From contig WBUR01000013.1 in assembly GCA_008933615.1 (NCBI GenBank), forward strand, positions 21,497 to 85,496: a DNA stretch of 64,000 nt, written 5' to 3'. Numbering within the stretch: position 1 is the stretch's first letter; every line of letters begins with the position of its first letter. This stretch comes from a bacterium. Lineage in GTDB: Bacteria; CLD3; SB21. The notes beneath the pieces were generated by a model, which saw only the letters and a list, made by a program, of their open reading frames with translations, did not search any database and was not told where the DNA came from. This document shows, piece after piece, positions 1-64,000 of this stretch. Both the position numbers and the translations under genes were made by a program.

Positions 1-1
1 T

Positions 2-352
2 CACGTATTTCGGAAAACATTGTGTGAATTTGTTGAATCGCTGGGAGCTGTTACGGTTGTGGCCGAAGCGCTGGACGGCGATCACGCGATTGAACTTACA
101 AGCAAGCTTCTTCCGGACATGATATTGATGGATATCAGCATGCCCAACAAAACGGGTCTCGAAGCGGCAAAAGCCATCAAGACTCGCTACCCCGGCATCT
201 TTGTTGTTGTGATCACTCTCCATGATGGAGCCGTGTATCGGCAACTTGCCAAAGAATGCCTGGCGGATGATTTTATTCCTAAAAGTGATATGAAAAATAA
301 ATTATCGGCTCTGATTATGCACAGACTTCATTCCGGCGAATACGAAACTTGA
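2..352 (+). CDS. Response regulator receiver protein, 5'-truncated by window edge
   Basis: CheY-like receiver domain that would accept a phosphoryl group from a sensor kinase. The frame is open from base 2, so the real start lies before the window; an internal ATG at 20 would cut into the receiver fold. Seen: the phospho-acceptor Asp in LMDISMP, the switch Thr in VVITLHD and the conserved Lys in FIPKSD. Only about 16 residues follow the last receiver helix, so there is no DNA-binding output domain. It is either a stand-alone receiver or a truncated NarL-type regulator. The family call is firm; its partner is unknown. Confidence 0.85.
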   Translation, partial: HVFRKTLCEFVESLGAVTVVAEALDGDHAIELTSKLLPDMILMDISMPNKTGLEAAKAIKTRYPGIFVVVITLHDGAVYRQLAKECLADDFIPKSDMKNKLSALIMHRLHSGEYET

Positions 353-494
353 TGTAACCAAAAATCGGGTCTCTTGATTCCATAAATAAGATACTGTAAG
401 TTTACCCTAAGTAATTCTCTTTTTGTAAATTCAAAATTCACTTTCCTTATTGACTTGGTTAAGTTTTAATTCCATAACTGAAAGGCAAGATCGC

Positions 495-914
495 ATGAAA
501 AACATGATGCAGGAATTCAAAGAATTCATGTCCAGGGGAAATGTCGTCGATCTGGCCGTCGGTATTATCATCGGCGGCGCATTCGGAAAAATTGTATCTT
601 CGTTGGTCAATGATGTTCTGATGCCGCCCATCGGCTGGCTAGTCGGCGGACTCAATTTTAAAGATTTGTCGATCAAAATGAAGGCGCCGATGATTGACAC
701 TTCGGGCAACATGATTGATCACGTAGTGACTTTAAACTACGGATCGTTCATTCAAACCGCCGTGGATTTTATTATCATTGCATTCGCCGTTTTTATGGTG
801 GTCAAGTTGGTTAACAAGGTCAAACGAAAAGAACCTCCGGCAGAACCCCCTAAACCGAGCAATCAGGAATTGCTGTTGATGGAAATCAGGGATCTTTTAA
901 AAAACGCTAAATAA
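495..914 (+). CDS. mscL: Large-conductance mechanosensitive channel MscL
   Basis: Homopentameric inner-membrane channel that releases solutes on hypo-osmotic shock. The protein is 139 aa, close to the usual 136-150. The N-terminal helix and TM1 carry the family pattern [24 protein letters not shown], written here as residues 11-34 with key residues R13, N15, D18 and A20-V21-G22. TM2 lies around residues 83-105 and is followed by a charged C-terminal bundle. An in-frame ATG at 450 would add a non-conserved 15-residue leader. The ATG at 495, preceded by a weak purine-rich AAGGCAAGA, gives the standard MscL N-terminus. Confidence 0.95.
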
Positions 915-934
915 CATTAACGAAGGAAGAAATT

Positions 935-1792
935 ATGAAGACATTATTAGTAATGGTATACGCTCTGGTTATCATGATATCACAAAGTTTGGTTGCGCAG
1001 GATACCACAGGCTTTTGGAAAACCGGAGGAGCGCTTGGGCTTAATTTTAATCAGGTCGGATTAAAGAATTGGTCGGGCGGCGGCGAAAATTCACTGGCAG
1101 TGAACGGGCTAGTAAATGGTTTTGCCAACATGAAAAAAGATAAAATTTCGTGGGATAATACACTGGAATTAGGATACGGCCTTGTTAAACAAGGTGATTT
1201 GGGCGTTCGCAAAAGCGACGACAAAATTGTCTTAACCTCCAAATTCGGGCGGGAAGCGATTGAATATTGGAGCTTCACAGGCTTGCTCGATTTCAGAACG
1301 CAATTTGCAAACGGGTTCGATTACAAGACTACGCCGAAATCAAAAATATCGGAGTTCATGTCGCCAGCCTATTTGATGCTATCTCTTGGCGCCGAGTTCA
1401 AGCCCAACGACAATTTCTTCGCTCTCATCTCACCGATCACGGGTAAAATGACGTTCGTTCTTGACGACACGCTCTCCCACTACGGCGCGTATGGCGTCGA
1501 TCCGGGGAAGACGGTTCGCAGCGAATTGGGCTGGAATATTAACAGCGTGTATAAACGAAAATTAATGGAGAATACGGATTTCCAAACTAAATTGAATTTG
1601 TTTTCAAGCTATGAAGACCTCGAGCATATTGATGTTAACTGGGAAAATATGCTTCTGCTGAAAGTGAACAAGTATATTACCTCCACCGTTTCGACGAATG
1701 TTATATATGATTACGATATCAAAGATACCGACGGGAAAGCAAAGTGGCAATTGAAAGAAGTGATCGCTGTCGGGATTTTGTATAATTTTTAG
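935..1792 (+). CDS. DUF3078 family outer-membrane protein
   Basis: Secreted protein of 285 aa with a Sec signal peptide ending in SLVAQ|D (about residues 1-22). It is followed by the NWSGGGENS motif typical of the Bacteroidota/Chlorobiota DUF3078 family. The rest alternates hydrophobic and polar residues and ends in an aromatic residue (YNF), as outer-membrane beta-barrels do. GAAGGAAGA lies just before the ATG. A strong terminator follows at 1813. The function of the family is not known to me; surface or barrel location is inferred from the signal and C-terminus. Confidence 0.8.
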   Translation: MKTLLVMVYALVIMISQSLVAQDTTGFWKTGGALGLNFNQVGLKNWSGGGENSLAVNGLVNGFANMKKDKISWDNTLELGYGLVKQGDLGVRKSDDKIVLTSKFGREAIEYWSFTGLLDFRTQFANGFDYKTTPKSKISEFMSPAYLMLSLGAEFKPNDNFFALISPITGKMTFVLDDTLSHYGAYGVDPGKTVRSELGWNINSVYKRKLMENTDFQTKLNLFSSYEDLEHIDVNWENMLLLKVNKYITSTVSTNVIYDYDIKDTDGKAKWQLKEVIAVGILYNF

Positions 1793-1812
1793 GCCATCGG
1801 AAGACGATGATT

Positions 1813-1846
1813 AAAAGGCAGTTGAAGTTTTTCAACTGCCTTTTTT
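1813..1846 (+). terminator. Rho-independent terminator after the DUF3078 gene
   Basis: Perfect inverted repeat AAAAGGCAGTTGAA / TTCAACTGCCTTTT around a short GTTT loop, running into a T-tract. It lies 20 nt after the stop codon of the DUF3078 gene. The A-tract on the left side means it could also work on the minus strand, but no minus-strand gene ends here. Confidence 0.9.
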
Positions 1847-1995
1847 GTTGCAAAAAAAGTTAGTGTTTTTATTATTCGCCTTGGCTACATTCCTTTCATC
1901 TTAAAACGCGGCTACTCCGTATTCAATTCCGATTTTTGATCCATATCAAGCGGGATACCGTAGTGCAGCCATTACATTATTCCCAAGGAGAAAAT

Positions 1996-2343
1996 ATGGC
2001 AGATCGTTTCAAAGAGTTTACAGAATTTCGCCAGAAGATGAACGAACGGATCCTGGAGCAAGATAATAAGGTCATTAAGCGATTCTTTTCAATCGATACG
2101 TTGACCTATCAGCCGGGCGCGCTGGACGTCAAAACAAAAGAAATGCTCGGTCTTGTTGCCTCGATGGTACTGCGCTGCGACGATTGCGTGTCGTATCACA
2201 TTAATAAATGTAAAGAAGCCGGCGTTTCACGGGAAGAGATGTTTGAAGTCTTCAGCGTCGGCTTGGTTGTCGGCGGATCCATCGTTATTCCGCACTTACG
2301 CAGAGCCGTGGCGTTTTTAGACGAATTAGAAAAAGGGAAATAA
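1996..2343 (+). CDS. AhpD-like carboxymuconolactone decarboxylase family protein
   Basis: Protein of 115 aa in the CMD/AhpD-like all-helical fold. It carries the redox motif CDDC followed by VSYHINKC, matching the ExxxCxxCxxxH arrangement of peroxidase-type members. This suggests a disulfide-dependent peroxidase or reductase. The start at 1996 is chosen because AAGGAG lies 7 nt upstream; an earlier ATG at 1936 adds 20 non-conserved residues and has no ribosome site. The RND efflux pair follows 48 nt later and could be co-transcribed. The substrate cannot be told from sequence. Confidence 0.85.
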   Translation: MADRFKEFTEFRQKMNERILEQDNKVIKRFFSIDTLTYQPGALDVKTKEMLGLVASMVLRCDDCVSYHINKCKEAGVSREEMFEVFSVGLVVGGSIVIPHLRRAVAFLDELEKGK

Positions 2344-2390
2344 CGGGATAATATATACGTTTGATATAACTACATGAAAGTTATCATTCC

Positions 2391-3464
2391 ATGAGCAAGA
2401 AGATGAAGAGTATTATAATATGGGGCGTTGTCGCAATATCTATCGGCGGTTTGTCGATCAATAAATGGATAACAAGTGAAGAGAAATCGAAATCCAACCG
2501 TGCCGCCGGAAGTTTTAACGACAGCAGAATTACAGTTAAAGGACGCGTTATAACTTATGAAACTCTGACCAATAAAGTGTTGGCCACCGGAACCGTAATC
2601 GCGAATGAAGAAGTAGATATGAAAAGCGAGATATCCGGCCGGGTGGTACAAATTCTTTTCAAAGAAGGCGGCCGCGTCAGCAAAGGCGAACTGCTGATCA
2701 AACTCAACGACTCGGAGCTGCAGGCGCAACTGGAAAAATCGGAATCGCGTAAGAAATTAGCCGAAAGCAATGAGGTTCGGCAGCGGATATTACTTGAAAA
2801 AGAACTTCTTGCCAAGGAAGTATACGACGCAACGGTCAATGAACTGAACTCCGTACAGGCCGACATTGCGCTGCTCAGGGCGCAGATCGCCAAAACGGAA
2901 ATCCGTGCGCCGTTTGACGGCGTAATAGGACTAAAATACGTCAGTGAAGGCAGTTATATTTCTACAACGACCAAAATCGCAACTCTTCAGAATATTCTGG
3001 CGGTTAAAATTGATTTTTCAATTCCGGAAAAATATGTGAACGATATTCTTCGTGAAGCCGAGATAACTTTTACCATTTCAGGCACGGAAAAAAAATATAA
3101 AGGCCGTATATTTGCGATTGAACCTAAGATTGACCCGGCGACGCGAACGGTAGCCATGCGCGCGATATGCACCAATACCGACGGAAAAATATTTCCGGGC
3201 GCATTTGCCAATATCGAAGTGGTTCTGAAGGAAACTAAGAATGCGCTGATGGTTCCGACGGAGTCCATTATTCCTGAACTGAAAAGTCAGAAAGTTTTTG
3301 TTTATAAAAACGGCCTTGCGCAATCCATCTCGGTTGAGACCGGTTTACGAACGGACACAAAGATTCAGATCACCAAAGGGCTACAACCCGGGGACACGGT
3401 AATTACTACCGGCGTGTTGCTGCTGAGGACCGGAAGCCCGGTGGCCATTTCAGATCTTGAGTAG
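2391..3464 (+). CDS. RND efflux periplasmic adaptor (membrane fusion protein)
   Basis: HlyD/AcrA-type adaptor of 357 aa that links an inner-membrane RND pump to an outer-membrane channel. One N-terminal hydrophobic segment (about residues 5-24) anchors it. The biotinyl-lipoyl halves flank a short alpha-hairpin (VVQILFKEGGRVSKGE at about 84-99 and AKTEIRAPFDGVIG at about 166-179), followed by beta-barrel and membrane-proximal domains. The short hairpin resembles the MexH/MdtA-like heavy-metal or solvent subfamily. It sits 32 nt before the pump gene and is surely in the same operon. No TolC-type gene is nearby. Confidence 0.92.
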   Translation: MSKKMKSIIIWGVVAISIGGLSINKWITSEEKSKSNRAAGSFNDSRITVKGRVITYETLTNKVLATGTVIANEEVDMKSEISGRVVQILFKEGGRVSKGELLIKLNDSELQAQLEKSESRKKLAESNEVRQRILLEKELLAKEVYDATVNELNSVQADIALLRAQIAKTEIRAPFDGVIGLKYVSEGSYISTTTKIATLQNILAVKIDFSIPEKYVNDILREAEITFTISGTEKKYKGRIFAIEPKIDPATRTVAMRAICTNTDGKIFPGAFANIEVVLKETKNALMVPTESIIPELKSQKVFVYKNGLAQSISVETGLRTDTKIQITKGLQPGDTVITTGVLLLRTGSPVAISDLE

Positions 3465-3496
3465 TCTCATAAACACATTTTAAATAAAAGGCCTTT

Positions 3497-6400
3497 ATGA
3501 GTTTATCCGCTATTTGTATTCGCCGGCCTGTGTTGGCCATTGTTTTGAATTTGGTCATCATCCTATTCGGCGTTATTGGATTTACTTTCCTCGGAGTACG
3601 CGAATATCCTTCGATCGATCCGCCCATCATTACTGTGCGAACGAGTTATACCGGGGCTAATTCGGATGTGATGGAATCGCAGATCACGGAACCCCTGGAA
3701 AAGGCAATCAACGGAATAGCCGGAATCCGCGTTATTTCTTCATCGAGCAGCCAAGGTACCAGTAGTATTACGGTTGAATTTAATCTCGATGTGGATTTGG
3801 AAACTGCGGCGAATGACGTTCGCGATAAAGTATCTCAAGCTGTCCGTCAGCTTCCGCAGGATATTGATGCGCCCCCCGTCGTGTCCAAAGCCGATGCGAA
3901 TTCGGATGCAATTCTGACCCTGACCTTGCAAAGCGATACCAAGAACCAGCTTCAGGTCAGCGATTATGCTGAGAATGTAATTGCCGAGAGGCTTCAGACG
4001 ATTCCCGGAGTCAGCGGCGTTCAGATTTGGGGCCAAAAAAGATATGCGATGCGCATCTGGATGGATCCGGCAAAATTGGCATCCTACAAATTAACACCGC
4101 TGGATGTGAAGAGCGCTCTCGACCGCGAAAACATAGAGTTACCCGGAGGTAAAATTGCCGGTAATATGACCGAGTTGACCGTTCGGACATTGGGCAAACT
4201 GGTTACGGAAAGTGATTTTAATAATCTGATCATAGTTGCGGACGGCGAGACCACAATCCGATTACAGGATATTGGTTATGCCATTCTCGGCCCGGAAAAT
4301 GAAGAAACGATATTGAAGGAATCCGGCATTCCGATGATCGGTCTGGCCGTCGTACCGCAACCGGGCAGCAACTACATCGATATCTCGGACGAATTCTACA
4401 AGCGCGCCGAACAAATAAAAAACGATCTGCCGAAAGATTACCGCCTGAATTTTGCGATGGATAATACGCGGTTTATCAAAAGATCCGTTGAAGAAGTTAA
4501 GGAAACGCTTTTCATCGCAATAGCGCTGGTGATCCTGATAATTTTCCTGTTTTTCAGAGATTGGATTATCGCCGTGCGTCCTTTAATTGACATTCCCGTT
4601 TCTTTGATCGGAGCTTTTTTTATTATGTATCTATCCGGATTTTCTGTAAATGTTTTGACTCTTTTGGCGATTGTGTTGGCAACGGGTCTTGTTGTGGACG
4701 ACGGCATCGTTGTAACTGAAAATATTTTCAAGAAAGTGGAGGCCGGGATGAATCCGATGCAGGCCGCCTTCAAAGGCTCTCAGGAAATATTCTTTGTGGT
4801 CATTTCCACCTCCATTACATTGGCGGCCGTGTTCATGCCGATTATTTTTCTTCAGGGATTTGTGGGACGCCTCTTCCGCGAGTTCGGGGTTGTGCTTGCG
4901 GGCGCCGTTCTGATTTCCGCTTTTGTATCGCTGACCCTCACGCCCATGCTTAACGCAAAATTACTTCGCCGTAAACAAAAGCATACCCGCTTTTATGATA
5001 TCACGGAACCGTTTTTTGTGAATCTGGTTAATTCATACAGCAGCGGACTAAACCGTTTTATGGCCAAGAAATGGATATCTGTTGCAATCATGATCGCGTC
5101 CTTTTTCATCATATTTTTGGCAGGATCGCGCCTGCAATCCGAACTGGCGCCTCTGGAAGATCGCAGTTTATTACGTATAACGGCGACGGGGCCTGAAGGC
5201 GCTTCGTACGATTATACGACTCGTTTTATGAATAATTTGGTGGAATTTGTTAATGATTCTCTTCCTGAGAAAAAAGTGTTTCTGACTGTAACCGCGCCGG
5301 GGTTTGCCGGAACCGGCGCCGTTAATACGGGCTTTGCCCGCGTGGTGCTGACTCCTCCGGAGGAAAGGTATCGCACACAACAGGAGATCGCGAATTATAT
5401 TTCTGCGAATTTGCGCCGCTTCCCGGAAGCGCGTGCGTTTGTTATTCAGGAACAAACGATCGCAGTAGGCGGCGGACGCGGCGGACTTCCGGTACAATAC
5501 GTCTTACAAGCGCCTAATTTTGAAAAACTAAGAGAGGTGGTTCCTAAATTTTTGGAAGAAGCGCGAAAAGACCCTGCGTTTCAAATCGTCGACGTCAATC
5601 TTAAATTTAATAAGCCCGAACTGCACATCAGTATCGATCGTGACCGCGCGCGCGCATTGGGGGTATCGGCAACGGATATCGGACAAATTCTGCGCCTGTC
5701 GTACAGCGGACAGCGGTTTGGATATTTTATTATGAACGGGAAGCAGTACCAGGTCGTGGGCCAGATGAGCCGTGAATACCGCGACAAACCGCTGGACCTG
5801 AAATCGCTGTATGTGAGAAATACCAAGGGTGAATTAATTCAATTAGATAATATCGTTTCGGTAACCGAACGTGTAGCCCCGCCGCAGTTATATCATTTTA
5901 ATCGTTACGTATCGGCAACCGTTTCCGCCGGCCTCAATCCCGGCATGGCCATGGGTGACGGAATCGCTGCAATGGACAAAATTGCCGATAAAGTTCTGGA
6001 CGAATCGTTCAGCACCACGCTCAGCGGGCCTTCACGTGACTTTGCCGAGAGTTCATCCAATATTCTTTTTGCATTTATTCTGGCGCTTGTGATCATCTAT
6101 CTTGTGCTCTCTGCACAGTTTGAAAGTTTTATCGATCCGTTCATCATCATGTTAACGGTGCCGCTGGCTTTAGCCGGGGCGTTATTGTCCCTTTGGTATT
6201 TTGATCAAACGCTGAATATTTTCAGTCAGATCGGTATTATTATGCTCATCGGACTGGTTACGAAGAACGGTATTTTGATCATTGAGTTTGCAAATCAGCG
6301 ACGGGAAGAAGGATTAACTGTTTTCAAAGCCGCGCAGGAGGCTGCGAGATTGCGTTTTCGTCCAATCGTGATGACAAGCCTTGCGACCGTTCTGGGCGCC

Positions 6401-6604
6401 CTGCCGATTGCCCTTGCGTTAGGCGCAGGAGCAAAGAGCCGTGTATCGATGGGCATTGTAGTGATCGGCGGGCTCATGTTTTCGCTGGCGCTGACGCTGT
6501 TTGTGATTCCGTCAATTTATGCGATGATGAAAAAAGAATTGCCGAAGGGCTTAGAAGAATCAACTGAATACAAAGAAGAATCAACAGCAGAAGTAGTGAG
6601 TTAG
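3497..6604 (+). CDS. RND multidrug efflux pump, AcrB/HAE1 family
   Basis: Inner-membrane proton-driven exporter of 1035 aa, full length for the AcrB/MexB family. Seen: the N-terminal helix followed by FLGVREYPSIDPP, the TM4 proton-relay pair in GLVVDDGIVVTEN, and the TM10 Lys in LVTKNGILIIEF, all as in AcrB. Two large periplasmic loops lie between TM1-TM2 and TM7-TM8. The glycine-rich GGGRGG near residue 657 lies in the second loop. It pairs with the upstream adaptor. The outer-membrane factor must come from elsewhere. Substrate specificity is not readable. Confidence 0.96.
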   Translation: MSLSAICIRRPVLAIVLNLVIILFGVIGFTFLGVREYPSIDPPIITVRTSYTGANSDVMESQITEPLEKAINGIAGIRVISSSSSQGTSSITVEFNLDVDLETAANDVRDKVSQAVRQLPQDIDAPPVVSKADANSDAILTLTLQSDTKNQLQVSDYAENVIAERLQTIPGVSGVQIWGQKRYAMRIWMDPAKLASYKLTPLDVKSALDRENIELPGGKIAGNMTELTVRTLGKLVTESDFNNLIIVADGETTIRLQDIGYAILGPENEETILKESGIPMIGLAVVPQPGSNYIDISDEFYKRAEQIKNDLPKDYRLNFAMDNTRFIKRSVEEVKETLFIAIALVILIIFLFFRDWIIAVRPLIDIPVSLIGAFFIMYLSGFSVNVLTLLAIVLATGLVVDDGIVVTENIFKKVEAGMNPMQAAFKGSQEIFFVVISTSITLAAVFMPIIFLQGFVGRLFREFGVVLAGAVLISAFVSLTLTPMLNAKLLRRKQKHTRFYDITEPFFVNLVNSYSSGLNRFMAKKWISVAIMIASFFIIFLAGSRLQSELAPLEDRSLLRITATGPEGASYDYTTRFMNNLVEFVNDSLPEKKVFLTVTAPGFAGTGAVNTGFARVVLTPPEERYRTQQEIANYISANLRRFPEARAFVIQEQTIAVGGGRGGLPVQYVLQAPNFEKLREVVPKFLEEARKDPAFQIVDVNLKFNKPELHISIDRDRARALGVSATDIGQILRLSYSGQRFGYFIMNGKQYQVVGQMSREYRDKPLDLKSLYVRNTKGELIQLDNIVSVTERVAPPQLYHFNRYVSATVSAGLNPGMAMGDGIAAMDKIADKVLDESFSTTLSGPSRDFAESSSNILFAFILALVIIYLVLSAQFESFIDPFIIMLTVPLALAGALLSLWYFDQTLNIFSQIGIIMLIGLVTKNGILIIEFANQRREEGLTVFKAAQEAARLRFRPIVMTSLATVLGALPIALALGAGAKSRVSMGIVVIGGLMFSLALTLFVIPSIYAMMKKELPKGLEESTEYKEESTAEVVS

Positions 6605-6638
6605 ATTGGTAGGCGCAATTGTAGGTGCCGCGAAAGAT

Positions 6639-7343
6639 CTAATCCGATAAGTTCGCCGTTTTGATCAAGGCGCGTTGGTTCAAAATTTTTATTTTCTTTC
6701 CGATAAAATCGATCAATTTCTCATCTTTGAAATCCGCCAGCAGCCGTATCGTCGTTTCGGTTGATGTTCCAACAATATTGGCGATGTCCTGCCGCGACAT
6801 GACAATATTCAATCCAAAGTCGTCATGCCCGCAAAATTCTTTCAGCATTAGTAAGGTCTCTGCCAATCTTTCACGTACCGTATTCTGCGCCATGGTAACA
6901 AAACGATTTTCTGTTTCTTTCATATCCCGTGATAGAAGCTGGATCAATTTCATAAAAAGGTCTGAATTTGACTGAACGATATTCAGAAAAACGCTTTTAG
7001 GTATAAAACAAACCAAGGCGTCTTCCAGCGCTTCCGCTGAAGAAGAATACGCATCGCCGGTTATCATGGACGAGTAACCGATAATGTCGCCTTCCTTGGC
7101 AAGGCGTATGATCTGCTGTTTCCCCTCGTGGTTCATTTTATAAACCTTTACTCTGCCTTTATTAATACAGTAGAGCCCGGTTGCCACATGACCTTCATAA
7201 AAAATGATTTGATCTTTTTTATAAATATTGCCGCATTTATTTTGCGCAATCTGTGCTAAATCGGAAGGTTTCAATTCCGCAAAGATGGAATCAAACCGCG
7301 ACTCGCACGAATCGCACATCGGTATAATATATTTTTTGGTCAT
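6639..7343 (-). CDS. Crp/Fnr family transcriptional regulator
   Basis: Protein of 234 aa with an N-terminal cyclic-nucleotide-binding-like beta-roll (GDIIGYSSMITGDAYSSSAEALED) and a C-terminal winged helix. The recognition helix SRQDIANIVGTSTETTIR matches the Fnr-type ExxxR pattern. N-terminal C10 and C13 plus C37 recall Fe-S sensing in FNR, but the spacing is not that of E. coli FNR, so oxygen sensing is only a possibility. It converges with the RND pump gene, which ends 35 nt away. No target site was identified. Confidence 0.92.
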   Translation of the reverse strand: MTKKYIIPMCDSCESRFDSIFAELKPSDLAQIAQNKCGNIYKKDQIIFYEGHVATGLYCINKGRVKVYKMNHEGKQQIIRLAKEGDIIGYSSMITGDAYSSSAEALEDALVCFIPKSVFLNIVQSNSDLFMKLIQLLSRDMKETENRFVTMAQNTVRERLAETLLMLKEFCGHDDFGLNIVMSRQDIANIVGTSTETTIRLLADFKDEKLIDFIGKKIKILNQRALIKTANLSD

Positions 7344-7441
7344 ACTTATTTCCTTTCAGGCTGCAAGAAACACGGCTTATCCTCGTGCTTTTTGTATTAT
7401 TTGGCCGCCTCGTTATAAACAAAGCAGATGACAAAAAAACG

Positions 7442-7966
7442 TCAGGACACGTTTAATTCGATTACAAAAAGAGCTTGTCCCTTTTCTACATTATGCCCGG
7501 GCTTTACATTCAACTTTTTAATGGTTCCGTCAACGGACGACTTGATCTCATTTTCCATTTTCATCGCCTCGAGGATCATAACGCCCTGGCCTTGCGCTAC
7601 GGCATCGCCTTCGTTGAGAAGTATTTTTGTTACAAGACCGGGAATCGGGGCATTGACTTCACCGCCGGTTTTCGCATGCGTTTGACCGATCAGTGATCGA
7701 AGGAGAAAGGTGCGTTCATCTTCCACGCTGTACTCGAAACGGTGGCCGCGGGTGTACACCTTGTGGGTACTCATTTTTTTATCAATGATCACACGGAAAG
7801 AATCGCTGCCGAGAAGCATCGAATGAACGGATCCTTTTCCGACGGTTTTGAAATCAACGTCCAATTCCTGCACGGTTTCTTTTCCGATGCGAACTTTGAG
7901 ACGGTCGCCGTTTTCGACAATCTCGATATCGTATACTTTGCTGTCGTTAGACACTTTGTACTTCAT
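7442..7966 (-). CDS. Biotin/lipoyl-attachment carrier protein (acyl-CoA carboxylase BCCP-like)
   Basis: Protein of 174 aa. The C-terminal 75 residues form a biotinyl domain with the lysine acceptor in EAMKMENEI. The N-terminal ~95 residues form a beta-rich domain seen in carrier subunits of propionyl/acetyl-CoA-type and oxaloacetate decarboxylase enzymes. It would shuttle carboxyl groups between biotin carboxylase and a carboxyltransferase, neither of which is in this window. The ATG at 7966 is preferred over a TTG two codons upstream. The gene stands alone between divergent or convergent neighbours. Confidence 0.9.
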   Translation of the reverse strand: MKYKVSNDSKVYDIEIVENGDRLKVRIGKETVQELDVDFKTVGKGSVHSMLLGSDSFRVIIDKKMSTHKVYTRGHRFEYSVEDERTFLLRSLIGQTHAKTGGEVNAPIPGLVTKILLNEGDAVAQGQGVMILEAMKMENEIKSSVDGTIKKLNVKPGHNVEKGQALFVIELNVS

Positions 7967-8086
7967 AAACAAAACTTTGTATGGCTCAAGGAGTTGACTA
8001 AGCTAATACATCGCAATCATAAATTCAAAATATATTTATTACAGTTTTTTCATTGGGTTGTTTGTAACTTCGCAGTTAGAGTATGC

Positions 8087-8836
8087 TCAGCTGTTCATGA
8101 TTGCGCCGTTATTGATATCCAGGGTTTGCCCGGTCATACTTGTTTGCCGGAGCAAATAAGAGGTGAGTTCCGCGATTTCTTTCGGCTCGGACATTTTTCC
8201 GAGAGGAACGGATTGCATGGCGATCTGATAAAACTGATCTTTGGTAATATCGAGCCCTTGCGCTATTTCTTCCAATCCGTTCTGCGCCATGTCCGTATTG
8301 ACCCAGCCTGGACAGATCGCGTTAACGAGTATCTTTTCCGGCGCCAGTTCCATCGCCCAGCTTCTCATCAGGCCGAGCAGCCCCGCTTTGCTTGCACAAT
8401 AGGCTGAATACTTCGAAACGCCGAGCCGCGCAAGAATAGAAGAAATGATCGTAATATGTTTGAATTCACCCGAACTTTTCCGGAGGAATGGCAAAAAGCA
8501 GTTGACGAAATAATATGTTCCCGATAGATTCGTTTCGATAATGTCGTTCCAACGATCATCTTGGCCGAAGAAATTAGCGCCGCCGATCCCCGCATTGGCA
8601 ATAATTCCGTCTAACGAAGGGAATGAAAATTTTTGCGCCGCCTCCTGTACGCTTTGCAGGGAACGGACATCCATCGTGAGAATTTTATGGTGCGACGGAT
8701 TTTCCAATGATGATAACGTATCTTCAAGGTTTTCTAAATTTCGTCCACAGAGGATCACGGTATGATCCGGGGAAAGTTTCTGTGCGATGGCGCGGCCGAT
8801 ACCGGAACCGCCGCCGGAGATGATGTAATATTTCAT
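8087..8836 (-). CDS. Short-chain dehydrogenase/reductase (SDR)
   Basis: Classical SDR of 249 aa. Seen: the NAD(P)-binding glycine motif SGGGSGIG at the N-terminus, IIANAGIGG, the catalytic Ser in TIISSIL, and YSAYCASK with the catalytic Tyr and Lys, then PGWVNTDM. The likely reaction is NAD(P)H-dependent keto/alcohol interconversion, perhaps on an acyl or sugar substrate. The family is too broad for a substrate. It is followed upstream (higher coordinates) by a gene-poor decayed stretch. Confidence 0.9.
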   Translation of the reverse strand: MKYYIISGGGSGIGRAIAQKLSPDHTVILCGRNLENLEDTLSSLENPSHHKILTMDVRSLQSVQEAAQKFSFPSLDGIIANAGIGGANFFGQDDRWNDIIETNLSGTYYFVNCFLPFLRKSSGEFKHITIISSILARLGVSKYSAYCASKAGLLGLMRSWAMELAPEKILVNAICPGWVNTDMAQNGLEEIAQGLDITKDQFYQIAMQSVPLGKMSEPKEIAELTSYLLRQTSMTGQTLDINNGAIMNS

Positions 8837-9364
8837 ATAATAAGGTTTATTGTTTCAATGAAGATAATGTATCCAATTGTTAGATTCAAAAGAATTGATA
8901 CAAGAAGAAATTGTGAGCATGCTCCATAGCTTTAGCACCGGGATCGGTGACTATTCCGATTATTCGAACGAAAGCTTGTTAATTAACAGTGTTGCATGAC
9001 CCCGGAGGGGTGACATGTGATCAATGATATGGTGAGCGCCAAACACAACAAATGCATTGACAAACCTCTGCCGTATGGGTAATTTTAAACCGTCTCATTG
9101 AAGCTCTTCTTGTCGTAAGGCAATTTCAGAATAATTCCGACAAGTTGCTTATATTCTGAATAACGTTTAGATATAATTATGCGCAACCCGTTGACATGGG
9201 ATGAAGTATAGTTAATTATAAAAAAAAGGCCTGCTTGCGACCATGAATTTCGTCAAAGAATAAGTCGGTATTCAACAGTTTACAACTCGAAAGTCTCCGA
9301 ATCGGAGCACGGCGGATGTTATTTGTCTTCCTTAGGCCTCACCACCATTCACACGAAAATAGCT
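8837..9364. other. Gene-poor decayed stretch with a small GC palindrome
   Basis: No supported reading frame. A compact palindrome ACCCCGGAGGGGT lies at 8999-9011, followed by GACATGTG. It looks like a REP-type or element-derived hairpin, but only one copy was noticed in this window. The stretch leads into the DUF1697 remnant, so the whole interval is probably a degraded remnant of former genes. Confidence 0.5.
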
Positions 9365-9539
9365 ATGGCACTTGTGGTTCTTCTGAGAGGTGTCAACGTC
9401 GGCGGTCATAAGACCTTCCGCCCTACACTCCTTACCGAACAATTGAAGCATTTGGATGTTGTGAACCTTCGGAGTACCGGTCACTACGCGCAACTGGAAT
9501 ACGATCACTGCGATCGCCAAGGTCTTGGTACCGGAGTAG
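9365..9539 (+). pseudogene. DUF1697 protein remnant with internal deletion
   Basis: Starting at the ATG at 9365 the frame reads MALVVLLRGVNVGGHKTFRP and about 14 further residues, the classic N-terminus of DUF1697 proteins. After about residue 35 the similarity jumps by +1 frame to FGVPVTTRNWNTITAIAKVL, then stops at 9537-9539. The TxRNWNT motif is the C-terminal hallmark of the same family. Full-length members are about 180 aa, so some 120 internal residues have been lost and the ends joined out of frame. Recalled family motifs support this; a search was not possible. Without the shift, the frame stays open to 9625 but reads as unrelated residues. Confidence 0.75.
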
Positions 9540-9673
9540 TTCTGGTGTTCGATAAGCATCTGCATGAAATTGGAAGGCACTTCAGCAAAAGGTGGTTTTC
9601 CATGAAATACGGTTTACACGTCTGATCACCGCATCTGCGGAAGGGTTAGAGATAGAGATTTGAGCTTACACGC

Positions 9674-10612
9674 CTAGGGAAAATGATCAGGAAATTTTGT
9701 TTTGGCATATTTGTCGAATAGATGATTGCATAGATAGTATGAACCCACCGCTATCGCCGCTCCGGCGACAGAATCTATCACGTAATGATAAAATCCGTAA
9801 AACGTTGAAAAGATCAGGCCGATGATAAACGGCAAAAACACCCAAAACACTCTGCGGTGCAGGCGGTACGCATACATGAGCGTGATCAATGCGATGGCGA
9901 CGTGTGAACTCGGGAATGCCGCGCCGGGTTTTTCCACTTCGGAGTAAATCCAATTCATCACAGGAACAAATAGTCCTCCATCCTCAAACCGGCCCACGCG
10001 CTGGTCCAGCGGGCCTGCGGCGGGAATTAAAATGTAAAGAAAATAACAAAAATAAAATGTGATGGAAATTCCGAAAAGCGTTCGATAGAATTCCTTATCT
10101 CTGGTAATGTAGAGAATCACGCCGAATGCAGCCGGTAATATGTAGTACGAAAAATAGCACAAATGCATAAATTCATTAAAATAGAAATTATTCAGCCGGT
10201 CATACAACCAGATATTAGGGTTGCCGCCGAACATCCAAAGGTCAATGCTTAGAAAAAAGTCATCCGCGTAGCCTTGGAACACCAGCTGATTCAGAAGGCC
10301 GGCCTGCATGTAAAGAAACGTGAATGAAAAAATCGGGTACCAATGACGGAGCATCTGGAGAACGTTAATCGCACTTTGGTGAAAAAAACGAATGATCAGC
10401 AAAGTGATTACGGCGAGGCTTGCCTGAGCGGCTATGTACCATGGCCAATCCGGCAGATTGGAATGAAATATCAAAACGACCAAACCCACGACAAAAATAT
10501 ACATCAGAAAAGCCCAATCGTTCGGATTGAGCATATCCGGTAATTTTTTTGACGGTAACTCGGTCGTGTCTGTTCGCGTAGGAACAAGTTTAGTTTGTAA
10601 TAATTCAAACAT
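9674..10612 (-). CDS. PAP2 superfamily membrane phosphatase
   Basis: Integral membrane protein of 312 aa with about six hydrophobic segments. The PAP2 signature is visible late in the protein: AAFPSSHVAIAL (PSxH block) and TFYGFYHYVIDSVAG (SxxYGxxHYxxD block with the catalytic His and Asp). The long N-terminal half with several helices resembles the inositol-phosphorylceramide-synthase-like PAP2_3 branch. It probably dephosphorylates or exchanges a lipid head group at the membrane. It lies 7 nt after an epimerase gene in the same direction, together with an acetyltransferase, forming a likely three-gene operon. Confidence 0.88.
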   Translation of the reverse strand: MFELLQTKLVPTRTDTTELPSKKLPDMLNPNDWAFLMYIFVVGLVVLIFHSNLPDWPWYIAAQASLAVITLLIIRFFHQSAINVLQMLRHWYPIFSFTFLYMQAGLLNQLVFQGYADDFFLSIDLWMFGGNPNIWLYDRLNNFYFNEFMHLCYFSYYILPAAFGVILYITRDKEFYRTLFGISITFYFCYFLYILIPAAGPLDQRVGRFEDGGLFVPVMNWIYSEVEKPGAAFPSSHVAIALITLMYAYRLHRRVFWVFLPFIIGLIFSTFYGFYHYVIDSVAGAAIAVGSYYLCNHLFDKYAKTKFPDHFP

Positions 10613-10619
10613 AGTCGCT

Positions 10620-11609
10620 TTATTTTAGTTTTATCCAGCCGTGTTCGCGATACCACTTCACAGTTTCCGTGCAACCTTTTTTCAGGTCATACTCGCTTTG
10701 GAAACCGAGATCATTACGAATTTTATCTGAAGAAGTTGCCCAGGACTTTTGTTTTAGTTCAATTATTTTCTGTTTGTTCAGCAAAGCGGGTTTAGAAGAC
10801 AACGACGCCAACGCTTCACTTACATAGGCTGCCGCGGCGATGAGCCATTCTGGAACCAGCAGCGGCAGAGTCCAAGTCTGTATTGCGTTTTGTATTTCAC
10901 TGCTCAAATCCTGCCAGGTGTAAATGCATCCGTCATCCACATAATAAATCTGCCCGTGACTTTTCGGCGATTCAGCCGAAAGCAGAGCCGCATTCACCAG
11001 GTCCGTGACATGAACCAAACTGAGGTACTTCTTACTCCATCCTAATTGCGGCTTAAGATGTTTACTGATCAACTGAAAATAAAAGAATATATCCTTTTCT
11101 CTCGGGCCATAAACTGCCGGAGGCCGGAGAATCGTAATCGGAAGAAATTTACTGTATTGAACCGCGTACTTTTCGCCTTCCAGTTTGCTCTTACCGTAAA
11201 ACGTGAGCGGCGAATCTGCATCGGTTTCCACTCGTGGCCGGCCGATCTGCGCCGGCCCACCCGCGGCTAAACTGCTTAGATGAACGATTTTTTTAATTCC
11301 CGGATTATGCTCAAGGCAGACTTCATATAGCATACGCGAGCCGTCGGCATTGACTTTATAATATTCCGCTTCCTTTTTCGCTTTGGTAATGCCCCCGACA
11401 TGGAAAATATAATCCGCTTCTTTGACCGGCACAACGAGCGATTCACGGTCGGTGATGTCGCCTTGGACTAACCTGATATTCAGCCCTTTGAGCCAAATCA
11501 GATCGCTGGTCGGACGTACCGTACAAATGACTTCGTATCCTTTAGCGAGCAATAATTCAACTAAATGACTTCCTATAAAACCGGTTGCGCCGGTAACAAG
11601 TGCTTTCAA
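10620..11609 (-). CDS. NAD-dependent epimerase/dehydratase
   Basis: Extended SDR of 329 aa. It has the Rossmann motif GATGFIGSH at residues 7-15, and the catalytic YGKSK block (Tyr and Lys) near the middle after the PLTF segment. SGRP-like and IYYVDDG strands follow, as in the NAD-dependent epimerase/dehydratase family. Likely substrates are nucleotide sugars or steroid/isoprenoid alcohols; the sequence does not decide. Middle gene of a tight minus-strand group with the GNAT gene 8 nt upstream and the PAP2 gene 7 nt downstream, suggesting a shared role in envelope lipid or glycan synthesis. Confidence 0.88.
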   Translation of the reverse strand: MKALVTGATGFIGSHLVELLLAKGYEVICTVRPTSDLIWLKGLNIRLVQGDITDRESLVVPVKEADYIFHVGGITKAKKEAEYYKVNADGSRMLYEVCLEHNPGIKKIVHLSSLAAGGPAQIGRPRVETDADSPLTFYGKSKLEGEKYAVQYSKFLPITILRPPAVYGPREKDIFFYFQLISKHLKPQLGWSKKYLSLVHVTDLVNAALLSAESPKSHGQIYYVDDGCIYTWQDLSSEIQNAIQTWTLPLLVPEWLIAAAAYVSEALASLSSKPALLNKQKIIELKQKSWATSSDKIRNDLGFQSEYDLKKGCTETVKWYREHGWIKLK

Positions 11610-11617
11610 ATTATTCC

Positions 11618-12739
11618 TTAAACCTGCATTTCGTAAAGACGGTATCTTTTATATACGATAGCTCCCATACGCTCCAATGCGCGATTCATCGGGATATTGT
11701 CCTCGAGTATCCATGACATTTCCGCCCATGTGAGTTTTTGCCGGATTGCTTCTTCGAATGATTTGTAATAAAAAACTATATCGATGCCGGAATTCCGATG
11801 CTCCGGCGTGACGCCCAGCGTGATAACGCGAACGGATTTCAATTTCCCTTTTCGGGTATGCCAAAGAAGTTTGATCAGCCCGAAAGGAAACAATCGCCCG
11901 TCGCGGATCTTGATCAGTCCTTCATTAATATTGGGAATAGTCAGCGAGAATCCAATAGGTTCGCCTTTATGCTCTGCTATAAACAAAAATTTAGGATCCA
12001 GAATCTGCTTCATCTGCACGCCGAGATGGTCAAATTCCTTGTCCGTCATCGGGATAAATCCCCAATTGCGTTCCCATGCGGCATTATAAATTTTTTTGAT
12101 GCGCTGTACTTCGTTCTTGAAATCTTTGATTTTGACCGTGCGTATGGTGAATTCATTACGCTTCATAATGATATCTACGCCGCGGCGCAGCCGTTCCGGC
12201 ACTTCCGAAGGAACATCTACGTAGTATGCCAGCAGGTCTTTTGCTTTCTTAAATCCGTTTTTTTCGAGAAGGGTGATGTAATACGGCGGATTATATGTCA
12301 TCATGATTTGCGCGGGTTTATTCAATCCATCGACAAGTAAACCGCATTCGTCGTTGGTGGATAAATTGACCGGCCCGCGGAGCGACGTCATGCCTTTGGA
12401 TGCGGCATACGATTTCGCTTTTGCCAGGAGCGCATCGGCAATTTCTTGATCGTTAAAACAATCAAACAACCCGAAAAATCCGACGCGGTCTTCATGGAAT
12501 GAATTATGCGCGTGATTGATCACCGCGGCTATACGGCCGACGATCCGGCTGTCTTTGTAGGCCAAAAAATAGGCAACGTCGCTGTGTTCAAAGAACGGAT
12601 TTTTTTTTGGGTCTAAAAATTCTCTACGCTCGATCAGAAGATGAGGGACCCAATTAGGATCGTCCTTGTATACTTCCCATTCGAACTTTATGAAGTCATT
12701 TAAACCCGATTTCGTAATTTGTTTAATTTCCACTGTCAA
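11618..12739 (-). CDS. GNAT-like N-acetyltransferase (YghO-type, ~370 aa)
   Basis: Protein of 373 aa. The opening residues EIKQITKSGLNDFIKFEWEVYKDDP and the motif GPVNLSTNDECGLLVDG are characteristic of a long GNAT-related family seen next to lipid genes in many bacteria. The C-terminal half has TLGVTPEHRNSGID, matching the acetyl-CoA-binding loop, and ends with an alternating strand pattern. First gene of a three-gene minus-strand unit with the epimerase and PAP2 genes. The acyl acceptor is unknown. Confidence 0.8.
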   Translation of the reverse strand: MTVEIKQITKSGLNDFIKFEWEVYKDDPNWVPHLLIERREFLDPKKNPFFEHSDVAYFLAYKDSRIVGRIAAVINHAHNSFHEDRVGFFGLFDCFNDQEIADALLAKAKSYAASKGMTSLRGPVNLSTNDECGLLVDGLNKPAQIMMTYNPPYYITLLEKNGFKKAKDLLAYYVDVPSEVPERLRRGVDIIMKRNEFTIRTVKIKDFKNEVQRIKKIYNAAWERNWGFIPMTDKEFDHLGVQMKQILDPKFLFIAEHKGEPIGFSLTIPNINEGLIKIRDGRLFPFGLIKLLWHTRKGKLKSVRVITLGVTPEHRNSGIDIVFYYKSFEEAIRQKLTWAEMSWILEDNIPMNRALERMGAIVYKRYRLYEMQV

Positions 12740-13000
12740 TAGATCATTTTAAATGTTATGGTATTGTAAAACGGCGAAAGATAAGTAATGACAAAAAGAG
12801 AAGCAAGACTAATAATCATTGAAAACACCAAGAAGTTTCCCATGTAAATCCGCATATGGATCAAAAAAAGGTATTTAAGAATTGATTAATATGAGTTTGC
12901 GGAAAAAATGAGCCAAAAAAATCTTGCATTTATAATGACATTGCTTTAACTTCCAAAGAATTCAATATATAAATGGCCATCTATTTTTGGAGTTCTGACT

Positions 13001-14302
13001 ATGCGATCTACTTCGTGGATGTTGACGTGTCTGTTCATTATGGCGATGATCGGTGTGCGTGACGGTAACGCTCAGATCGGAAGCTCTTCGGCAGTAACGG
13101 ACCGCTATGGATCGTTTTATGCCTATTCGGCAAAAACGCTGCCCTTCCCGAGTTTTTATCTCTTTCAGAATTCTCACTTTTTTACGGGTTCGGGAGATCG
13201 ACCAAGCGGGTCCAGGACCGTCAAAGATTTCGGAACGCAATTCGGGATGCAAGTAGGCATCACCCCAACTTTTGATGTTATTTTCAGCGGAAACTTTGTT
13301 CAAACTACTAACCTTGCGCCGTCAATTACTAATAAAGAGATCGTTACATTTTTCAAAAGCGTGGATGTTCCGGACGAACTTTTCTTAAATTTGCGCTTAC
13401 TTCCGTATTCTTTTGCACAGAACAAAATAAATCTCGGGTTCATGTTAACCGGAAGATTTCAAGGCGATGGGTTTTATAACACGCCACTCAGGCCTTATTC
13501 GGGAGGAAGTACGGAAGCAGGATTATCAATCCTTACATCTTATTTCTCTCGCCCTGATTTTATTGAATCCGGTCTAACCATTAATTTGAATTTACAATAC
13601 TGGAATCATCTCGACAACGGCGCCTATATAGGATATAAAGCTGAAGATAGTCTACGGCGAACGTCGGCCTTCGGTAACTCACTCGCCGACACGGCAGTGG
13701 CGACTTCCAATGCTTCCAGTTTACGATTTGCTTTGGGCGGCTCTTACCCGATCGACATTGCAGGAAAATATTTGTACATTACCGGCGATGTGTACGGCCA
13801 GTTTTTTCTGGAAAAACCTCCTAAGGCCGCTTACAGCCGTCAAAATTATGCTTACGTCGCCTTGGGCGTTAAATATCAGTGGTTCGACTGGATGGGAGTT
13901 CACCTCGGAGGCGAATTTCAAGTGCTTAAGGGCACGGATAAAACCGTTGGAAACGACCAACTTCTCGGTATTGATGACCTGACGATTTCCAAATCCGATT
14001 ATCCGTCTTGGCGTATATTCACCGGAGTAACTTTTCCTTTGATGCCGCGCGCGTCTTCGCCACAGTCCAGAGTGAAAGAGGAAGTGGTTCTGGAGCAATC
14101 GGAAAGGCGTAAAAAAGAAGTAGAAGGTATTTTATATTCCGAGCAGGAAATTCAGAAACGTAGCCAGAATTTTATTCCGATCAAAGAAATGCGAAAAAAT
14201 TACAAGAGCATTATCGGTGAATACGTCACCATTCTCGATGCTAAAGATAAAAAACCTGTAGAGCCTGAGATTCCGCCGGAAGAAGAAAACCAAGGAAATT
14301 AA
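13001..14302 (+). CDS. Secreted outer-membrane beta-barrel-like protein
   Basis: Protein of 433 aa with a signal peptide ending in GNAQ (about residues 1-25). Its long series of amphipathic strands (GMQVGITPTFDVIFSG, FALGGSYPIDIAGKYLYITGDV, AYVALGVKYQWFDWMGVHLGGEF) fits a porin-like or PorV-like barrel. The C-terminal ~90 residues are charged and probably periplasmic. No named domain recognised. It is monocistronic: a strong terminator lies 30 nt downstream. Function unknown. Confidence 0.7.
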   Translation: MRSTSWMLTCLFIMAMIGVRDGNAQIGSSSAVTDRYGSFYAYSAKTLPFPSFYLFQNSHFFTGSGDRPSGSRTVKDFGTQFGMQVGITPTFDVIFSGNFVQTTNLAPSITNKEIVTFFKSVDVPDELFLNLRLLPYSFAQNKINLGFMLTGRFQGDGFYNTPLRPYSGGSTEAGLSILTSYFSRPDFIESGLTINLNLQYWNHLDNGAYIGYKAEDSLRRTSAFGNSLADTAVATSNASSLRFALGGSYPIDIAGKYLYITGDVYGQFFLEKPPKAAYSRQNYAYVALGVKYQWFDWMGVHLGGEFQVLKGTDKTVGNDQLLGIDDLTISKSDYPSWRIFTGVTFPLMPRASSPQSRVKEEVVLEQSERRKKEVEGILYSEQEIQKRSQNFIPIKEMRKNYKSIIGEYVTILDAKDKKPVEPEIPPEEENQGN

Positions 14303-14332
14303 ACTCAAAAAAACTTTAGCCTGAATTAGCCC

Positions 14333-14368
14333 AATCCCGTACTCTAAGACGTACGGGATTTTTTTTTA
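14333..14368 (+). terminator. Rho-independent terminator after the barrel-protein gene
   Basis: Ten-base perfect stem AATCCCGTAC / GTACGGGATT with an 8-nt loop (TCTAAGAC), followed by a run of nine or ten T. It separates the barrel-protein gene from the thiolase gene. Confidence 0.92.
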
Positions 14369-14462
14369 AAAAGCTGTGGAAATAGGATCGGAATTTCAGT
14401 AATCTAACATCCAGTCAAAACCGAATGGAGCATAAAGTACCAACAGATACACGGAGGACATC

Positions 14463-15653
14463 ATGAAACTGACAAAAGACATTGTCATAGTAAACGGCGC
14501 GCGAACGGCGTTTGGAAAATTTGGCGGCACACTAAAAGATTTTTCTGCAACTCAGTTAGGCGTTTTTGCCGCACAGGAAGCGATGAAACGATCGGGCGTA
14601 AGGCCTGAAGATATTGACCACGTTATTTTTGGTAATGCGGAGCAAACCAGCGCGGATGCTATTTATCTTGCGCGGCATGTTGCGCTAAAATCGGGGCTGC
14701 CGGTTACCACGCCGTCCCTGACGCTGAATAGGCTTTGCGGATCGGGGTTTGAGTCGATCATTGAAGGCGCGCGGCAGATAATGATCGGCGAGTCCGAGGT
14801 CGTGCTTGCCGGCGGAACGGAGAGCATGAGCCAGGCCCCGTTCATGGTTAGAGGAACGCGATTCGGCGTCAATCTCGGCCAGCCGGTGAAGTTCGAGGAT
14901 TCGCTCTGGGAAGCGCTTACCGATCCTCAATGCGGATTCTCCATGGCGCAGACCGCAGAAAATCTCGCGGATGAAATGAAAATTTCACGTACGGATTGCG
15001 ACTTGTATGCTTACCTCAGTCAAATGCGCGCGAAGGATGCGATCCTGGGCGGTCGATTGAAAGAAGAGATCGTTCCGATTGAAATCAAAAGCCGTAAAGG
15101 TGTAAAATTATTTGATACCGACGAACATCCCCGTCCGGAAACTACGATGGAACAATTAAGCACGTTGGCGCCGTATTTTAAAAAAGACGGTACGATCACG
15201 GCCGGCAATGCCAGCGGGATTTGCGACGGCGGCGCGGCGGTTATTGTTACCACGATGGAAACAGCCAAAGCAAAAGGCTGGAAACCTATCGGCCGTTTAT
15301 TGACCTGGGGGATCGCAGGAGTAGAGCCCCGCATCATGGGCATCGGGCCGGTTCCTGCCGCGCGCAAAGCACTGCAGCATGCCGGGATGAGCGTGTCACA
15401 AATGGATATTGTGGAAGTGAACGAAGCGTTTGCCCCGCAATATCTCGCGGTGGAAAAAGAACTCGGTTTAAACCGTGAAGTGACCAACGTCAACGGCGGC
15501 GCTATCGCTTTGGGACATCCGCTTGCTGCGTCGGGAACGCGCTTGACACTTACGACGTTGTATGAACTGCGCCGGCGCAAGAAAAAATACGGTTTGGCCT
15601 CTGCTTGTATCGGCGGCGGACAAGGCGTTGCAGTTATCGTAGAGGCATTATAG
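14463..15653 (+). CDS. Acetyl-CoA acetyltransferase (thiolase II)
   Basis: Cytosolic thiolase of 396 aa, full length. Seen: the nucleophilic Cys in NRLCGSGFES, NEAFAPQ, the His in NGGAIALGHPLAASG and the second catalytic Cys in SACIGGGQG. It condenses or cleaves acyl-CoA and acetyl-CoA. CGGAGGA is placed 6-7 nt before the ATG. The acyl-CoA dehydrogenase at 19.7 kb and this gene are both parts of acyl-CoA metabolism, but they are not in one operon. The YVTN protein gene starts 17 nt downstream and may be read through. Confidence 0.94.
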   Translation: MKLTKDIVIVNGARTAFGKFGGTLKDFSATQLGVFAAQEAMKRSGVRPEDIDHVIFGNAEQTSADAIYLARHVALKSGLPVTTPSLTLNRLCGSGFESIIEGARQIMIGESEVVLAGGTESMSQAPFMVRGTRFGVNLGQPVKFEDSLWEALTDPQCGFSMAQTAENLADEMKISRTDCDLYAYLSQMRAKDAILGGRLKEEIVPIEIKSRKGVKLFDTDEHPRPETTMEQLSTLAPYFKKDGTITAGNASGICDGGAAVIVTTMETAKAKGWKPIGRLLTWGIAGVEPRIMGIGPVPAARKALQHAGMSVSQMDIVEVNEAFAPQYLAVEKELGLNREVTNVNGGAIALGHPLAASGTRLTLTTLYELRRRKKKYGLASACIGGGQGVAVIVEAL

Positions 15654-15669
15654 GTACAAGGTCTAGCGG

Positions 15670-17178
15670 GTGAAACAAAATATATTATTTCTTTTTTTTA
15701 TAATGATCTGCGTCTCATGCTCGGAGGATAAAAAATCCGGCCATGCCGACGTGCCGTTTCCTGACGGGCTTGATTCGATCTTTCTCAAATCCTGCGCAAC
15801 CGCCGGCTGTCACTTACCGGATGAGCATGCCGGAAAAGTACTGGATAGCCAACACCTTCCTGCCGAGCTGGATCTGTCATCGTGGACAAGTTTGTTCAAA
15901 GGTTCCGCGCACGGAGCGGTCGTCGTTCCGTTTAATGCCACACGAAGCCACTTGATCGAACATGTAACCGGTCTTCGTTCGCCGAGAATGCCGCCGAATT
16001 ATTCGCCGTATAATCGCGATACACTGACAGTATCGCAGGTCGCAGTGTTGACATCATGGGTCGACGACGGGGCGCCGAATAGCGATAACGAGATTCCTTT
16101 TGAGCATGCGACAAAAAAAATATTTACGACGAATCAGGGCGTAGACGTTGTTTCGGTAATCGATGAAAAAACGTTATTGGAAATGCGGGTATTTGAAGTT
16201 GGCGACCGCCAGGAAATGGAAAGCCCGCACGGCGTAGAGGTTAGTTCTGACGGAAAATACTTTTTCGTTTCTATGATCGCGACGGGAGATGTTTTTAAGT
16301 ACAACGCGGACGACGGCTCTTTTTTGGATAAACTCAGCCTCACGGATCCCATTGCTTTGATCAAGCTATCGAAAGATAATTCGAAATTGTACGTTACTAC
16401 CAATTTTCAGGTCAATAATACCGGACAAAACGGCTTTGTTTCCGTTATCCGGACGTCCGACATGGGATTGATCAAACAGATTCCAGTCGGCATAAGTCCG
16501 CACGGAATCAACCTGTCGCGCGACGGCAAGTTACTATACGTAACGGCCGTGTATTCGGATCGATTGTATGTGATCGACACACAGACGGACTCGACCGTAA
16601 CTTTTTTTGATATTGCAGGTGACGTCGGCCCGCAGCCGATATACGAACCGTATCATGTAGGCCTTAGCCCTGCAGGTAGTCAGGGGTATGAAAATTATTT
16701 ATTTGTTACGTGCAGGAATAATGGCCAGGTAAGAATATTTCAGCGAACGGTTACTTCAAATCAGAATAGTTTCACATTCATTGACAGCGTGACGGTCGGT
16801 TCGAATACGGATTGCAAGCCAATACAGCTTGATGTGTCGCCGAACGGGCAATATATTTATACTGCCAATTCCAACGACAGCAGCGTAACGGTGATTCAAA
16901 AAAACGAAACAGACTTTGCGTTTTTGACAAATATAACAAAACAGATCGATCCGCATGACGGCGGTGAACACAGACTATCTCAACCCAATGGAGTGGCATT
17001 TAGCAAAGACGGGAAGTACGTTTACGTAGCCAACAGAAATAAAAACGGCGCTGTCCCGCCGCATCATGGAGGTACTGGGGGGCCGGGGCTTTTGACTGTT
17101 ATAGAAGTTGCGACGAACACGATCATCAAAACGATCGAGCTGCAACCGGATTGTTACAGCGTTTTTGTATCGAACTAA
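15670..17178 (+). CDS. Lipoprotein with cytochrome-like N-terminus and YVTN beta-propeller
   Basis: Protein of 502 aa with a GTG start. A short signal peptide ends in the lipobox-like ICVSC, so Cys17 is the probable lipid anchor. Residues about 38-45 read SCATAGCH, a CX4CH variant of the haem c site, followed by PRMPPN about 70 residues later, which could supply an axial Met as in planctomycete-type cytochrome domains. The rest is a YVTN/lactonase-like propeller with repeats such as SPHGVEVSSDGKYFFVS, SPHGINLSRDGKLLYVTA and LSQPNGVAFSKDGKYVYVANR. It may be a periplasmic electron-transfer or binding protein. Haem attachment is inferred. Confidence 0.8.
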   Translation: MKQNILFLFFIMICVSCSEDKKSGHADVPFPDGLDSIFLKSCATAGCHLPDEHAGKVLDSQHLPAELDLSSWTSLFKGSAHGAVVVPFNATRSHLIEHVTGLRSPRMPPNYSPYNRDTLTVSQVAVLTSWVDDGAPNSDNEIPFEHATKKIFTTNQGVDVVSVIDEKTLLEMRVFEVGDRQEMESPHGVEVSSDGKYFFVSMIATGDVFKYNADDGSFLDKLSLTDPIALIKLSKDNSKLYVTTNFQVNNTGQNGFVSVIRTSDMGLIKQIPVGISPHGINLSRDGKLLYVTAVYSDRLYVIDTQTDSTVTFFDIAGDVGPQPIYEPYHVGLSPAGSQGYENYLFVTCRNNGQVRIFQRTVTSNQNSFTFIDSVTVGSNTDCKPIQLDVSPNGQYIYTANSNDSSVTVIQKNETDFAFLTNITKQIDPHDGGEHRLSQPNGVAFSKDGKYVYVANRNKNGAVPPHHGGTGGPGLLTVIEVATNTIIKTIELQPDCYSVFVSN

Positions 17179-17218
17179 TGAAGAACCCGGCGTTGTGTTC
17201 GGATTTTTTTATTAGTTT

Positions 17219-18163
17219 TTAAGCCTCAGACGCCGCAGCCGCGGGTTCCGCCGGTTTAAAAGGGGCCGTCATTACCGCTTCTTCTACGATCTTTTCCATC
17301 TCCTCGCTGGGTTTGAAGAACTTCCACACGAAAACACAAGCCGCGACACACACCAGCGTACACATAGCGCCGCCTTCCGGCCCGAAAGTTCCGCCGGTGA
17401 TCATGTCAGGGCCTGTTTCCTGCGAGATAGTTAGAGGCATGACGACAGTTGTTCCGCTCACGGGCAAACCCCAGATAAACCCCTGAGTAAAATTCCATGC
17501 GATGTGAATTCCTATCGGAAGCCAGAGCGATTTGGTTTGAATATACGCGAGCGACAATAATACGCCGGCAAGAACGATATTTGCAATTCCGAATACCGAT
17601 ACGTTTGGATTACCTAAATGGGCAGCTCCGAAGAGAAGAGAAATAGTAATAAGCGGGATCCACTTGTTGGTTCCTTCTATGAAAGCCTGAAAAATATATC
17701 CGCGAAAAAGAATCTCTTCGTTGAAACCCACAGCTATGTAAAGTAAAATGTTGCCAAGAAATCCCAACAGAAAATAGTTCATATCATTTGGCGCCAGGCT
17801 AATTTCTTCATAGCCCATAACCCACATGAGACCGACGGCCGTAGTCAGCATCATAAACCCGATCAAAAGACCCCATGCTAATTCCTTAAAAGCGCGCCTG
17901 TTTAAATGGAGGCCAATGGACACGAACCGCCTTTTATCAAGGAGTCTTAACAACAAGAACGCAGTTAAACCGGCAATAATGGCGGCTTCAGCCGTCACAA
18001 GGCCATCTTTAACCAGCGGCATTTCTTTGAATGTTTTAGATGTAAAATCAGCGATAAAAGCGAACGGAATAGTGAGAATAAAAAATGAAATAATGTATGC
18101 CGCAACTCTCCACCCGGCGCGCAATTGGTGTTTGTTGTTAATAAATACTTCTCGTGTGGTCAT
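17219..18163 (-). CDS. CPBP family intramembrane glutamic endopeptidase
   Basis: Polytopic membrane protein of 314 aa, Abi/CAAX-protease fold. All three motifs are present: NEEILFRGYIFQ (EExxxR), FGAAHLGNPN (FxxxH) and HIAWNFTQG (HxxxN/B). It would cleave membrane protein substrates. The C-terminus carries an extra hydrophobic helix and an Ala/Glu-rich tail. The start at 18163 is preceded by ACCGGAGGGATT. Next upstream is a DUF985 cupin 12 nt away, in the same direction. Confidence 0.9.
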   Translation of the reverse strand: MTTREVFINNKHQLRAGWRVAAYIISFFILTIPFAFIADFTSKTFKEMPLVKDGLVTAEAAIIAGLTAFLLLRLLDKRRFVSIGLHLNRRAFKELAWGLLIGFMMLTTAVGLMWVMGYEEISLAPNDMNYFLLGFLGNILLYIAVGFNEEILFRGYIFQAFIEGTNKWIPLITISLLFGAAHLGNPNVSVFGIANIVLAGVLLSLAYIQTKSLWLPIGIHIAWNFTQGFIWGLPVSGTTVVMPLTISQETGPDMITGGTFGPEGGAMCTLVCVAACVFVWKFFKPSEEMEKIVEEAVMTAPFKPAEPAAAASEA

Positions 18164-18175
18164 AATCCCTCCGGT

Positions 18176-18646
18176 TTAAGCAAGTTTCAACTGCGGAAAC
18201 ATTTTTTCTAATTTTTCAATTGTTATCATCTCAAAATCCAAAAAATCAAAGCCGGGTGAAACGGTACAGCCGATGAGCGTGAACGCTCCCAGTGAACGAG
18301 CGGATTGCCAGTAATTCGCAGGAACCATGATCTGTGGACGCTCGCCGCTTTTAACGTCCGTACAAAGAATATGTTTCGAGAAATTTCCATCCGGGCTTAT
18401 CAGCGCGAGTTCAATCGGCGCGCCGTAGTAAAAATGATAGATCTCATCGCTTTTTACTCGGTGCCATGCTGTGGTTTGGCTCTGGCGGATCAGAAAATAT
18501 ATGGCCGTGCAAACAGAACGGACGTCCCTTACTTGCGCAGGAATAATTGAACGGTAGGTTTCTCTGAATGCGCCGCCTTCCGGATGCGGTTGAAGCTTCA
18601 AAATCGAAATAAGGTCGTCCGCGGATAATTTTTTGTTGTCGATCAT
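18176..18646 (-). CDS. DUF985 family cupin protein
   Basis: Small cupin of 156 aa. Family blocks are clear: LQPHPEGGAFRETYRS, TAIYFLIRQSQTTAWHRVKSDEIYHFYYG (with His and Glu for metal) and a Trp-rich VPANYWQSARS, then TVSPGFDFLDFEM near the end. Such proteins have a RmlC-like jelly roll; their reaction is mostly unknown. It lies between a TauE/SafE gene (4 nt upstream) and the CPBP protease gene, and all three are probably co-transcribed. Confidence 0.9.
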   Translation of the reverse strand: MIDNKKLSADDLISILKLQPHPEGGAFRETYRSIIPAQVRDVRSVCTAIYFLIRQSQTTAWHRVKSDEIYHFYYGAPIELALISPDGNFSKHILCTDVKSGERPQIMVPANYWQSARSLGAFTLIGCTVSPGFDFLDFEMITIEKLEKMFPQLKLA

Positions 18647-18649
18647 GAT

Positions 18650-19381
18650 CTAAGTTAAAATAAGTTTTATAGAGGCAATGACTAATACAATGGCGAGCAC
18701 TTTACGCAACGTCGCAACATCGAATTTTCTGGTACCTAAATGCGTTCCGATGAGCCCGCCGATCACTACGGCGGCGGCGAACGGAACAATGGTCGGCGTG
18801 ATGTGATCGATGTTTTTCCAATTGCCTATTATGCCTGAAATAGAGTTAACCAGAATAAAAGCAGCGGAAACGCCGCTGGCTATTTTTGTCTCGGACCAAT
18901 TCATCAATAGCAGCAAAGGCGTCAGAAAAATTCCACCCCCTACGCCGACTAAACCTGACACGAATCCCAATCCGGCGCCGATCATGAGGCTTACCCAGAT
19001 TCTTGGAGTTTTAACCGTTGCCGGATTTCGTATTGCAGCCGTTAAGCGCCAAGCAGCGTATAGCAGTACAATTCCTACAACGATGCGGTACGTATCCACA
19101 TGCAAATCCATCCGTCCGCCTAAAAAAGCGAAAGGAATCGATGCAATGGCAAAAGGATAGAATAGCTTCCACGAAAAAAAACCTGCTCTATAAAAACGAT
19201 AAGTGCCAATCAAAGCTACAAAAATATTCAAAGCCAGCGCAGTCGGTTTCATTTGTTCCGGTGCAAAACTGAATAACGCCATGATCGCAAGATATCCGGA
19301 CGCGCCCGCATGACCAACCGAGGAATACAAAGCGGCTGCAAGAAACATCAAAATGGTGATATATAAGGCTTCAGCACTCAT
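18650..19381 (-). CDS. Sulfite exporter TauE/SafE family permease
   Basis: Membrane protein of 243 aa with about eight hydrophobic segments, length typical for TauE/SafE (PF01925). Repeated halves start with GxxSSVGHAGASGYLAIMAL and LGFVSGLVGVGGGIFLTPLLLL, the two conserved G-rich motifs. An upstream in-frame extension to 19549 would add 56 non-family residues, so the ATG at 19381 is chosen. It would move sulfite, sulfonates or other small anions. Confidence 0.9.
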   Translation of the reverse strand: MSAEALYITILMFLAAALYSSVGHAGASGYLAIMALFSFAPEQMKPTALALNIFVALIGTYRFYRAGFFSWKLFYPFAIASIPFAFLGGRMDLHVDTYRIVVGIVLLYAAWRLTAAIRNPATVKTPRIWVSLMIGAGLGFVSGLVGVGGGIFLTPLLLLMNWSETKIASGVSAAFILVNSISGIIGNWKNIDHITPTIVPFAAAVVIGGLIGTHLGTRKFDVATLRKVLAIVLVIASIKLILT

Positions 19382-19709
19382 GTTTTTTTTGTAACAAATG
19401 TTGTAAAAGAAAATGAAGTTTAAGCTTATAAGGTATGCGCGTAAATACCGCGTCGTATAGGATCCATAGATACTAATGAATTCCAAAAGATAAGAAAACC
19501 CCCGAAAAAGGCAAGAAATTTGAATAGTGTGTTCATGTCGAAACCGCACAACATGGATTGCATATAAACGTTGACTTAAATTATTTAAAAATCTAATTTG
19601 GGCTGCCCGAGAACTTTATCCGGATAGATAGGATTGAATTCGGAAATTTTTTTGGTGAAATAAATTCAACGTACACTTAAGAGTCCCGTTTGTAATCAGG
19701 AGAGTTTAT
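19382..19709. other. Intergenic region, possible promoter for acyl-CoA dehydrogenase
   Basis: No reading frame supported. TTGACT at 19571-19576 and TAATTT at 19594-19599 are 17 nt apart on the plus strand, about 110 nt before the acyl-CoA dehydrogenase start, and resemble a housekeeping promoter. The divergent TauE gene must also start from this region, but no clear promoter was seen for it. Sequence is A+T rich. Confidence 0.4.
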
Positions 19710-21434
19710 ATGCCGAATTTTTATCGTGATAACCCCGATATCCTATTTCACATGAAAAACATGGATTTGAAAAGAGTTATTGAATTAAAAGAAGATGGTT
19801 TTGCAGACAAAGATACGTATGACATCGCTCCCGGTTCCGTCGAGGAAGCCGTTGAAACATATGACAGCGTATTGGAACTTGTCGGCGATATTGCCGCCAA
19901 CACGATAGCTCCTAAAGCGGCGGAGGTGGACAGCGAAGGCGCTCACTTCAAGGACGGCGTCGTAACGTATGCCAAGGCGACTAAGGCGGCATTGGACGTG
20001 TGCAAAGAGTCCCAGTTGTTTGGATTTACCATTCCGCGGAAATACGGCGGCCTGAATTGCCCCATAACGATCTATACTATCGCGATTGAAATGATTTCCA
20101 GGGCGGACGCGTCGTTTATGAATATTTACGGACTTCAGGATGATATTGCCGGAACGATCAACCGGTTTGCCGATGAGGAAATAAAAGCCAAATTTCTTCC
20201 TCGATTATGTTCAGGTGAAGTGACAGCCTCTATGGCGTTAACGGAACCTGACGCGGGCAGCGATTTGCAGGCTGTCATGGTCAAAGCCAGACAGGACGAT
20301 AATGGCCGGTGGTTGTTAAACGGCGTAAAACATTTTATAACGAACGGCAACGGTGAAATCTCTTTGGTTTTGGCTCGCAGTGAAGAACAAACTTCCGATG
20401 GCCGAGGTTTGTCGATGTTTCTGTATGAACGAGACAAGAACATGATCATTCGGCGGATTGAACATAAGATGGGAATTCACGGATCTCCGACATGTGAGTT
20501 GCAATTTGACGACGCTCCCGCCATCCTGATTGGCCAAAGGCGAATGGGACTGATAAAATATGTTATGGCGCTGATGAACGAGGCCCGCGTTGGTGTGTCG
20601 GCGCAGGCCTTGGGAATTGCTGAAGCCGCATACCGCGCTGCGAAGAAACATTCTGAACTTCGCGTACAATTCAAAACTCCAATTATTAACATGATTCCCG
20701 TTTCAGAGATGCTGCTCAATATGAAAGTCAAAATTGAGGCCGGGCGCGCGCTGCTATACGAAACGACGCGTATGGTAGATATCAAAGACGGGCTTGAAAG
20801 ATTATTCGAGAACCAGGATGAATCACCGAGAGAATTGCGCGATGAAGTCAAAAAATATGCTGCCTTTTCCGCAATGCTGACACCGCTGTGTAAAGCCTAC
20901 AACACAGAAATGGCAAACGAAGTGGCTAATGACGGCTTGCAGGTTCACGGCGGCGTGGGATATATGCATGAATTTGACGCAGAACGATTTTATCGCGATG
21001 CGCGGATCACCAATATTTATGAAGGGACGACGCAGCTTCAGGTTGTAGCAGCCATCGGCGGAATCATCAAAGGAACATTTGACGAACTGATCATGGAGTA
21101 TGAAGCGTCCGTCGATTTTTCTACTGTTTCAGATTATCACAAGACTATCAAAGAAATGCATGTTCTCTTGAATAAGGCTGTACATTTTGTAAAGGAAAAG
21201 AAAAACGCAGATTATCAGACGTATCATTCTCGTCGTATCGTTGAAATGGCAAACAAAGTGCTGATAGGGTATTTAATGCTGCGCGATGCCGGAAAATCGG
21301 ACAGAAAAAAGGATGTACTGAACTATTTTCTGGAATATTCTTTACCTGAAGTGACTATGAAATCGCAGATTGTGCTGAGCGAGCCCACGGCCCTTTTGGA
21401 AAAGAAAGCATCGATTTTGGATGGAGTAAATTAA
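19710..21434 (+). CDS. Acyl-CoA dehydrogenase (long, ~570 aa)
   Basis: FAD-dependent enzyme of 574 aa that would introduce the alpha-beta double bond in an acyl-CoA. Seen: ASMALTEPDAGSDLQAV (FAD/substrate loop), the central strand region ending with GIHGSPTCELQFDD, and GGVGYMHEFDAERFYRDARITNIYEGTTQLQ, which has the catalytic Glu position of the family (YEGT). The C-terminal ~130 residues extend beyond the basic ACAD fold, as in the DUF/ACAD9-like long members. SD-like AGGAGAG precedes the ATG. A terminator follows. Confidence 0.93.
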   Translation: MPNFYRDNPDILFHMKNMDLKRVIELKEDGFADKDTYDIAPGSVEEAVETYDSVLELVGDIAANTIAPKAAEVDSEGAHFKDGVVTYAKATKAALDVCKESQLFGFTIPRKYGGLNCPITIYTIAIEMISRADASFMNIYGLQDDIAGTINRFADEEIKAKFLPRLCSGEVTASMALTEPDAGSDLQAVMVKARQDDNGRWLLNGVKHFITNGNGEISLVLARSEEQTSDGRGLSMFLYERDKNMIIRRIEHKMGIHGSPTCELQFDDAPAILIGQRRMGLIKYVMALMNEARVGVSAQALGIAEAAYRAAKKHSELRVQFKTPIINMIPVSEMLLNMKVKIEAGRALLYETTRMVDIKDGLERLFENQDESPRELRDEVKKYAAFSAMLTPLCKAYNTEMANEVANDGLQVHGGVGYMHEFDAERFYRDARITNIYEGTTQLQVVAAIGGIIKGTFDELIMEYEASVDFSTVSDYHKTIKEMHVLLNKAVHFVKEKKNADYQTYHSRRIVEMANKVLIGYLMLRDAGKSDRKKDVLNYFLEYSLPEVTMKSQIVLSEPTALLEKKASILDGVN

Positions 21435-21458
21435 ATCTGTAAATAGCCGAAAGACATT

Positions 21459-21508
21459 AAAAAACCTCATGGGGACGTTTCATTAAAATGGGACCTTGAG
21501 GTTTTTTT
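21459..21508 (+). terminator. Terminator between acyl-CoA dehydrogenase and fabI genes
   Basis: Complementary arms AAAAAACCTCA and TGAGGTTTTTTT enclose about 27 nt. The stem is A/T at its ends and can serve both strands. It sits between the convergent acyl-CoA dehydrogenase and fabI genes. The long loop lowers certainty. Confidence 0.7.
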
Positions 21509-21573
21509 ATTTAAAACAGGTCTTAAGAATATTGCTCAGATTGCATATTGAGAAAATTTACCCGAACGAATTA

Positions 21574-22341
21574 TTACATTCCAATAACGTGATAGCCGCA
21601 ATCCACGTATAGTGTTTCTCCCGTGATGCCCGTGGCCCACGGTGAACATAAAAACAGTCCGGCGTCTCCAACCTCATCCACTTCAACGTTTCTGCGGAGC
21701 GGAGCCTTTTCCGGAATAATATCCAGAATTTTTGTGAATCCGGAAATGCCGCGCGCCGCCAGCGTATTAACCGGGCCGGCGGAAATTGCATTCACGCGAA
21801 CCTGCCGATGGCCCAGATCTGCCGCGAGATAGCGCACGCTCGCTTCGAGAGACGCTTTAGCAACACCCATTACATTGTAACCCGGAATAACTTTTTCCGC
21901 GCCGTAATACGACAGCGTGAGAATGGCGCCGCCATGCAAGTGCATAAGAGGGTAGGCCTCGTTGGCAATCGCAATTAACGAATACGCGCTGATGTCATGC
22001 GCTAAAGTAAACCCATGACGGCTTGTTCTGTGAAAATCCTTTTTCAGGTCTTCTTTGTCAGCAAAAGCCACCGAATGAACAACAAAATCAATATGGTGCA
22101 TGTAATGTTTCAGATCATGAAAGAGTTTTTTAATATCATCGTCCTTGGTCACGTCACACTTGAAAAGCAAGTCGCTGCCTAAATCGTCCGCTATTTCCTG
22201 CACATTCTTCTTGACGGCATCGCCCTGATACGTAAAAGCGAGCTCAGCGCCTTCGCGGTGCAAACTTTTGGCGATAGCGTGGGCGATACTCCTTTTGTTG
22301 GCGACTCCGCAAATAAGCCCTTGTTTGCCCTGCATGATCAT
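21574..22341 (-). CDS. fabI: Enoyl-[acyl-carrier-protein] reductase FabI
   Basis: NADH-dependent last step of the fatty-acid elongation cycle, 255 aa. Seen: the cofactor motif GVANKRSIAHAIA (G-x5-S-I/A pattern), SVAFADKEDL, LSYYGAEKVIPGYNVMGVAKASLEA with the catalytic Tyr-x6-Lys pair, and ISAGPVNTLAARGI. The ATG at 22341 has AAGGAG 8 nt upstream. Monocistronic. Its acyl-ACP products would also be the natural substrates for the acyl-ACP reductase at 36.4 kb. Confidence 0.96.
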   Translation of the reverse strand: MIMQGKQGLICGVANKRSIAHAIAKSLHREGAELAFTYQGDAVKKNVQEIADDLGSDLLFKCDVTKDDDIKKLFHDLKHYMHHIDFVVHSVAFADKEDLKKDFHRTSRHGFTLAHDISAYSLIAIANEAYPLMHLHGGAILTLSYYGAEKVIPGYNVMGVAKASLEASVRYLAADLGHRQVRVNAISAGPVNTLAARGISGFTKILDIIPEKAPLRRNVEVDEVGDAGLFLCSPWATGITGETLYVDCGYHVIGM

Positions 22342-22582
22342 ACGGCTTTCTCCTTTTTATGGATAAAAGTAAAAATTCAATGTCAATGTGATTGGAAACG
22401 TTGATGAATATATAGAATAACACCTAATTCCACAAGATTAAAAAACGCAGCGATGAGCGATTATCGTACCTATGTACACAACAGGCCTGTGCGAACGCGA
22501 ATGGCGTGGCGATTATTAATTATTTACATGCATGTCGTGTTACTACATAAGCACAATCTTTCATTTAAAATTGGAGAGTATT

Positions 22583-24577
22583 ATGAAAAAGCAAAGTGCC
22601 GTAAAGTGGAGCATGCTTCTAAGCATTCTGATTTTGACTGGATGTTTCGTCGCATTTTTATCAAAAGGTGAAACAGGGAGTTTGAGCGGAATCGTCAAAG
22701 ATAAACAAACGGGAAACCCCATACCCGGCGTTATAATTAAAGTAATCGGCGCAGGGCTATCAGTACAAACCGATTCCACAGGGTATTTTTCAATAGATAA
22801 TATTTCCGTAGGGAATTACGATCTATTGGTTAGCGTCAATAATTATCAGGCTGTAAAAATAGAAGGTATTGCTATTGACGCCTTTACCGAGCAGCAGTTG
22901 GAATTGACGATTAAAGAAAACACTTCCGGCCAAGCAAAAATAAAAACGTTATCGGCTCAGGAATTAGATATTAAAAGAGAAAAACTACATTCAACAGACG
23001 TAATCCTGCTTGGCGCTCACGACGGGCAGGAAAACATGCCGGAATCGGAAATGAAAACTATTGACAAAGATGTTGCGAAGAAATCCGCAAAAGCGACAGC
23101 CGGGCGAGGTATTCTGGGTGTCATTGGTGGATCAGGCGGATTACACAACGGAGGCGCCGGTGTGATGAGCCCTGTTTATTTAAACCCGCCAAACGGACAG
23201 AAATATTGGGATATGTATCATCATGATTACGGAACCAACCCGTTTATCGATACGGAAGACGATAATTGGTCAACGTTCGGCGCGGACGTGAGCACAGCTT
23301 CTTATTCTTTGGTTAGAAGTTATATTACGAATGGCGAAATCCCGCCAAAAGACGCCGTGCGCGTGGAGGAATTTGTCAATTACTTCAATCAATCCTATAA
23401 ATCCGCCGAAGAAAAAACATTTTTAATTGCCACACAAGCCATGCCGTCGATTGTCAGTAAAAATTATCAATTGGTTAAGATCGGTATAAAAGGAAAAGAA
23501 GTGAAAGCCGAAAATAGAAAGCCGGCGATGTTAACGTTTGTGATCGATGTGTCGGGTTCGATGAATATTGAAAACCGATTGGGGTTGGTTAAAAAAACGA
23601 TGCTGCTGATGACGCGTGAATTGCGCCAAGGAGACCAAGTTGGAATCGTAGCGTATGGGTCGAACGCGCAAATTATTTTGAATCCGACAAGCAACAAGGA
23701 AGCCATCGAATCGGCGGTGAACGGGCTATACAGCGAAGGGTCAACGAATGCAGAAGCGGGTTTATGGCAGGGTTATCAGATGGCTGCGAAAAATTTTGAT
23801 TCACAGGCCATCAATCGTGTGATCCTTTGCACGGACGGCGTTGCCAATAACGGCGAAACTTCTTCGGATGGCTTACTAAAACAGATCGAAAAATATAAGA
23901 ACAAAGGTATTACGCTTACCGCGTGCGGCTTTGGAATGGGGAACTATAACGATGTGCTGATCGAACAGCTTGCCACGCGCGGGGATGGAACGTATTATTA
24001 TATTGACGATCTGAATGAAGCCAAGCGGGTATTTGTCGAGCAGTTAACCGGAACTCTCCAGGTGATCGCGAAAGACGTTAAAATTCAAGTGACGTTCGAC
24101 AAGGATCACGTAAGCCGTTATCGTCTGATCGGTTACGAAAAACGGGACGTGAGGGACGAAGATTTTAGAAATGACAAGATCGACGGCGGTGAGATAGGGT
24201 CGGGGCACACGGTAACCGCATTGTATGAGGTAAAACTGAAAAATCAGAGCGCACAAAATATCGGGAAAATAACCATTCGCTATAAATCGCCGGACGGAAA
24301 AGATGTTGCTGAAATTGAAGAGCCGATAAAAATGAACGTACCGGAATCATTACAAGAAATATCAAATTTTCAGTTCACATCAGCCGTTGTATTATACGCG
24401 GAGATTATGCGGGAAAGCTATTGGGCAAAAAACAGAGAATTATCCGAAGTGAAAAATCTATTGAACGGTATTGATCAAAATTTCAAAACACATTATAAGC
24501 AGTTTGAAGATTTTTATGATATGGTAAATCGTACGATCAAATTGAAAAGCGCTAAGACGTTAGGGGGAAATAGGTAA
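22583..24577 (+). CDS. Lipoprotein with carboxypeptidase-regulatory domain and YfbK-type VWA domain
   Basis: Protein of 664 aa. An N-terminal signal with lipobox LTGC anchors it. Residues about 36-110 form a CarboxypepD_reg beta-sandwich (GIVKDKQTGNPIPGVIIKV). A glycine-rich linker (GVIGGSGGLHNGGAGV) precedes a YfbK-like part: EEFVNYFN, then a von Willebrand A domain with MIDAS DVSGSMN, and the DUF3520-like tail. It probably binds a partner at the envelope through a metal ion. An in-frame ATG at 22532 is rejected because GGAGAG precedes the ATG at 22583 and yields a proper signal peptide. Confidence 0.88.
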   Translation: MKKQSAVKWSMLLSILILTGCFVAFLSKGETGSLSGIVKDKQTGNPIPGVIIKVIGAGLSVQTDSTGYFSIDNISVGNYDLLVSVNNYQAVKIEGIAIDAFTEQQLELTIKENTSGQAKIKTLSAQELDIKREKLHSTDVILLGAHDGQENMPESEMKTIDKDVAKKSAKATAGRGILGVIGGSGGLHNGGAGVMSPVYLNPPNGQKYWDMYHHDYGTNPFIDTEDDNWSTFGADVSTASYSLVRSYITNGEIPPKDAVRVEEFVNYFNQSYKSAEEKTFLIATQAMPSIVSKNYQLVKIGIKGKEVKAENRKPAMLTFVIDVSGSMNIENRLGLVKKTMLLMTRELRQGDQVGIVAYGSNAQIILNPTSNKEAIESAVNGLYSEGSTNAEAGLWQGYQMAAKNFDSQAINRVILCTDGVANNGETSSDGLLKQIEKYKNKGITLTACGFGMGNYNDVLIEQLATRGDGTYYYIDDLNEAKRVFVEQLTGTLQVIAKDVKIQVTFDKDHVSRYRLIGYEKRDVRDEDFRNDKIDGGEIGSGHTVTALYEVKLKNQSAQNIGKITIRYKSPDGKDVAEIEEPIKMNVPESLQEISNFQFTSAVVLYAEIMRESYWAKNRELSEVKNLLNGIDQNFKTHYKQFEDFYDMVNRTIKLKSAKTLGGNR

Positions 24578-24801
24578 AAAAATTATGTCAAACTGAAAAG
24601 CATTTATTCTGTTCTTTGACATGTGTGTTGGTTTTAGGGTGCCTAATGGCTCATCCGATGTTAATTCCGCAATTTTTTTGTTGCAGTGTGATGCAGGACA
24701 ACATTTTCTCTTTTCATGTATAGCTAAACTTCTCATTTTCAATATGGTTTTATCGGTACGAATATTGTAATATTGAAAGCATATCTAAGAGGAGGAAAGT
24801 C

Positions 24802-25437
24802 ATGAAAACCCTATTTACACTTCTGTTCACAATGGCCGCTTTCAATGTTCGAACAATCGCAGCCGATCTGGATACCACTTCAAGTCTTTCTGTAGTGAAA
24901 ATCAAGAACCGATTTCAAATCCCGGTTTTGCAAGATCAGACAAAAACAAATATCCCGGTAAAAAGTCCATCCAAAGCAATGAAAATGGCATTAGGACATA
25001 CATTGATTCCCATTGGCGCGGGTTTGGGACTGATGATTATCGGAGATTCCAATGTGGAAGGAATTCGGCGTGTGTCTGGATTAACACTTCTTACATATGG
25101 CGGTTTAGTCGGGCCTTCCATGGGCAATTTCTATGCAAAAGATTATACCAAAGGCGGACTGGGAATAGGTATGAGGGCAATCGGAACTTTGATGGTAGCA
25201 TCTTCAATTGGAAAAGCAATGGCTTGGGGTAACGACGATGAGGCCGAAGGACCTGCGCCCGGTGAAATGATGGGAACGGTTGGCGTGCTGCTCGTTTTGG
25301 GATCCACTGTTTGGAATATTATGTCCGCTCCCGGCTCTGCAAATACGTATAATGAGAAACACGGTCTTTCAGGTGTATCAGTAGGGTATGACCCTGTTTC
25401 CAAAGCAGGTCTTGTCAGTTTCCGTATTACGTTTTGA
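24802..25437 (+). CDS. Secreted membrane-associated protein, paralogue of the gene at 29.1 kb
   Basis: Hypothetical protein of 211 aa with a signal peptide (about residues 1-20, ending TIAA) and several hydrophobic Gly-rich stretches (GHTLIPIGAGLGLMIIGDS, GTVGVLLVLGSTVWNIMSAP). The block GPSMGNFYAKDYTKGG... R.IG and SANTYNEKHG also occurs, in divergent form, in the minus-strand protein at 29053-29577, so the two belong to one family. AGAGGAGGAAAG is a strong ribosome site. Function unknown. Confidence 0.75.
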   Translation: MKTLFTLLFTMAAFNVRTIAADLDTTSSLSVVKIKNRFQIPVLQDQTKTNIPVKSPSKAMKMALGHTLIPIGAGLGLMIIGDSNVEGIRRVSGLTLLTYGGLVGPSMGNFYAKDYTKGGLGIGMRAIGTLMVASSIGKAMAWGNDDEAEGPAPGEMMGTVGVLLVLGSTVWNIMSAPGSANTYNEKHGLSGVSVGYDPVSKAGLVSFRITF

Positions 25438-25462
25438 AAAACGGATCTGAGCTCTTGTTTGA

Positions 25463-26908
25463 TCAGAAATCCACCGTCATCACCGTTCTGCTCTTTGGCA
25501 TTTGGCTTTTGAGGTTACCCTGATGGATCACGCCGCAGCCCAGCGTGTAACCGTTGGCCGTGACCACCACACCGCCTTTATCGATATCAAAGGCTCGCCG
25601 GATCGTGCCGGCTTCGACAAACGTTTCTATTTCTTTGGGATCGGTAAGGTCGATTTTGTTTTTTGTAATAGCCTCGGAGAAAAGCTGAGCGGCGTTGGTG
25701 GACAATTTCCATTCATCTTCGCGCCGGGTTCGCGCCAAACGCGTGCCGATACGATGCGTATAGATCCGATTGAGCATGTCTTCGTTGCCTTCCCATTCGC
25801 CGGAGGTTACGAGTATCTCATCGTCCTTAATTAGAAAACGAAAATCATTCCAGAAAGAAGGATCCATACCGAATATTCTTTCAAAATAATCCGCCATTCT
25901 GTGAATGCCAGGATCTTGAGGGCCGGTCAGGGCATAACGAATTTTCTTATTATTAAATGATTCTTTGCCCTCAGCATTCCCGACCGCGCTTATCTTTCGT
26001 AATTTTGCAATGAAAAATCCTTCGGGATTTATCTCCGAAGGCAGAATTCTCACCGTTTTGGATAATGACGCATGATAACTCTCGCCTTTATAACTTGTAA
26101 TTCCGGGCATGAATGACAACGGTTGAGGCAAAACGATATCTTCGACTTCAACCGGGTAACGCGAAAGTATCGTGTTAATAAGTTTCTCATTTTCCTCCGG
26201 CGCAACGGTGCAGGTGGAATACACGATAGTGCCGCCAACTTTCACCGCTTTGATCGCGCTGACAAGAAGTTGCTCTTGAATAAATGCAAACTTTTGCAAG
26301 TAATTCAGATTAGCCACTGCCTGCGGCGCTTTGTGAATCACGCCCAGCGCGGAACACGGAGCGTCCACTAAGATTTTGTCGAAGGTTTCCGGAAGCAGAT
26401 TGCCGATGCGTTCGCCGCCCATGTTTACCATGGCCGAATTGATGATGCCCATCCGGTCCAAATTATGCGATAAAGTTTTGATCCGCTTTCCGTCCCAGTC
26501 ATTGGCAACGAGCACGCCGCGATTACGCATCATCTGCCCTATCTGGGTGGTTTTTGATCCCGGGGCTGCTGAAATATCGAGAGTCATTTCATTTTCCTGC
26601 GGATCGAGTACGAGCGGAGGAATCATCGATGCCACACTTTGAATGTACAGCAGCCCGAGAAAATGTTCGATTGTTTTACTTAAAAGAGCGGATTCGTTCT
26701 CCACAACAACCGCGTCGGCAAATCCAATATCCTGAAAGGCAAATCCGTTTTGCGCGAGGCGCTGGAGTAATTCTTCTTTTGAAATCTTAAGTGTATTGAC
26801 GCGGAAGGATGTGCGTTTGGAAAAATTCAATCCGGATAGAAATTTGTCTTTATCCGAACCTAAAACGGAATCGAGGTATTGTATAAATACGTCGGGGATT
26901 TGGAGGTT
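25463..26908 (-). CDS. RsmF/RsmB-type rRNA (cytosine-C5) methyltransferase
   Basis: SAM-dependent m5C methyltransferase of the NOL1/NOP2/Sun family, 482 aa by the frame ending at 26911 (start codon 26909-26911 shared by one base with the upstream gene's stop; the listed end is within a codon of it). Seen: DISAAPGSKTTQIG (motif I), DAPCSALGV with a catalytic-region Cys and YSTCTVAPEENE with the second Cys. The C-terminal ~150 residues form a PUA-like RNA-binding part as in RsmF (YebU). It probably methylates 16S rRNA. The start overlaps the stop of a broken secreted-protein gene (TAATG), suggesting former translational coupling. Confidence 0.9.
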   Translation of the reverse strand, partial: NLQIPDVFIQYLDSVLGSDKDKFLSGLNFSKRTSFRVNTLKISKEELLQRLAQNGFAFQDIGFADAVVVENESALLSKTIEHFLGLLYIQSVASMIPPLVLDPQENEMTLDISAAPGSKTTQIGQMMRNRGVLVANDWDGKRIKTLSHNLDRMGIINSAMVNMGGERIGNLLPETFDKILVDAPCSALGVIHKAPQAVANLNYLQKFAFIQEQLLVSAIKAVKVGGTIVYSTCTVAPEENEKLINTILSRYPVEVEDIVLPQPLSFMPGITSYKGESYHASLSKTVRILPSEINPEGFFIAKLRKISAVGNAEGKESFNNKKIRYALTGPQDPGIHRMADYFERIFGMDPSFWNDFRFLIKDDEILVTSGEWEGNEDMLNRIYTHRIGTRLARTRREDEWKLSTNAAQLFSEAITKNKIDLTDPKEIETFVEAGTIRRAFDIDKGGVVVTANGYTLGCGVIHQGNLKSQMPKSRTVMTVDF

Positions 26909-26910
26909 CA

Positions 26911-27366
26911 TTATTTTGTAGAATGGTAAAGATTAGTTAAAAACGACCGTGTCCATTTTAAATAGCCTTTCTTAGAATATCCAAAAAGAACTGAAAACTG
27001 AATGCCTCCAAAATTTCTCTGCTTGTTAAAGTTAACGAAGAATCTAAGACCTAAATCGGTCGGTCCCCAAGTTCTTGCGCACTGTAATTCGATTGGGATG
27101 CCAAAAGCATGATAATTTTTCCTTTTGTAATAATTTGTCGTGCTTTCATCACAAAACTCCCCCCAAATGGCGCAAGTAAACCATGAGTGATCCTTTATGC
27201 CTCGATATCCAACTTGAAACGTTTTTCCGCTATTAGTGTAGTTTCCTAAATCAAATTTCTTTTCGAACAGAATAGTATCGGTTTCTTATGCATGAATGTT
27301 CTCAATTAAAACTGAAATAACAACAGCCAATACGAAAATTATAGTTAATTTCATGAGCGTATTCAT
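26911..27366 (-). pseudogene. Secreted protein gene with an in-frame stop after the signal peptide
   Basis: From the ATG at 27364-27366, preceded by AAAGGGAGACAGCT, the frame reads a clear signal peptide (MNTLMKLTIIFVLAVVISVL...IHA). It then meets TAA at 27286-27288 and continues open for 124 codons to the stop at 26911-26913. The downstream part (ETDTILFEKKFDLGNYTNSG, FGIPIELQCARTWG, FGGIQFSVLFGYSKKGYL) looks like normal protein. A CAA to TAA change would restore ...IHA|Q, a typical cleavage site. No family recognised. A recent nonsense mutation or a sequencing error are both possible. Confidence 0.75.
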
Positions 27367-27443
27367 AGCTGTCTCCCTTTCAAATGAAAGTTATATATTT
27401 TTGACTTCCTAAGTCAATTTGGGTGATTTGCTTCATCTCGGAA

Positions 27444-27920
27444 TCATGGTCTCGTACCAGCAAAACTATAATACAGTGTATCAATAATTTGTAGCGGCGG
27501 CGGATATTCCATAGATCGTATTGCTGTGCATAACCCTGATACATATGTGCACGAACAAGAGTCAAAAAGAAAATCCAGGCTTGAATACATGCCGTTGTTA
27601 TACAAACCGGAAGAGCCTCTGACAATATTGTTTATGTCAAGGTAGGCATATCCCAAGTAGGTTCTTCCTGCGTAGCTAATCCCAAGAGTCCAAACCGCAG
27701 GAGCGGAGAACTCGTCAGTTCTATAGTCAGTAAAGGTCATCTGTACGTTAAATGAATCCGAACCGCGTAATGTTGTAGAATAAGCGTTCAACACATTTGC
27801 AGGATCGAAACTTTCTCTGATTCCGACGCAGTCTGGAAATTCCGTCTTTGCATCATCGTTGAGATCGGGGCAACCGGCCAATATTGCTGTGACTAGGACC
27901 ATGGTGGTTAAATATTTCAT
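27444..27920 (-). CDS. Small lipoprotein, unknown function
   Basis: Lipoprotein of 158 aa. The signal MKYLTTMVLVTAILAGC gives a lipobox LAGC at residues 14-17. The mature part has a mid-protein Cys pair and SGLYNNGMYSSLDFLF, with alternating strand pattern. A cluster of Cys near DSCSCTYVSGLC may form disulfides in the periplasm. The ATG at 27920 is used; an in-frame start 10 codons upstream lacks a signal character. No known family recognised. Confidence 0.7.
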   Translation of the reverse strand: MKYLTTMVLVTAILAGCPDLNDDAKTEFPDCVGIRESFDPANVLNAYSTTLRGSDSFNVQMTFTDYRTDEFSAPAVWTLGISYAGRTYLGYAYLDINNIVRGSSGLYNNGMYSSLDFLFDSCSCTYVSGLCTAIRSMEYPPPLQIIDTLYYSFAGTRP

Positions 27921-27962
27921 ACACCCACTCGCCTTTCTTAAGCGCGACAATTATCATTCCAT

Positions 27963-28143
27963 TTACTTTGATATGTAAAACCAAATAGCTTTTCCCAAAT
28001 ATTCACTTTTGATCGATTCCGTATCTTCACGAAGTACCGCCTTTAAATTCTGATTCTTTGTTGTCGTCTTGTCTACAAATGAGCACGATGCAAGTTGGAT
28101 GATGAGTAACATATAATATGGACCGGAACAGGATCGTTTTCAT
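27963..28143 (-). pseudogene. Frameshifted small lipoprotein gene
   Basis: AGAGGAGTAGCT precedes an ATG at 28141-28143 that begins MKTILFRSILY. In the +1 frame from about codon 11 the reading continues as a hydrophobic segment with lipobox, MLLIIQLASCSF, then a 39-residue mature part to TAA at 27963-27965. In the original frame a stop follows after 38 codons with no signal peptide. Joining the two by a one-base shift gives a single normal lipoprotein of about 57 aa. Alternatively the internal ATG is the true start of a 49-residue lipoprotein and the upstream site is chance. Confidence 0.5.
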
Positions 28144-28188
28144 AGCTACTCCTCTATAGTAATTTGTTGATGAGCAGTTATTTTGGTG

Positions 28189-28827
28189 TTAAAACCCAAA
28201 TAATTTAGCATATGTTAGTTGTTTCATTCTAATCTCAATAGAATTTCCATATTTCTTTATTTTGATTAACGATTTTTTAATCCACTTCTGTCTGCCGTTA
28301 TATTGGATTTTGATATCAGTCCCTGTCTCTATTAAGATCGCACTTGGTTCAAGCCACAGAACTTTGGTTTCTAAAGGATCGATACTTTCTTCATATACAA
28401 ATTTATGTTTAGATGCGACCGCCCCAATGACCGCCCCAATAGGTGCGAATCCGATACCTAAACCAATTGTGGCAAAACCTCTACCCCCTTCAAAAAAGAT
28501 ATCACATAGGCCGGCAACTGTTGCCCCTGCGAAGAAACCCAGCACTGCTCCAGCAGCCTTATTGTTTCGATACGTAACGGATCTAATTGAGGAATTTTTG
28601 TAAGTATTGGTTCTATTATTGTCGTCCATCTTCACAGCAGCCGAGTCTATGCCAAACGTAACTTTTGAGTAATATTCGTTACCGTCTGTCATTAGTATTT
28701 TAGCCGATCTGTTCTTGTTAGCGCTGTTCAGAGAGTCAATGGTTGCATTTGGAGTATTGTCATTTAAAAATGATCGAGAAACACAACCTATTTGGGATAT
28801 AAGGATAACGCAAATTAGTGACTTCAT
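28189..28827 (-). CDS. Glycine-zipper lipoprotein
   Basis: Lipoprotein of 212 aa: signal MKSLICVILISQIGC with lipobox Cys at 15. A soluble part (AKILMTDGNEYYSKVTFGIDSAAVKMDD) precedes the glycine-zipper hydrophobic segment AAGAVLGFFAGATVAG ... IGLGIGFAPIGAVIGAVAS. After it comes another soluble strand-rich part. Same plan as the proteins at 30358-31134, 31178-31915 and 32001-32693: signal, small beta domain, Gly zipper, second beta domain. GTG two codons upstream is less likely than the ATG with GAGG upstream. Function unknown. Confidence 0.75.
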   Translation of the reverse strand: MKSLICVILISQIGCVSRSFLNDNTPNATIDSLNSANKNRSAKILMTDGNEYYSKVTFGIDSAAVKMDDNNRTNTYKNSSIRSVTYRNNKAAGAVLGFFAGATVAGLCDIFFEGGRGFATIGLGIGFAPIGAVIGAVASKHKFVYEESIDPLETKVLWLEPSAILIETGTDIKIQYNGRQKWIKKSLIKIKKYGNSIEIRMKQLTYAKLFGF

Positions 28828-29052
28828 GGGCACCTCATCTTTATAAATCTAGCAAGCAGTTACGATGTCTCGCTTAAAGTTCTGCCTCACGTTACGATCC
28901 CAAACAGCCGGACGTTGATCCGAACCCAGACTCATATACTAACATCTAGAATCATGTTATCTTGTTTTCCTTTTGATCCCAACTGCTTGTTGAAAATTAC
29001 GGAAAGGCGGTTACACTTGTGATATACCTTAGCCACAGATACGCGACCATCT
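28828..29052. other. Spacer of about 225 nt with no supported gene
   Basis: Both strands were read. A short minus-strand stretch after the 29053 stop (IKDGRVSVAKVYHKC...) is open for about 40 codons without start or ribosome site, so it is not called. The rest contains stops in all frames. It probably holds the promoter and leader of the 28827 gene. Confidence 0.5.
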
Positions 29053-29577
29053 TTAATAATACAACTTGATTCCCAAGACATACCCAGTGTTCCCAAAATA
29101 TATCATTGGATCTATACTGACGCCTACTCTGTTATTATATCTATCCACTGCTTTTGAACTATGGGAGATACTTGTGATAGTGCCCAGTGCAATTGTCATG
29201 ATTGCGGCTCCTTTGACAATGTTGCTAATAGTAGAAGGCTTGGCGGGTACATTGATCCAAGATAGAACACGCCCCAAGTTGAATTTTTGATTTTTTTCAT
29301 AAGTATAAAAACCGGCACCAATCAATCTTAATATTGCATCCGTAGTGATTTCAGATCTGTTATCGTGCGCATAGAACTGACCGACGGATGGCCCAACAAC
29401 GATCCCTGAAGCAGTATACCATTTCTTGTTTAGGATAATAGCACCCGATGTTATAACTACTGTTGCCCCTAAATCAATCATAACAACGCTCGCCATGTTC
29501 TTTGATGAAGAAAATCTAACCGGGTCTTGTGCAAGCAATTCGCCTACGACCAAAAAAAGGATCATGACAGTTCGCAT
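29053..29577 (-). CDS. Secreted hydrophobic protein, paralogue of the gene at 24.8 kb
   Basis: Protein of 174 aa with a signal peptide (MRTVMILFLVVGELLAQ) and several Gly/Ala-rich hydrophobic segments. GPSVGQFYAHD...R.IGAG and SSKAVDRYNNRVGVSIDP align in order with GPSMGNFYAKD...R.IG and SANTYNEKHGLSGVSVGYDP of the 24802-25437 protein. It ends in aromatic residues (KLYY), as exported barrel or membrane proteins often do. Function unknown. Confidence 0.7.
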   Translation of the reverse strand: MRTVMILFLVVGELLAQDPVRFSSSKNMASVVMIDLGATVVITSGAIILNKKWYTASGIVVGPSVGQFYAHDNRSEITTDAILRLIGAGFYTYEKNQKFNLGRVLSWINVPAKPSTISNIVKGAAIMTIALGTITSISHSSKAVDRYNNRVGVSIDPMIYFGNTGYVLGIKLYY

Positions 29578-29674
29578 ACGTTCTTTTGTCTTTGTTAACA
29601 GATAGTTGTCTGACTATTACCAGAATGGTCAAAACACTTCCACGACTTCAAACAAATCAAGTAGTCAATTAAGT

Positions 29675-30298
29675 CTAATCCCTAACACAGCGAACGGAGT
29701 GACCATAAGTTCTATAACTGAGTAGCTTGCCCACATTGATGTTATTGTAGAACAGGACACGGCCGAAAGCGCTTATTGAATCAGATTCCGTAGCTGACCA
29801 CCAGCTACTACTCATTGCATTTAAGAAATATGTACCGTCGGCGAGACGATAACCGCCCGGCAGCGCTGTGAAGCCGGTCTCGTTAGTTGCTCCTGTGTTG
29901 GGACTTGCCCAATGTGCTGTTCCGGCTTCTTTTAGTTTACCGCCCGCAACAGTTGCGCCGCCCAAGTAGGTTGAGAGAACTGTCCATTCGGTATCAGTCG
30001 GTAGATGCCAGCCCGGAGGTGAGGCAGTTAGAGCCCTATTCCAAGTGTAAAGTCGGCCTAAGGTGTGATTAGCAGATGAGTCATTATTATTATACCATGA
30101 ACTGTCTGCCGTACGGAAATCTAGATTTTCTGCCATCCATGTCTGTGTTCCTATGGTGACGGTTTGATATGCCCTGCCATCGCGTGGGTCAGTAAGTATA
30201 TTACTATCAAAATCCTTATCGGGATCATTTGAGCAGAAAAAATTTAGTGATGAGAATACAGACATCGATAACAAAATTAAGATGTGTTTTGTTTTCAT
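29675..30298 (-). CDS. FISUMP-domain lipoprotein
   Basis: Secreted protein of 207 aa with a signal ending near NFFCSND, where Cys22 is a likely lipid anchor. The rest is a Fibrobacter succinogenes major domain (FISUMP, TIGR02145-like): DPRDGRAYQTVTIGTQTWMAENL, GRLYTWNRALTA, GWHLPTDTEWTVLSTYLGG, GFTALPGGYRLADGTYF, SSWWSATESDS and a final SVRCVRD. Such domains are common in FCB bacteria, often as repeats; here there is a single copy. Role in surface binding is inferred. Confidence 0.88.
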   Translation of the reverse strand: MKTKHILILLSMSVFSSLNFFCSNDPDKDFDSNILTDPRDGRAYQTVTIGTQTWMAENLDFRTADSSWYNNNDSSANHTLGRLYTWNRALTASPPGWHLPTDTEWTVLSTYLGGATVAGGKLKEAGTAHWASPNTGATNETGFTALPGGYRLADGTYFLNAMSSSWWSATESDSISAFGRVLFYNNINVGKLLSYRTYGHSVRCVRD

Positions 30299-30357
30299 GA
30301 TTTTTTCCTTAAAAAATTAAACTAAGGTGAATTAGATAGCATGCCTTGATTAGGTCA

Positions 30358-31134
30358 TCAATTTGAACTTAGGTCATCTTCAAAATAGTAGGATGCATCT
30401 TTTCCTATTATAGCTCCGACCGTACCTCCAATTACCAGTCCAACAGCTCCAAATATCATTCCATTATCCAAACTTGTATCTGGCCCAATATTAATCTCGT
30501 CCTCATTGGGCGGTGTAAAACTGACCATTCCAAAAAGGCCTCCACCAAGCGCTCCAATTAATACGCCAGACAGTAAACCGGCTGAATGGCTTGTAAACGT
30601 TACATGATCGATTTCAGATATATGGAGATTTCTTTGTGTAACCCCTTCTTTCCATGACAAGGTATCACCCGTAAGTTTTAGATCATACGCATTAAAGGCT
30701 TTGTGGTTTTTATAAACTACAACCGCTTTCTTACCTTGTGCCGATAAGTTGAATTCTTTTATGGTTACTGCCGAGTGTTTTGACTTGACTAAAACAATTT
30801 CTTCAATCTGTTCTATATTAACAGAGGCAATTCTATTCTCAGTGGCGCTCCAAGTCATCATTATCTTTAAGACATTTGAGGAATCAATAGCTAAGAGGGT
30901 TCCCTCTTTGAGCTGTTTTTCATTGGTGGTATTCAGATATTCTATGCGAATTACAGCGTCTGTTCCGGCATAAAGTTTTGCGACGACGGTTGGCGTAATT
31001 TTCTGATTGACATGTGGATCTACTATCCTGTTGGACGATGAACACGCTGCTGTGAATAAAAAAAACAAGCAAGTGTATTTATGCAAATTAAGTCTTTTAA
31101 TGGTGTAGAGTAAGAAGGCTAAGTTTATTTTCAT
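30358..31134 (-). CDS. Glycine-zipper lipoprotein
   Basis: Protein of 258 aa. The ATG at 31134 gives a signal sequence with lipobox FTAACSSS (lipid Cys near residue 31). The mature part contains TDAVIRIEYLNTTNEK, a strand-rich region and the glycine zipper LLSGVLIGALGGGLFGMV ... NGMIFGAVGLVIGGTVGAIIGKD near the C-terminus. A longer frame reaching 31251 would overlap the next gene and lacks a signal, so it is rejected. Same domain plan as its neighbours on both sides. Function unknown. Confidence 0.75.
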   Translation of the reverse strand: MKINLAFLLYTIKRLNLHKYTCLFFLFTAACSSSNRIVDPHVNQKITPTVVAKLYAGTDAVIRIEYLNTTNEKQLKEGTLLAIDSSNVLKIMMTWSATENRIASVNIEQIEEIVLVKSKHSAVTIKEFNLSAQGKKAVVVYKNHKAFNAYDLKLTGDTLSWKEGVTQRNLHISEIDHVTFTSHSAGLLSGVLIGALGGGLFGMVSFTPPNEDEINIGPDTSLDNGMIFGAVGLVIGGTVGAIIGKDASYYFEDDLSSN

Positions 31135-31177
31135 CTTGATATCTCTATTTTTTGGTTTTGAGAAAAGCTGCCGGTAT

Positions 31178-31915
31178 TTATTTTTTAAAAATTTCTTCAT
31201 AAAGTTTAGTTGGCAAAGCAAGAATGATTGAATCAGGTGTTCGTCTGACAATCTTCAAATCTGATTTCTTGAGCGAGACTGTCTTATCGCCGACGCGTAT
31301 TTCGAATCCGCTATCTGTTTCCTGAATAATGTCTGAAAAAATGAATTCCGCAACTTTCCATTCTGTTTTAAATGTCAGGTGAGCAGAATTCTGTTCCGTG
31401 TCAGCCATCTTTTGGACGATCAACAATTTCTTTTCATAGGCGAGGTCGTTAAGTTTGTAGTTGACTCCGTCAGATAACACTCCAATGAGACCGCCGATAA
31501 GAAATCCAAAAAATCCACCAAAGAATCCACCTAGGGCAGCTTCAGATCCTCGTTGCCCCTTGGGGGCATCGATTTTTGGCCCCGTAAGAAGTGGATCGTT
31601 AGGATCATAAAGATAAGAGTCCCCTTTCGGTTTTTCGTAGCGTACGAAAGCAATTACGGCGCCTAATGTCACCCCAATTATAAATCCGCGCCCTGCGCCA
31701 TTCATGAAGGGAGAATTGTTAAGCATTTTGATATTGGAGATATCTGCCAGTGAAACCTTCTTCCGAGTATCTATCGCGACCGAATCGCCATCAACCTTCA
31801 AAGATTTTGTTGAAATTTCCCGTCCATCGTTGAGTGTGATTTGCCAATTGTGATTTTGTGAATAGAGGAAAGGCCCAACATAAAAAAAAACAAAAAAAAC
31901 ACATATCGATTTCAT
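31178..31915 (-). CDS. Glycine-zipper secreted protein, paralogue of the next gene
   Basis: Protein of 245 aa with signal MKSICVFFVFFYVGPFLYSQ. The segment NHNWQITLNDGREISTKSLKVDGDSV and the C-terminal VSLKKSDLKIVRRTPDSIILALPTKLYEEIF are nearly identical in pattern to the protein at 32001-32693. Between them is a Gly-zipper region (RGFIIGVTLGAVIAFVR; GGFFGGFFGFLIGGLIGVL). TAGGAGAACAT precedes the ATG at 31915; the longer frame to 31957 is rejected. Tandem duplicate by sequence and position. Function unknown. Confidence 0.78.
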   Translation of the reverse strand: MKSICVFFVFFYVGPFLYSQNHNWQITLNDGREISTKSLKVDGDSVAIDTRKKVSLADISNIKMLNNSPFMNGAGRGFIIGVTLGAVIAFVRYEKPKGDSYLYDPNDPLLTGPKIDAPKGQRGSEAALGGFFGGFFGFLIGGLIGVLSDGVNYKLNDLAYEKKLLIVQKMADTEQNSAHLTFKTEWKVAEFIFSDIIQETDSGFEIRVGDKTVSLKKSDLKIVRRTPDSIILALPTKLYEEIFKK

Positions 31916-32000
31916 ATGTTCTCCTATTTTGTTTCGGTTTACGTCAATGGACTTCACGAGGTGGTATTGGGCTCAACAGTTTGATTCCAAATTAACATCC

Positions 32001-32693
32001 TTATTTATGAAAAGTTTTTTCATATAACCGAGTTGGCAAAGCCAAAATAATTGAATCGGCTGTTTTTCGCACAATCTTCAAATCTGATTTTTTGAGCAAG
32101 ACCATCTTACCGTTGATGCGAATTTCAATTGTATTATCAGTTTCGGTGCCGATGTTCGATAAACCTATTTCAATTGCTTTCCATACTTCTTCGTTTTGAG
32201 AAGTTAGAACACTAAGCAATTTCAATTTCTCATCTTGTGTCATTTTCGACAAATCGTGAACCTCGGCGCCGCCTTTCGACGCTCCAACAATTCCGCCTCC
32301 AATCATTCCCAGAAGCCCTCCAATAAGCGCGCCGGCGACTAGGCTAGGTCCCGGTCCGAAATCCCAGTTTCCAAATCCTTCGGGGTCAGGCTCCGGCTCC
32401 TTATAAGTTGACAAACCGACTAATCCGCCGATAACGACTCCCCCGAGAAAACCAATTCCCATACCTTTTCCAGCTTTCGATTTTTTGATTTTGCTAAGAT
32501 GTGAGATAGATTCAATTGAAGTTTTATGCTCTGTTGTCGTCGTTACGAATACGACAGAATCACCCTCCAGTTGTAGCGATAGCGCTGAAACTTCCAGCCC
32601 GTCGTTAAATGTAATTTGCCAATGGTGATTTTGCGAAAGCAGGTCGAGTCCCGAATAAAAAAATAGAGTGAAGAGGATAAATAGCAGCTTCAT
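32001..32693 (-). CDS. Glycine-zipper secreted protein, tandem paralogue
   Basis: Protein of 230 aa with signal ending DLLSQ. It shares NHHWQITFNDGLEVS and VLLKKSDLKIVRKTADSIILALPTRLYEKTFHK with the next gene downstream, and has Gly-zipper repeats (GMGIGFLGGVVIGGLVG; LVAGALIGGLLGMIGGGIVGAS). AAAAGGAGGGCC precedes the ATG. The GxxxG pattern suggests oligomerising membrane helices. The region upstream of its start contains one copy of the long repeat that flanks the alkane island. Confidence 0.78.
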   Translation of the reverse strand: MKLLFILFTLFFYSGLDLLSQNHHWQITFNDGLEVSALSLQLEGDSVVFVTTTTEHKTSIESISHLSKIKKSKAGKGMGIGFLGGVVIGGLVGLSTYKEPEPDPEGFGNWDFGPGPSLVAGALIGGLLGMIGGGIVGASKGGAEVHDLSKMTQDEKLKLLSVLTSQNEEVWKAIEIGLSNIGTETDNTIEIRINGKMVLLKKSDLKIVRKTADSIILALPTRLYEKTFHK

Positions 32694-32789
32694 AGGCCCT
32701 CCTTTTTTATGCGAAATTAATTACAACTGTAGGAATTTCAAGACGATTAAAATTCCGCGATCAAATTGTCAAATTACTTTTTTTTGGAA

Positions 32790-33005
32790 ATGAGACTGGA
32801 GGAAGCTCCCGAATGGGATACAGAATTGGCCACAACGATATGATATTTCTTTATGGTACGGCAGGAATGCAATGATAATCAAGTTGAATTATTTTCAATT
32901 GTGAAAGAATTAGCATTTTTTTTGCTAAATTTTATCTAACCGGTGGTAGGAGAATCCTTATTTCTCAGCAGCATCCGCCGCCGTCGTAGAAATAAGTGGA
33001 CTTGG
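32790..33005. repeat. Left copy of an imperfect direct repeat containing an arsM 3' tail
   Basis: Bases 32964-32985 are identical to 39740-39761 (22 nt) and the flanking ~200 nt align with 39455-39780 with substitutions and gaps: GATATTTCTTTATGG and AAAGAATTAGCATT match GATATTTCTATGG and AATGAATTAGCATT. On the minus strand the shared part encodes VxxSTYFYDGGGCC*, the C-terminus of the arsM protein, but here it is joined to the ABC permease and read in another frame. It is one end of the 33-39.4 kb island. Confidence 0.75.
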
Positions 33006-33766
33006 GAACGTATTCGCATATCGTAATATGAAACGAGAAAAACAGCGCCAAAGAAAAAGAGCATATAAGCAAGGCATATAAAAATTGATCTTTGTAAAGG
33101 AACATTTGTGAAAGCAGCGCCCACTGATAACTGGGTTGGGTAATAAGCAGGTAATAACTGAATTATGATTTTGTTTCTTGCCTCCGATAAGATAAGTGGA
33201 TTTTGTAGCCAGCCGGCATCTATATTTGCTAGCAGGATAACCGTCAATGTTCCTTCAAGGGCCCCATTGGTCATATAACCCACCAACATTCCATACCCGC
33301 CATAAATAAGTCCGTTAAATAACATACCCAAAAGCATCGGCCAAAAATATAGAGGCTGAAAAAAAAACTGTATAGAAAAGCTAATGCACAATACCAACAA
33401 TACGATAACAAAAAACATTACAGTCAATACAGATGACATTAGTTCTACAGGATTATAACCACAGATTACCAGCCTCCGGTTTACATTTTTGTATTGCTGA
33501 ACAAGACTCAGAGACACGAAGGAAGATAAAAATCCGATGGTTGCCATCGAAACAAATATCAAGGACACATTTGCCTCTGTCGCTTTAATCATCGTTTTTG
33601 TTTCAGCAATGCCGATCTCGAATAAGATATCTTTTGCAGAACCAGTAAGCTGTACAGTAAAAATAAAAAGTGTAGGTGTGCCTACTAAAAGAAGTAAAAC
33701 TAATTTTTGACGCATCAACATCCTAAAATGCATACTAATGCTTGTAATAAGAAATCTCCCTCTCAT
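32936..33766 (-). CDS. ABC-2-type transporter permease with chimeric C-terminus
   Basis: Membrane protein of 276 aa with six hydrophobic segments in the order of ABC-2 permeases, which partners the ATPase at 33763-34368 (4-nt ATGA overlap). The natural protein seems to end near FLVSYYDMRIRSQ. The last 20 residues (HLFLRRRRMLLRNK...) come from the neighbouring arsM 3' end read out of frame, so the C-terminus is a recombination product. Since arsM-like export is unlikely, its cargo would rather be lipid or hydrocarbon from the operon. Substrate is inference. Confidence 0.8.
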   Translation of the reverse strand: MRGRFLITSISMHFRMLMRQKLVLLLLVGTPTLFIFTVQLTGSAKDILFEIGIAETKTMIKATEANVSLIFVSMATIGFLSSFVSLSLVQQYKNVNRRLVICGYNPVELMSSVLTVMFFVIVLLVLCISFSIQFFFQPLYFWPMLLGMLFNGLIYGGYGMLVGYMTNGALEGTLTVILLANIDAGWLQNPLILSEARNKIIIQLLPAYYPTQLSVGAAFTNVPLQRSIFICLAYMLFFFGAVFLVSYYDMRIRSQVHLFLRRRRMLLRNKDSPTTG

Positions 33767-34368
33767 TGAAGACCTTCTTTTCTTAAAGTAAAAATATTGT
33801 CAAATCTTTCTGGATCATTTAATAAATGTGTAACTAACAGGATGCATTTCCGCTGATCTTTCAATTGATACATCATTTCTCTGAAATGTTGATATGTCGC
33901 CATGTCAAAAGCGATATAAGGTTCATCAAGTATCAGAATATCAGGTTCGTGCAGCAATGCTATGGAGAGATTTAGTTTTTGTTGAGTTCCACCGCTCAAA
34001 TGCTCAGCTCGGTAATACAAGTATTGTCTGAAACCAAGCTGATCCATCAAACTATCCCGCCTCGCTATCCACAGAGGCTTATTCTGTTTGTTCAAACCGT
34101 AGGCAGTTGCGAAATAGTTGAAATTTTCTTCTATAGTAAGCATAGAAAAAATGATGGGATTCTGCGGACAATAACCAGCTTTGCCATTTAAAATAACAGT
34201 ACCTTTATCTGCGCTTAATTCGCCAATAAGGATCTTCAGCAATGTGGATTTACCGACTCCATTTTCGCCAACTACTGCATTGAGTGTGCCTGGGCCGATA
34301 GCAAAAGATATGTTATTCAGTATTTCTCTTTTACCGTATGACTTTGATATATTTAAAGCTTTTAGCAT
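33763..34368 (-). CDS. ABC transporter ATP-binding protein
   Basis: Nucleotide-binding protein of 201 aa with all motifs: Walker A GENGVGKST, Q-loop YCPQNP, signature LSGGTQQK, Walker B ILILDEP and H-loop VTHLL. Overlaps the permease start by 4 nt, so the two are translationally coupled. The pair has the size of simple ABC-2 exporters. It is the sixth gene of the minus-strand operon that begins with the GNAT gene at 39308. Confidence 0.92.
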   Translation of the reverse strand: MLKALNISKSYGKREILNNISFAIGPGTLNAVVGENGVGKSTLLKILIGELSADKGTVILNGKAGYCPQNPIIFSMLTIEENFNYFATAYGLNKQNKPLWIARRDSLMDQLGFRQYLYYRAEHLSGGTQQKLNLSIALLHEPDILILDEPYIAFDMATYQHFREMMYQLKDQRKCILLVTHLLNDPERFDNIFTLRKEGLQ

Positions 34369-34395
34369 GCTGAATAATTCATTTGGTTTAGTCTA

Positions 34396-35313
34396 CTATA
34401 TTTCTTTCAGCAACTGATTGGGCTCTGGCTCATGAGTCAATCTTGGTCCTTTCCATAATCGTAAATAATTTTTAAAGAATGAGATCCTTCCTTCACCTGA
34501 TCCGATGAACTGAGGAAGGTGTAACCATGGAATTTTCGGATTTTGATGATGGGCAAGATGTAAATTAAAATTCAAGTATATCAGTCTTAGCCAGATTGGG
34601 ATCTTTAGGTTATGAGCTCCATTGATTATGTCCCGCGGGCTGAAGGCATGATTTACATAATTCTGGGAAGACCACAAAAAGCCATGCATCGCAAATAACG
34701 TGAGCCATGATGTCCACTTGAGATCAAGAACAAAAAAAAGGGCTACCTGGACAATGATAACAAGTATGCTTTCCCATCTTGATTTAGCAACCTTATCTTT
34801 CCGGTCGCTCCCTTTCAAAAACCCACCAATTTCTTTATGCGAAGAGAAAAAGCGGGTGTAAATAAGCCCTGGCGCAAACGCGTATAATAGCACAGCAAGC
34901 CACATAGAAAAATACCCAATCCCGATCATCATTCCATATAAGGTACCGTATCGTTTAAGTTTTTCCTGGTGTTCATAATACAAATCCCACATTTCTTCAT
35001 CCGTCCGGTTTTTTTTATGATGCTTTAAATGGCAATGTTTAAAAAAGGTATAGGGTGCAATAAATAAAGTACTGAGCCATCTGCCCATAATATTATTCAT
35101 AGATTCATTTGGATTTATAATACTATGTTCAGCTTCATGTATAAGTGAGTAAACGGGTACCATTATTACGGCAAACAGAAAACCATACAAGAAAACCCAT
35201 CCATAATTGTGCACATGAGAGGCTGTCCATAATAGAGCAACGTAGGCACAACTGCACAAAATAGTTATTAGCAAGTTCATTTTTTCTGGTATTTTATATT
35301 GATCAGTAACCAT
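34396..35313 (-). CDS. Membrane fatty-acid desaturase/hydroxylase
   Basis: Di-iron integral-membrane protein of 305 aa. Three histidine boxes are visible in order: HEAEH (around residue 65), HLKHH (around 95) and HLAHHQNP (around 255). Four or more hydrophobic segments frame them. It would insert a double bond or hydroxyl into an acyl chain (acyl-lipid, -CoA or -ACP). Located between the BtaA-like gene (11 nt) and the ABC ATPase (27 nt) in the same operon as acyl-ACP reductase and the ADO-like ferritin, so it probably tailors the chain before or after reduction. Confidence 0.9.
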   Translation of the reverse strand: MVTDQYKIPEKMNLLITILCSCAYVALLWTASHVHNYGWVFLYGFLFAVIMVPVYSLIHEAEHSIINPNESMNNIMGRWLSTLFIAPYTFFKHCHLKHHKKNRTDEEMWDLYYEHQEKLKRYGTLYGMMIGIGYFSMWLAVLLYAFAPGLIYTRFFSSHKEIGGFLKGSDRKDKVAKSRWESILVIIVQVALFFVLDLKWTSWLTLFAMHGFLWSSQNYVNHAFSPRDIINGAHNLKIPIWLRLIYLNFNLHLAHHQNPKIPWLHLPQFIGSGEGRISFFKNYLRLWKGPRLTHEPEPNQLLKEI

Positions 35314-35324
35314 GGCTCGAAAGT

Positions 35325-36437
35325 TTATTCTTTATTAATAGTATAAGCGGCGACTTTCCCATATACAAAAGATCGGTCATTGAATTGGATTTCTTTGCTA
35401 AGTGTTTCATCTTTTACTATTGAATAACGCAAATCTTCAGGAACTTCCCGCGGAATCATCAGGTTACGAAAAATGATCCTTGAGTTTTTACGTGCAGTTC
35501 GGAATACGGCCGAAAATAAGCGGTGCGTGTCTTTTTTACTCATCAGTTCGCATATATTGGATAATGCAAAACAGTTTATGCTTTCAGCCGACATAGAATC
35601 CAGCCAGCCTTGCGCATCCGCCGTAATAATCTTTATCCTGTCAACCCTTGATTTTATTAATTCAAAGTTTTCTCTTTTTAAATAGTCCGGCACTTCATTG
35701 TCATTAGTATATTTGCCTAAGAGGTATAGCGACAAAAAATAATTTCCTTTTAAAGGAATATCCCTGAATACTTTTTTTGAGCGGTTATAAAAACTTTCGG
35801 CAAATGATGTGCTCCCATCATCAAAATGAAAATAATCAGCTACCAAGCCACGTTTAGCCAACATTCGTTTATTAAATAAGATCTTGAACAGGTAATGAAA
35901 GCGTTTCGTATTCCATACTGTGTCAAAATAAGCTTCCTGTTCTTCTCTGGATTTTTCTTTGAATAAACCTATTACTCTTCTTTTTCCTTGCAATACATTA
36001 ATGAATTTACCTGCCAGACGTATAAACCGCTCATACTTGCCATTCATTAAAAATCCCTTCGTTAAAAGCTCTTGTCCATTCCAGAATAGAAGCGCTTCTT
36101 TACTTAAAAAAGGCTTCATCTTTTCGTATAAATTCAGTCTGTTGCCGTGCTCTTTTAACCCAGCAAATCTGATGAAATCATCAAACCCAAGAGATCGTAT
36201 GGCTGCAATTTTTAATTCCAATAACCAGGATTGAGCTGGGTTAATATCAATACTGTAAATAATTTCAGGATCAGATAATAGAAAGCCAAGCACATTACAT
36301 CCTCCTGATGTAATTGCCAATATTGCGTCATTGTTTCTTATTTTCAATGCGGCACGGTCGGCTTCGGGGTCTTCCCAATTATGGGTAAACACTAACTTAA
36401 ATAATTCTATCTGGTCTTTTACTTTTTTCATAAGCAT
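35325..36437 (-). CDS. BtaA-like (DUF3419) aminocarboxypropyl transferase
   Basis: Protein of 370 aa. Its opening LFKLVFTHNWEDPEADRAAL and the SAM-binding segment AITSGGCNVLGFLLSD..IYSIDINPAQSWLLELKIAAI match DUF3419/BtaA enzymes, which transfer the 3-amino-3-carboxypropyl group of SAM to diacylglycerol in betaine-lipid synthesis. The later NICELMSK and FRNLMIPREVP fit the family. Start: in-frame ATGs at 36494, 36467 and 36461 overlap the upstream gene; 36437 gives 10-nt spacing. The acceptor here may be another lipid. Specific BTA activity is not proved. Confidence 0.82.
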   Translation of the reverse strand: MLMKKVKDQIELFKLVFTHNWEDPEADRAALKIRNNDAILAITSGGCNVLGFLLSDPEIIYSIDINPAQSWLLELKIAAIRSLGFDDFIRFAGLKEHGNRLNLYEKMKPFLSKEALLFWNGQELLTKGFLMNGKYERFIRLAGKFINVLQGKRRVIGLFKEKSREEQEAYFDTVWNTKRFHYLFKILFNKRMLAKRGLVADYFHFDDGSTSFAESFYNRSKKVFRDIPLKGNYFLSLYLLGKYTNDNEVPDYLKRENFELIKSRVDRIKIITADAQGWLDSMSAESINCFALSNICELMSKKDTHRLFSAVFRTARKNSRIIFRNLMIPREVPEDLRYSIVKDETLSKEIQFNDRSFVYGKVAAYTINKE

Positions 36438-36447
36438 CCGTCCATTG

Positions 36448-37503
36448 TTACCATAATCCATTTTCATTGTAGAATGGAGCAATATCAATTCCATGTTTTA
36501 CACTTAAACTATAAATTTCTTCCATATTCTTAACTGTAATATTCCCTTTTCCGGCGGAATAAGTTTCAAATCTATTTTCAAATGCAAGAACCATAGCTTC
36601 CACTATGCAGCCATGTATGATATATGGTGCTGCATAGCGATAAATAGTATTTGAATAATCGGGGCTGAATGTATATCCGTGGGTTACTTGGCCCATCCCG
36701 CCATGAAATATTTTTAATCCATTATTGTTCTCAATCTTTGATTCTAAATTTTTAGGGTAACCTGCGTCACAGACAAGTACATCTTTTTTACAATCAGTCA
36801 GTTTTATTCCTGATGAACTGGCAGCACAAATTATAATGTCTGCTTCAGGAATCTGGTCCTGCACTGAAACAGCATAATTAACGGAGACATTTTCTTTACT
36901 TAACTCCTGCGATAGTTTTTCCAACCGCTGATTATTTCTGGCGCACAAAAGAAGTTTTTTTACTTTATTTTTCAAGAAGTGTGAGCACGCCATTCCAATA
37001 TCCCCGGTAGCGCCGATAATTAAAACAGCGGATCCCTGCAAATTAATTCTCTGTAGGATTGCAGCTTTCTCTACCCCTTTTACAATAAAGGCGGAGGTAA
37101 GAGTATTGCCTGTTGTATATTGTGATTCACACCGGGCAAATGAATCAAGATTTCCTTCAAGAACAATTGAAGTGAATCCCCCGAGTGCTACGATCCGTGC
37201 ACCCATTTTATTTGCCCAGGCCGCTGCATTCATTACTTTACCGATATTCGTTCTGATAAATTGTGTATCTAATTTGTCGGGATCAATAAATGTTTCAATA
37301 TATACGCCGTTTATTACAGCGCCGGTTTTCGATCGCACCTTTACTCTGAAAAGATCCCTTGGAGGGATAAAAGAAAATATATCTTTAATTTTTTTAGAAG
37401 ATAATTCACCAATTCGGATACCATTTATAAACGTAGTAATATTCTGCCAATTATCCTGGTGTCCGATCACTGCAAAATCTAAGCTGGTAGACGGGCTATC
37501 CAT
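36448..37503 (-). CDS. aar: Acyl-ACP reductase (AAR), long-chain fatty aldehyde producing
   Basis: NADPH-dependent reductase of 351 aa that converts acyl-ACP to fatty aldehyde. Seen, aligned to cyanobacterial AAR (341 aa): FAVIGH at the N-terminus, ALGGFTSIV at 107-114, YTTGNTLTSAFIV at 129-141, the Rossmann motif GATGDIG at 164-170, CDAGYPKNL at 245-253, and HGCIVEAMVLAFE, where Cys299 corresponds to the catalytic Cys (294 in Synechococcus). Near-identical motif order to cyanobacterial proteins but outside that phylum. It overlaps the ADO-like gene by 25 nt, so the two are coupled. Short SD GGAGAAAAATC. Confidence 0.93.
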   Translation of the reverse strand: MDSPSTSLDFAVIGHQDNWQNITTFINGIRIGELSSKKIKDIFSFIPPRDLFRVKVRSKTGAVINGVYIETFIDPDKLDTQFIRTNIGKVMNAAAWANKMGARIVALGGFTSIVLEGNLDSFARCESQYTTGNTLTSAFIVKGVEKAAILQRINLQGSAVLIIGATGDIGMACSHFLKNKVKKLLLCARNNQRLEKLSQELSKENVSVNYAVSVQDQIPEADIIICAASSSGIKLTDCKKDVLVCDAGYPKNLESKIENNNGLKIFHGGMGQVTHGYTFSPDYSNTIYRYAAPYIIHGCIVEAMVLAFENRFETYSAGKGNITVKNMEEIYSLSVKHGIDIAPFYNENGLW

Positions 37504-38216
37504 ATAATAGATTTTTCTCCTGGTATTCCAATATTGTCCAATGACTGTGCGTAGAGTGCCATTGCATTGCCCCGTAAGCTTATAATGTTAAGCCCTATAT
37601 GATGCATGGAGCCTTTCATACAGTCTCCGTTGCACACACCACAATGTCCTCGAAGGTCTGTTGTTGCAGTAAATTCTGCGAGGATGGTCATGCAATTTGT
37701 ATGCAGCTCTTCAAACTTATCCAGGAATACTGAAGGGTTTTTTCCCAATTCTGCGCGTAGTAAATCGGAAGAGTGTTCGAGATGTTCTTTTTCTTCATCA
37801 GCAATACTGAGAAAAAGTTTTCCAGCCTCACCCCCCAATGTATTACCTACATCGGTGTACATTGATACCGCAAATGATTCAAGCATTACTTCTTGTATGA
37901 TAAGACATGCAATAAAATCCTTTTTTTGAGCATAGGACAAAAATTGTTTGCGCACATTACCCCAATACTCACTATTCATATTGATTTTAATTTTCAATTT
38001 TGTCTTCTTTGCATAGGCGATAAAATCTTCTGCATGCATCCGCTCACTGTTGGCGTGTTCTACTGCTTCCATTTTTTCATGGGGGTCATCAATTGTTTCT
38101 GCCAGGGTTGCAAAATTGGACATTCCGATAAGCTCACCTGTGATAGCCTGGGAGAAAACATCTGAAATGACATTGAATTCTTCAATGCTCATTGCCTCTT
38201 TTATTGCTTTTTCCAT
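37479..38216 (-). CDS. Aldehyde-deformylating oxygenase-like ferritin (ADO), with Cys-rich insertion
   Basis: Ferritin-like di-iron protein of 245 aa that resembles cyanobacterial ADO (~230 aa), which makes alkanes from fatty aldehydes. The six metal ligands can all be placed: E28 (TGEL), E58 and H61 (SERMH), E113 (IQEVMLES), E142 and H145 (EEKEH). The alignment continues with CLIIQEVMLESFAVSMY for CLLIQxLLIExFAISAY and LDNIGIPGEK near the end. Unlike cyanobacterial ADO it has HCGVCNGDC and MHH at 191-206. Function is strongly suggested by the adjoining AAR gene; activity is not proven. Confidence 0.88.
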   Translation of the reverse strand: MEKAIKEAMSIEEFNVISDVFSQAITGELIGMSNFATLAETIDDPHEKMEAVEHANSERMHAEDFIAYAKKTKLKIKINMNSEYWGNVRKQFLSYAQKKDFIACLIIQEVMLESFAVSMYTDVGNTLGGEAGKLFLSIADEEKEHLEHSSDLLRAELGKNPSVFLDKFEELHTNCMTILAEFTATTDLRGHCGVCNGDCMKGSMHHIGLNIISLRGNAMALYAQSLDNIGIPGEKSIIWIARLPA

Positions 38217-38255
38217 GATTTAATAATTTTAGTGTTAATGGTCACATTTTGTTTC

Positions 38256-39308
38256 TCAAACTAAAGAATAATCTTGAAACGGTATTCCTTTTTTTACTTT
38301 TCCTATAAGAGTTTTGTTGTCTTTTATGCTCAGCAACATCCCGACAGAATTGAAAGTCACTTTCAACAAACCGGAAAAGCACTTGTTATAAGGGTCTTTT
38401 TCATGCAAACCGATCGAAGCAAAAATATAGGATCTTTCATACACGATATTCCTTACATGATTGATCATTAATTTTACGATCTGTTCATCCCTGTTATTCA
38501 CGGCTAAATACTTTATATAGATCATCCGGACCGGTTCGTTTAATACAGGCATTTTTGAAATACCGGTTACCTGGCTGATAGCATTCATAACTGTGATAAG
38601 GAGTTTCATTTTCCATGACAGCCTTGTTACCACATTTTGTTTTACATGCATGGTATCTATTAAACAGACCGCGGCTATGATCTTATTTTTATTCCTGATA
38701 GCAAAAATATCGGTACCTTCTAGTTTTTCTTTCGTGATAACACTTCCCAATTCATATTTGCAGTAATGGGCATCAAAAAATTCAATTACTTCATCTGATA
38801 TGGGTGATAATTCAATTGTATACTGTGGATGCAGGGGCTTTCCTTTTTTTCCAACAAACTGGTGAATTTTAAAGATCCCGATATTTTCAAAATCAGGTAT
38901 GCCGGGTCTGTTTTTAAAAAACGAAAATGGTTTATTGTTTCCTTTTGAAACATTGAGAAATGCAAGATCGGCTCCTGTCGGTACAACGTAGTTTGCAAGC
39001 TCATTACACAACTGTAAACCAATTCCCTTATTTCTGAATGATTCTGCCACCTTAAAATCGCCTACATAGTGAAGGGGAAAAATTTGTTCCCCCACATACA
39101 CCTGTTGCAGGGAAACACATAGAAAACCGATAATTGTATCACCCTCCAATGCCACAAAAACTTTTGTCTGTCCCCGCATTTTCAGCAGGCTAAAAAAATC
39201 CGGTTTGCGGTCAATCCGCAGTGATATTTCTCCTATCATACCGGAAGCTGCAGTTAGCTCAACTAATTGCTGATTATCGTTATTAGTTGCTAATCGGTAT
39301 TCGATCAT
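38256..39308 (-). CDS. GNAT family N-acetyltransferase, first gene of the AAR-ADO operon
   Basis: Protein of 350 aa. N-terminal ~150 residues form a GNAT domain: VALEGDTIIGFLCVSLQQV and the acetyl-CoA pyrophosphate loop FRNKGIGLQLCNEL. The C-terminal half has no recognised domain but keeps a strand-helix pattern like a second GNAT-like half. It starts the operon 39 nt before the ADO-like gene. A role in acyl transfer onto an amine or lipid is possible; the sequence does not decide. Confidence 0.8.
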   Translation of the reverse strand: MIEYRLATNNDNQQLVELTAASGMIGEISLRIDRKPDFFSLLKMRGQTKVFVALEGDTIIGFLCVSLQQVYVGEQIFPLHYVGDFKVAESFRNKGIGLQLCNELANYVVPTGADLAFLNVSKGNNKPFSFFKNRPGIPDFENIGIFKIHQFVGKKGKPLHPQYTIELSPISDEVIEFFDAHYCKYELGSVITKEKLEGTDIFAIRNKNKIIAAVCLIDTMHVKQNVVTRLSWKMKLLITVMNAISQVTGISKMPVLNEPVRMIYIKYLAVNNRDEQIVKLMINHVRNIVYERSYIFASIGLHEKDPYNKCFSGLLKVTFNSVGMLLSIKDNKTLIGKVKKGIPFQDYSLV

Positions 39309-39740
39309 TTTTTAATAAAAGTAAATCATTGCTAAGGGTCTGGACTGTAAGGCAACATGACCGCCAACTTGTCTATACAAGTCATTGAACAAACAAGGAT
39401 GAAAAAACATTGTATGATAATTTTAAAAACCTAATCGACAAATAGCTTACTTTGCTAGACGGGACTGATTGACATGCCCGGAATGGCATCAGAGGTGGTA
39501 GACAGAGATATTAATTAATAGATATTTCTATGGTAGGGCTGAAGTGTCTGAAAGTCAAATTATATTATTTGCAGCGTGTGAATGAATTAGCATTCTAATG
39601 TGGGTACGTGCTTAGAATCGCCGGCCAGATGTTTTTTTAGATCACCATCGTTCGAGAAGTAAAGAGTTCGATAAAGTACCGTGGAATGTATCGCGGAATT
39701 TCATTCCGCGTCTGCCTATAAGAACCCTTATCGCAGTAAC
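39309..39740. other. Intergenic region between arsM and the AAR-ADO operon
   Basis: No supported gene. It holds the right copy of the long direct repeat (39455-39780) and a perfect 7-bp hairpin CGCGGAA / TTCCGCG at 39692-39710, just after the arsM stop on the minus strand but without a T-run, so it may be a weak terminator or an RNA-processing site. Any promoter for the operon (minus strand) should be here; no clear -35/-10 pair was seen. Confidence 0.5.
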
Positions 39741-39780
39741 TCAGCAGCATCCGCCGCCGTCATAAAAATAAGTCGATTCG
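39455..39780. repeat. Right copy of the imperfect direct repeat, in situ at the arsM 3' end
   Basis: Matches 32790-33005. The shared core at 39740-39761 is the last coding bases plus stop codon of arsM. The copy here is in its proper place, while the left copy has lost the rest of the gene. The two repeats have the same orientation and bracket the whole AAR-ADO operon. The alignment is imperfect (roughly 65-80% outside the core by eye), so the duplication is not recent or came from a related genome. Confidence 0.7.
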
Positions 39781-40709
39781 GAGACATAGATATCGCTCCG
39801 GTGCAGAGATAATAATGCCTTGGCCGTTTTGTCACAAACAGCTAACGGCTGATTATAATTCAGTACATGTCCTTTTCGGTCGTCAAAATATTCTTCATTG
39901 CCGAAATAGATCGCCGTTCGTCCGGTGAAAACACACGGCCCGTCCTGCGGCATAGGATCTTTAATCGCGCAAATTTCGACGCTTTCGATGTGAATGATCT
40001 CGTCCGTTTCATAATGTCCCGGATCCAGAATACGGTAAGGCCGGCGGGCACGAACCTCGATCGTACCGAAACCGATGTCCGTGATCGTTCGGATATAATC
40101 GCTGAGCGTCATGGAACCGCTCAGGCACAGCGCGCGCAGCTTGGCGTCTTCCCGCAGGTTATCCGGGATCGTGTGATCGCACACCGGATCGGACAAAACC
40201 AAGCGGCCGTACGGTTTCAGAACGCGGTACATTTCCTGCAAAGCCCGTTTAAGATCATCCATCTTAAAAATATTGAACAGACAATTTTGTGCGGCGACAT
40301 CCACGCTGTTGGCCACAATCGGCAGGTCAAGCGCACTGCCGCGGCGCAGGTCAATAAATTCCGGCCGAAACCACGAGTTCACCTTAGCCGCATCGTGCAG
40401 ATTCTCTTTGCACGCGGCGACCATCTCCGGAACAATATCCACACCGATCACGCCCTGGGGCCTGCGGCTGAAATAAGAAAACTGGAGCAGTTCCATGCCG
40501 CCGCCGACTCCGACATATAGGATCGTCGGATCGTTCACCAGATCGCGGGGATTAACGGTACTGCCGCAGCCATAATTCATTTCCAGCATTTTCCGCGGAA
40601 CTTTCAGATCGGGCAACTGCCATACGGGCGTGGTCGTGCAGCAAAGCCCTTGGTTCGGATTCAGCGCGGCATCTTTGTAAACATTGTTCGTTGCATCGAG
40701 ATAACTCAT
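39741..40709 (-). CDS. arsM: Arsenosugar-type arsenite S-adenosylmethionine methyltransferase
   Basis: Methyltransferase of 322 aa. SAM-binding motif ILYVGVGGGMELLQ near residue 65, then VIGVDIVPEM, and Cys residues in GLCCTTTP, NYGCGS and CLFNIF that can bind As(III). The C-terminal GGGCC* is characteristic of the arsenosugar-pathway ArsM and distinguishes it from plain ArsM. It would methylate arsenite for ArsS, encoded 3 kb away on the same strand. SD AAAGGAG precedes the ATG. Its last ~14 codons recur at the far end of the neighbouring island. Confidence 0.9.
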   Translation of the reverse strand: MSYLDATNNVYKDAALNPNQGLCCTTTPVWQLPDLKVPRKMLEMNYGCGSTVNPRDLVNDPTILYVGVGGGMELLQFSYFSRRPQGVIGVDIVPEMVAACKENLHDAAKVNSWFRPEFIDLRRGSALDLPIVANSVDVAAQNCLFNIFKMDDLKRALQEMYRVLKPYGRLVLSDPVCDHTIPDNLREDAKLRALCLSGSMTLSDYIRTITDIGFGTIEVRARRPYRILDPGHYETDEIIHIESVEICAIKDPMPQDGPCVFTGRTAIYFGNEEYFDDRKGHVLNYNQPLAVCDKTAKALLSLHRSDIYVSESTYFYDGGGCC

Positions 40710-40830
40710 ACGGTTGCTCCTTTAAGGAATAAAATAGATCATAGAACACAGAAGACACAGATCAAACTGATTTAAACGGGTATTTCTTATTTAATTTCCT
40801 TCTTTGCGCCCTTTGCGGATAACCTCAGCT

Positions 40831-41562
40831 CTACTCATTGAGATTCCAGTCGTAGCTTGAATAGGACACCGATGCCGACCGATCAATCCTGACCCGCGAA
40901 TACTTATTCAGGAAATCAATCAGACTTCCCTTTTTTATAAAATCTTTTTCGAACCAGTCGAAGATTTTTGAGACCTTAATGGCGCGGGAAGCAAACTCGT
41001 TTTTAGTATTATCATTGATGAATGCCGTAGCTTGTTCATCAAGCTGTTTATCCAATGGTGAAGCATCGAAGGCTTCATTCCGCAGATTCGGACAAGACCG
41101 CGACGCGCACACGATCGCAAAATGAATACGCGGATCGTCGAACTCCTTTCGCAATATCTCGTGCTCAATATGGTTGAGCGTGTAGGGTGTGCCGCCGATA
41201 TTTATGAATTCGATATCCCAAGGAGACTTAAAAAAACCGCCTATATCTTTAATGCTTTTAACCGGATAGTTCTGAAGAATCAGACTGATCGTAAATGCGT
41301 TATACGCGTTGATCCAATACGCTTTGCGTTCATTGCTCGTCCAATCGGCTTTAGGAGAATTATCACTGAGTAACTTGAGATACGAATCTAAAGCAGTTCT
41401 GTCTTTTAACATCTCACGGTAATTCACATTTCCTGAAGCCGAGACATTTTTTTGGAGAATGGCATTCCAAGTCTCATGGGAAACCTGACTCACCGATGGC
41501 TGAGCAACGATCGTCATAAATCCCGCCAGGGTTAATAGTAGCTTACTAAACATGAACAGCAT
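40831..41562 (-). CDS. DUF547 secreted protein
   Basis: Protein of 243 aa with a signal peptide (about residues 1-25, ending SVSQ) and a DUF547 domain: WTSNERKAYWINAYNAFTI, HIEHEILRKEFDDPRIHFAIVCASRSCPNL, and RVRIDRSASVSYSSYDWNLN at the end. The conserved Cys pair CASRSC may be catalytic or structural. DUF547 genes are often found beside arsM/arsS arsenosugar genes; the reaction is unknown. A second ATG three codons downstream is possible. Confidence 0.88.
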   Translation of the reverse strand: MLFMFSKLLLTLAGFMTIVAQPSVSQVSHETWNAILQKNVSASGNVNYREMLKDRTALDSYLKLLSDNSPKADWTSNERKAYWINAYNAFTISLILQNYPVKSIKDIGGFFKSPWDIEFINIGGTPYTLNHIEHEILRKEFDDPRIHFAIVCASRSCPNLRNEAFDASPLDKQLDEQATAFINDNTKNEFASRAIKVSKIFDWFEKDFIKKGSLIDFLNKYSRVRIDRSASVSYSSYDWNLNE

Positions 41563-41643
41563 CCAAGGCTAATTAATGATTAACACAAAATAATAAACAA
41601 AAAACGGTTAAGTGATTCGCGCCATCTAAATAGTTAATATTCT

Positions 41644-42765
41644 TCATAGAAAGTGGACAAGGCTCCAATACACGGTTGCGCTTATAACGGCCGCAACGGG
41701 AAGCGTAAGTATCCAGGACAACAAAATAGTACGAATGACTTTTAGATTAGATTCACCGGTTGCTGCTCCAATCCCAAAAAGGGAGCCTACGGATACGTGC
41801 GTAGTCGAAACCGGTAGTCCGTGAAAACTTGCGGTGGTAACGAGCAGGGACGTGACCAGATTTGCAGTAAACCCTTGCCCATCGTTCATCGCGGTAATTT
41901 TTTTGCTCATCGTCTCGGCAACTTTGCGCGCGTTCAGCCAACCCCCGAGTACGACAGCCAGAGTGATCAATAGGACATTCTGATTCGGGCTTAGCGCGCC
42001 CGCGAGCAAAAGGAGGCCGGCCATTTTCGGCGTATCGTTGAGTCCTCTTGCAAAACATACGATACCGGCCGTAACAAAATGCGCTGAGTTTAATAGCGAT
42101 TGAACGCTGACGCCAATCACAGATCCCACGTATTGTTCTTTGCAAAATTCAGTAGAATTAATATGTACAGTCATCGGCCGCGAAGGGTTATTGATCACGG
42201 CTGCCTGGCCGGATGATTGGAGAACGTACTCCGGATTTTCCTCCCCGATGCAGGCGCAGCTGGATTTAGCAATTCCTGTTGATTTTCTCACATGTCGAAA
42301 TAAGATATAAGTACCGTAACTCAATCCGGCCGCGAGCAGCGGACTTGCGATAAGCGGAAGAATAAAAACATCGCCTAACTTTCCGAAGTTAAATTGATAT
42401 CCGACTGCAACGACGCCGCATCCCGCCAATGCGCCTACCAGGCCATGCGTGGTCGAAATCGGCATTCCGATCAGCGTAGCAAGCATCACCGTGCCCGCTC
42501 CTCCCAATGCGACCGCCGCCGCAAATTCCGGCGTCATCACGACGGCGTCCGGAACTAATCCTTTACCGGAAAAATTTTTAATAAGGATTTCGGCAACGAA
42601 TAAGGACGCGACCGATCCTAATGCCGTCGTCAGTGTCGCCCAACGAATTGCTTTGCGGTAATCCGTTGTACCGCTGCCAAATAGTGTGGCCACGCCTTTA
42701 AAATTATCGTTTGCGCCGTTCGAATAAGCTAAAAAGAAAGCGGCGATCAGAATAAGGTAGAGCAT
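41644..42765 (-). CDS. PiT family inorganic phosphate transporter
   Basis: Inner-membrane transporter of 373 aa with the duplicated PiT signature: LAYSNGANDNFKGVATL and ARGLNDTPKMAGLL, and the paired PISTTHGLVG and PVSTTHVSVG motifs. It would carry phosphate, and in this arsenic-linked cluster perhaps arsenate. The start at 42765 (GGAAGGATAAACAG) is preferred to a 33-residue longer frame that overlaps the upstream gene. Four nucleotides separate it from the GDCCVxC gene. Confidence 0.93.
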   Translation of the reverse strand: MLYLILIAAFFLAYSNGANDNFKGVATLFGSGTTDYRKAIRWATLTTALGSVASLFVAEILIKNFSGKGLVPDAVVMTPEFAAAVALGGAGTVMLATLIGMPISTTHGLVGALAGCGVVAVGYQFNFGKLGDVFILPLIASPLLAAGLSYGTYILFRHVRKSTGIAKSSCACIGEENPEYVLQSSGQAAVINNPSRPMTVHINSTEFCKEQYVGSVIGVSVQSLLNSAHFVTAGIVCFARGLNDTPKMAGLLLLAGALSPNQNVLLITLAVVLGGWLNARKVAETMSKKITAMNDGQGFTANLVTSLLVTTASFHGLPVSTTHVSVGSLFGIGAATGESNLKVIRTILLSWILTLPVAAVISATVYWSLVHFL

Positions 42766-42769
42766 CTGT

Positions 42770-43012
42770 TTATCCTTCCGCTTTCTTCTTTGAAAGGCGG
42801 TTTTGGAACATCGTTTTGGCTTGAACGGGAGGACAAGACTCTGAACCATAAGAACAAAAAACACAGCAGTCGCCGTTTTGAGGTCTCAGTTTAATACCGC
42901 AGTTTTCACATGTATAGAAAAACATGCAGGCATCGTCAGGCATGGTTTCTTCCTTTTGATGTTGACAATTCGGACAAGTAATAATGGATTGTGTAACGTT
43001 TTCCGCGCTCAT
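42770..43012 (-). CDS. GDCCVxC domain-containing (seleno)protein homologue
   Basis: Small protein of 80 aa with two CxxC pairs (CPNC; CENCGIKLRP) and NGDCCVFCSYGS. The family is known as GDCCVxC domain-containing (seleno)protein because some members have Sec in the Cys-Cys site; here both are Cys (TGC/TGT by translation, no in-frame TGA). It is often encoded beside mer genes. Its start overlaps the MerT-MerP stop by 4 nt, so it is translationally coupled. A metal or redox role is inferred. Confidence 0.9.
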   Translation of the reverse strand: MSAENVTQSIITCPNCQHQKEETMPDDACMFFYTCENCGIKLRPQNGDCCVFCSYGSESCPPVQAKTMFQNRLSKKKAEG

Positions 43013-43611
43013 TCGTGCGCCTTTGTTTGAGTGTTTATGACCACATACCCAGCCGCGGTAATGACGTCAGTTATATGATTCAAAGATGTTTTTGTTCGGT
43101 CAAACTCTACATGAGCTTCATTATTTTTGAATGATGCTTCGGATTTGAGGATCCCATCCAAACGGCGAACTGCATGCAGTACGTTTTCTTCACACCCGGC
43201 GCATGTCATCCCTTTAATTGAGATTTTACTTGTAATCACATCCGATGCTTTGACAAATTCTGATCGAGATGTTTGATTTGGTAAGATTACAAAAGAATAA
43301 TATGGGAAGGTTAGAGCTGCCAACACCAAAAAAGTTATGAGCGTCAGGAATGCTTTTGATTGAGTAAATGACGGTTTTACTTCACAGTCACAATCTTGCC
43401 GCTTAACCGGCCTTAATTTTAAATACCAGGCGGCGCCTAACGTGAAACCGGCAAATACAATAAGAAAAGGCCTCAAGGGCTCGATCCACGAAAATGAGGA
43501 AGCTATGCCGCCGATTCCCGCAAGTAACGCAATGACCGGAACGATACAGCAAAAAGATGCTGCAGTCGCGCTGATGACGGCGATCCCGGCAATAGACATT
43601 AGTTTCTTCAT
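43009..43611 (-). CDS. MerT-MerP fusion, mercuric/metal transport protein
   Basis: Protein of 200 aa. The N-terminal part is MerT-like, with three hydrophobic segments and the paired Cys in ASFCCIVPV. A short Cys loop (DCDCE) follows, then a second membrane helix, then an HMA domain ISIKGMTCAGCEENV like MerP. It would take up Hg(II) or another soft metal through the inner membrane. No merA or merR is present in the window, so the function here may be linked to arsenic or redox rather than mercury resistance. Confidence 0.9.
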   Translation of the reverse strand: MKKLMSIAGIAVISATAASFCCIVPVIALLAGIGGIASSFSWIEPLRPFLIVFAGFTLGAAWYLKLRPVKRQDCDCEVKPSFTQSKAFLTLITFLVLAALTFPYYSFVILPNQTSRSEFVKASDVITSKISIKGMTCAGCEENVLHAVRRLDGILKSEASFKNNEAHVEFDRTKTSLNHITDVITAAGYVVINTQTKAHE

Positions 43612-43623
43612 AGTTCGTCCATT

Positions 43624-44676
43624 CTAAACGATGGAGCCCTGGCAGCTTGATCCTGCGCCGGCTGTGCAGCCATAACAGTGTTGACCGATGATAATATCCC
43701 GGGTATTCAGAATATCTGAGTTGAATTCTTTAATATGTCTCGGGCTTCCGTTCGTAAAGGACAGTTCCAGCATCTGATTAAAATCACAGTCAAAAAGTTT
43801 TCCATCCCATCCAACGGAAATCGTATTCCGGCACATCACTCCGGCCGCAGCTGCGGGATTAAATGCGTTTACTAATTTCTCCATATAGGCTTCGTATTTG
43901 CCGGTTTGAAGCAGATGATCGAGAAACCGGCTGATGGGCATATTCGTAATCGTATACAGATGATTGAAAACAACACCGAACTCATCGTACAAAATGCGTT
44001 TGTAATCGGATTCCAATTTTTCCTGATCGGGCGGCAGGGACGGGCCAACCGGGTTATACACCAGATGTAATTCAAGCCTGCTCCCTTCCTGGCCGTATCC
44101 TAACTGATTCAGAGTTCTTAACGCTTCAATTGATTTTTGGAAAACACCATCGCCTCTTTGTTTGTCCGTATTTTCAGCGGTATAACAAGGAAGCGACGCA
44201 ATGACGGTCAGCTTATGTTTAACGAAGAATTCAGGATATTCACTGAATTGCAGATTGGACACAAGGATGGTTAAATTGCTTCTGACAATAATTTTTCGAT
44301 TGAGTTTTGAAATTTCCTCGACAAACCATCGGAAATTCGGATTCATCTCAGGCGCGCCGCCGGTAAGATCGACCGTGTGAATGGACGGTGTTCTTTTCAA
44401 AGCATCGATGCAATGTTCCATGGTTTTCAAGCTCATGATCTCTTTTCGATCAGGCCCGGCATCCACGTGGCAATGCGCGCAGGTTTGATTACACATTTTG
44501 CCAAGATTTACCTGGAGAATTTCCAGATTCGCAGGTTTGAGCGGATAAAGTCCGTTTTGTTCCAGACTCTGTTCAAATTTTTTCGTCTGGACTTCTCCGA
44601 TCGGCCTGTTCTCCAGAATTTGGAGTTGATACAAAACATTGCTGAGTTGATGTCCCTGTGCGTTTAAACTTTTCAT
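43624..44676 (-). CDS. arsS: Arsenosugar biosynthesis radical SAM protein ArsS
   Basis: Radical SAM enzyme of 350 aa with the 4Fe-4S motif CNQTCAHC (CxxxCxxC) at about residues 63-70, and a C-terminal Cys cluster (CYGCTAGAGSSCQG) for auxiliary binding. The blocks VDLTGGAPEMNP, YNPVGPSLPPDQ and DFNQMLEL are diagnostic of the ArsS family, which adds a 5'-deoxyadenosyl group to dimethylated arsenic in arsenosugar synthesis. It leads a minus-strand unit with MerTP, GDCCVxC and PiT; arsM lies 3 kb beyond. Confidence 0.92.
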   Translation of the reverse strand: MKSLNAQGHQLSNVLYQLQILENRPIGEVQTKKFEQSLEQNGLYPLKPANLEILQVNLGKMCNQTCAHCHVDAGPDRKEIMSLKTMEHCIDALKRTPSIHTVDLTGGAPEMNPNFRWFVEEISKLNRKIIVRSNLTILVSNLQFSEYPEFFVKHKLTVIASLPCYTAENTDKQRGDGVFQKSIEALRTLNQLGYGQEGSRLELHLVYNPVGPSLPPDQEKLESDYKRILYDEFGVVFNHLYTITNMPISRFLDHLLQTGKYEAYMEKLVNAFNPAAAAGVMCRNTISVGWDGKLFDCDFNQMLELSFTNGSPRHIKEFNSDILNTRDIIIGQHCYGCTAGAGSSCQGSIV

Positions 44677-44810
44677 TAAGTTTCCTATAGTTCATTAAAG
44701 ATCAAGTTTATTTACATGCAAACTGATTGGCAGATAGGCCTGTTGTTATGAATTATTACTAACGGAAATAATCTCAGTAATATTCCCACATTTGATCAAT
44801 TCCGTTTCGA

Positions 44811-44846
44811 AAAAAAAAACCTCCGGAAATCGTCCGAAGGTTTTTT
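44811..44846. terminator. Bidirectional terminator between arsS and tRNA-Ala
   Basis: A-tract, stem AACCTCCGGA / TCCG-AAGGTT with small loop, then T-tract. Both ends fit intrinsic termination on either strand. It sits between arsS and the tRNA-Ala gene, both on the minus strand, and most likely ends tRNA transcription. Confidence 0.8.
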
Positions 44847-44872
44847 AACTCACGTTAGAATATGTGTTCTTG

Positions 44873-44946
44873 TGGAGCTGATCAGGATCGAACTGACGAC
44901 CTCTTCATTGCGAACGAAGCGCTCTCCCAAACTGAGCTACAGCCCC
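44873..44946 (-). tRNA. tRNA-Ala (anticodon CGC)
   Basis: On the minus strand the cloverleaf is complete: acceptor GGGGCTG / CAGCTCC with discriminator A, D arm GCTC-AGTTTGGGA-GAGC, anticodon stem CTTCG / TGAAG with loop TTCGCAA (anticodon CGC, reading GCG), and TpsiC arm with GTTCGATCC. Length 74 nt. The 3' CCA is not encoded. Confidence 0.95.
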
Positions 44947-44996
44947 ATGGTTAACGGGCAAATGTATACGATTCGGGTTTTAAAGGCAAATAAATT

Positions 44997-45572
44997 TTAA
45001 CGATTAATATACTCCGATCTCAGAACACTATACATAAAATGATCATAACGTTTGCCGCGGATATTGAAATATTCTCGGAGTATACCCTCCTTTTTGAATC
45101 CGACTTTCTCCAGTAATTTGTACGATGCGGGATTTTCGACGGAACATTTAGCTTCAACACGGTACAGGTGGGCTTCGCAAAAAGCCTTTTGCAGCATAAT
45201 TTGCAGCGCTTCAAAACCGTAACCCTGTCCGTGATAGGCTTCAGAAATACTGTAGCCGATCTCGCCAATCTGATGTTCCCATGTTCGAATGCTCAAGGTC
45301 ATCCAGCCCAGCGGTTCCGAGTCGGATAACCTTTCGATAATCCATTGAAATCGATCACGTGCATAATTCGGTAGATTATTATTGGATGTTTTCTCTATGT
45401 CCGATTGTATATGATCCAGGCTTAAATAAACCAAAGGCTGGTGAGCCTGTAACGCGTTTTCGTTACGCCACCGGAAGATCAAGGAGGCATCGGAACTTCC
45501 CGGATCGCGTAATCGCACGCGAAAAACCGACGAGAGCTCCTGTAAATTGCTATTTATAATAGGGCTTATCAT
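44997..45572 (-). CDS. RimJ/RimL-like GNAT N-acetyltransferase
   Basis: Protein of 191 aa with GNAT acetyl-CoA pattern: GEIGYSISEAYHGQGYGFEALQIML and ENPASYKLLEKVGFKKEGILREYF, typical of the RimJ/RimL branch that acetylates ribosomal-protein N-termini or small molecules. It stands alone after the tRNA gene. The N-terminal 17 residues are extra relative to the family; the longer start at 45572 is kept because no internal start is clearly better. Confidence 0.9.
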   Translation of the reverse strand: MISPIINSNLQELSSVFRVRLRDPGSSDASLIFRWRNENALQAHQPLVYLSLDHIQSDIEKTSNNNLPNYARDRFQWIIERLSDSEPLGWMTLSIRTWEHQIGEIGYSISEAYHGQGYGFEALQIMLQKAFCEAHLYRVEAKCSVENPASYKLLEKVGFKKEGILREYFNIRGKRYDHFMYSVLRSEYINR

Positions 45573-45681
45573 TCGATGTCGTGTATTTTACTTTTAAAAA
45601 ACTTAAACACACGACAGAATAATATCAATTACAAAATTGAACTTGTAAAAAATTCTGCTACCAAAAAAAAGGTAAAAAATC

Positions 45682-45710
45682 TTGACATTCGCGGCTATTT
45701 CACATATATT
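45682..45710 (+). promoter_or_regulatory. Sigma70-like promoter for rpmG
   Basis: TTGACA at 45682-45687 and TATATT at 45705-45710 with 17-nt spacing, about 72 nt before the rpmG ATG. Near-consensus -35 and -10. Drives rpmG and probably the two small genes behind it. Confidence 0.8.
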
Positions 45711-45781
45711 TGTGCCCATTTTAAGAATACGGAAACTACAAGATAAATCGTTTTACAATCCCGTGATGGGAGGAGACTCAA

Positions 45782-45967
45782 ATGGCAAAAGGCAAAGGCA
45801 ATCGAATCGTAGTAACACTGGAGTGCACCGAGTGTAAGAACAGCGGGCTTCCGGGCGTGTCGCGTTATACGACAGAGAAAAACAAAAAAAATACGACCGA
45901 CCGGTTGGAAGTTAAAAAATACTGCCGCGTCGAACGTAAGCACACGCTGCATAAAGAAACACGTTAA
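45782..45967 (+). CDS. rpmG: 50S ribosomal protein L33
   Basis: Small basic ribosomal protein of 61 aa. [55 protein letters not shown] keeps the Cys pairs CTEC and the final [13 protein letters not shown] of the zinc-containing L33 form. AGGAGA precedes the ATG. In many FCB genomes it lies by other small ribosomal or zinc genes; here it is followed by a zinc-ribbon gene. Confidence 0.97.
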
Positions 45968-45992
45968 ATTTTAAGCTGAGAAGGAGCCTTCA

Positions 45993-46196
45993 ATGGCAAA
46001 GAAACAGACCTTTGTTGATAAAATGACCAAAGTGGAGTCGCATTCTGAGAAAATCAAATGCCCTGCCTGTAAACAAGATAGTTCCGTAACCTATGCAAAA
46101 TTTGTTGATTCGAAAATCTCCGAAAAAAGCGGCGCTTGGAAATTTCTTGAAAGAAAAGTCAGGCTCTGCGGTAACTGCGGCGCCATTGTCAGCTAA
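45993..46196 (+). CDS. Small zinc-ribbon protein
   Basis: Protein of 67 aa with CPAC and CGNC pairs set about 35 residues apart, a zinc-ribbon arrangement. Basic and lysine-rich N-terminus. AGAAGGAG is placed just before the ATG. Located between rpmG and the Trm112-like gene, and likely co-transcribed. No family name could be assigned; a role in ribosome or RNA biology is a guess from neighbours. Confidence 0.75.
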   Translation: MAKKQTFVDKMTKVESHSEKIKCPACKQDSSVTYAKFVDSKISEKSGAWKFLERKVRLCGNCGAIVS

Positions 46197-46199
46197 ACC

Positions 46200-46397
46200 A
46201 TGCTCAATAAAGATTTACTTAAAATCTTAGCCTGTCCTGTTTGCAAACTACCCGTAACAGAAGTTAATCATTCTCTGATCTGCACGAATGCGCTATGCAG
46301 AAGACGGTATGACATAAAAGACAATATTCCGGTCATGCTGATCGACGGCTCTGAAGTTATGAGCGAAGCATCCTATCGCGAAGCTCTACAATCCTAA
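46200..46397 (+). CDS. Trm112-family zinc-ribbon protein (UPF0434-like)
   Basis: Protein of 65 aa: MLNKDLLKILACPVCKLPV, then CTNALCRRRYDIKDNIPVMLID, the Trm112/YcaR pattern with two CxxC-type pairs and the DIPVML-like block. Members activate methyltransferases or fold as stand-alone zinc ribbons. Its start is 4 nt after the stop of the preceding gene. Downstream cdsA is 131 nt away. Confidence 0.92.
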   Translation: MLNKDLLKILACPVCKLPVTEVNHSLICTNALCRRRYDIKDNIPVMLIDGSEVMSEASYREALQS

Positions 46398-46528
46398 TCC
46401 ACCCTTCAGTTTCACCAGATTCTTCCGAGTACATTTTGCTTGTTTATCTTTGAACGGCATTCTATATTTTCACTACACATATCTTTTTCTGCTGGTCATT
46501 CCATCATATTTTAACTTCAGAGGTGTTT

Positions 46529-47356
46529 GTGAGTTCCGGAATCGTACGTATCATAGTGGCAGTGATCGCCATTCCCTTTTTCATCGCCGCAATAATATTG
46601 GGCGGATGGTATTTTTTTATTCTAGTTCTTGCTATAATGTTGCTTGGTTTGTATGAAGCGCTTGACCTGGGCCGAAAAAAAAACACGTTACCCCAGACCA
46701 TCTCCTCATTTCTATTTTGTGCGGCGGCCGGCTTTGTATTCTATCACGACTTGTTTGATTACTTTTTGCCGCTGTTCATGCTGTTCATCTTAACCGTGAT
46801 GGCCGTTGAATTGTTCCGAAATCAGGGGTCTGCATTACTTAATATCTCATCAACCGTATTCAGCGTGATATACGTTACATTGATGATAGGAAGTATGGTC
46901 CTTTTGAGAAACATCAGCGAACTCGGCGAATATGCAGGCGCGCAACTCGTTTTTTTAGTCTTTGCAGGAATCTGGGCGTGCGACACTTTCGCCTATTACG
47001 GCGGGAAATTTTTCGGGAATCGTAAATTCTTTGAACGCGTCAGCCCGAAAAAAACGTGGGAAGGAGCGATCGCCGGATTTTTCGGCGCATTTTTGGGTGT
47101 ATGGATCGTTAAAATACTATATGAATCATTTGGGATTTCATTTTCTCTGTCGCTGGTTCATACGCTCGTCATTGGTTTTTTTGCCGGAACGCTTGGTCAG
47201 ATCGGGGACCTTGCCGAGTCGCTGCTGAAACGCGATGCGCAGATCAAAGATTCCAGTTCATTAATACCGGGACACGGCGGAGTTTTAGATCGCTTCGACA
47301 GTATGATGTTCGTTGGGCCAATGACGTATGCTTACGTGAGTCTTTTTGTAATATAA
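46529..47356 (+). CDS. cdsA: Phosphatidate cytidylyltransferase
   Basis: Inner-membrane enzyme that forms CDP-diacylglycerol from phosphatidate and CTP for phospholipid synthesis. 275 aa with about eight hydrophobic segments. The signature SLLKRDAQIKDSSSLIPGHGGVLDRFDS is complete. Two GTG codons (46523 and 46529) are possible starts; 46529 is chosen with AGAGG upstream. The next gene starts 12 nt downstream, so it may share a transcript. Confidence 0.95.
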   Translation: MSSGIVRIIVAVIAIPFFIAAIILGGWYFFILVLAIMLLGLYEALDLGRKKNTLPQTISSFLFCAAAGFVFYHDLFDYFLPLFMLFILTVMAVELFRNQGSALLNISSTVFSVIYVTLMIGSMVLLRNISELGEYAGAQLVFLVFAGIWACDTFAYYGGKFFGNRKFFERVSPKKTWEGAIAGFFGAFLGVWIVKILYESFGISFSLSLVHTLVIGFFAGTLGQIGDLAESLLKRDAQIKDSSSLIPGHGGVLDRFDSMMFVGPMTYAYVSLFVI

Positions 47357-47368
47357 AAAAGCAACAGA

Positions 47369-49051
47369 TTGAAACGAACGATTCAAATCTTTTTTTGTGT
47401 TTTTTTTGTTTATGCATGCGGTAAACCCGGAGACCCGGCCGTGCCGAGAGGCGGCACCGTTGTTATTGCTCTCTCATCCGATGCCGATATGCTCAATCCC
47501 GTTTTGAGCAGCGGTTCTAATACAGGAATTATTTTGCAGTTCTTGTTTCCCGACCTGGCAGAGCATGATTTCGATTCGATCAACGGCGTTGACCGGCTGT
47601 TACCGTCACTTGCGAATTCATGGGAATGGATAAATGACGGACGGTCGCTGGTATATCACTTGCGAAATGATGCTTTGTGGAGTGACAGCGTTAGGATCAC
47701 CTCATACGATATCAAATTCTCCTATCGGCTTTATGGAAATCCGAAAGTTGCGAGCCCCAGACGAAATTATCTAAACTTTCTTGTAAAGAATAGTTCAGGC
47801 CAAACTGATTTTGACCGCGCCATCGAAACGCCGAATGATTCGACGGTCATTTTTAACTTCTCAGAGGTCTACCAGAAAAATCAACAACTGCTTCATACAC
47901 AACTTAATTTTATTCCGAAACATATTTTTGAATGGTTGGATCCGGAAGAGGTGCTAACGTCCCTTCGCAACCTGGAGCCCGTTACCGGAAAGCATTTCAA
48001 ATTTAATAAATGGGAACGTAAACAGGAAATCGTTTTAGTTAAGAATCCGAATTGGAAAATGCCGCACGAAGCCTATATCGACCGTGTCGTGTTTCGTATC
48101 ATTCCGGAAATGACAACCAGGATCATAGAATTAAAAACCGGGGCTGTAGATATGGTGGAAGGGTTGACGCCTGAAGATGCAAAAGATATTCAAAAAAATA
48201 ATCCACAGTTTCGTATCGAAACGCAGCCGTACCGGCGTTTTGAATACGTGGGTTGGAGTAATATTGATGTCGAATTATACAAAACGGGCAAGCATAAGAT
48301 CATTCGCCCGCATCCGTTATTTGGAAACAAAAAAGTTCGCATCGCCTTGACGATGGCCATTCATCGGGACGAATTGGTAGAAAGTTGGCTCGGACCCTAC
48401 GGACAGATCAGCACGGGCCCGATATCGCCGGCTTTTCGCTGGGCTTATAACGATACCCTGCAACCGATCCCGTTTGATCCCGCGCGCGCGAAAACGCTGC
48501 TCGCCGAAGAGGGCTGGTCGGATCATGACGGCGACGGCGTTTTGGATAAGAACGGCTTTAAGTTTGAATTTACCATGACAACGAATTCCGCCAATCCAAG
48601 ACGGGAATTTGCCTTGCAGAAAATTCAATCCGATTTGAAAAAGATCGGGATCGTTTGCCGCTCGCAATTATTAGAAAGCAGTGTGTTCAATAGCGGGTTA
48701 AGAAACAAAGAGTATGATGCATTTATTACCGGAAACAATGTTAACATGAGCATTGACCTGCAGCCACAATTCGGCTCCGATCTTGAGCGTAACACGTTTA
48801 ATGCGGCTTCATACAGGAACAGAGAAGTAGACAGCCTGCTCCAAATTACAGCTTCCATACCGGACGTACAGATGGCCGGGCCGGTCTTTAAAGAATTGCA
48901 GAGAATTATTTATTACGATCAGCCGGTCACATTCTTATATTGGTACGACAATATTGTCGGAATCAATCAGCGATTACGCGGAACCCATGTAAACATTCTT
49001 TCGCCGTATTATCGTTATTACGACTGGTACATCTCGGATTCAGCACGGTAA
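47369..49051 (+). CDS. Peptide/oligopeptide ABC transporter substrate-binding lipoprotein
   Basis: SBP_bac_5 family protein of 560 aa with a TTG start. Signal with lipobox VYACG, so Cys17 is the lipid anchor. Core blocks: RGGTVVIALSSDADMLNPVL, ITSYDIKFSYRLY, KVRIALTMAIHRDELV and ATLLAEEGWSDHDGDGVLDKNG. It binds peptides or other substrates at the outer face of the inner membrane for the permease encoded next. Only one permease and no ATPase are seen, so the rest of the transporter is elsewhere. Confidence 0.93.
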   Translation: MKRTIQIFFCVFFVYACGKPGDPAVPRGGTVVIALSSDADMLNPVLSSGSNTGIILQFLFPDLAEHDFDSINGVDRLLPSLANSWEWINDGRSLVYHLRNDALWSDSVRITSYDIKFSYRLYGNPKVASPRRNYLNFLVKNSSGQTDFDRAIETPNDSTVIFNFSEVYQKNQQLLHTQLNFIPKHIFEWLDPEEVLTSLRNLEPVTGKHFKFNKWERKQEIVLVKNPNWKMPHEAYIDRVVFRIIPEMTTRIIELKTGAVDMVEGLTPEDAKDIQKNNPQFRIETQPYRRFEYVGWSNIDVELYKTGKHKIIRPHPLFGNKKVRIALTMAIHRDELVESWLGPYGQISTGPISPAFRWAYNDTLQPIPFDPARAKTLLAEEGWSDHDGDGVLDKNGFKFEFTMTTNSANPRREFALQKIQSDLKKIGIVCRSQLLESSVFNSGLRNKEYDAFITGNNVNMSIDLQPQFGSDLERNTFNAASYRNREVDSLLQITASIPDVQMAGPVFKELQRIIYYDQPVTFLYWYDNIVGINQRLRGTHVNILSPYYRYYDWYISDSAR

Positions 49052-49056
49052 AAACT

Positions 49057-50040
49057 ATGATAACTTATATTTTTCGCCGGATATTGACTGCAATTCCCCT
49101 AATTTTCGGATTGCTCACGATTACTTTTTTTATTGTCCGATTGTCGCCCGGCGATCCAACTTCTATGTTCATTGATCCGAACATTGATCCGCGCGCGGCA
49201 GAACAGCTTAAGGAGAATTTCGGGCTCAATGACCCGCTGCCGATACAGTATGGAAAATGGTTAGGCATTCTACCGCCGTTTCAAGGCGTATTGGAAGGAG
49301 AATTCGGTATCTCTTTCAGCAAACAACGGCCCGTATTTGAGATCATCTCCGAAGCGCTTGTCAACACCTTGATACTAACCACGTCGGCGCTAATTCTTGA
49401 TTTGTTGATCGGTATTTCACTCGGTATTGTATCTGCGCTTCGACGCGGAGATAAAGTGGATCATGCAGTTACGCTGGGCAGTTTATTCTTCTATTCCATG
49501 CCGCATTTCTGGCTGGCATTGATGCTGATCCTGATTTTTTCATTGGCTCTGGGATGGCTGCCCGCCTCTCAAATGCATTCCGTGAATGCTGAGCAATTAT
49601 CTCCTTTAGCCTATTTCTGGGATTTCGTAAAGCACATGATCATGCCGGTCTGCGTTCTCGGGATTGCTTCCGCCGCGTCAACGGTGCGGTATACGCGCAG
49701 CAGTATGTTGGAAGTAATTCGGCAGGATTACATCCGCACAGCGCGTGCAAAGGGTTTGAGCGAACGAAGCGTCATCTGGAAACACGCGTTTCGTAACGCG
49801 ATGTTACCATTGATAACGATCATCGGGCTGTCATTTCCATTTCTGCTCAGCGGCGCGGTGATCACGGAAGTTATTTTTGCCTGGCCCGGCATGGGGCGCG
49901 TCACTATCGACGCTATTTTTTCGAGAGATTATCCGCTTATCATTGCGAATACTTTTGTAGCAGGAACTATGGTGATCGGAGGAAATTTACTTGCTGACGT
50001 TTTGTATGCGGTTGCCGATCCTCGCGTCAGGTTAAAATAG
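49057..50040 (+). CDS. Oligopeptide/dipeptide ABC transporter permease (DppB-like)
   Basis: Inner-membrane permease of 327 aa with six transmembrane segments. N-terminal MITYIFRRILTAIPLIFGLLTITFFIVRLSPGDP and the EAA loop RTARAKGLSERSVIWKHAFRNAMLPLI are typical of DppB/OppB. The ATG at 49057, 5 nt after the substrate-binding protein's stop, is preferred to a longer frame that overlaps it. No DppC partner follows; downstream is an unrelated secreted protein. The missing parts may lie outside the window or elsewhere. Confidence 0.93.
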   Translation: MITYIFRRILTAIPLIFGLLTITFFIVRLSPGDPTSMFIDPNIDPRAAEQLKENFGLNDPLPIQYGKWLGILPPFQGVLEGEFGISFSKQRPVFEIISEALVNTLILTTSALILDLLIGISLGIVSALRRGDKVDHAVTLGSLFFYSMPHFWLALMLILIFSLALGWLPASQMHSVNAEQLSPLAYFWDFVKHMIMPVCVLGIASAASTVRYTRSSMLEVIRQDYIRTARAKGLSERSVIWKHAFRNAMLPLITIIGLSFPFLLSGAVITEVIFAWPGMGRVTIDAIFSRDYPLIIANTFVAGTMVIGGNLLADVLYAVADPRVRLK

Positions 50041-50152
50041 CATGGAACTTTATGCTTTAGGGCGCGTTGTTGTAATCAAAAAGAGAGGGGCATGTACTTG
50101 ACTTTGTTTGCCTTTTTCTGTAAAATAAAATGGTGTAATTGAAAGGCGACTT

Positions 50153-50653
50153 ATGAAAAACCTCGGTTTCTTTTTTGTCATGATCCTGTCGTTATCTTTG
50201 TCGGCACAGGCTCAATTCAGAACTCAAACGGTGAATCGTGTGGATGTAAAAAGCGGCATTACAACTCCCATGCCTGGAACGCTCGCTGAATTTCTAAGTC
50301 CTGAGAGATTCTACATGAATCAAAGTTACGGATTGACCTATTATACGGGAGGGAGTCAAAGCGGATCGGTTGGTATGTACACGAATTCACTCAATTTCAG
50401 ATTGTCCAACCCCTTATTTTTGCGCGTGGATCTCGGCGTCATGCATCAGCCGTTCGGAGGACCGAAAGGCGTCAACGAACAAAATGCGCAATTTCTTCAT
50501 GGGGCTGAATTGATCTATAAACCGAATAAAAGTTTTCAAATGCAGGTGGGATACAGCACGACGCCTTATTATAACAACGGATATGGTTTTTATCAAAGTC
50601 CTTTCGGGAACAGCGGCATGTATGACGCTTCGGCCTTTTCTCGGAAACCATGA
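50153..50653 (+). CDS. Small secreted protein, unknown function
   Basis: Protein of 166 aa with a signal peptide ending AQAQ (about residues 1-21). The mature part repeats strand patterns (YMNQSYGLTYYTGGSQSGSVGMYTNSLNF, FLRVDLGVMHQPFGG) as seen in small outer-membrane proteins. Low-complexity Tyr/Gly/Asn tail. No family recognised. AAAGGCGAC precedes the ATG. A terminator follows 38 nt downstream. Confidence 0.7.
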   Translation: MKNLGFFFVMILSLSLSAQAQFRTQTVNRVDVKSGITTPMPGTLAEFLSPERFYMNQSYGLTYYTGGSQSGSVGMYTNSLNFRLSNPLFLRVDLGVMHQPFGGPKGVNEQNAQFLHGAELIYKPNKSFQMQVGYSTTPYYNNGYGFYQSPFGNSGMYDASAFSRKP

Positions 50654-50690
50654 TTATTTCAATGTAATATAAGAAGTGATCGACTGACCT

Positions 50691-50719
50691 AACCCCGCGA
50701 TGACGGGGTTATTTTTTTA
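50691..50719 (+). terminator. Rho-independent terminator
   Basis: Perfect stem AACCCCG / CGGGGTT with a 6-nt loop (CGATGA), followed by ATTTTTTT. It closes the small secreted-protein gene at 50153-50653. Confidence 0.92.
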
Positions 50720-50735
50720 AAGGAGAATTCAAGTC

Positions 50736-51338
50736 ATGCTAAGAAAAATAAGACCGGATGAAGAAAATTTATCCGATCCTACATCGCCCGCTAATTCAGA
50801 ACCTACAGGACGTCAGCCGTTTAAACCTTTGCCGTCGCGCACGGGCACCGATAAATTACTTAACATTTTAATTGGCGGCCTCGGGTTAATTGTGATTGCG
50901 CTTGTGATCTCGCTTATTATACGGCTAAATAGTTCGCCCGGCGGATCGGAGGGGCATGATGGGCAGCAAATGGAGGTAACTTCAACGGATGAAGCGGGCA
51001 ATCAGGTGGAACAAAATGTCCAGGTCAAAAGCAAAACGGTTCGCGTGGAAGTTTTGAACGGCGCCGGCGTTCCCAAATTGGCATCCAGAGCGGCGGATTA
51101 TCTGCGCGCAAAAGGATTCGACGTAGTCAAAACGGATAATGCGCCGCACGGAAATTTCAAAAAATCCGTCGTTCAAGATCGGATCGGCGATATTGACAAA
51201 GCGCGGGCCATCGCAAGTTCGCTCGGCATCGGAGAAGCGGGCGTTTTACAGCAAAAGAATCCGCAGCTTTATCTTGACGTCACGGTTATTCTGGGTCAGG
51301 ATTACAAGACGCTCAAATTCATGACTTCCGGAAAATAA
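50736..51338 (+). CDS. LytR C-terminal-domain membrane protein
   Basis: Protein of 200 aa with a single TM segment around residues 41-64, a short linker, and a LytR_C domain (VRVEVLNGAGVPKLASRAADYLRAKGFDVVKTDNA ... KARAIASSLGIGEAGVLQQKN). Such domains sit in the periplasm or cell envelope. AAAGGAG precedes the ATG. The M16-like gene starts 6 nt downstream, so the two are co-transcribed with the ABC exporter gene. Confidence 0.85.
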   Translation: MLRKIRPDEENLSDPTSPANSEPTGRQPFKPLPSRTGTDKLLNILIGGLGLIVIALVISLIIRLNSSPGGSEGHDGQQMEVTSTDEAGNQVEQNVQVKSKTVRVEVLNGAGVPKLASRAADYLRAKGFDVVKTDNAPHGNFKKSVVQDRIGDIDKARAIASSLGIGEAGVLQQKNPQLYLDVTVILGQDYKTLKFMTSGK

Positions 51339-51343
51339 TCCTG

Positions 51344-52630
51344 ATGAAGGTTCGATCGACGGATAATTACAAGAATATTTTTCGTTATGAATTTGATAAC
51401 GGACTCGTGCTGCTAACGAAGCCCGTCAAAGACCTGCCTATTATCTCATTTCGCGGATGTATCCGCGGCGGCGGCTCACTTGAATCGGACGCTCAAAGCG
51501 GTTTAACAAAAATGTTTTGTCTTCTGTTGAAGGCCGGAACCTCTTCCCGTACTGCCGTTACCATCGCGGATGAACTTGATTTCATGGGAACGTCTCTCCA
51601 GTTTAGCCCACATTACGACGCCGTTAATTTTTCTTTGTCCTGCTTGAGCAAACATTTTGAAAAGAGTTTGAATTGCACGGCAGATCTTTTGTTTAACTCA
51701 ACTTTTCCAGATAATGAAATAGAACGGATACGCCGCACGGCCCTCGCCGCACTCAAACGCAAAGCCGATCAACCCTCGCAGGTTGCGTTCGATCAGTTTC
51801 AGGATTCGGTTTACGGCAATCATCCGTATCGCCGGTCATTGGACGGGTATGAGCAGAGTCTTCGGTCTTTGACGCAGGATGATATGGTAACATTCCATAA
51901 GAGTAACATGACCGCGGACAAGTTGATTTTGACCGCCGTCGGCGATTTTGATTCCGATGATCTCCAGAAATCCGTGACTAACCATTTCGAGGTTCCGGCA
52001 GCGATTGCAAAGGCGGATGAATTGCCGCATGTACAGAATCTGAATCTTAAAAAAACTCATATAATCCAGCGTGATATTACGCAGGCTAATATTTGTATGG
52101 GAAATATCGCGGTTAGACGAAAGTCAGATGATCACTACGCTTCCTTGCTGATGAATTATATTTTGGGCGGAGGCGGTTTGACTTCGCGTTTGACCCACCG
52201 TATTCGTACGCAAAAAGGCCTTGCGTATTCCGTACACTCATCCATGACAAAACGGCTTCTGGGCGGCACGTTTTCTGTCACTATGCAGACCAAAACAGAG
52301 AATGCGGGACACGCCGTTCAAACGATTGGGGAAGAAATGCTTCGGATACAAGACGAACCGGTCACGGATCTGGAAATTCAGGATGCAAAAAGTTTTTTTA
52401 AAGGGCATTTCCCTTTCAGAATTGAAACGATCGAGAATGAAGCGGCTTATACCGAGATGGCGGAATTTTACGGATTAGGCCTGGATTATCTCGACAGAGA
52501 AGCAGAGGCAATGGATATCGTGACCAAAGAGGATATTCAATCGGCGGCGAGAAAGTATTTAAACCCGGAACGTTTTATTCTATCGGTTGCCGGCCACAAA
52601 GAAATGTTAGAAAGCCAATTTAAAGAGTAG
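51344..52630 (+). CDS. M16 peptidase family protein lacking the zinc motif
   Basis: Protein of 428 aa with the M16B bilobed plan, including a C-terminal half pattern such as NYILGGGGLTSRLTHRIRTQKGLAYSVHS. The inverted HxxEH zinc site of active M16 enzymes, expected near residues 50-60 (GLAHFLEH-type), is replaced by SGLTKMFCLLLKAGT. It is therefore either a non-catalytic partner or a degenerate enzyme. No active M16 gene is next to it. Overlap and spacing with the ABC gene (4 nt) suggest one operon. Confidence 0.85.
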   Translation: MKVRSTDNYKNIFRYEFDNGLVLLTKPVKDLPIISFRGCIRGGGSLESDAQSGLTKMFCLLLKAGTSSRTAVTIADELDFMGTSLQFSPHYDAVNFSLSCLSKHFEKSLNCTADLLFNSTFPDNEIERIRRTALAALKRKADQPSQVAFDQFQDSVYGNHPYRRSLDGYEQSLRSLTQDDMVTFHKSNMTADKLILTAVGDFDSDDLQKSVTNHFEVPAAIAKADELPHVQNLNLKKTHIIQRDITQANICMGNIAVRRKSDDHYASLLMNYILGGGGLTSRLTHRIRTQKGLAYSVHSSMTKRLLGGTFSVTMQTKTENAGHAVQTIGEEMLRIQDEPVTDLEIQDAKSFFKGHFPFRIETIENEAAYTEMAEFYGLGLDYLDREAEAMDIVTKEDIQSAARKYLNPERFILSVAGHKEMLESQFKE

Positions 52631-52634
52631 AAAT

Positions 52635-54446
52635 ATGCAGGAAGATGAAGTGATGGGCAAAGCTTACGACGGGCGTCTTTTACGGCGCCTCTTGAAGTTT
52701 GCTATCCCATATAAATACATGTTTTTAATTTCGATTCTGCTTTTAATCGTTTCGCAGGCATTTAGCGCATACCGGCCGAAGATCATTCAGAAGGCTATTG
52801 ACGACGCGATCGTAGCCGGCGATTTTGATAAACTGAATTTATACGCGCTGTATTTTATTGCGCTGCTCATGGGCGAATTTATTCTTCAATACGGCGTGAT
52901 CTATATAACACAACTAATCGGGCAAAAGATCATTTTCGATTTGAGGATGAAATTGTACAGCCATCTTGAATCTTTGCACTTACAATTTTTTGATCGAAAT
53001 CCTGTAGGGCGTCTCATTACGCGCGTCACGTCGGATATCGAGTCGCTGAATGAAATGTTTACTTCGGGCCTGGTCTATTTGTTCGGTGATTTGTTCCTGC
53101 TGGTGGGAATCATTGTATTCATGTTTACTCTCGACACGAAGCTTACTCTTGTATTGCTCGTTGTCCTTCCTATTATTTTTTACATGTCTATCATTTTTAA
53201 AACAAAAGTCAGAGTCAGTTATCGTGAAGTACGCCTAAAGATCTCCGCATTAAATTCATATATTCAGGAAAATATTACGGGCGTTAGTACCGTTCAGATA
53301 TTTAATCGGGAGAAAAAGAATTTTCAAAGATTTGACGAACTCAACCATAGCCTCACGCAATCCCACGTTGACTCGGTGTTTCATTATGCTTGGTTTTATC
53401 CGGCAATTAACTTTGCCGGTTCCATTGCGATCGGACTGTTATTATGGTATGGAGGCGGTGAAGTAGTGCAAAATTATATTTCAATAGGAACGCTGGTAGC
53501 CTTCATTGAGTATGCCCGTCTATTTTTCAGGCCGATTCAGGATCTGAGCGATAAATATAATATTCTGCAAACTGCCATGGCATCGTCGGAGCGGGTTTTC
53601 AAATTGATCGACACGCCCAGCCAGGTCAAACAAGAGACAAGCCCGATCCCGTTGGGGGAAGTCAAAGGCATGATCGAATTCCGCAACGTCTATTTTACGT
53701 ATGACAGTAAACGTATAAAATCTGATACGGATACTATTCTCAAAGACGTCAGTTTTAAAGTAGAACCCGGACAGAGTTTTGCGCTGGTTGGAGCCACGGG
53801 CGCCGGAAAGAGCACGATCATAAATCTGGTTTCACGTTTCTACGATATCGATCAGGGGCAGATACTGATTGACGGCAAGGATATAAGAAAACTGGATGAA
53901 CTCGAATTACGGCGAAATATTGCGGTAGTTCTTCAGGATGTGTTCTTATTCTCCGGAAACATCCTTGACAATATTCGTCTCGGGCGCACAGATATTTCGC
54001 GTGAGAAGGTCATCGAAGCGGCAAAGATGGTTGGAGCGGATCGGTTCATATCGAAACTTCCGGAGCAATATGATGAGCCCGTCAAAGAGCGCGGCAGCAC
54101 GTTGTCAGTAGGCCAGCGGCAACTGATTTCACTGGCGCGGGCGCTTGTGATCAATCCAAAAATTTTGGTGCTTGATGAAGCGACCTCAAGCATTGATACC
54201 GAAACGGAACAGATTATTCAAGAAGCTATCGCTAAACTAATGATAGGACGAACGTCGGTTATCATAGCGCATCGTTTATCCACCATTCGTCACGTGGACC
54301 AGATTATCGTGATGCACAAAGGCCGGATTCGCGAGCAGGGAACCCATGAGGAGTTATTAACCCAAGGCGGAATCTACTATAAATTATACCAGCTTCAGTA
54401 TAAAGACCAAGAGAGAATCAACCGGTTTCAAAATGTGAACTCTTAA
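52635..54446 (+). CDS. ABC exporter, fused permease and ATPase (MsbA/LmrA-like)
   Basis: Half-size ABC transporter of 603 aa. N-terminal six-TM exporter domain (about 30-320), then an ATPase with Walker A GATGAGKST, signature LSVGQRQL, Walker B ILVLDEAT and switch IAHRLST. It likely works as a homodimer to export lipids, drugs or peptides. Its end overlaps the 3' end of the convergent histidine kinase gene by 29 nt, with no room for a terminator between. Confidence 0.95.
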   Translation: MQEDEVMGKAYDGRLLRRLLKFAIPYKYMFLISILLLIVSQAFSAYRPKIIQKAIDDAIVAGDFDKLNLYALYFIALLMGEFILQYGVIYITQLIGQKIIFDLRMKLYSHLESLHLQFFDRNPVGRLITRVTSDIESLNEMFTSGLVYLFGDLFLLVGIIVFMFTLDTKLTLVLLVVLPIIFYMSIIFKTKVRVSYREVRLKISALNSYIQENITGVSTVQIFNREKKNFQRFDELNHSLTQSHVDSVFHYAWFYPAINFAGSIAIGLLLWYGGGEVVQNYISIGTLVAFIEYARLFFRPIQDLSDKYNILQTAMASSERVFKLIDTPSQVKQETSPIPLGEVKGMIEFRNVYFTYDSKRIKSDTDTILKDVSFKVEPGQSFALVGATGAGKSTIINLVSRFYDIDQGQILIDGKDIRKLDELELRRNIAVVLQDVFLFSGNILDNIRLGRTDISREKVIEAAKMVGADRFISKLPEQYDEPVKERGSTLSVGQRQLISLARALVINPKILVLDEATSSIDTETEQIIQEAIAKLMIGRTSVIIAHRLSTIRHVDQIIVMHKGRIREQGTHEELLTQGGIYYKLYQLQYKDQERINRFQNVNS

Positions 54447-55932
54447 TCTTTAGCGGAACAGTTTCAGAAGATTCGATTGGTTTCTCAGGTATATAATGCG
54501 GAAGCGAAAAAGAGAATAACGAACCTTTCCCCAAGTCGCTTTCCACATTGAGCCGGCCGTCGTGTTGTTGGATGATTTCCTTTACAAAAGCCAATCCTAA
54601 TCCTGTTCCTTCAACGTCTTTTACATTCTTGTCGTCTTTTGCCCGGAAAAATTTTTGAAAAAGACGGCTCTGGTTTTCTTTCGAGATACCATAACCTGTG
54701 TCCCGAACTTGTACGACCACGGAATTCTTGATGTTATTGATAGAAATAGTAATGACGGAAGATTCAGGGCTGTATTTGACCGCATTGGAAAACAGATTCA
54801 GAGCTACTTGTCCGATCAGGTCGGGGTCAACCAAAACGAGAGGCGGCGAATCGACAAAATCCGTGACAACATGAATATGTTTCATAATTGCAAGATGAGA
54901 GTTAACGGCAAGCACGTTGGAAATGACCGTTACGATATCTACCGGAATCTTAGTAAGAGACGTCTGGCCGCTTTCGATACGGCTGATATCGAGAAATTTA
55001 TTGATCAGTTCTGCTAACCTTCCGGATTCGTAGCGAATAATATCTATGTATTCCTTTTTCGTTACCGGCGGTAATTCAGGATCTTTCAATATTTCACTGA
55101 AACCGGCAATCGATGTGAGCGGCGACCTCAGTTCGTGGGCGACAACATGAACAAGTTCCGTTTTCAGTTTATCGACTTCTTTTTCTTTTGTGATGTTGCG
55201 TAATACGATCACGATCGCGATCAGTTCAAAATTATCCATGACTTTTGATGCATGCGCGGCCAGGATTATTTTTGAAGGATTATTTTCAGGGTGAATTTCG
55301 ATCTCTTCTTTAAAGATATCGTTTGCGGCGCTTTCCTTGGTCTTGGCGGTAAGGAATTTCAGTTCCGGAAAGAAAAACGTAAGCGAACACCCGTGAACGT
55401 CTTTTTCTTTAACATTAAACCAATCTTCAATGACGTCATTGAGTAAAAGGATTTCGTCCAACGCGCTGACTACGATAACCCCGTCGGCAATATTTCTGAG
55501 AATCGCTTCGGTCTTTATTTTTTCTCGTATGATTTCATTGATATTGATCTGATAAATTCGTTTAAGTTCCAGCGTCATGTAATTAAAAATACGAGAGAGC
55601 TGAATTATTTCATCGCTGCTCTGCACGCTAACCTTGTGATCGAAGTTGCCGCGCGCAATTTCCTTGGCGCTCTCAATAAATTGTTTGATAGGATTAGAGA
55701 TTTCCTGAGCTGTAAATTTGGCTGTGAGATAGGAAATGATCAAAGCAAAACTGACCGGGATCAAAAAAATTAAGAAAAAGTTGTACGATATTTCCGTAAG
55801 TTCCAGCCAGCGCATGATTAATTCAATAATACCCAACGTAACAAGCATGACGGGAAATATGATCAGGAAAATTCTGTTAAAGATGCTGAGCGAGCGTATT
55901 TTTCTGCGGAATTTTTTGCGTTGATCCGGCAT
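54418..55932 (-). CDS. Sensor histidine kinase with HAMP and PAS domains
   Basis: Membrane kinase of 504 aa. Two N-terminal TM segments bracket a short loop, followed by HAMP (EISNPIKQFIESAKEIARGNFDHKV), a PAS-like domain, HisKA with phospho-His in VVAHELRSPLTSIAG, and HATPase_c with N (NLFSNAVKYSP), G1 (DTGYGIS) and G2 (GTGLGLAFVK) boxes. VicK/PhoR-like architecture with little periplasmic sensing domain. No response regulator is adjacent. Convergent overlap of 29 nt with the ABC exporter. Confidence 0.95.
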   Translation of the reverse strand: MPDQRKKFRRKIRSLSIFNRIFLIIFPVMLVTLGIIELIMRWLELTEISYNFFLIFLIPVSFALIISYLTAKFTAQEISNPIKQFIESAKEIARGNFDHKVSVQSSDEIIQLSRIFNYMTLELKRIYQININEIIREKIKTEAILRNIADGVIVVSALDEILLLNDVIEDWFNVKEKDVHGCSLTFFFPELKFLTAKTKESAANDIFKEEIEIHPENNPSKIILAAHASKVMDNFELIAIVIVLRNITKEKEVDKLKTELVHVVAHELRSPLTSIAGFSEILKDPELPPVTKKEYIDIIRYESGRLAELINKFLDISRIESGQTSLTKIPVDIVTVISNVLAVNSHLAIMKHIHVVTDFVDSPPLVLVDPDLIGQVALNLFSNAVKYSPESSVITISINNIKNSVVVQVRDTGYGISKENQSRLFQKFFRAKDDKNVKDVEGTGLGLAFVKEIIQQHDGRLNVESDLGKGSLFSFSLPHYIPEKPIESSETVPLKIKSSHFETG

Positions 55933-55948
55933 ACGATTTCAGGATAAT

Positions 55949-55978
55949 AAAAAAAATACCCCGACGGCGCCGGGGTTT
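55949..55978 (-). terminator. Terminator of the BMC-H operon
   Basis: Stem ACCCCG / CGGGGT with a GC-rich 7-nt loop, and on the minus strand a T-run after it. It lies between the stop of the frame downstream of the second BMC-H gene and the start of the histidine kinase gene, so it separates the two transcripts. Confidence 0.85.
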
Positions 55979-55981
55979 AGG

Positions 55982-56215
55982 TCATTCTTTGAATATTTTT
56001 TCCAGTGCGATGACTAACTCATCCCGTTTTGCCTTTGATATTTCTCTTCCTTTCAGCGGGAAGTTCGGGATTGTTCTGGCAAGTTTTCGTAATTTAACAA
56101 CGGTGAATGAGTGATAATCGTCTGTAGGTTTGGTTAGCTTTTTCTTTTTGAGTATGGATTCGCCTTTTTCTACCGATTTGAACAGATCCCGCTGAGCCAG
56201 CGTAATTAAATCATT
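55982..56215 (-). CDS. Start-less Rho_N/SAP-like frame, probable -1 frameshift extension of BMC-H
   Basis: Beginning with N at 56213-56215 this frame is open for 77 codons to TGA at 55982. No start codon or ribosome site is present. It is in the -1 frame relative to the preceding BMC-H gene, and the junction is a run of ten A on the minus strand (56214-56223). A -1 ribosomal shift or one extra A would give a single 182-aa protein. Segment FTVVKLRKLARTIPNF..LKGREISKAKRDELVIALEKI has the helix pattern of Rho_N/SAP-type domains. Shift is inferred. Confidence 0.75.
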   Translation of the reverse strand, partial: NDLITLAQRDLFKSVEKGESILKKKKLTKPTDDYHSFTVVKLRKLARTIPNFPLKGREISKAKRDELVIALEKIFKE

Positions 56216-56529
56216 TTTTTTTTACTGCCGCTACGGTCTTCGTAGGGCATCGCATCGTCTTCGTATACGATGGATTCGGTCATCGCATCGGGCCTCGGTA
56301 TGATATGTACTGAGACAATTTGTCCTACGCGCCGGGCGGCCGCTTCACCTGCCGCAACGGACGCCTGAACGGCGCCAACCTCGCCGACCACTTTAATGGT
56401 GACCATGGCTCCGTCGGTGATTTCCTTGCCTATTAATCTTACATTAGAGGCTTTGATCATCGCGTCTGCGGCTTCGATTGCTCCAACCAGCCCCAAGGTT
56501 TCAACCATGCCTAACGCACGTTCTTCCAT
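56206..56529 (-). CDS. BMC-H microcompartment shell protein with slippery 3' end
   Basis: Shell hexamer protein of 107 aa. BMC fold: [32 protein letters not shown], then VTIKVVGEVGAVQASVAAGEAAARRVGQIVSVHIIPRPD, as in other BMC-H (CcmK/PduA). The last codons after a flexible acidic linker (YEDDAMPYEDRSGS) are AAA AAA AAA ATG ATT TAA, so termination depends on the length of the A-run. Seven-residue first loop and pore are normal. Follows the first BMC-H gene by 25 nt in the same operon. Confidence 0.93.
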   Translation of the reverse strand: MEERALGMVETLGLVGAIEAADAMIKASNVRLIGKEITDGAMVTIKVVGEVGAVQASVAAGEAAARRVGQIVSVHIIPRPDAMTESIVYEDDAMPYEDRSGSKKKMI

Positions 56530-56553
56530 AATCGGTTCCTTCTTAAAATTCAG

Positions 56554-56835
56554 TTAGGCGCCTTTTTTCGGAAGAATCATTTCTACTTCTGGGTGCGGTC
56601 TCGGGATGACATGCACGGAAATTAATTCGCCGACTTTTTCCGCAGCCGCTGCGCCTGCATCCGTTGCCGCTTTGACGGCGCCAACATCGCCTCGCACCAT
56701 GACCGTCACGTATCCGCCGCCGATTTTTTCTTTTCCGATCAGTTCGACTTTGGCGGCCTTTACCATTGCATCCGCCGCTTCGATCGCCCCAACCAGGCCT
56801 TTCGTTTCAACCATTCCTAGTGCATCAAGTGCCAT
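56554..56835 (-). CDS. BMC-H microcompartment shell protein
   Basis: Shell protein of 93 aa: [85 protein letters not shown]. This is the canonical PduA/CcmK-type hexamer-forming BMC-H, with the GGG pore loop. The ATG at 56835 has TTAGGAGG 7-8 nt upstream; a TTG two codons earlier is rejected. It leads a two-gene shell operon. BMC-P genes lie at 63.3-63.9 kb; no BMC enzyme genes are seen. Confidence 0.96.
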
Positions 56836-57067
56836 TGTCAATCCTCCTAAAGAAAAATTAAGTTATATGTGTCAGGATAAAAAACGTAATTTGGATTAAT
56901 ACGCCGTCCGGATAACGTGAGTTACAAAAAAAGGTTAAGGAAATATCTTATGAAAGTCAATTATATTTTTCTGCCTGCTTCACCTCCGTTTTTTAGGGCA
57001 TTTAATTTCATTTAAAATCCGTACTTAAGGGGTCTGCTGCCGGAAGGAAATATTATACAAAATTTTC

Positions 57068-57096
57068 TTGCATTCTGAGGGTGTGTTTATTATATT
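57068..57096 (+). promoter_or_regulatory. Promoter for rplM-rpsI
   Basis: TTGCAT at 57068-57073, 17 nt, then TATATT at 57091-57096, about 60 nt before the GTG start of rplM. Good match to a vegetative sigma promoter. Probably drives rplM, rpsI and perhaps rpsB and tsf. Confidence 0.7.
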
Positions 57097-57156
57097 GGTC
57101 GCCCAAAATGCTGATAAGTTTAATATTTTTATAGATAATGCATAAGGAGTAAAAGC

Positions 57157-57597
57157 GTGAAAATCTCATTCAAAACAGCGATGCCGAAGGCGGAAACGAT
57201 ACAACGTAAATGGTATATCGTCGATGCGGCGGATAAAACCCTTGGACGTTTTGCAACCAAAGTAGCTACTATATTGAACGGTAAGAATAAAGCGTATTAC
57301 GCTCCGCATGTGGATTGCGGCGACCATGTGATTATTCTTAATGCGTCAAAAATCCGTCTGACGGGCAAGAAAGCGAAAATGAAAGAATACGTTCGCAATA
57401 CGATGCATCCTGGCGGAAATCGTGTCGAAAAATTTGAAGATTTGATCCGCACCAATCCGGAAAAGATTCTGTACGCGGCTATACATGGCATGTTGCCTAA
57501 AAACAAGCTCGGCAGCGTCATGATCAAAAAACTCAAAGTGTATGCGGATGATAAACACCCTCATACTGCCCAGAATCCTGAACCTTTGAAATTTTAA
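57157..57597 (+). CDS. rplM: 50S ribosomal protein L13
   Basis: Large-subunit protein of 146 aa with a GTG start and AAGGAG 8 nt upstream. Core pattern: WYIVDAADKTLGRFATKVATILNGKNKAYYAPHVDCGDHVIILNASKIRLTGKK. First gene of the rplM-rpsI-rpsB-tsf-pyrH-frr series. Confidence 0.98.
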   Translation: MKISFKTAMPKAETIQRKWYIVDAADKTLGRFATKVATILNGKNKAYYAPHVDCGDHVIILNASKIRLTGKKAKMKEYVRNTMHPGGNRVEKFEDLIRTNPEKILYAAIHGMLPKNKLGSVMIKKLKVYADDKHPHTAQNPEPLKF

Positions 57598-57629
57598 ATT
57601 TAAATGTATACATCACACGAGGAGATCAT

Positions 57630-58019
57630 ATGAGTACTGCCATTACAGCAGTCGGTCGAAGGAAAACAGCCAATGCGCGTGTCATGCTGATTGCCGGTAA
57701 CGGTAAGATCACCGTGAACCGCAAGGATATCAAGAATTTCTTTCCCCGCGAATCCCATCAATTACATGTTGAAGAGCCGTTAAAAGCGGTCGAAGTTGGC
57801 GCAAAATACGATGTGGTCGCCAATGTACGAGGCGGCGGTCAAACCGGACAGGCCGGAGCGATCCGTTTGGGTATTGCGCGCGCGCTGGTGAAAATCGACG
57901 AAGAATTGAAAAAAGCCCTGAAGCCGTTAGGCGTCATGAGCCGCGATCCGCGTATGAAAGAACGCCGTAAGTACGGTCTGGCGAAGGCGCGTAAACGTTA
58001 TCAATTTTCGAAACGTTAA
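57630..58019 (+). CDS. rpsI: 30S ribosomal protein S9
   Basis: Small-subunit protein of 129 aa: AVGRRKTANARVMLIAGNGKITVNRKDI and the C-terminal LKPLGVMSRDPRMKERRKYGLAKARKRYQFSKR with the basic tail that reaches the P-site tRNA. Starts 32 nt after rplM. Confidence 0.98.
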   Translation: MSTAITAVGRRKTANARVMLIAGNGKITVNRKDIKNFFPRESHQLHVEEPLKAVEVGAKYDVVANVRGGGQTGQAGAIRLGIARALVKIDEELKKALKPLGVMSRDPRMKERRKYGLAKARKRYQFSKR

Positions 58020-58143
58020 TCGTTTATTTTTTGTTTACCTAATACTAATCACACTTTTTGATTTGATTGGGGGTGTACGCTTAAGGCGTATTCCAGTCAA
58101 AGAGGAAAAAAGTGGTCGTTTAACCCGTTAAAGGAGTAGAACC

Positions 58144-58995
58144 ATGTCTCAAGAAAAAAACCTGTTTGATCCCAAACAAAAACTGGAAGAACTGCTTACG
58201 GCAGGCGTTCATTTCGGCCATCTGACGCGCCGTTGGAATCCGAAAATGAAACCGTTCATTTTTATGGAAAAGAACGGCATTCATATTATGGATCTGAAGA
58301 AAACCGTAACGTCGCTTGAGGACGCATGCAAAGCAATCACGAAGATCGTGGCCAACGGTGAAAAAGTTTTGTTTGTTGGAACAAAAAAGCAGGCCAAAGA
58401 GATCGTGAAAGCGGAATCCGTTCGCGCCAACGTGTACTACGTGACCGAACGGTGGCTGGGCGGCATGCTTACCAATTTTTCAACTATTCGCAAAAGCATT
58501 AAGCACATGAAGAATATTGAGAAAAAGGAAAGCGACGGCACGTTTGAGAAGATCACAAAAAAAGAACGCCTGATGCTGGAACGAGAAAAAATTAAACTGA
58601 AAGCGGTCCTTGAAGGGATCGAAGATATGCGTCAATTACCCGGCGCCGTGTTCGTCGTGGACACCAGGAAAGAACATATTGCGGTCAAAGAAGCGAATAT
58701 TCTCGGCATACCGGTATTTGCAATTGTAGACACCAACTGCGATCCCGATCAGGTGCAGTTTGTAATCCCGGGTAACGACGATGCGGCCAAATCCATTCAG
58801 GTGATTACTAAGACGATTGCGGATGCGGTCATTGATGCGAGCCAGCACGTCGTAGCTGTTGCGAAAGACGCTCCGGCCGAAGTAGACGGCGAAAGAGTCA
58901 AAGACGAAACGCGTATGAAATATGAAGAAGACGCCCGTTTTGAGAAATTAAAAGCGCAGGCAGAGAAGGATGCGCTGGGCAAAGAAGCTCAATAA
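58144..58995 (+). CDS. rpsB: 30S ribosomal protein S2
   Basis: Small-subunit protein of 283 aa: [54 protein letters not shown] and [14 protein letters not shown] charged extension of about 50 residues follows the core, common in FCB bacteria. A 124-nt spacer separates it from rpsI and may carry its own promoter. AAAGGAG is placed before the ATG. Confidence 0.98.
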
Positions 58996-59042
58996 TTGGC
59001 ATATTTGCATATAATAATTCGAATAGATAAAGGAGTTTTTGA

Positions 59043-59924
59043 ATGGCTACGGAAATAAGCGCCACAGTGGTGATGCAGCTAAGGGAAAAAACCGGCGCGG
59101 GCATGATGGATTGCAAGAAAGCCTTGACGGAAGCGGGCGGCGATCCAGAAAAAGCGATTGAAATATTACGCCAGCGCGGACTGAAAAAAAGCGCGGAGAA
59201 GGCATCCCGCGTTGCGAAAGAGGGTATCATCCTTGCCGCAGTTAACAAAGAAAACAGCCTCGGATCGATAATTGAAATAAATTGCGAAACGGATTTTGTT
59301 GCAAAAAACGATGATTTCGTGAAATTTGCAAAAAACGTTCTTGATCAGGTTCATCAAACTAAACCGGCCGATTTGGATTCATTTCTCATTGCACCGGCGG
59401 CATACGACAAAGGCCGTTCAGTAGCGGATACAGCGGGGGAGTTGACCGGAAAGATCGGCGAGAAGATCGCGATCAAACGCTTTGCATTGTTGGAAACGAA
59501 AAGTGGCGTCATTGCGGTTTACATTCATCCGGGAAATAAGCTCGGCGTATTAGTTCAACTGGAAGTAGAAGGCTACAGCCCGACTTTGCAGGAACCAACG
59601 CACAGTTTAGCGCATGATATCGCGATGCAGGCTGCCGCTATGAGTCCGACGTGCATCAATCGCACCGAGATCCCTCAGGACGTCATTGAAAAAGAAATGG
59701 CGATTCTGCGTGAACAAGGCAAGACCGAAGGCAAGCCGGAAAAAGTGATGGAAAGTATTATCAAAGGACGAATGGAAAAATTTTATCAGGAGGTCTGCCT
59801 CAACGAACAGGTTTTCGTCAAAGATTCTTCAAAGACCATTAAGGAATTGGTGGCCGAATTCTCCAAAAAACTCGGCAAACCGGTCGTGATACATAAATTT
59901 GAGCGCTTTCGATTAGGCGAATAA
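59043..59924 (+). CDS. tsf: Elongation factor Ts
   Basis: Nucleotide-exchange factor for EF-Tu, 293 aa. Seen: LREKTGAGMMDCKKALTEAGGDPEKAIEILR (N-terminal TGAGMMDCKKAL), IEINCETDFVAKNDDF, and HDIAMQAAAMSPTCI. Starts 47 nt after rpsB. A terminator follows the stop. Confidence 0.98.
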   Translation: MATEISATVVMQLREKTGAGMMDCKKALTEAGGDPEKAIEILRQRGLKKSAEKASRVAKEGIILAAVNKENSLGSIIEINCETDFVAKNDDFVKFAKNVLDQVHQTKPADLDSFLIAPAAYDKGRSVADTAGELTGKIGEKIAIKRFALLETKSGVIAVYIHPGNKLGVLVQLEVEGYSPTLQEPTHSLAHDIAMQAAAMSPTCINRTEIPQDVIEKEMAILREQGKTEGKPEKVMESIIKGRMEKFYQEVCLNEQVFVKDSSKTIKELVAEFSKKLGKPVVIHKFERFRLGE

Positions 59925-59933
59925 TTAAAACAG

Positions 59934-59964
59934 AAACCACGGATTTTAATTCGTGGTTTTTTTA
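59934..59964 (+). terminator. Rho-independent terminator after tsf
   Basis: Stem AAACCACG / CGTGGTTT with a 10-nt A/T loop (GATTTTAATT), then a T-run. It closes the rpsB-tsf transcript 10 nt after the stop codon. Confidence 0.9.
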
Positions 59965-59996
59965 TATCCCAACTTTTCATACGAAGGAATATTGAC

Positions 59997-60710
59997 ATGC
60001 CGATGCCTGCTTTTAAGAGGATATTGCTGAAACTCAGCGGTGAAGCTCTCATGGGAGATCAGACGTACGGGATAGATACGAAGATGCTGATTCAGGTTGC
60101 CGAGGAGATCAAGTCCGTAAAAGCATTGGGCGTTGAAATTGCCGTGGTCATCGGCGGCGGCAATATTTTTCGCGGCCTTGCGGCCAGCGCCAAAGGTATG
60201 GACCGGGTATCGGCAGACCAAATGGGCATGTTGGCCACCGTGATCAATTCGCTCGCACTGCAGGACGCGCTGGAAAAAGCGGGTTTATTTACGCGGGTAC
60301 TGAGCGCAATCAAAATGGAACAGATCGCTGAACCTTTCATTCGCCGCCGCGCGATTCGCCATCTCGAAAAAGGACGTATCGTGATCTTTGCCGGCGGAAC
60401 GGGCAATCCCTATTTCACGACCGACACCGCAGCCTCGTTGCGCGCAATTGAAGTGGAAGCCGACGTCATTTTAAAAGGAACCCGCGTGGATGGCGTCTAT
60501 GACTCCGATCCGGAAACCAATAAAGAAGCGTTCAAATTCGATTCAATTTCCTACCTCGAAGTGGTCAAAAAAGGACTCAACGTGATGGATGCAACCGCCG
60601 TCACGCTGTGTATGGAAAACAAACTTCCGATCATCGTATTTAATCTCAAGACGACAGGCAATCTTAAGCGTATCATTCTCGGTGAAAATGTCGGATCGAG
60701 AGTGCAGTAG
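59997..60710 (+). CDS. pyrH: Uridylate kinase
   Basis: UMP kinase of 237 aa: [57 protein letters not shown] and [14 protein letters not shown]. Converts UMP to UDP in pyrimidine synthesis. Starts 35 nt after the tsf terminator; pyrH-frr is the usual order. Confidence 0.98.
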
Positions 60711-60822
60711 CTGAAAAATTTTAGACCCGTCAGAGTCAGATTCCGTTTTCTAATAATTTGCTTGAATAAAAACGGTATTCGTTATAGATTTCAGCACAGC
60801 AACTAACACTAGAAGGTGATGT

Positions 60823-61386
60823 ATGTACGATCTGAATAAACAATATCATGATACTGAAGAAAAAATGAAAAAATCGCTGGAAGCCGTTCGAGGCGAATTA
60901 TCCAAAGTACGCAGCGGCCGGGCAACGACGACCTTGTTGGACGGAATCAAAGTGGATTATTACGGAACCCCTACGCCCCTAAATCAGGTGGGCAATGTCT
61001 CTGCACCTGAAGCGCGGCTGTTGACAGTGCAGCCTTGGGATAAGAACCTGATCCAGCCGATCGAGAAAGCTATACAGATGGCGGATCTGGGACTGAATCC
61101 GGCAAACGACGGCACGATGATACGCATCCCGATCCCGTCATTAAATGAAGAGCGGCGCAAGGAACTCGTCAAACTCACAAAAAAATATGCCGAAGACGGA
61201 CGAATTGCGATCCGGAATGTCCGGCGCGAAGCAAATGATCATATTAAGAAAGCAGAAAAGAACCATGACATATCGGAAGACGATTCAAAACAGGCGCATG
61301 ACAAGGTTCAGAAAATGACCGATTCCTACATCAAGAAGATCGATGAAATGGTCGTCATGAAAGAAAAAGAGATCATGGAAGTATAG
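60823..61386 (+). CDS. frr: Ribosome recycling factor
   Basis: 187 aa: MKKSLEAVRGELSKVRSGRATTTLLDGIKVDYYGTPTPLNQVGNVSAPEARLL, then KYAEDGRIAIRNVRREANDHIKKAEKNHDISEDDSKQAHDKVQKMTDSYIKKIDEMV. Releases post-termination ribosomes with EF-G. ACTAGAAGGTG precedes the ATG. A terminator follows. Confidence 0.98.
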   Translation: MYDLNKQYHDTEEKMKKSLEAVRGELSKVRSGRATTTLLDGIKVDYYGTPTPLNQVGNVSAPEARLLTVQPWDKNLIQPIEKAIQMADLGLNPANDGTMIRIPIPSLNEERRKELVKLTKKYAEDGRIAIRNVRREANDHIKKAEKNHDISEDDSKQAHDKVQKMTDSYIKKIDEMVVMKEKEIMEV

Positions 61387-61411
61387 CCGCCATTTTGTAA
61401 TGACTATGTAA

Positions 61412-61448
61412 GGCCCGTAAGGTTAGTAAAACTTTACGGGTCTTTATA
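61412..61448 (+). terminator. Rho-independent terminator after frr
   Basis: Stem GCCCGTAAGGTT / AACTTTACGGGT with one G-U pair and a short AGTAA loop, followed by a short T-stretch. It closes the pyrH-frr transcript 25 nt after the stop codon. Confidence 0.85.
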
Positions 61449-61537
61449 TTTACGTGATAACGCGCGGCTTGACTTTATGTTCTAAACTTTATAAGTTTGT
61501 GCCAGTCCTATTTCTTATCGATACCTATCTCTAACGC

Positions 61538-63295
61538 ATGATAAATCAATTGATATCATCCAGAACCTATCTGAAAAAAATCATACTTCTCAGTCTGTTC
61601 GCCTTTCTTATCGTATTATCCATTCTGAGTTATTTTTTTTATAAAGCTTTGCTGATCGTCTCATTGCCCGCATTGATTGGCTGTCTCATCTTTTTTATGT
61701 TGGATTATTTGCAGTGGTTTAATAAAAACACGATTTCGGATACTTTATTTTCTCGAAAAACCTCCATAGCCTCGGGTGCTGGAAATCCGCTGGCTAATTA
61801 TTTTTCAAAAGCAAGAGTTGACGCCGCCGACAAAGGCGAGAGTTCCATGGACATGCTGGACGATACTCAGGCGTCCATATTTTTTAATCAGACTTCCGAC
61901 GCCATTATTCAATTGATCCATCAGACATTTGCGGCAAACTCGACCTTTTTATACTTATACATTGAAGAAGAAAACGAATTAGTGCTGCAAAGTTTCAGAA
62001 CGGAAAGTTCCTGTTATTTCGCATCGTCGCGCAATTCTCTCGCAAATTCCGGGACATCGTTGTTCAACAAAGTCATCACCTCTCGCCAAAACGGGTTATT
62101 TATCTCGCTGAGTCCGGATGAAAAAAATCTTTTTTACTACAGCCAACCCGAGGACATTCACACTTTGCTCATGGTTCCTTTGCTTAGGCGCGGCACGCTG
62201 TTGGGCGTCGTCGGCGTAGATCATAAGAAACCGGAACGCTATTCGGATCATCATGCGACGCTGCTTGAACAATATGGCCACTTACTCATTCAAACGATTC
62301 AAAACATAGACGGAGTATATGTAAAAAACAAATTACGCCGCATGTTTCAGTCCCTTAAGGAATATAACGAAATTGTAAAAACCGAGGACAGTGAGGAAGC
62401 CATTTTCAGATATTTAAAAGAAGCGCTGATTCATAATATCAAATGGGACGTATCGTTGATATGGATGCGGGCCGGATCGGATGACGAATGGATAGTTACG
62501 GATGCAGAGGGCGCAACGCCTTTGACTGCAGGGACAACCATGTCACTTGATCAGCGGCCAGAATGGGTTGCCATTAGTAATCAGAAAAGGGCGTATCGGC
62601 CGGATGCGGAGAGCGACGGCCTTAAAAAAACAATGCTCTCCGTTCCGTTTGTCGATCACGGCCATTGTTTTGGCGTGCTTCATTTGGAATCGCAACAGAC
62701 GGACGCCTGGGATATGTATGAAGTACAGTTCATCGAAAATCTATGTCACAGCGTCAGCCTTTCTTTAGCGCGCGCGCAGCTGGATAAACATCTTTTCTCC
62801 GAGATGTCCCACGATCCTCTGACGGGCTTGGATAATCTTCAGGCGTTTAATCGAAAGGTCGGCGCGGAAATTAATCGCGCAAAAAGATTTGGCGTGACAT
62901 TTTCGATTTTGATTTTTTATATTGATTATGTCAGGAATATATATGAAAATTTTGGTGTGGCGGCCGGAGACTTTGTTATTGAAAAAATCGCAGAGATTTT
63001 AAAATCCAGCAAACGTCAGATCGACAGCGCAGCCCGAATCAGCAACGATCAATTCGGGCTGATCGTCTTGGAAAGCAAACGGGACGAAGCCAGGGACTGT
63101 GCACACAGAATTCTGAGAAACATAGAGGTTTCGGAAATAGACTTTAACGGCGAATCCATACCTTTGACAGCCGTGATCGGTATTGCAACTTTCGGAGTGG
63201 ACGGCGAGGATCAAATGCAATTAATGCAGTCTGCGGAAAAAGCCGTTCAGACCGCGCGAAAAATGAAAGAAATACGAATCGGATTTGTTAGCTGA
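61538..63295 (+). CDS. GAF-domain signalling protein with degenerate GGDEF
   Basis: Protein of 585 aa with two N-terminal TM segments (IILLSLFAFLIVLSILSYFF; ALLIVSLPALIGCLIFF), two GAF-like domains (about 115-265 and 275-420) and a GGDEF-like domain from about 430. The active-site loop that should read GGDEF or GGEEF reads SNDQF (AARISNDQFGLIV), so diguanylate cyclase activity is unlikely; it may only bind GTP/c-di-GMP or act as a scaffold. A BMC-P gene starts 12 nt downstream, so it is co-transcribed with shell genes. Confidence 0.85.
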   Translation: MINQLISSRTYLKKIILLSLFAFLIVLSILSYFFYKALLIVSLPALIGCLIFFMLDYLQWFNKNTISDTLFSRKTSIASGAGNPLANYFSKARVDAADKGESSMDMLDDTQASIFFNQTSDAIIQLIHQTFAANSTFLYLYIEEENELVLQSFRTESSCYFASSRNSLANSGTSLFNKVITSRQNGLFISLSPDEKNLFYYSQPEDIHTLLMVPLLRRGTLLGVVGVDHKKPERYSDHHATLLEQYGHLLIQTIQNIDGVYVKNKLRRMFQSLKEYNEIVKTEDSEEAIFRYLKEALIHNIKWDVSLIWMRAGSDDEWIVTDAEGATPLTAGTTMSLDQRPEWVAISNQKRAYRPDAESDGLKKTMLSVPFVDHGHCFGVLHLESQQTDAWDMYEVQFIENLCHSVSLSLARAQLDKHLFSEMSHDPLTGLDNLQAFNRKVGAEINRAKRFGVTFSILIFYIDYVRNIYENFGVAAGDFVIEKIAEILKSSKRQIDSAARISNDQFGLIVLESKRDEARDCAHRILRNIEVSEIDFNGESIPLTAVIGIATFGVDGEDQMQLMQSAEKAVQTARKMKEIRIGFVS

Positions 63296-63307
63296 ACAGG
63301 AGTAAAA

Positions 63308-63580
63308 TTGGTTTTAGGCAAAGTTATTGGAAACGTTTGGGCAACGCGCAAAGATGAAAAACTGACGGGCATTAAGCTGCTCATTGTGCGCAGCGTTGAT
63401 CTCGATTACAAAGAAAAAGAAACGTTTGTCGTTGCCGCCGACTCGGTTGGCGCCGGAGCCGGAGAAATTGTATTGTATTGTTCAGGCAGTTCCGCCCGAC
63501 AGACAGAAATTACGCAAGATCGTCCGGTAGATGCGGTGATCATGGCGATCGTGGACAAATTAGAAATTGATATAAAATAG
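63308..63580 (+). CDS. BMC-P microcompartment vertex protein (EutN/CcmL)
   Basis: Pentameric shell protein of 90 aa with a TTG start (TTG GTT TTA GGC). Pattern [54 protein letters not shown] and [15 protein letters not shown] matches EutN/CcmL. It caps the icosahedral vertices. It follows the GAF/GGDEF gene and is followed 18 nt later by a second copy of the family. Confidence 0.95.
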
Positions 63581-63598
63581 TTTGCAACATAACTGAAG

Positions 63599-63862
63599 AT
63601 GAATTTAGCGCGTATAATAGGTACCGTTTGGGCGACCAAAAAACATCCCAGCCTGGAAAGCTGTTCGCTCAAAATAATTCAGCCGCTCACATCGGGAATG
63701 GAAAAGATGGGGAGCCCGATCATCGCAACGGATTCGGTCGGAACGGGGCAACCAAACGAACTGGTATATTATGTAACATCAGGAGAAGCGCCCATTCCAT
63801 TGGATCGTAAGACTCCGACCGATGCAACGATCATAGGCATCGCGGACCGCATTGACCGTTAA
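63599..63862 (+). CDS. BMC-P microcompartment vertex protein (EutN/CcmL)
   Basis: Second pentameric shell protein of 87 aa: MNLARIIGTVWATKKHPSLESCSLKIIQPL, IATDSVGTGQPNELVYYVTSGEAPI and PTDATIIGIADRID. Homologous to the gene just upstream but clearly diverged. AACTGAAG precedes the ATG. Two vertex paralogues with two BMC-H genes 6.5 kb away make a minimal shell set. Confidence 0.95.
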   Translation: MNLARIIGTVWATKKHPSLESCSLKIIQPLTSGMEKMGSPIIATDSVGTGQPNELVYYVTSGEAPIPLDRKTPTDATIIGIADRIDR

Positions 63863-63876
63863 GAAAGCAATACCGT

Positions 63877-64000
63877 ATGCCGTCATTATTAGATGATTTA
63901 AAAAAGGAATTTGGAAAAGGAGCAGAATTTTTTTCTCAGAAAGTTGTAGAATTTTCAGATGCAGCAAAAGAGCAGGTAGAATTATTAGAGTTAAAAAAGG
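63877..64000 (+). CDS. Unknown protein, 3'-truncated by window edge
   Basis: From the ATG at 63877, 15 nt after the second BMC-P stop, the frame is open to the end of the window: MPSLLDDLKKEFGKGAEFFSQKVVEFSDAAKEQVELLELKK (the last residue completes outside). Strongly amphipathic helix with acidic/Lys-rich heptads. It could be a helical cargo or adaptor for the shell, or simply another small gene. Too little sequence for a family call. Confidence 0.6.
   Translation, partial: MPSLLDDLKKEFGKGAEFFSQKVVEFSDAAKEQVELLELKK

Follow-up and report, generated by a model that had tools for sequence, protein, structure and literature searches.

The ADO-like and AAR-like pair

Does a gene pair resembling cyanobacterial ADO (aldehyde deformylating oxygenase) and AAR (acyl-ACP reductase) make alkanes when it stands in a non-cyanobacterial genome, or does it serve another pathway? 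The question is raised by two genes in the window, the 64,000-nucleotide stretch of contig WBUR01000013.1 that we analyzed, which a sequence-only reading had taken for an alkane-biosynthesis pair. As that reading described, two minus-strand open reading frames are present and overlap, by 25 bp. We call their products ADOL (ADO-like) and AARL (AAR-like).

37479..38216, minus strand: ADOL, an ADO-like di-iron ferritin-fold protein of 245 aa, from PF11266, predicted fold, and ligands
37614..37643, minus strand: C-x2-C-x3-C-x-K motif in a loop (ADOL residues 192-201), possible metal site
36448..37503, minus strand: AARL, an acyl-ACP-reductase-like protein of 351 aa with C299 and the nucleotide-binding glycines, from TIGR04058 and PDB 6jzq

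For ADOL, the sequence-only reading claimed ADO affinity with all six di-iron ligands and suggested a profile search, a structure prediction, and a phylogeny as checks. The first two bear the claim out. The PF11266 profile matches ADOL with 49.3 bits (E 7.5e-13), above the Pfam gathering cut-off of 28, and the predicted structure (pLDDT 93.5) has the ADO fold: Foldseek gave 26 matches up to E 0.001, every one of them an ADO. The nearest solved structure by sequence is a cyanobacterial ADO. When solved structures were searched with a family profile, 20 distinct ADO chain sequences came first (E 8.3e-19 to 2.6e-13), and the first non-ADO ferritin-like protein appeared only at E 4.3e-5. The ligands E28, E58, H61, E113, E142, and H145 are kept in 35/35 aligned rows (32 ADOL and three cyanobacterial ADO; locus L032, whose genes are broken, was excluded from the ligand counts and trees). 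The ADO equivalog model TIGR04059 gives 50.2 bits, below the NCBIfam cut-off of 222.65, so ADOL is filed as ADO-like and not as ADO. Databases name ADOL homologues fatty aldehyde decarbonylase or rubrerythrin. Rubrerythrin and encapsulin cargo were rejected as identities for ADOL, at 26.2 and 27.8 bits versus 49-50 for the ADO models.

The identity of the ADOL core to three cyanobacterial ADOs is 22.8-25.7%, and a recent transfer from cyanobacteria was rejected on this value. The cysteine loop is found in 32/32 ADOL rows and falls in an alignment gap in Synechococcus ADO. The phylogeny was meant to place the proteins inside, beside, or outside the cyanobacterial clades. It gave a partial answer: ADOL is a branch separate from the three cyanobacterial ADOs in an unrooted tree, three being too few for rooting. 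Among the viral contigs and plasmids searched, there was no relative of ADO or ADOL.

The earlier claim that AARL is related to acyl-ACP reductase stands, with a TIGR04058 match of 204 bits (E 3.8e-60) and aligned active-site residues. Since this score is below the equivalog cut-off of 449.7, AARL is filed as AAR-like. The nearest PDB entry by sequence is 6jzq, a cyanobacterial AAR (E 1.7e-44). Residues T130, T131, G132, N133, G164, G167, D168, G170, and C299 are identical to the aligned residues of Synechococcus AAR and do not vary across the aligned AARL rows. The motifs TTGNT, GATGDIG, and Cys299 that had been pointed out are present, but A165, T166, and I169 vary among the aligned rows. 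AARL shares more identity with Synechococcus AAR (35.5%) than with PigE (26.1%; PDB 4ppm), a prodigiosin aminotransferase whose N-terminal part resembles AAR. The AAR-like region and active-site Cys of PigE align with AARL, which lacks the aminotransferase part. A FabI at 21.6 kb had been named as the source of acyl-ACP; the gene at 21574-22341 (minus strand) does match FabI models, although the best of them scores 336.6 bits, under its cut-off of 370.

By profile, catalytic residues, and (for ADOL) predicted fold, ADOL and AARL are sister families of cyanobacterial ADO and AAR, to which they are closest. They share with the cyanobacterial proteins (TIGR04059/TIGR04058; PDB 4rc5, 6jzu) the ADOL fold and ligands, the AARL Cys and nucleotide-binding residues, and the adjacency of the genes. 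They differ from them in their low identities, the missed equivalog cut-offs, the cysteine loop, and a five-gene operon setting. The cut-offs and the conserved operon setting are new beyond the sequence-only reading.

The operon around the pair

The other operon genes in the window, and the ABC transporter genes that follow them, are as below.

38256..39308, minus strand: acyltransferase of 350 aa, encoded by the operon's first gene; tandem GNAT with a predicted N-myristoyltransferase (NMT)-type fold
35325..36494, minus strand: PF11899 (DUF3419) enzyme, candidate SAM-dependent aminocarboxypropyltransferase
34396..35313, minus strand: desaturase/hydroxylase-family membrane protein of 305 aa with three His boxes (PF00487)
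33763..34368, minus strand: ABC transporter ATPase (PF00005, E 2.1e-26), within a block missing from same-genus genomes
32936..33766, minus strand: hydrophobic partner of the ABC ATPase, putative permease by sequence and position only

The acyltransferase model is NMT-like, with the tandem GNAT arrangement of the NMT type, at 10-12% identity to NMT (about 11% for the eukaryotic enzymes of PDB 4cax and 6pau, in contrast to which this protein is bacterial). None of the 27 acyltransferase members matches the NMT family in Pfam, so we limit the claim to an NMT-like fold. The C-terminus falls in one alignment column in 27/27 members.

The PF11899 profile, that of the BtaA family, matches the window protein with 248 bits (E 2.4e-73; gathering cut-off 28.2) over nearly its full length, positions 6-383 of 385. 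BtaA acts in betaine-lipid synthesis, where it transfers the 3-amino-3-carboxypropyl group from SAM to diacylglycerol. The window gene differs in standing beside an acyltransferase, ADOL, and AARL, and a Pfam scan of the operon found no BtaB-type methyltransferase there. The PF11899 reading frame overlaps AARL by 47 bp at its start; translation probably begins some 20 codons downstream, because most homologues are 367-372 aa long. A profile search of the PDB at E 0.01 returned no solved relative. The desaturase-family protein matches PF00487 at E 7.8e-24, with the His boxes HEAEH, HLKHH, and HLAHH. There was no Pfam match for the hydrophobic partner of the ABC ATPase.

Conservation of the operon

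A single scan of genome contigs yielded 29 loci. Their record titles place them in Bacteroidota groups, in Acidobacteriota groups, and in one Candidatus Poribacteria MAG. Counting a gene as present at 80 bits or more, the acyltransferase is found at 26/29 loci, ADOL at 29/29, AARL at 28/29, PF11899 at 23/29, and the desaturase-family gene at 10/29. At L029 the contig ends inside AARL, leaving only a piece of it. A full acyltransferase is missing at L029 (3.9 kb read upstream), L031 (0.2 kb read upstream of the pair), and L032 (fragments only). PF11899 is missing at L020, L023, and L031 and at three loci (L015, L019, L029) where the contig stops inside AARL or no more than 150 bp from it. Of 14 whole genomes, 10 have one copy of PF11899, in each case the operon copy by length and place. 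The four that carry L019, L020, L023, and L031 have none; two of them are MAGs and may be incomplete. The absence of PF11899 from 4/14 genomes, together with a desaturase-family gene near only 10/29 loci, indicates that the full set is not always needed. The gene order of the operon is altered at L025, L028, and L030, which means that inheritance of a single arrangement does not fully account for the association.

We also examined the distribution within phyla. In 296 genomes from the phylum of Algoriphagus zhangzhouensis (itself included and a carrier), ADOL, AARL, and the acyltransferase were all found in the same two, at E limits of 0.001, 1e-15, and 1e-15, respectively. In 297 genomes from the phylum of an Acidobacteriaceae MAG, again included, the ADOL profile matched five: the matches were strong in three, at E 1.0e-94 or lower, and weak in the other two (E 1e-6 and 2e-5). 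This MAG carries the pair twice: PF11899 follows one copy, and the second is on a 3.2-kb contig. At the other two Acidobacteriota loci with strong ADOL matches, L076 and L077, the 12 and 14 kb read contained no match to the acyltransferase, PF11899, or the desaturase family, where a diverged gene could be missed; such partners are likewise missing in the 8.9 kb read downstream of the pair at L031.

The lone pairs at L076 and L077 speak either for a two-gene core to which other genes were added or for a plain hydrocarbon pathway, in which C(n-1) alkanes or alkenes would be the end products of AARL and ADOL, and the remaining genes would be no more than operon neighbours. The ADOL-AARL order is that of cyanobacteria, where the genes run ado-aar, and the six ligands and the AAR residues are all kept. 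Alkane production has also been proposed by Vigneron et al. (2023; PMC10176705) for a Flavobacteriaceae contig with a fatty aldehyde decarbonylase, possibly of the ADOL family, and Bacteroidota genes under this name are already in print. However, both proteins lie far below their equivalog cut-offs, the cysteine loop has no counterpart in Synechococcus ADO, and the acyltransferase and PF11899 enzyme, present at most loci, have no part in alkane making. The setting of the pair beside these genes and the desaturase-family gene, along with the missed cut-offs, leaves a simple acyl-ACP-to-alkane pathway unproven; we consider it somewhat unlikely but a serious rival. If alkanes are made, cyanobacterial-type hydrocarbon synthesis extends to several more phyla and spreads by gene transfer.

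Several other genes occur near the operon. One gene family lies between ADOL and AARL at L019, L020, and L023, whose genomes lack PF11899. The L020 member, which was tested, is AhpC/TSA-like with a hydrophobic N-terminal part, and it could assist ADOL as a redox partner or as a guard against peroxide. An MmgE/PrpD-family gene is near the operon at 5/29 loci (L021, which was tested, L024, L026, L027, and L032). A cytochrome P450 gene, a possible alternative hydroxylase, is near it at 3/29 loci (L007, L020, which was tested, and L030).

Proposed function

We tentatively suggest, at slightly less than an even chance, that the operon serves an amino-lipid pathway opening with AAR/ADO-type steps. 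This reading draws on the ADO-type ADOL, the AAR residues in AARL, the conserved five-gene set with its reordered loci, and the shared occurrence of the acyltransferase, ADOL, and AARL in 2/296 genomes. It also draws on the single PF11899 copies in the operon, the NMT-like acyltransferase model with its fixed C-terminus, the ABC pair of the window, and MMPL-type genes at 6/29 loci (a cluster of five, of which the L027 member was tested, and L030). Counted against it are the NMT likeness, which is by predicted fold only, the genomes and loci that lack PF11899 or the desaturase-family gene, and the two Acidobacteriota genomes with the pair and without its partners nearby.

The steps are given in order of falling support. 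AARL would convert acyl-ACP to a fatty aldehyde, and the di-iron protein ADOL would deformylate the aldehyde with O2; the cysteine loop may hold a metal through which electrons reach the di-iron site. The NMT-fold acyltransferase would carry out a long-chain N-acylation, with its C-terminal carboxylate as the base. The PF11899 enzyme would transfer the 3-amino-3-carboxypropyl (homoserine) group from SAM to a hydroxyl, perhaps made by the desaturase/hydroxylase-family protein. The acyltransferase, BtaA-family, and desaturase-family enzymes may thereby build the products into an N-acyl amino lipid, exported by the ABC pair in the window and by MMPL proteins elsewhere.

The ADOL step could run differently. 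VlmB, a related azoxy synthase, oxidises nitrogen, and ADOL may similarly oxidise another group, such as the nitrogen of an amino lipid, or yield an alcohol or a shortened aldehyde, with AARL supplying the aldehyde. We regard such altered chemistry as improbable.

The amino-lipid reading can be taken further, to a mobile operon for an undescribed lipid class in which an NMT-fold enzyme would N-acylate the homoserine head made by a BtaA relative, on a chain shortened by one carbon by the AAR/ADO-type pair. This extended form is quite unlikely; if it holds, alkane synthesis in cyanobacteria would be a single branch of a broader module for making lipids. Should the pair feed an amino lipid, the alkane readings in print of such genes would need correcting, cultured marine Bacteroidota would hold a new lipid to be found, and bacterial lipid synthesis would include an NMT-fold enzyme. 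Our search of the open-access literature returned no paper on the acyltransferase-ADOL-AARL-PF11899-desaturase operon.

Probable gain of the block

The operon and the ABC transporter lie in an AT-rich block adjoining arsM.

33013..39740: AT-rich block, 6728 bp, GC 0.372, missing at the matching site in genomes G007 and G008
32965..33012: imperfect copy of the arsM 3' end (40/48 bases), left junction
39741..39788: 3' end of the intact arsM (39741-40709, minus strand), right junction

BLAST of the matching loci in these same-genus genomes (L054 and L055) served for the empty-site comparison. In G007, the matches to 31954-33012 and 39741-42090 abut with no block between. In G008, the matches to 32760-33013 and 39740-39961 abut, and only an arsM fragment stands at this place. 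The abutting flanks identify 33013-39740 as extra in the window genome. The last codons of the hydrophobic ABC partner cross the left junction. Just right of the block the GC content is 0.479; it is 0.40-0.41 between 27.4 and 33.0 kb, whereas the outer parts of the window have 0.444-0.449. Most of 26.9-31.2 kb also lacks a long match in G007; since the interval from the rsmF-like gene (25463-26911) to arsM is variable beyond the block, we do not claim a single clean insertion event. The low-GC segment 27444-30298, left of the block, holds three ORFs without a Pfam match and one Fib_succ_major protein (29675-30298).

A tree of 28 rows, built on up to four proteins, groups the window with eight Bacteroidota-labelled loci (UFBoot 99); the branches that set it inside this group have UFBoot 30-69. 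Every organism name shown for the ADOL homologues is from Bacteroidota, for the best 120 of 733. PF11266 is found in 1/9 genomes covered from the phylum, the window genome itself, and in 0/2 same-genus relatives. We infer that the block was likely gained from Bacteroidota, the direction of transfer included. The sequence-only reading's transferred pathway is upheld by this distribution, the relatives without the block, and the Bacteroidota grouping, but cyanobacteria are not a likely donor.

Bacteroidota DNA wrongly joined into the window genome during binning or assembly would also account for the low GC, the Bacteroidota relatives, and the absence of PF11266 from the eight other genomes. However, genus-native sequence lies on both sides of the block in one contig, and a random mis-join would not give edges at arsM with a 48-bp copy of the arsM end. 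Such an artefact is very improbable.

The arsM product matches NF038099 with 552.2 bits (cut-off 400). A radical-SAM ArsS at 43624-44676, which acts with ArsM in arsenosugar biosynthesis, matches TIGR04167 with 455.1 bits (cut-off 300), and a PHO4 transporter (41644-42864) and a MerT/HMA protein (43009-43611) lie between the two. G008 has a full arsM at C602:5148-6113 and partial matches to its 3' part at C602:681-1001 and C60:2257-2478. These partial matches and the arsM-end copy in the window suggest repeated insertion at the arsM 3' end.
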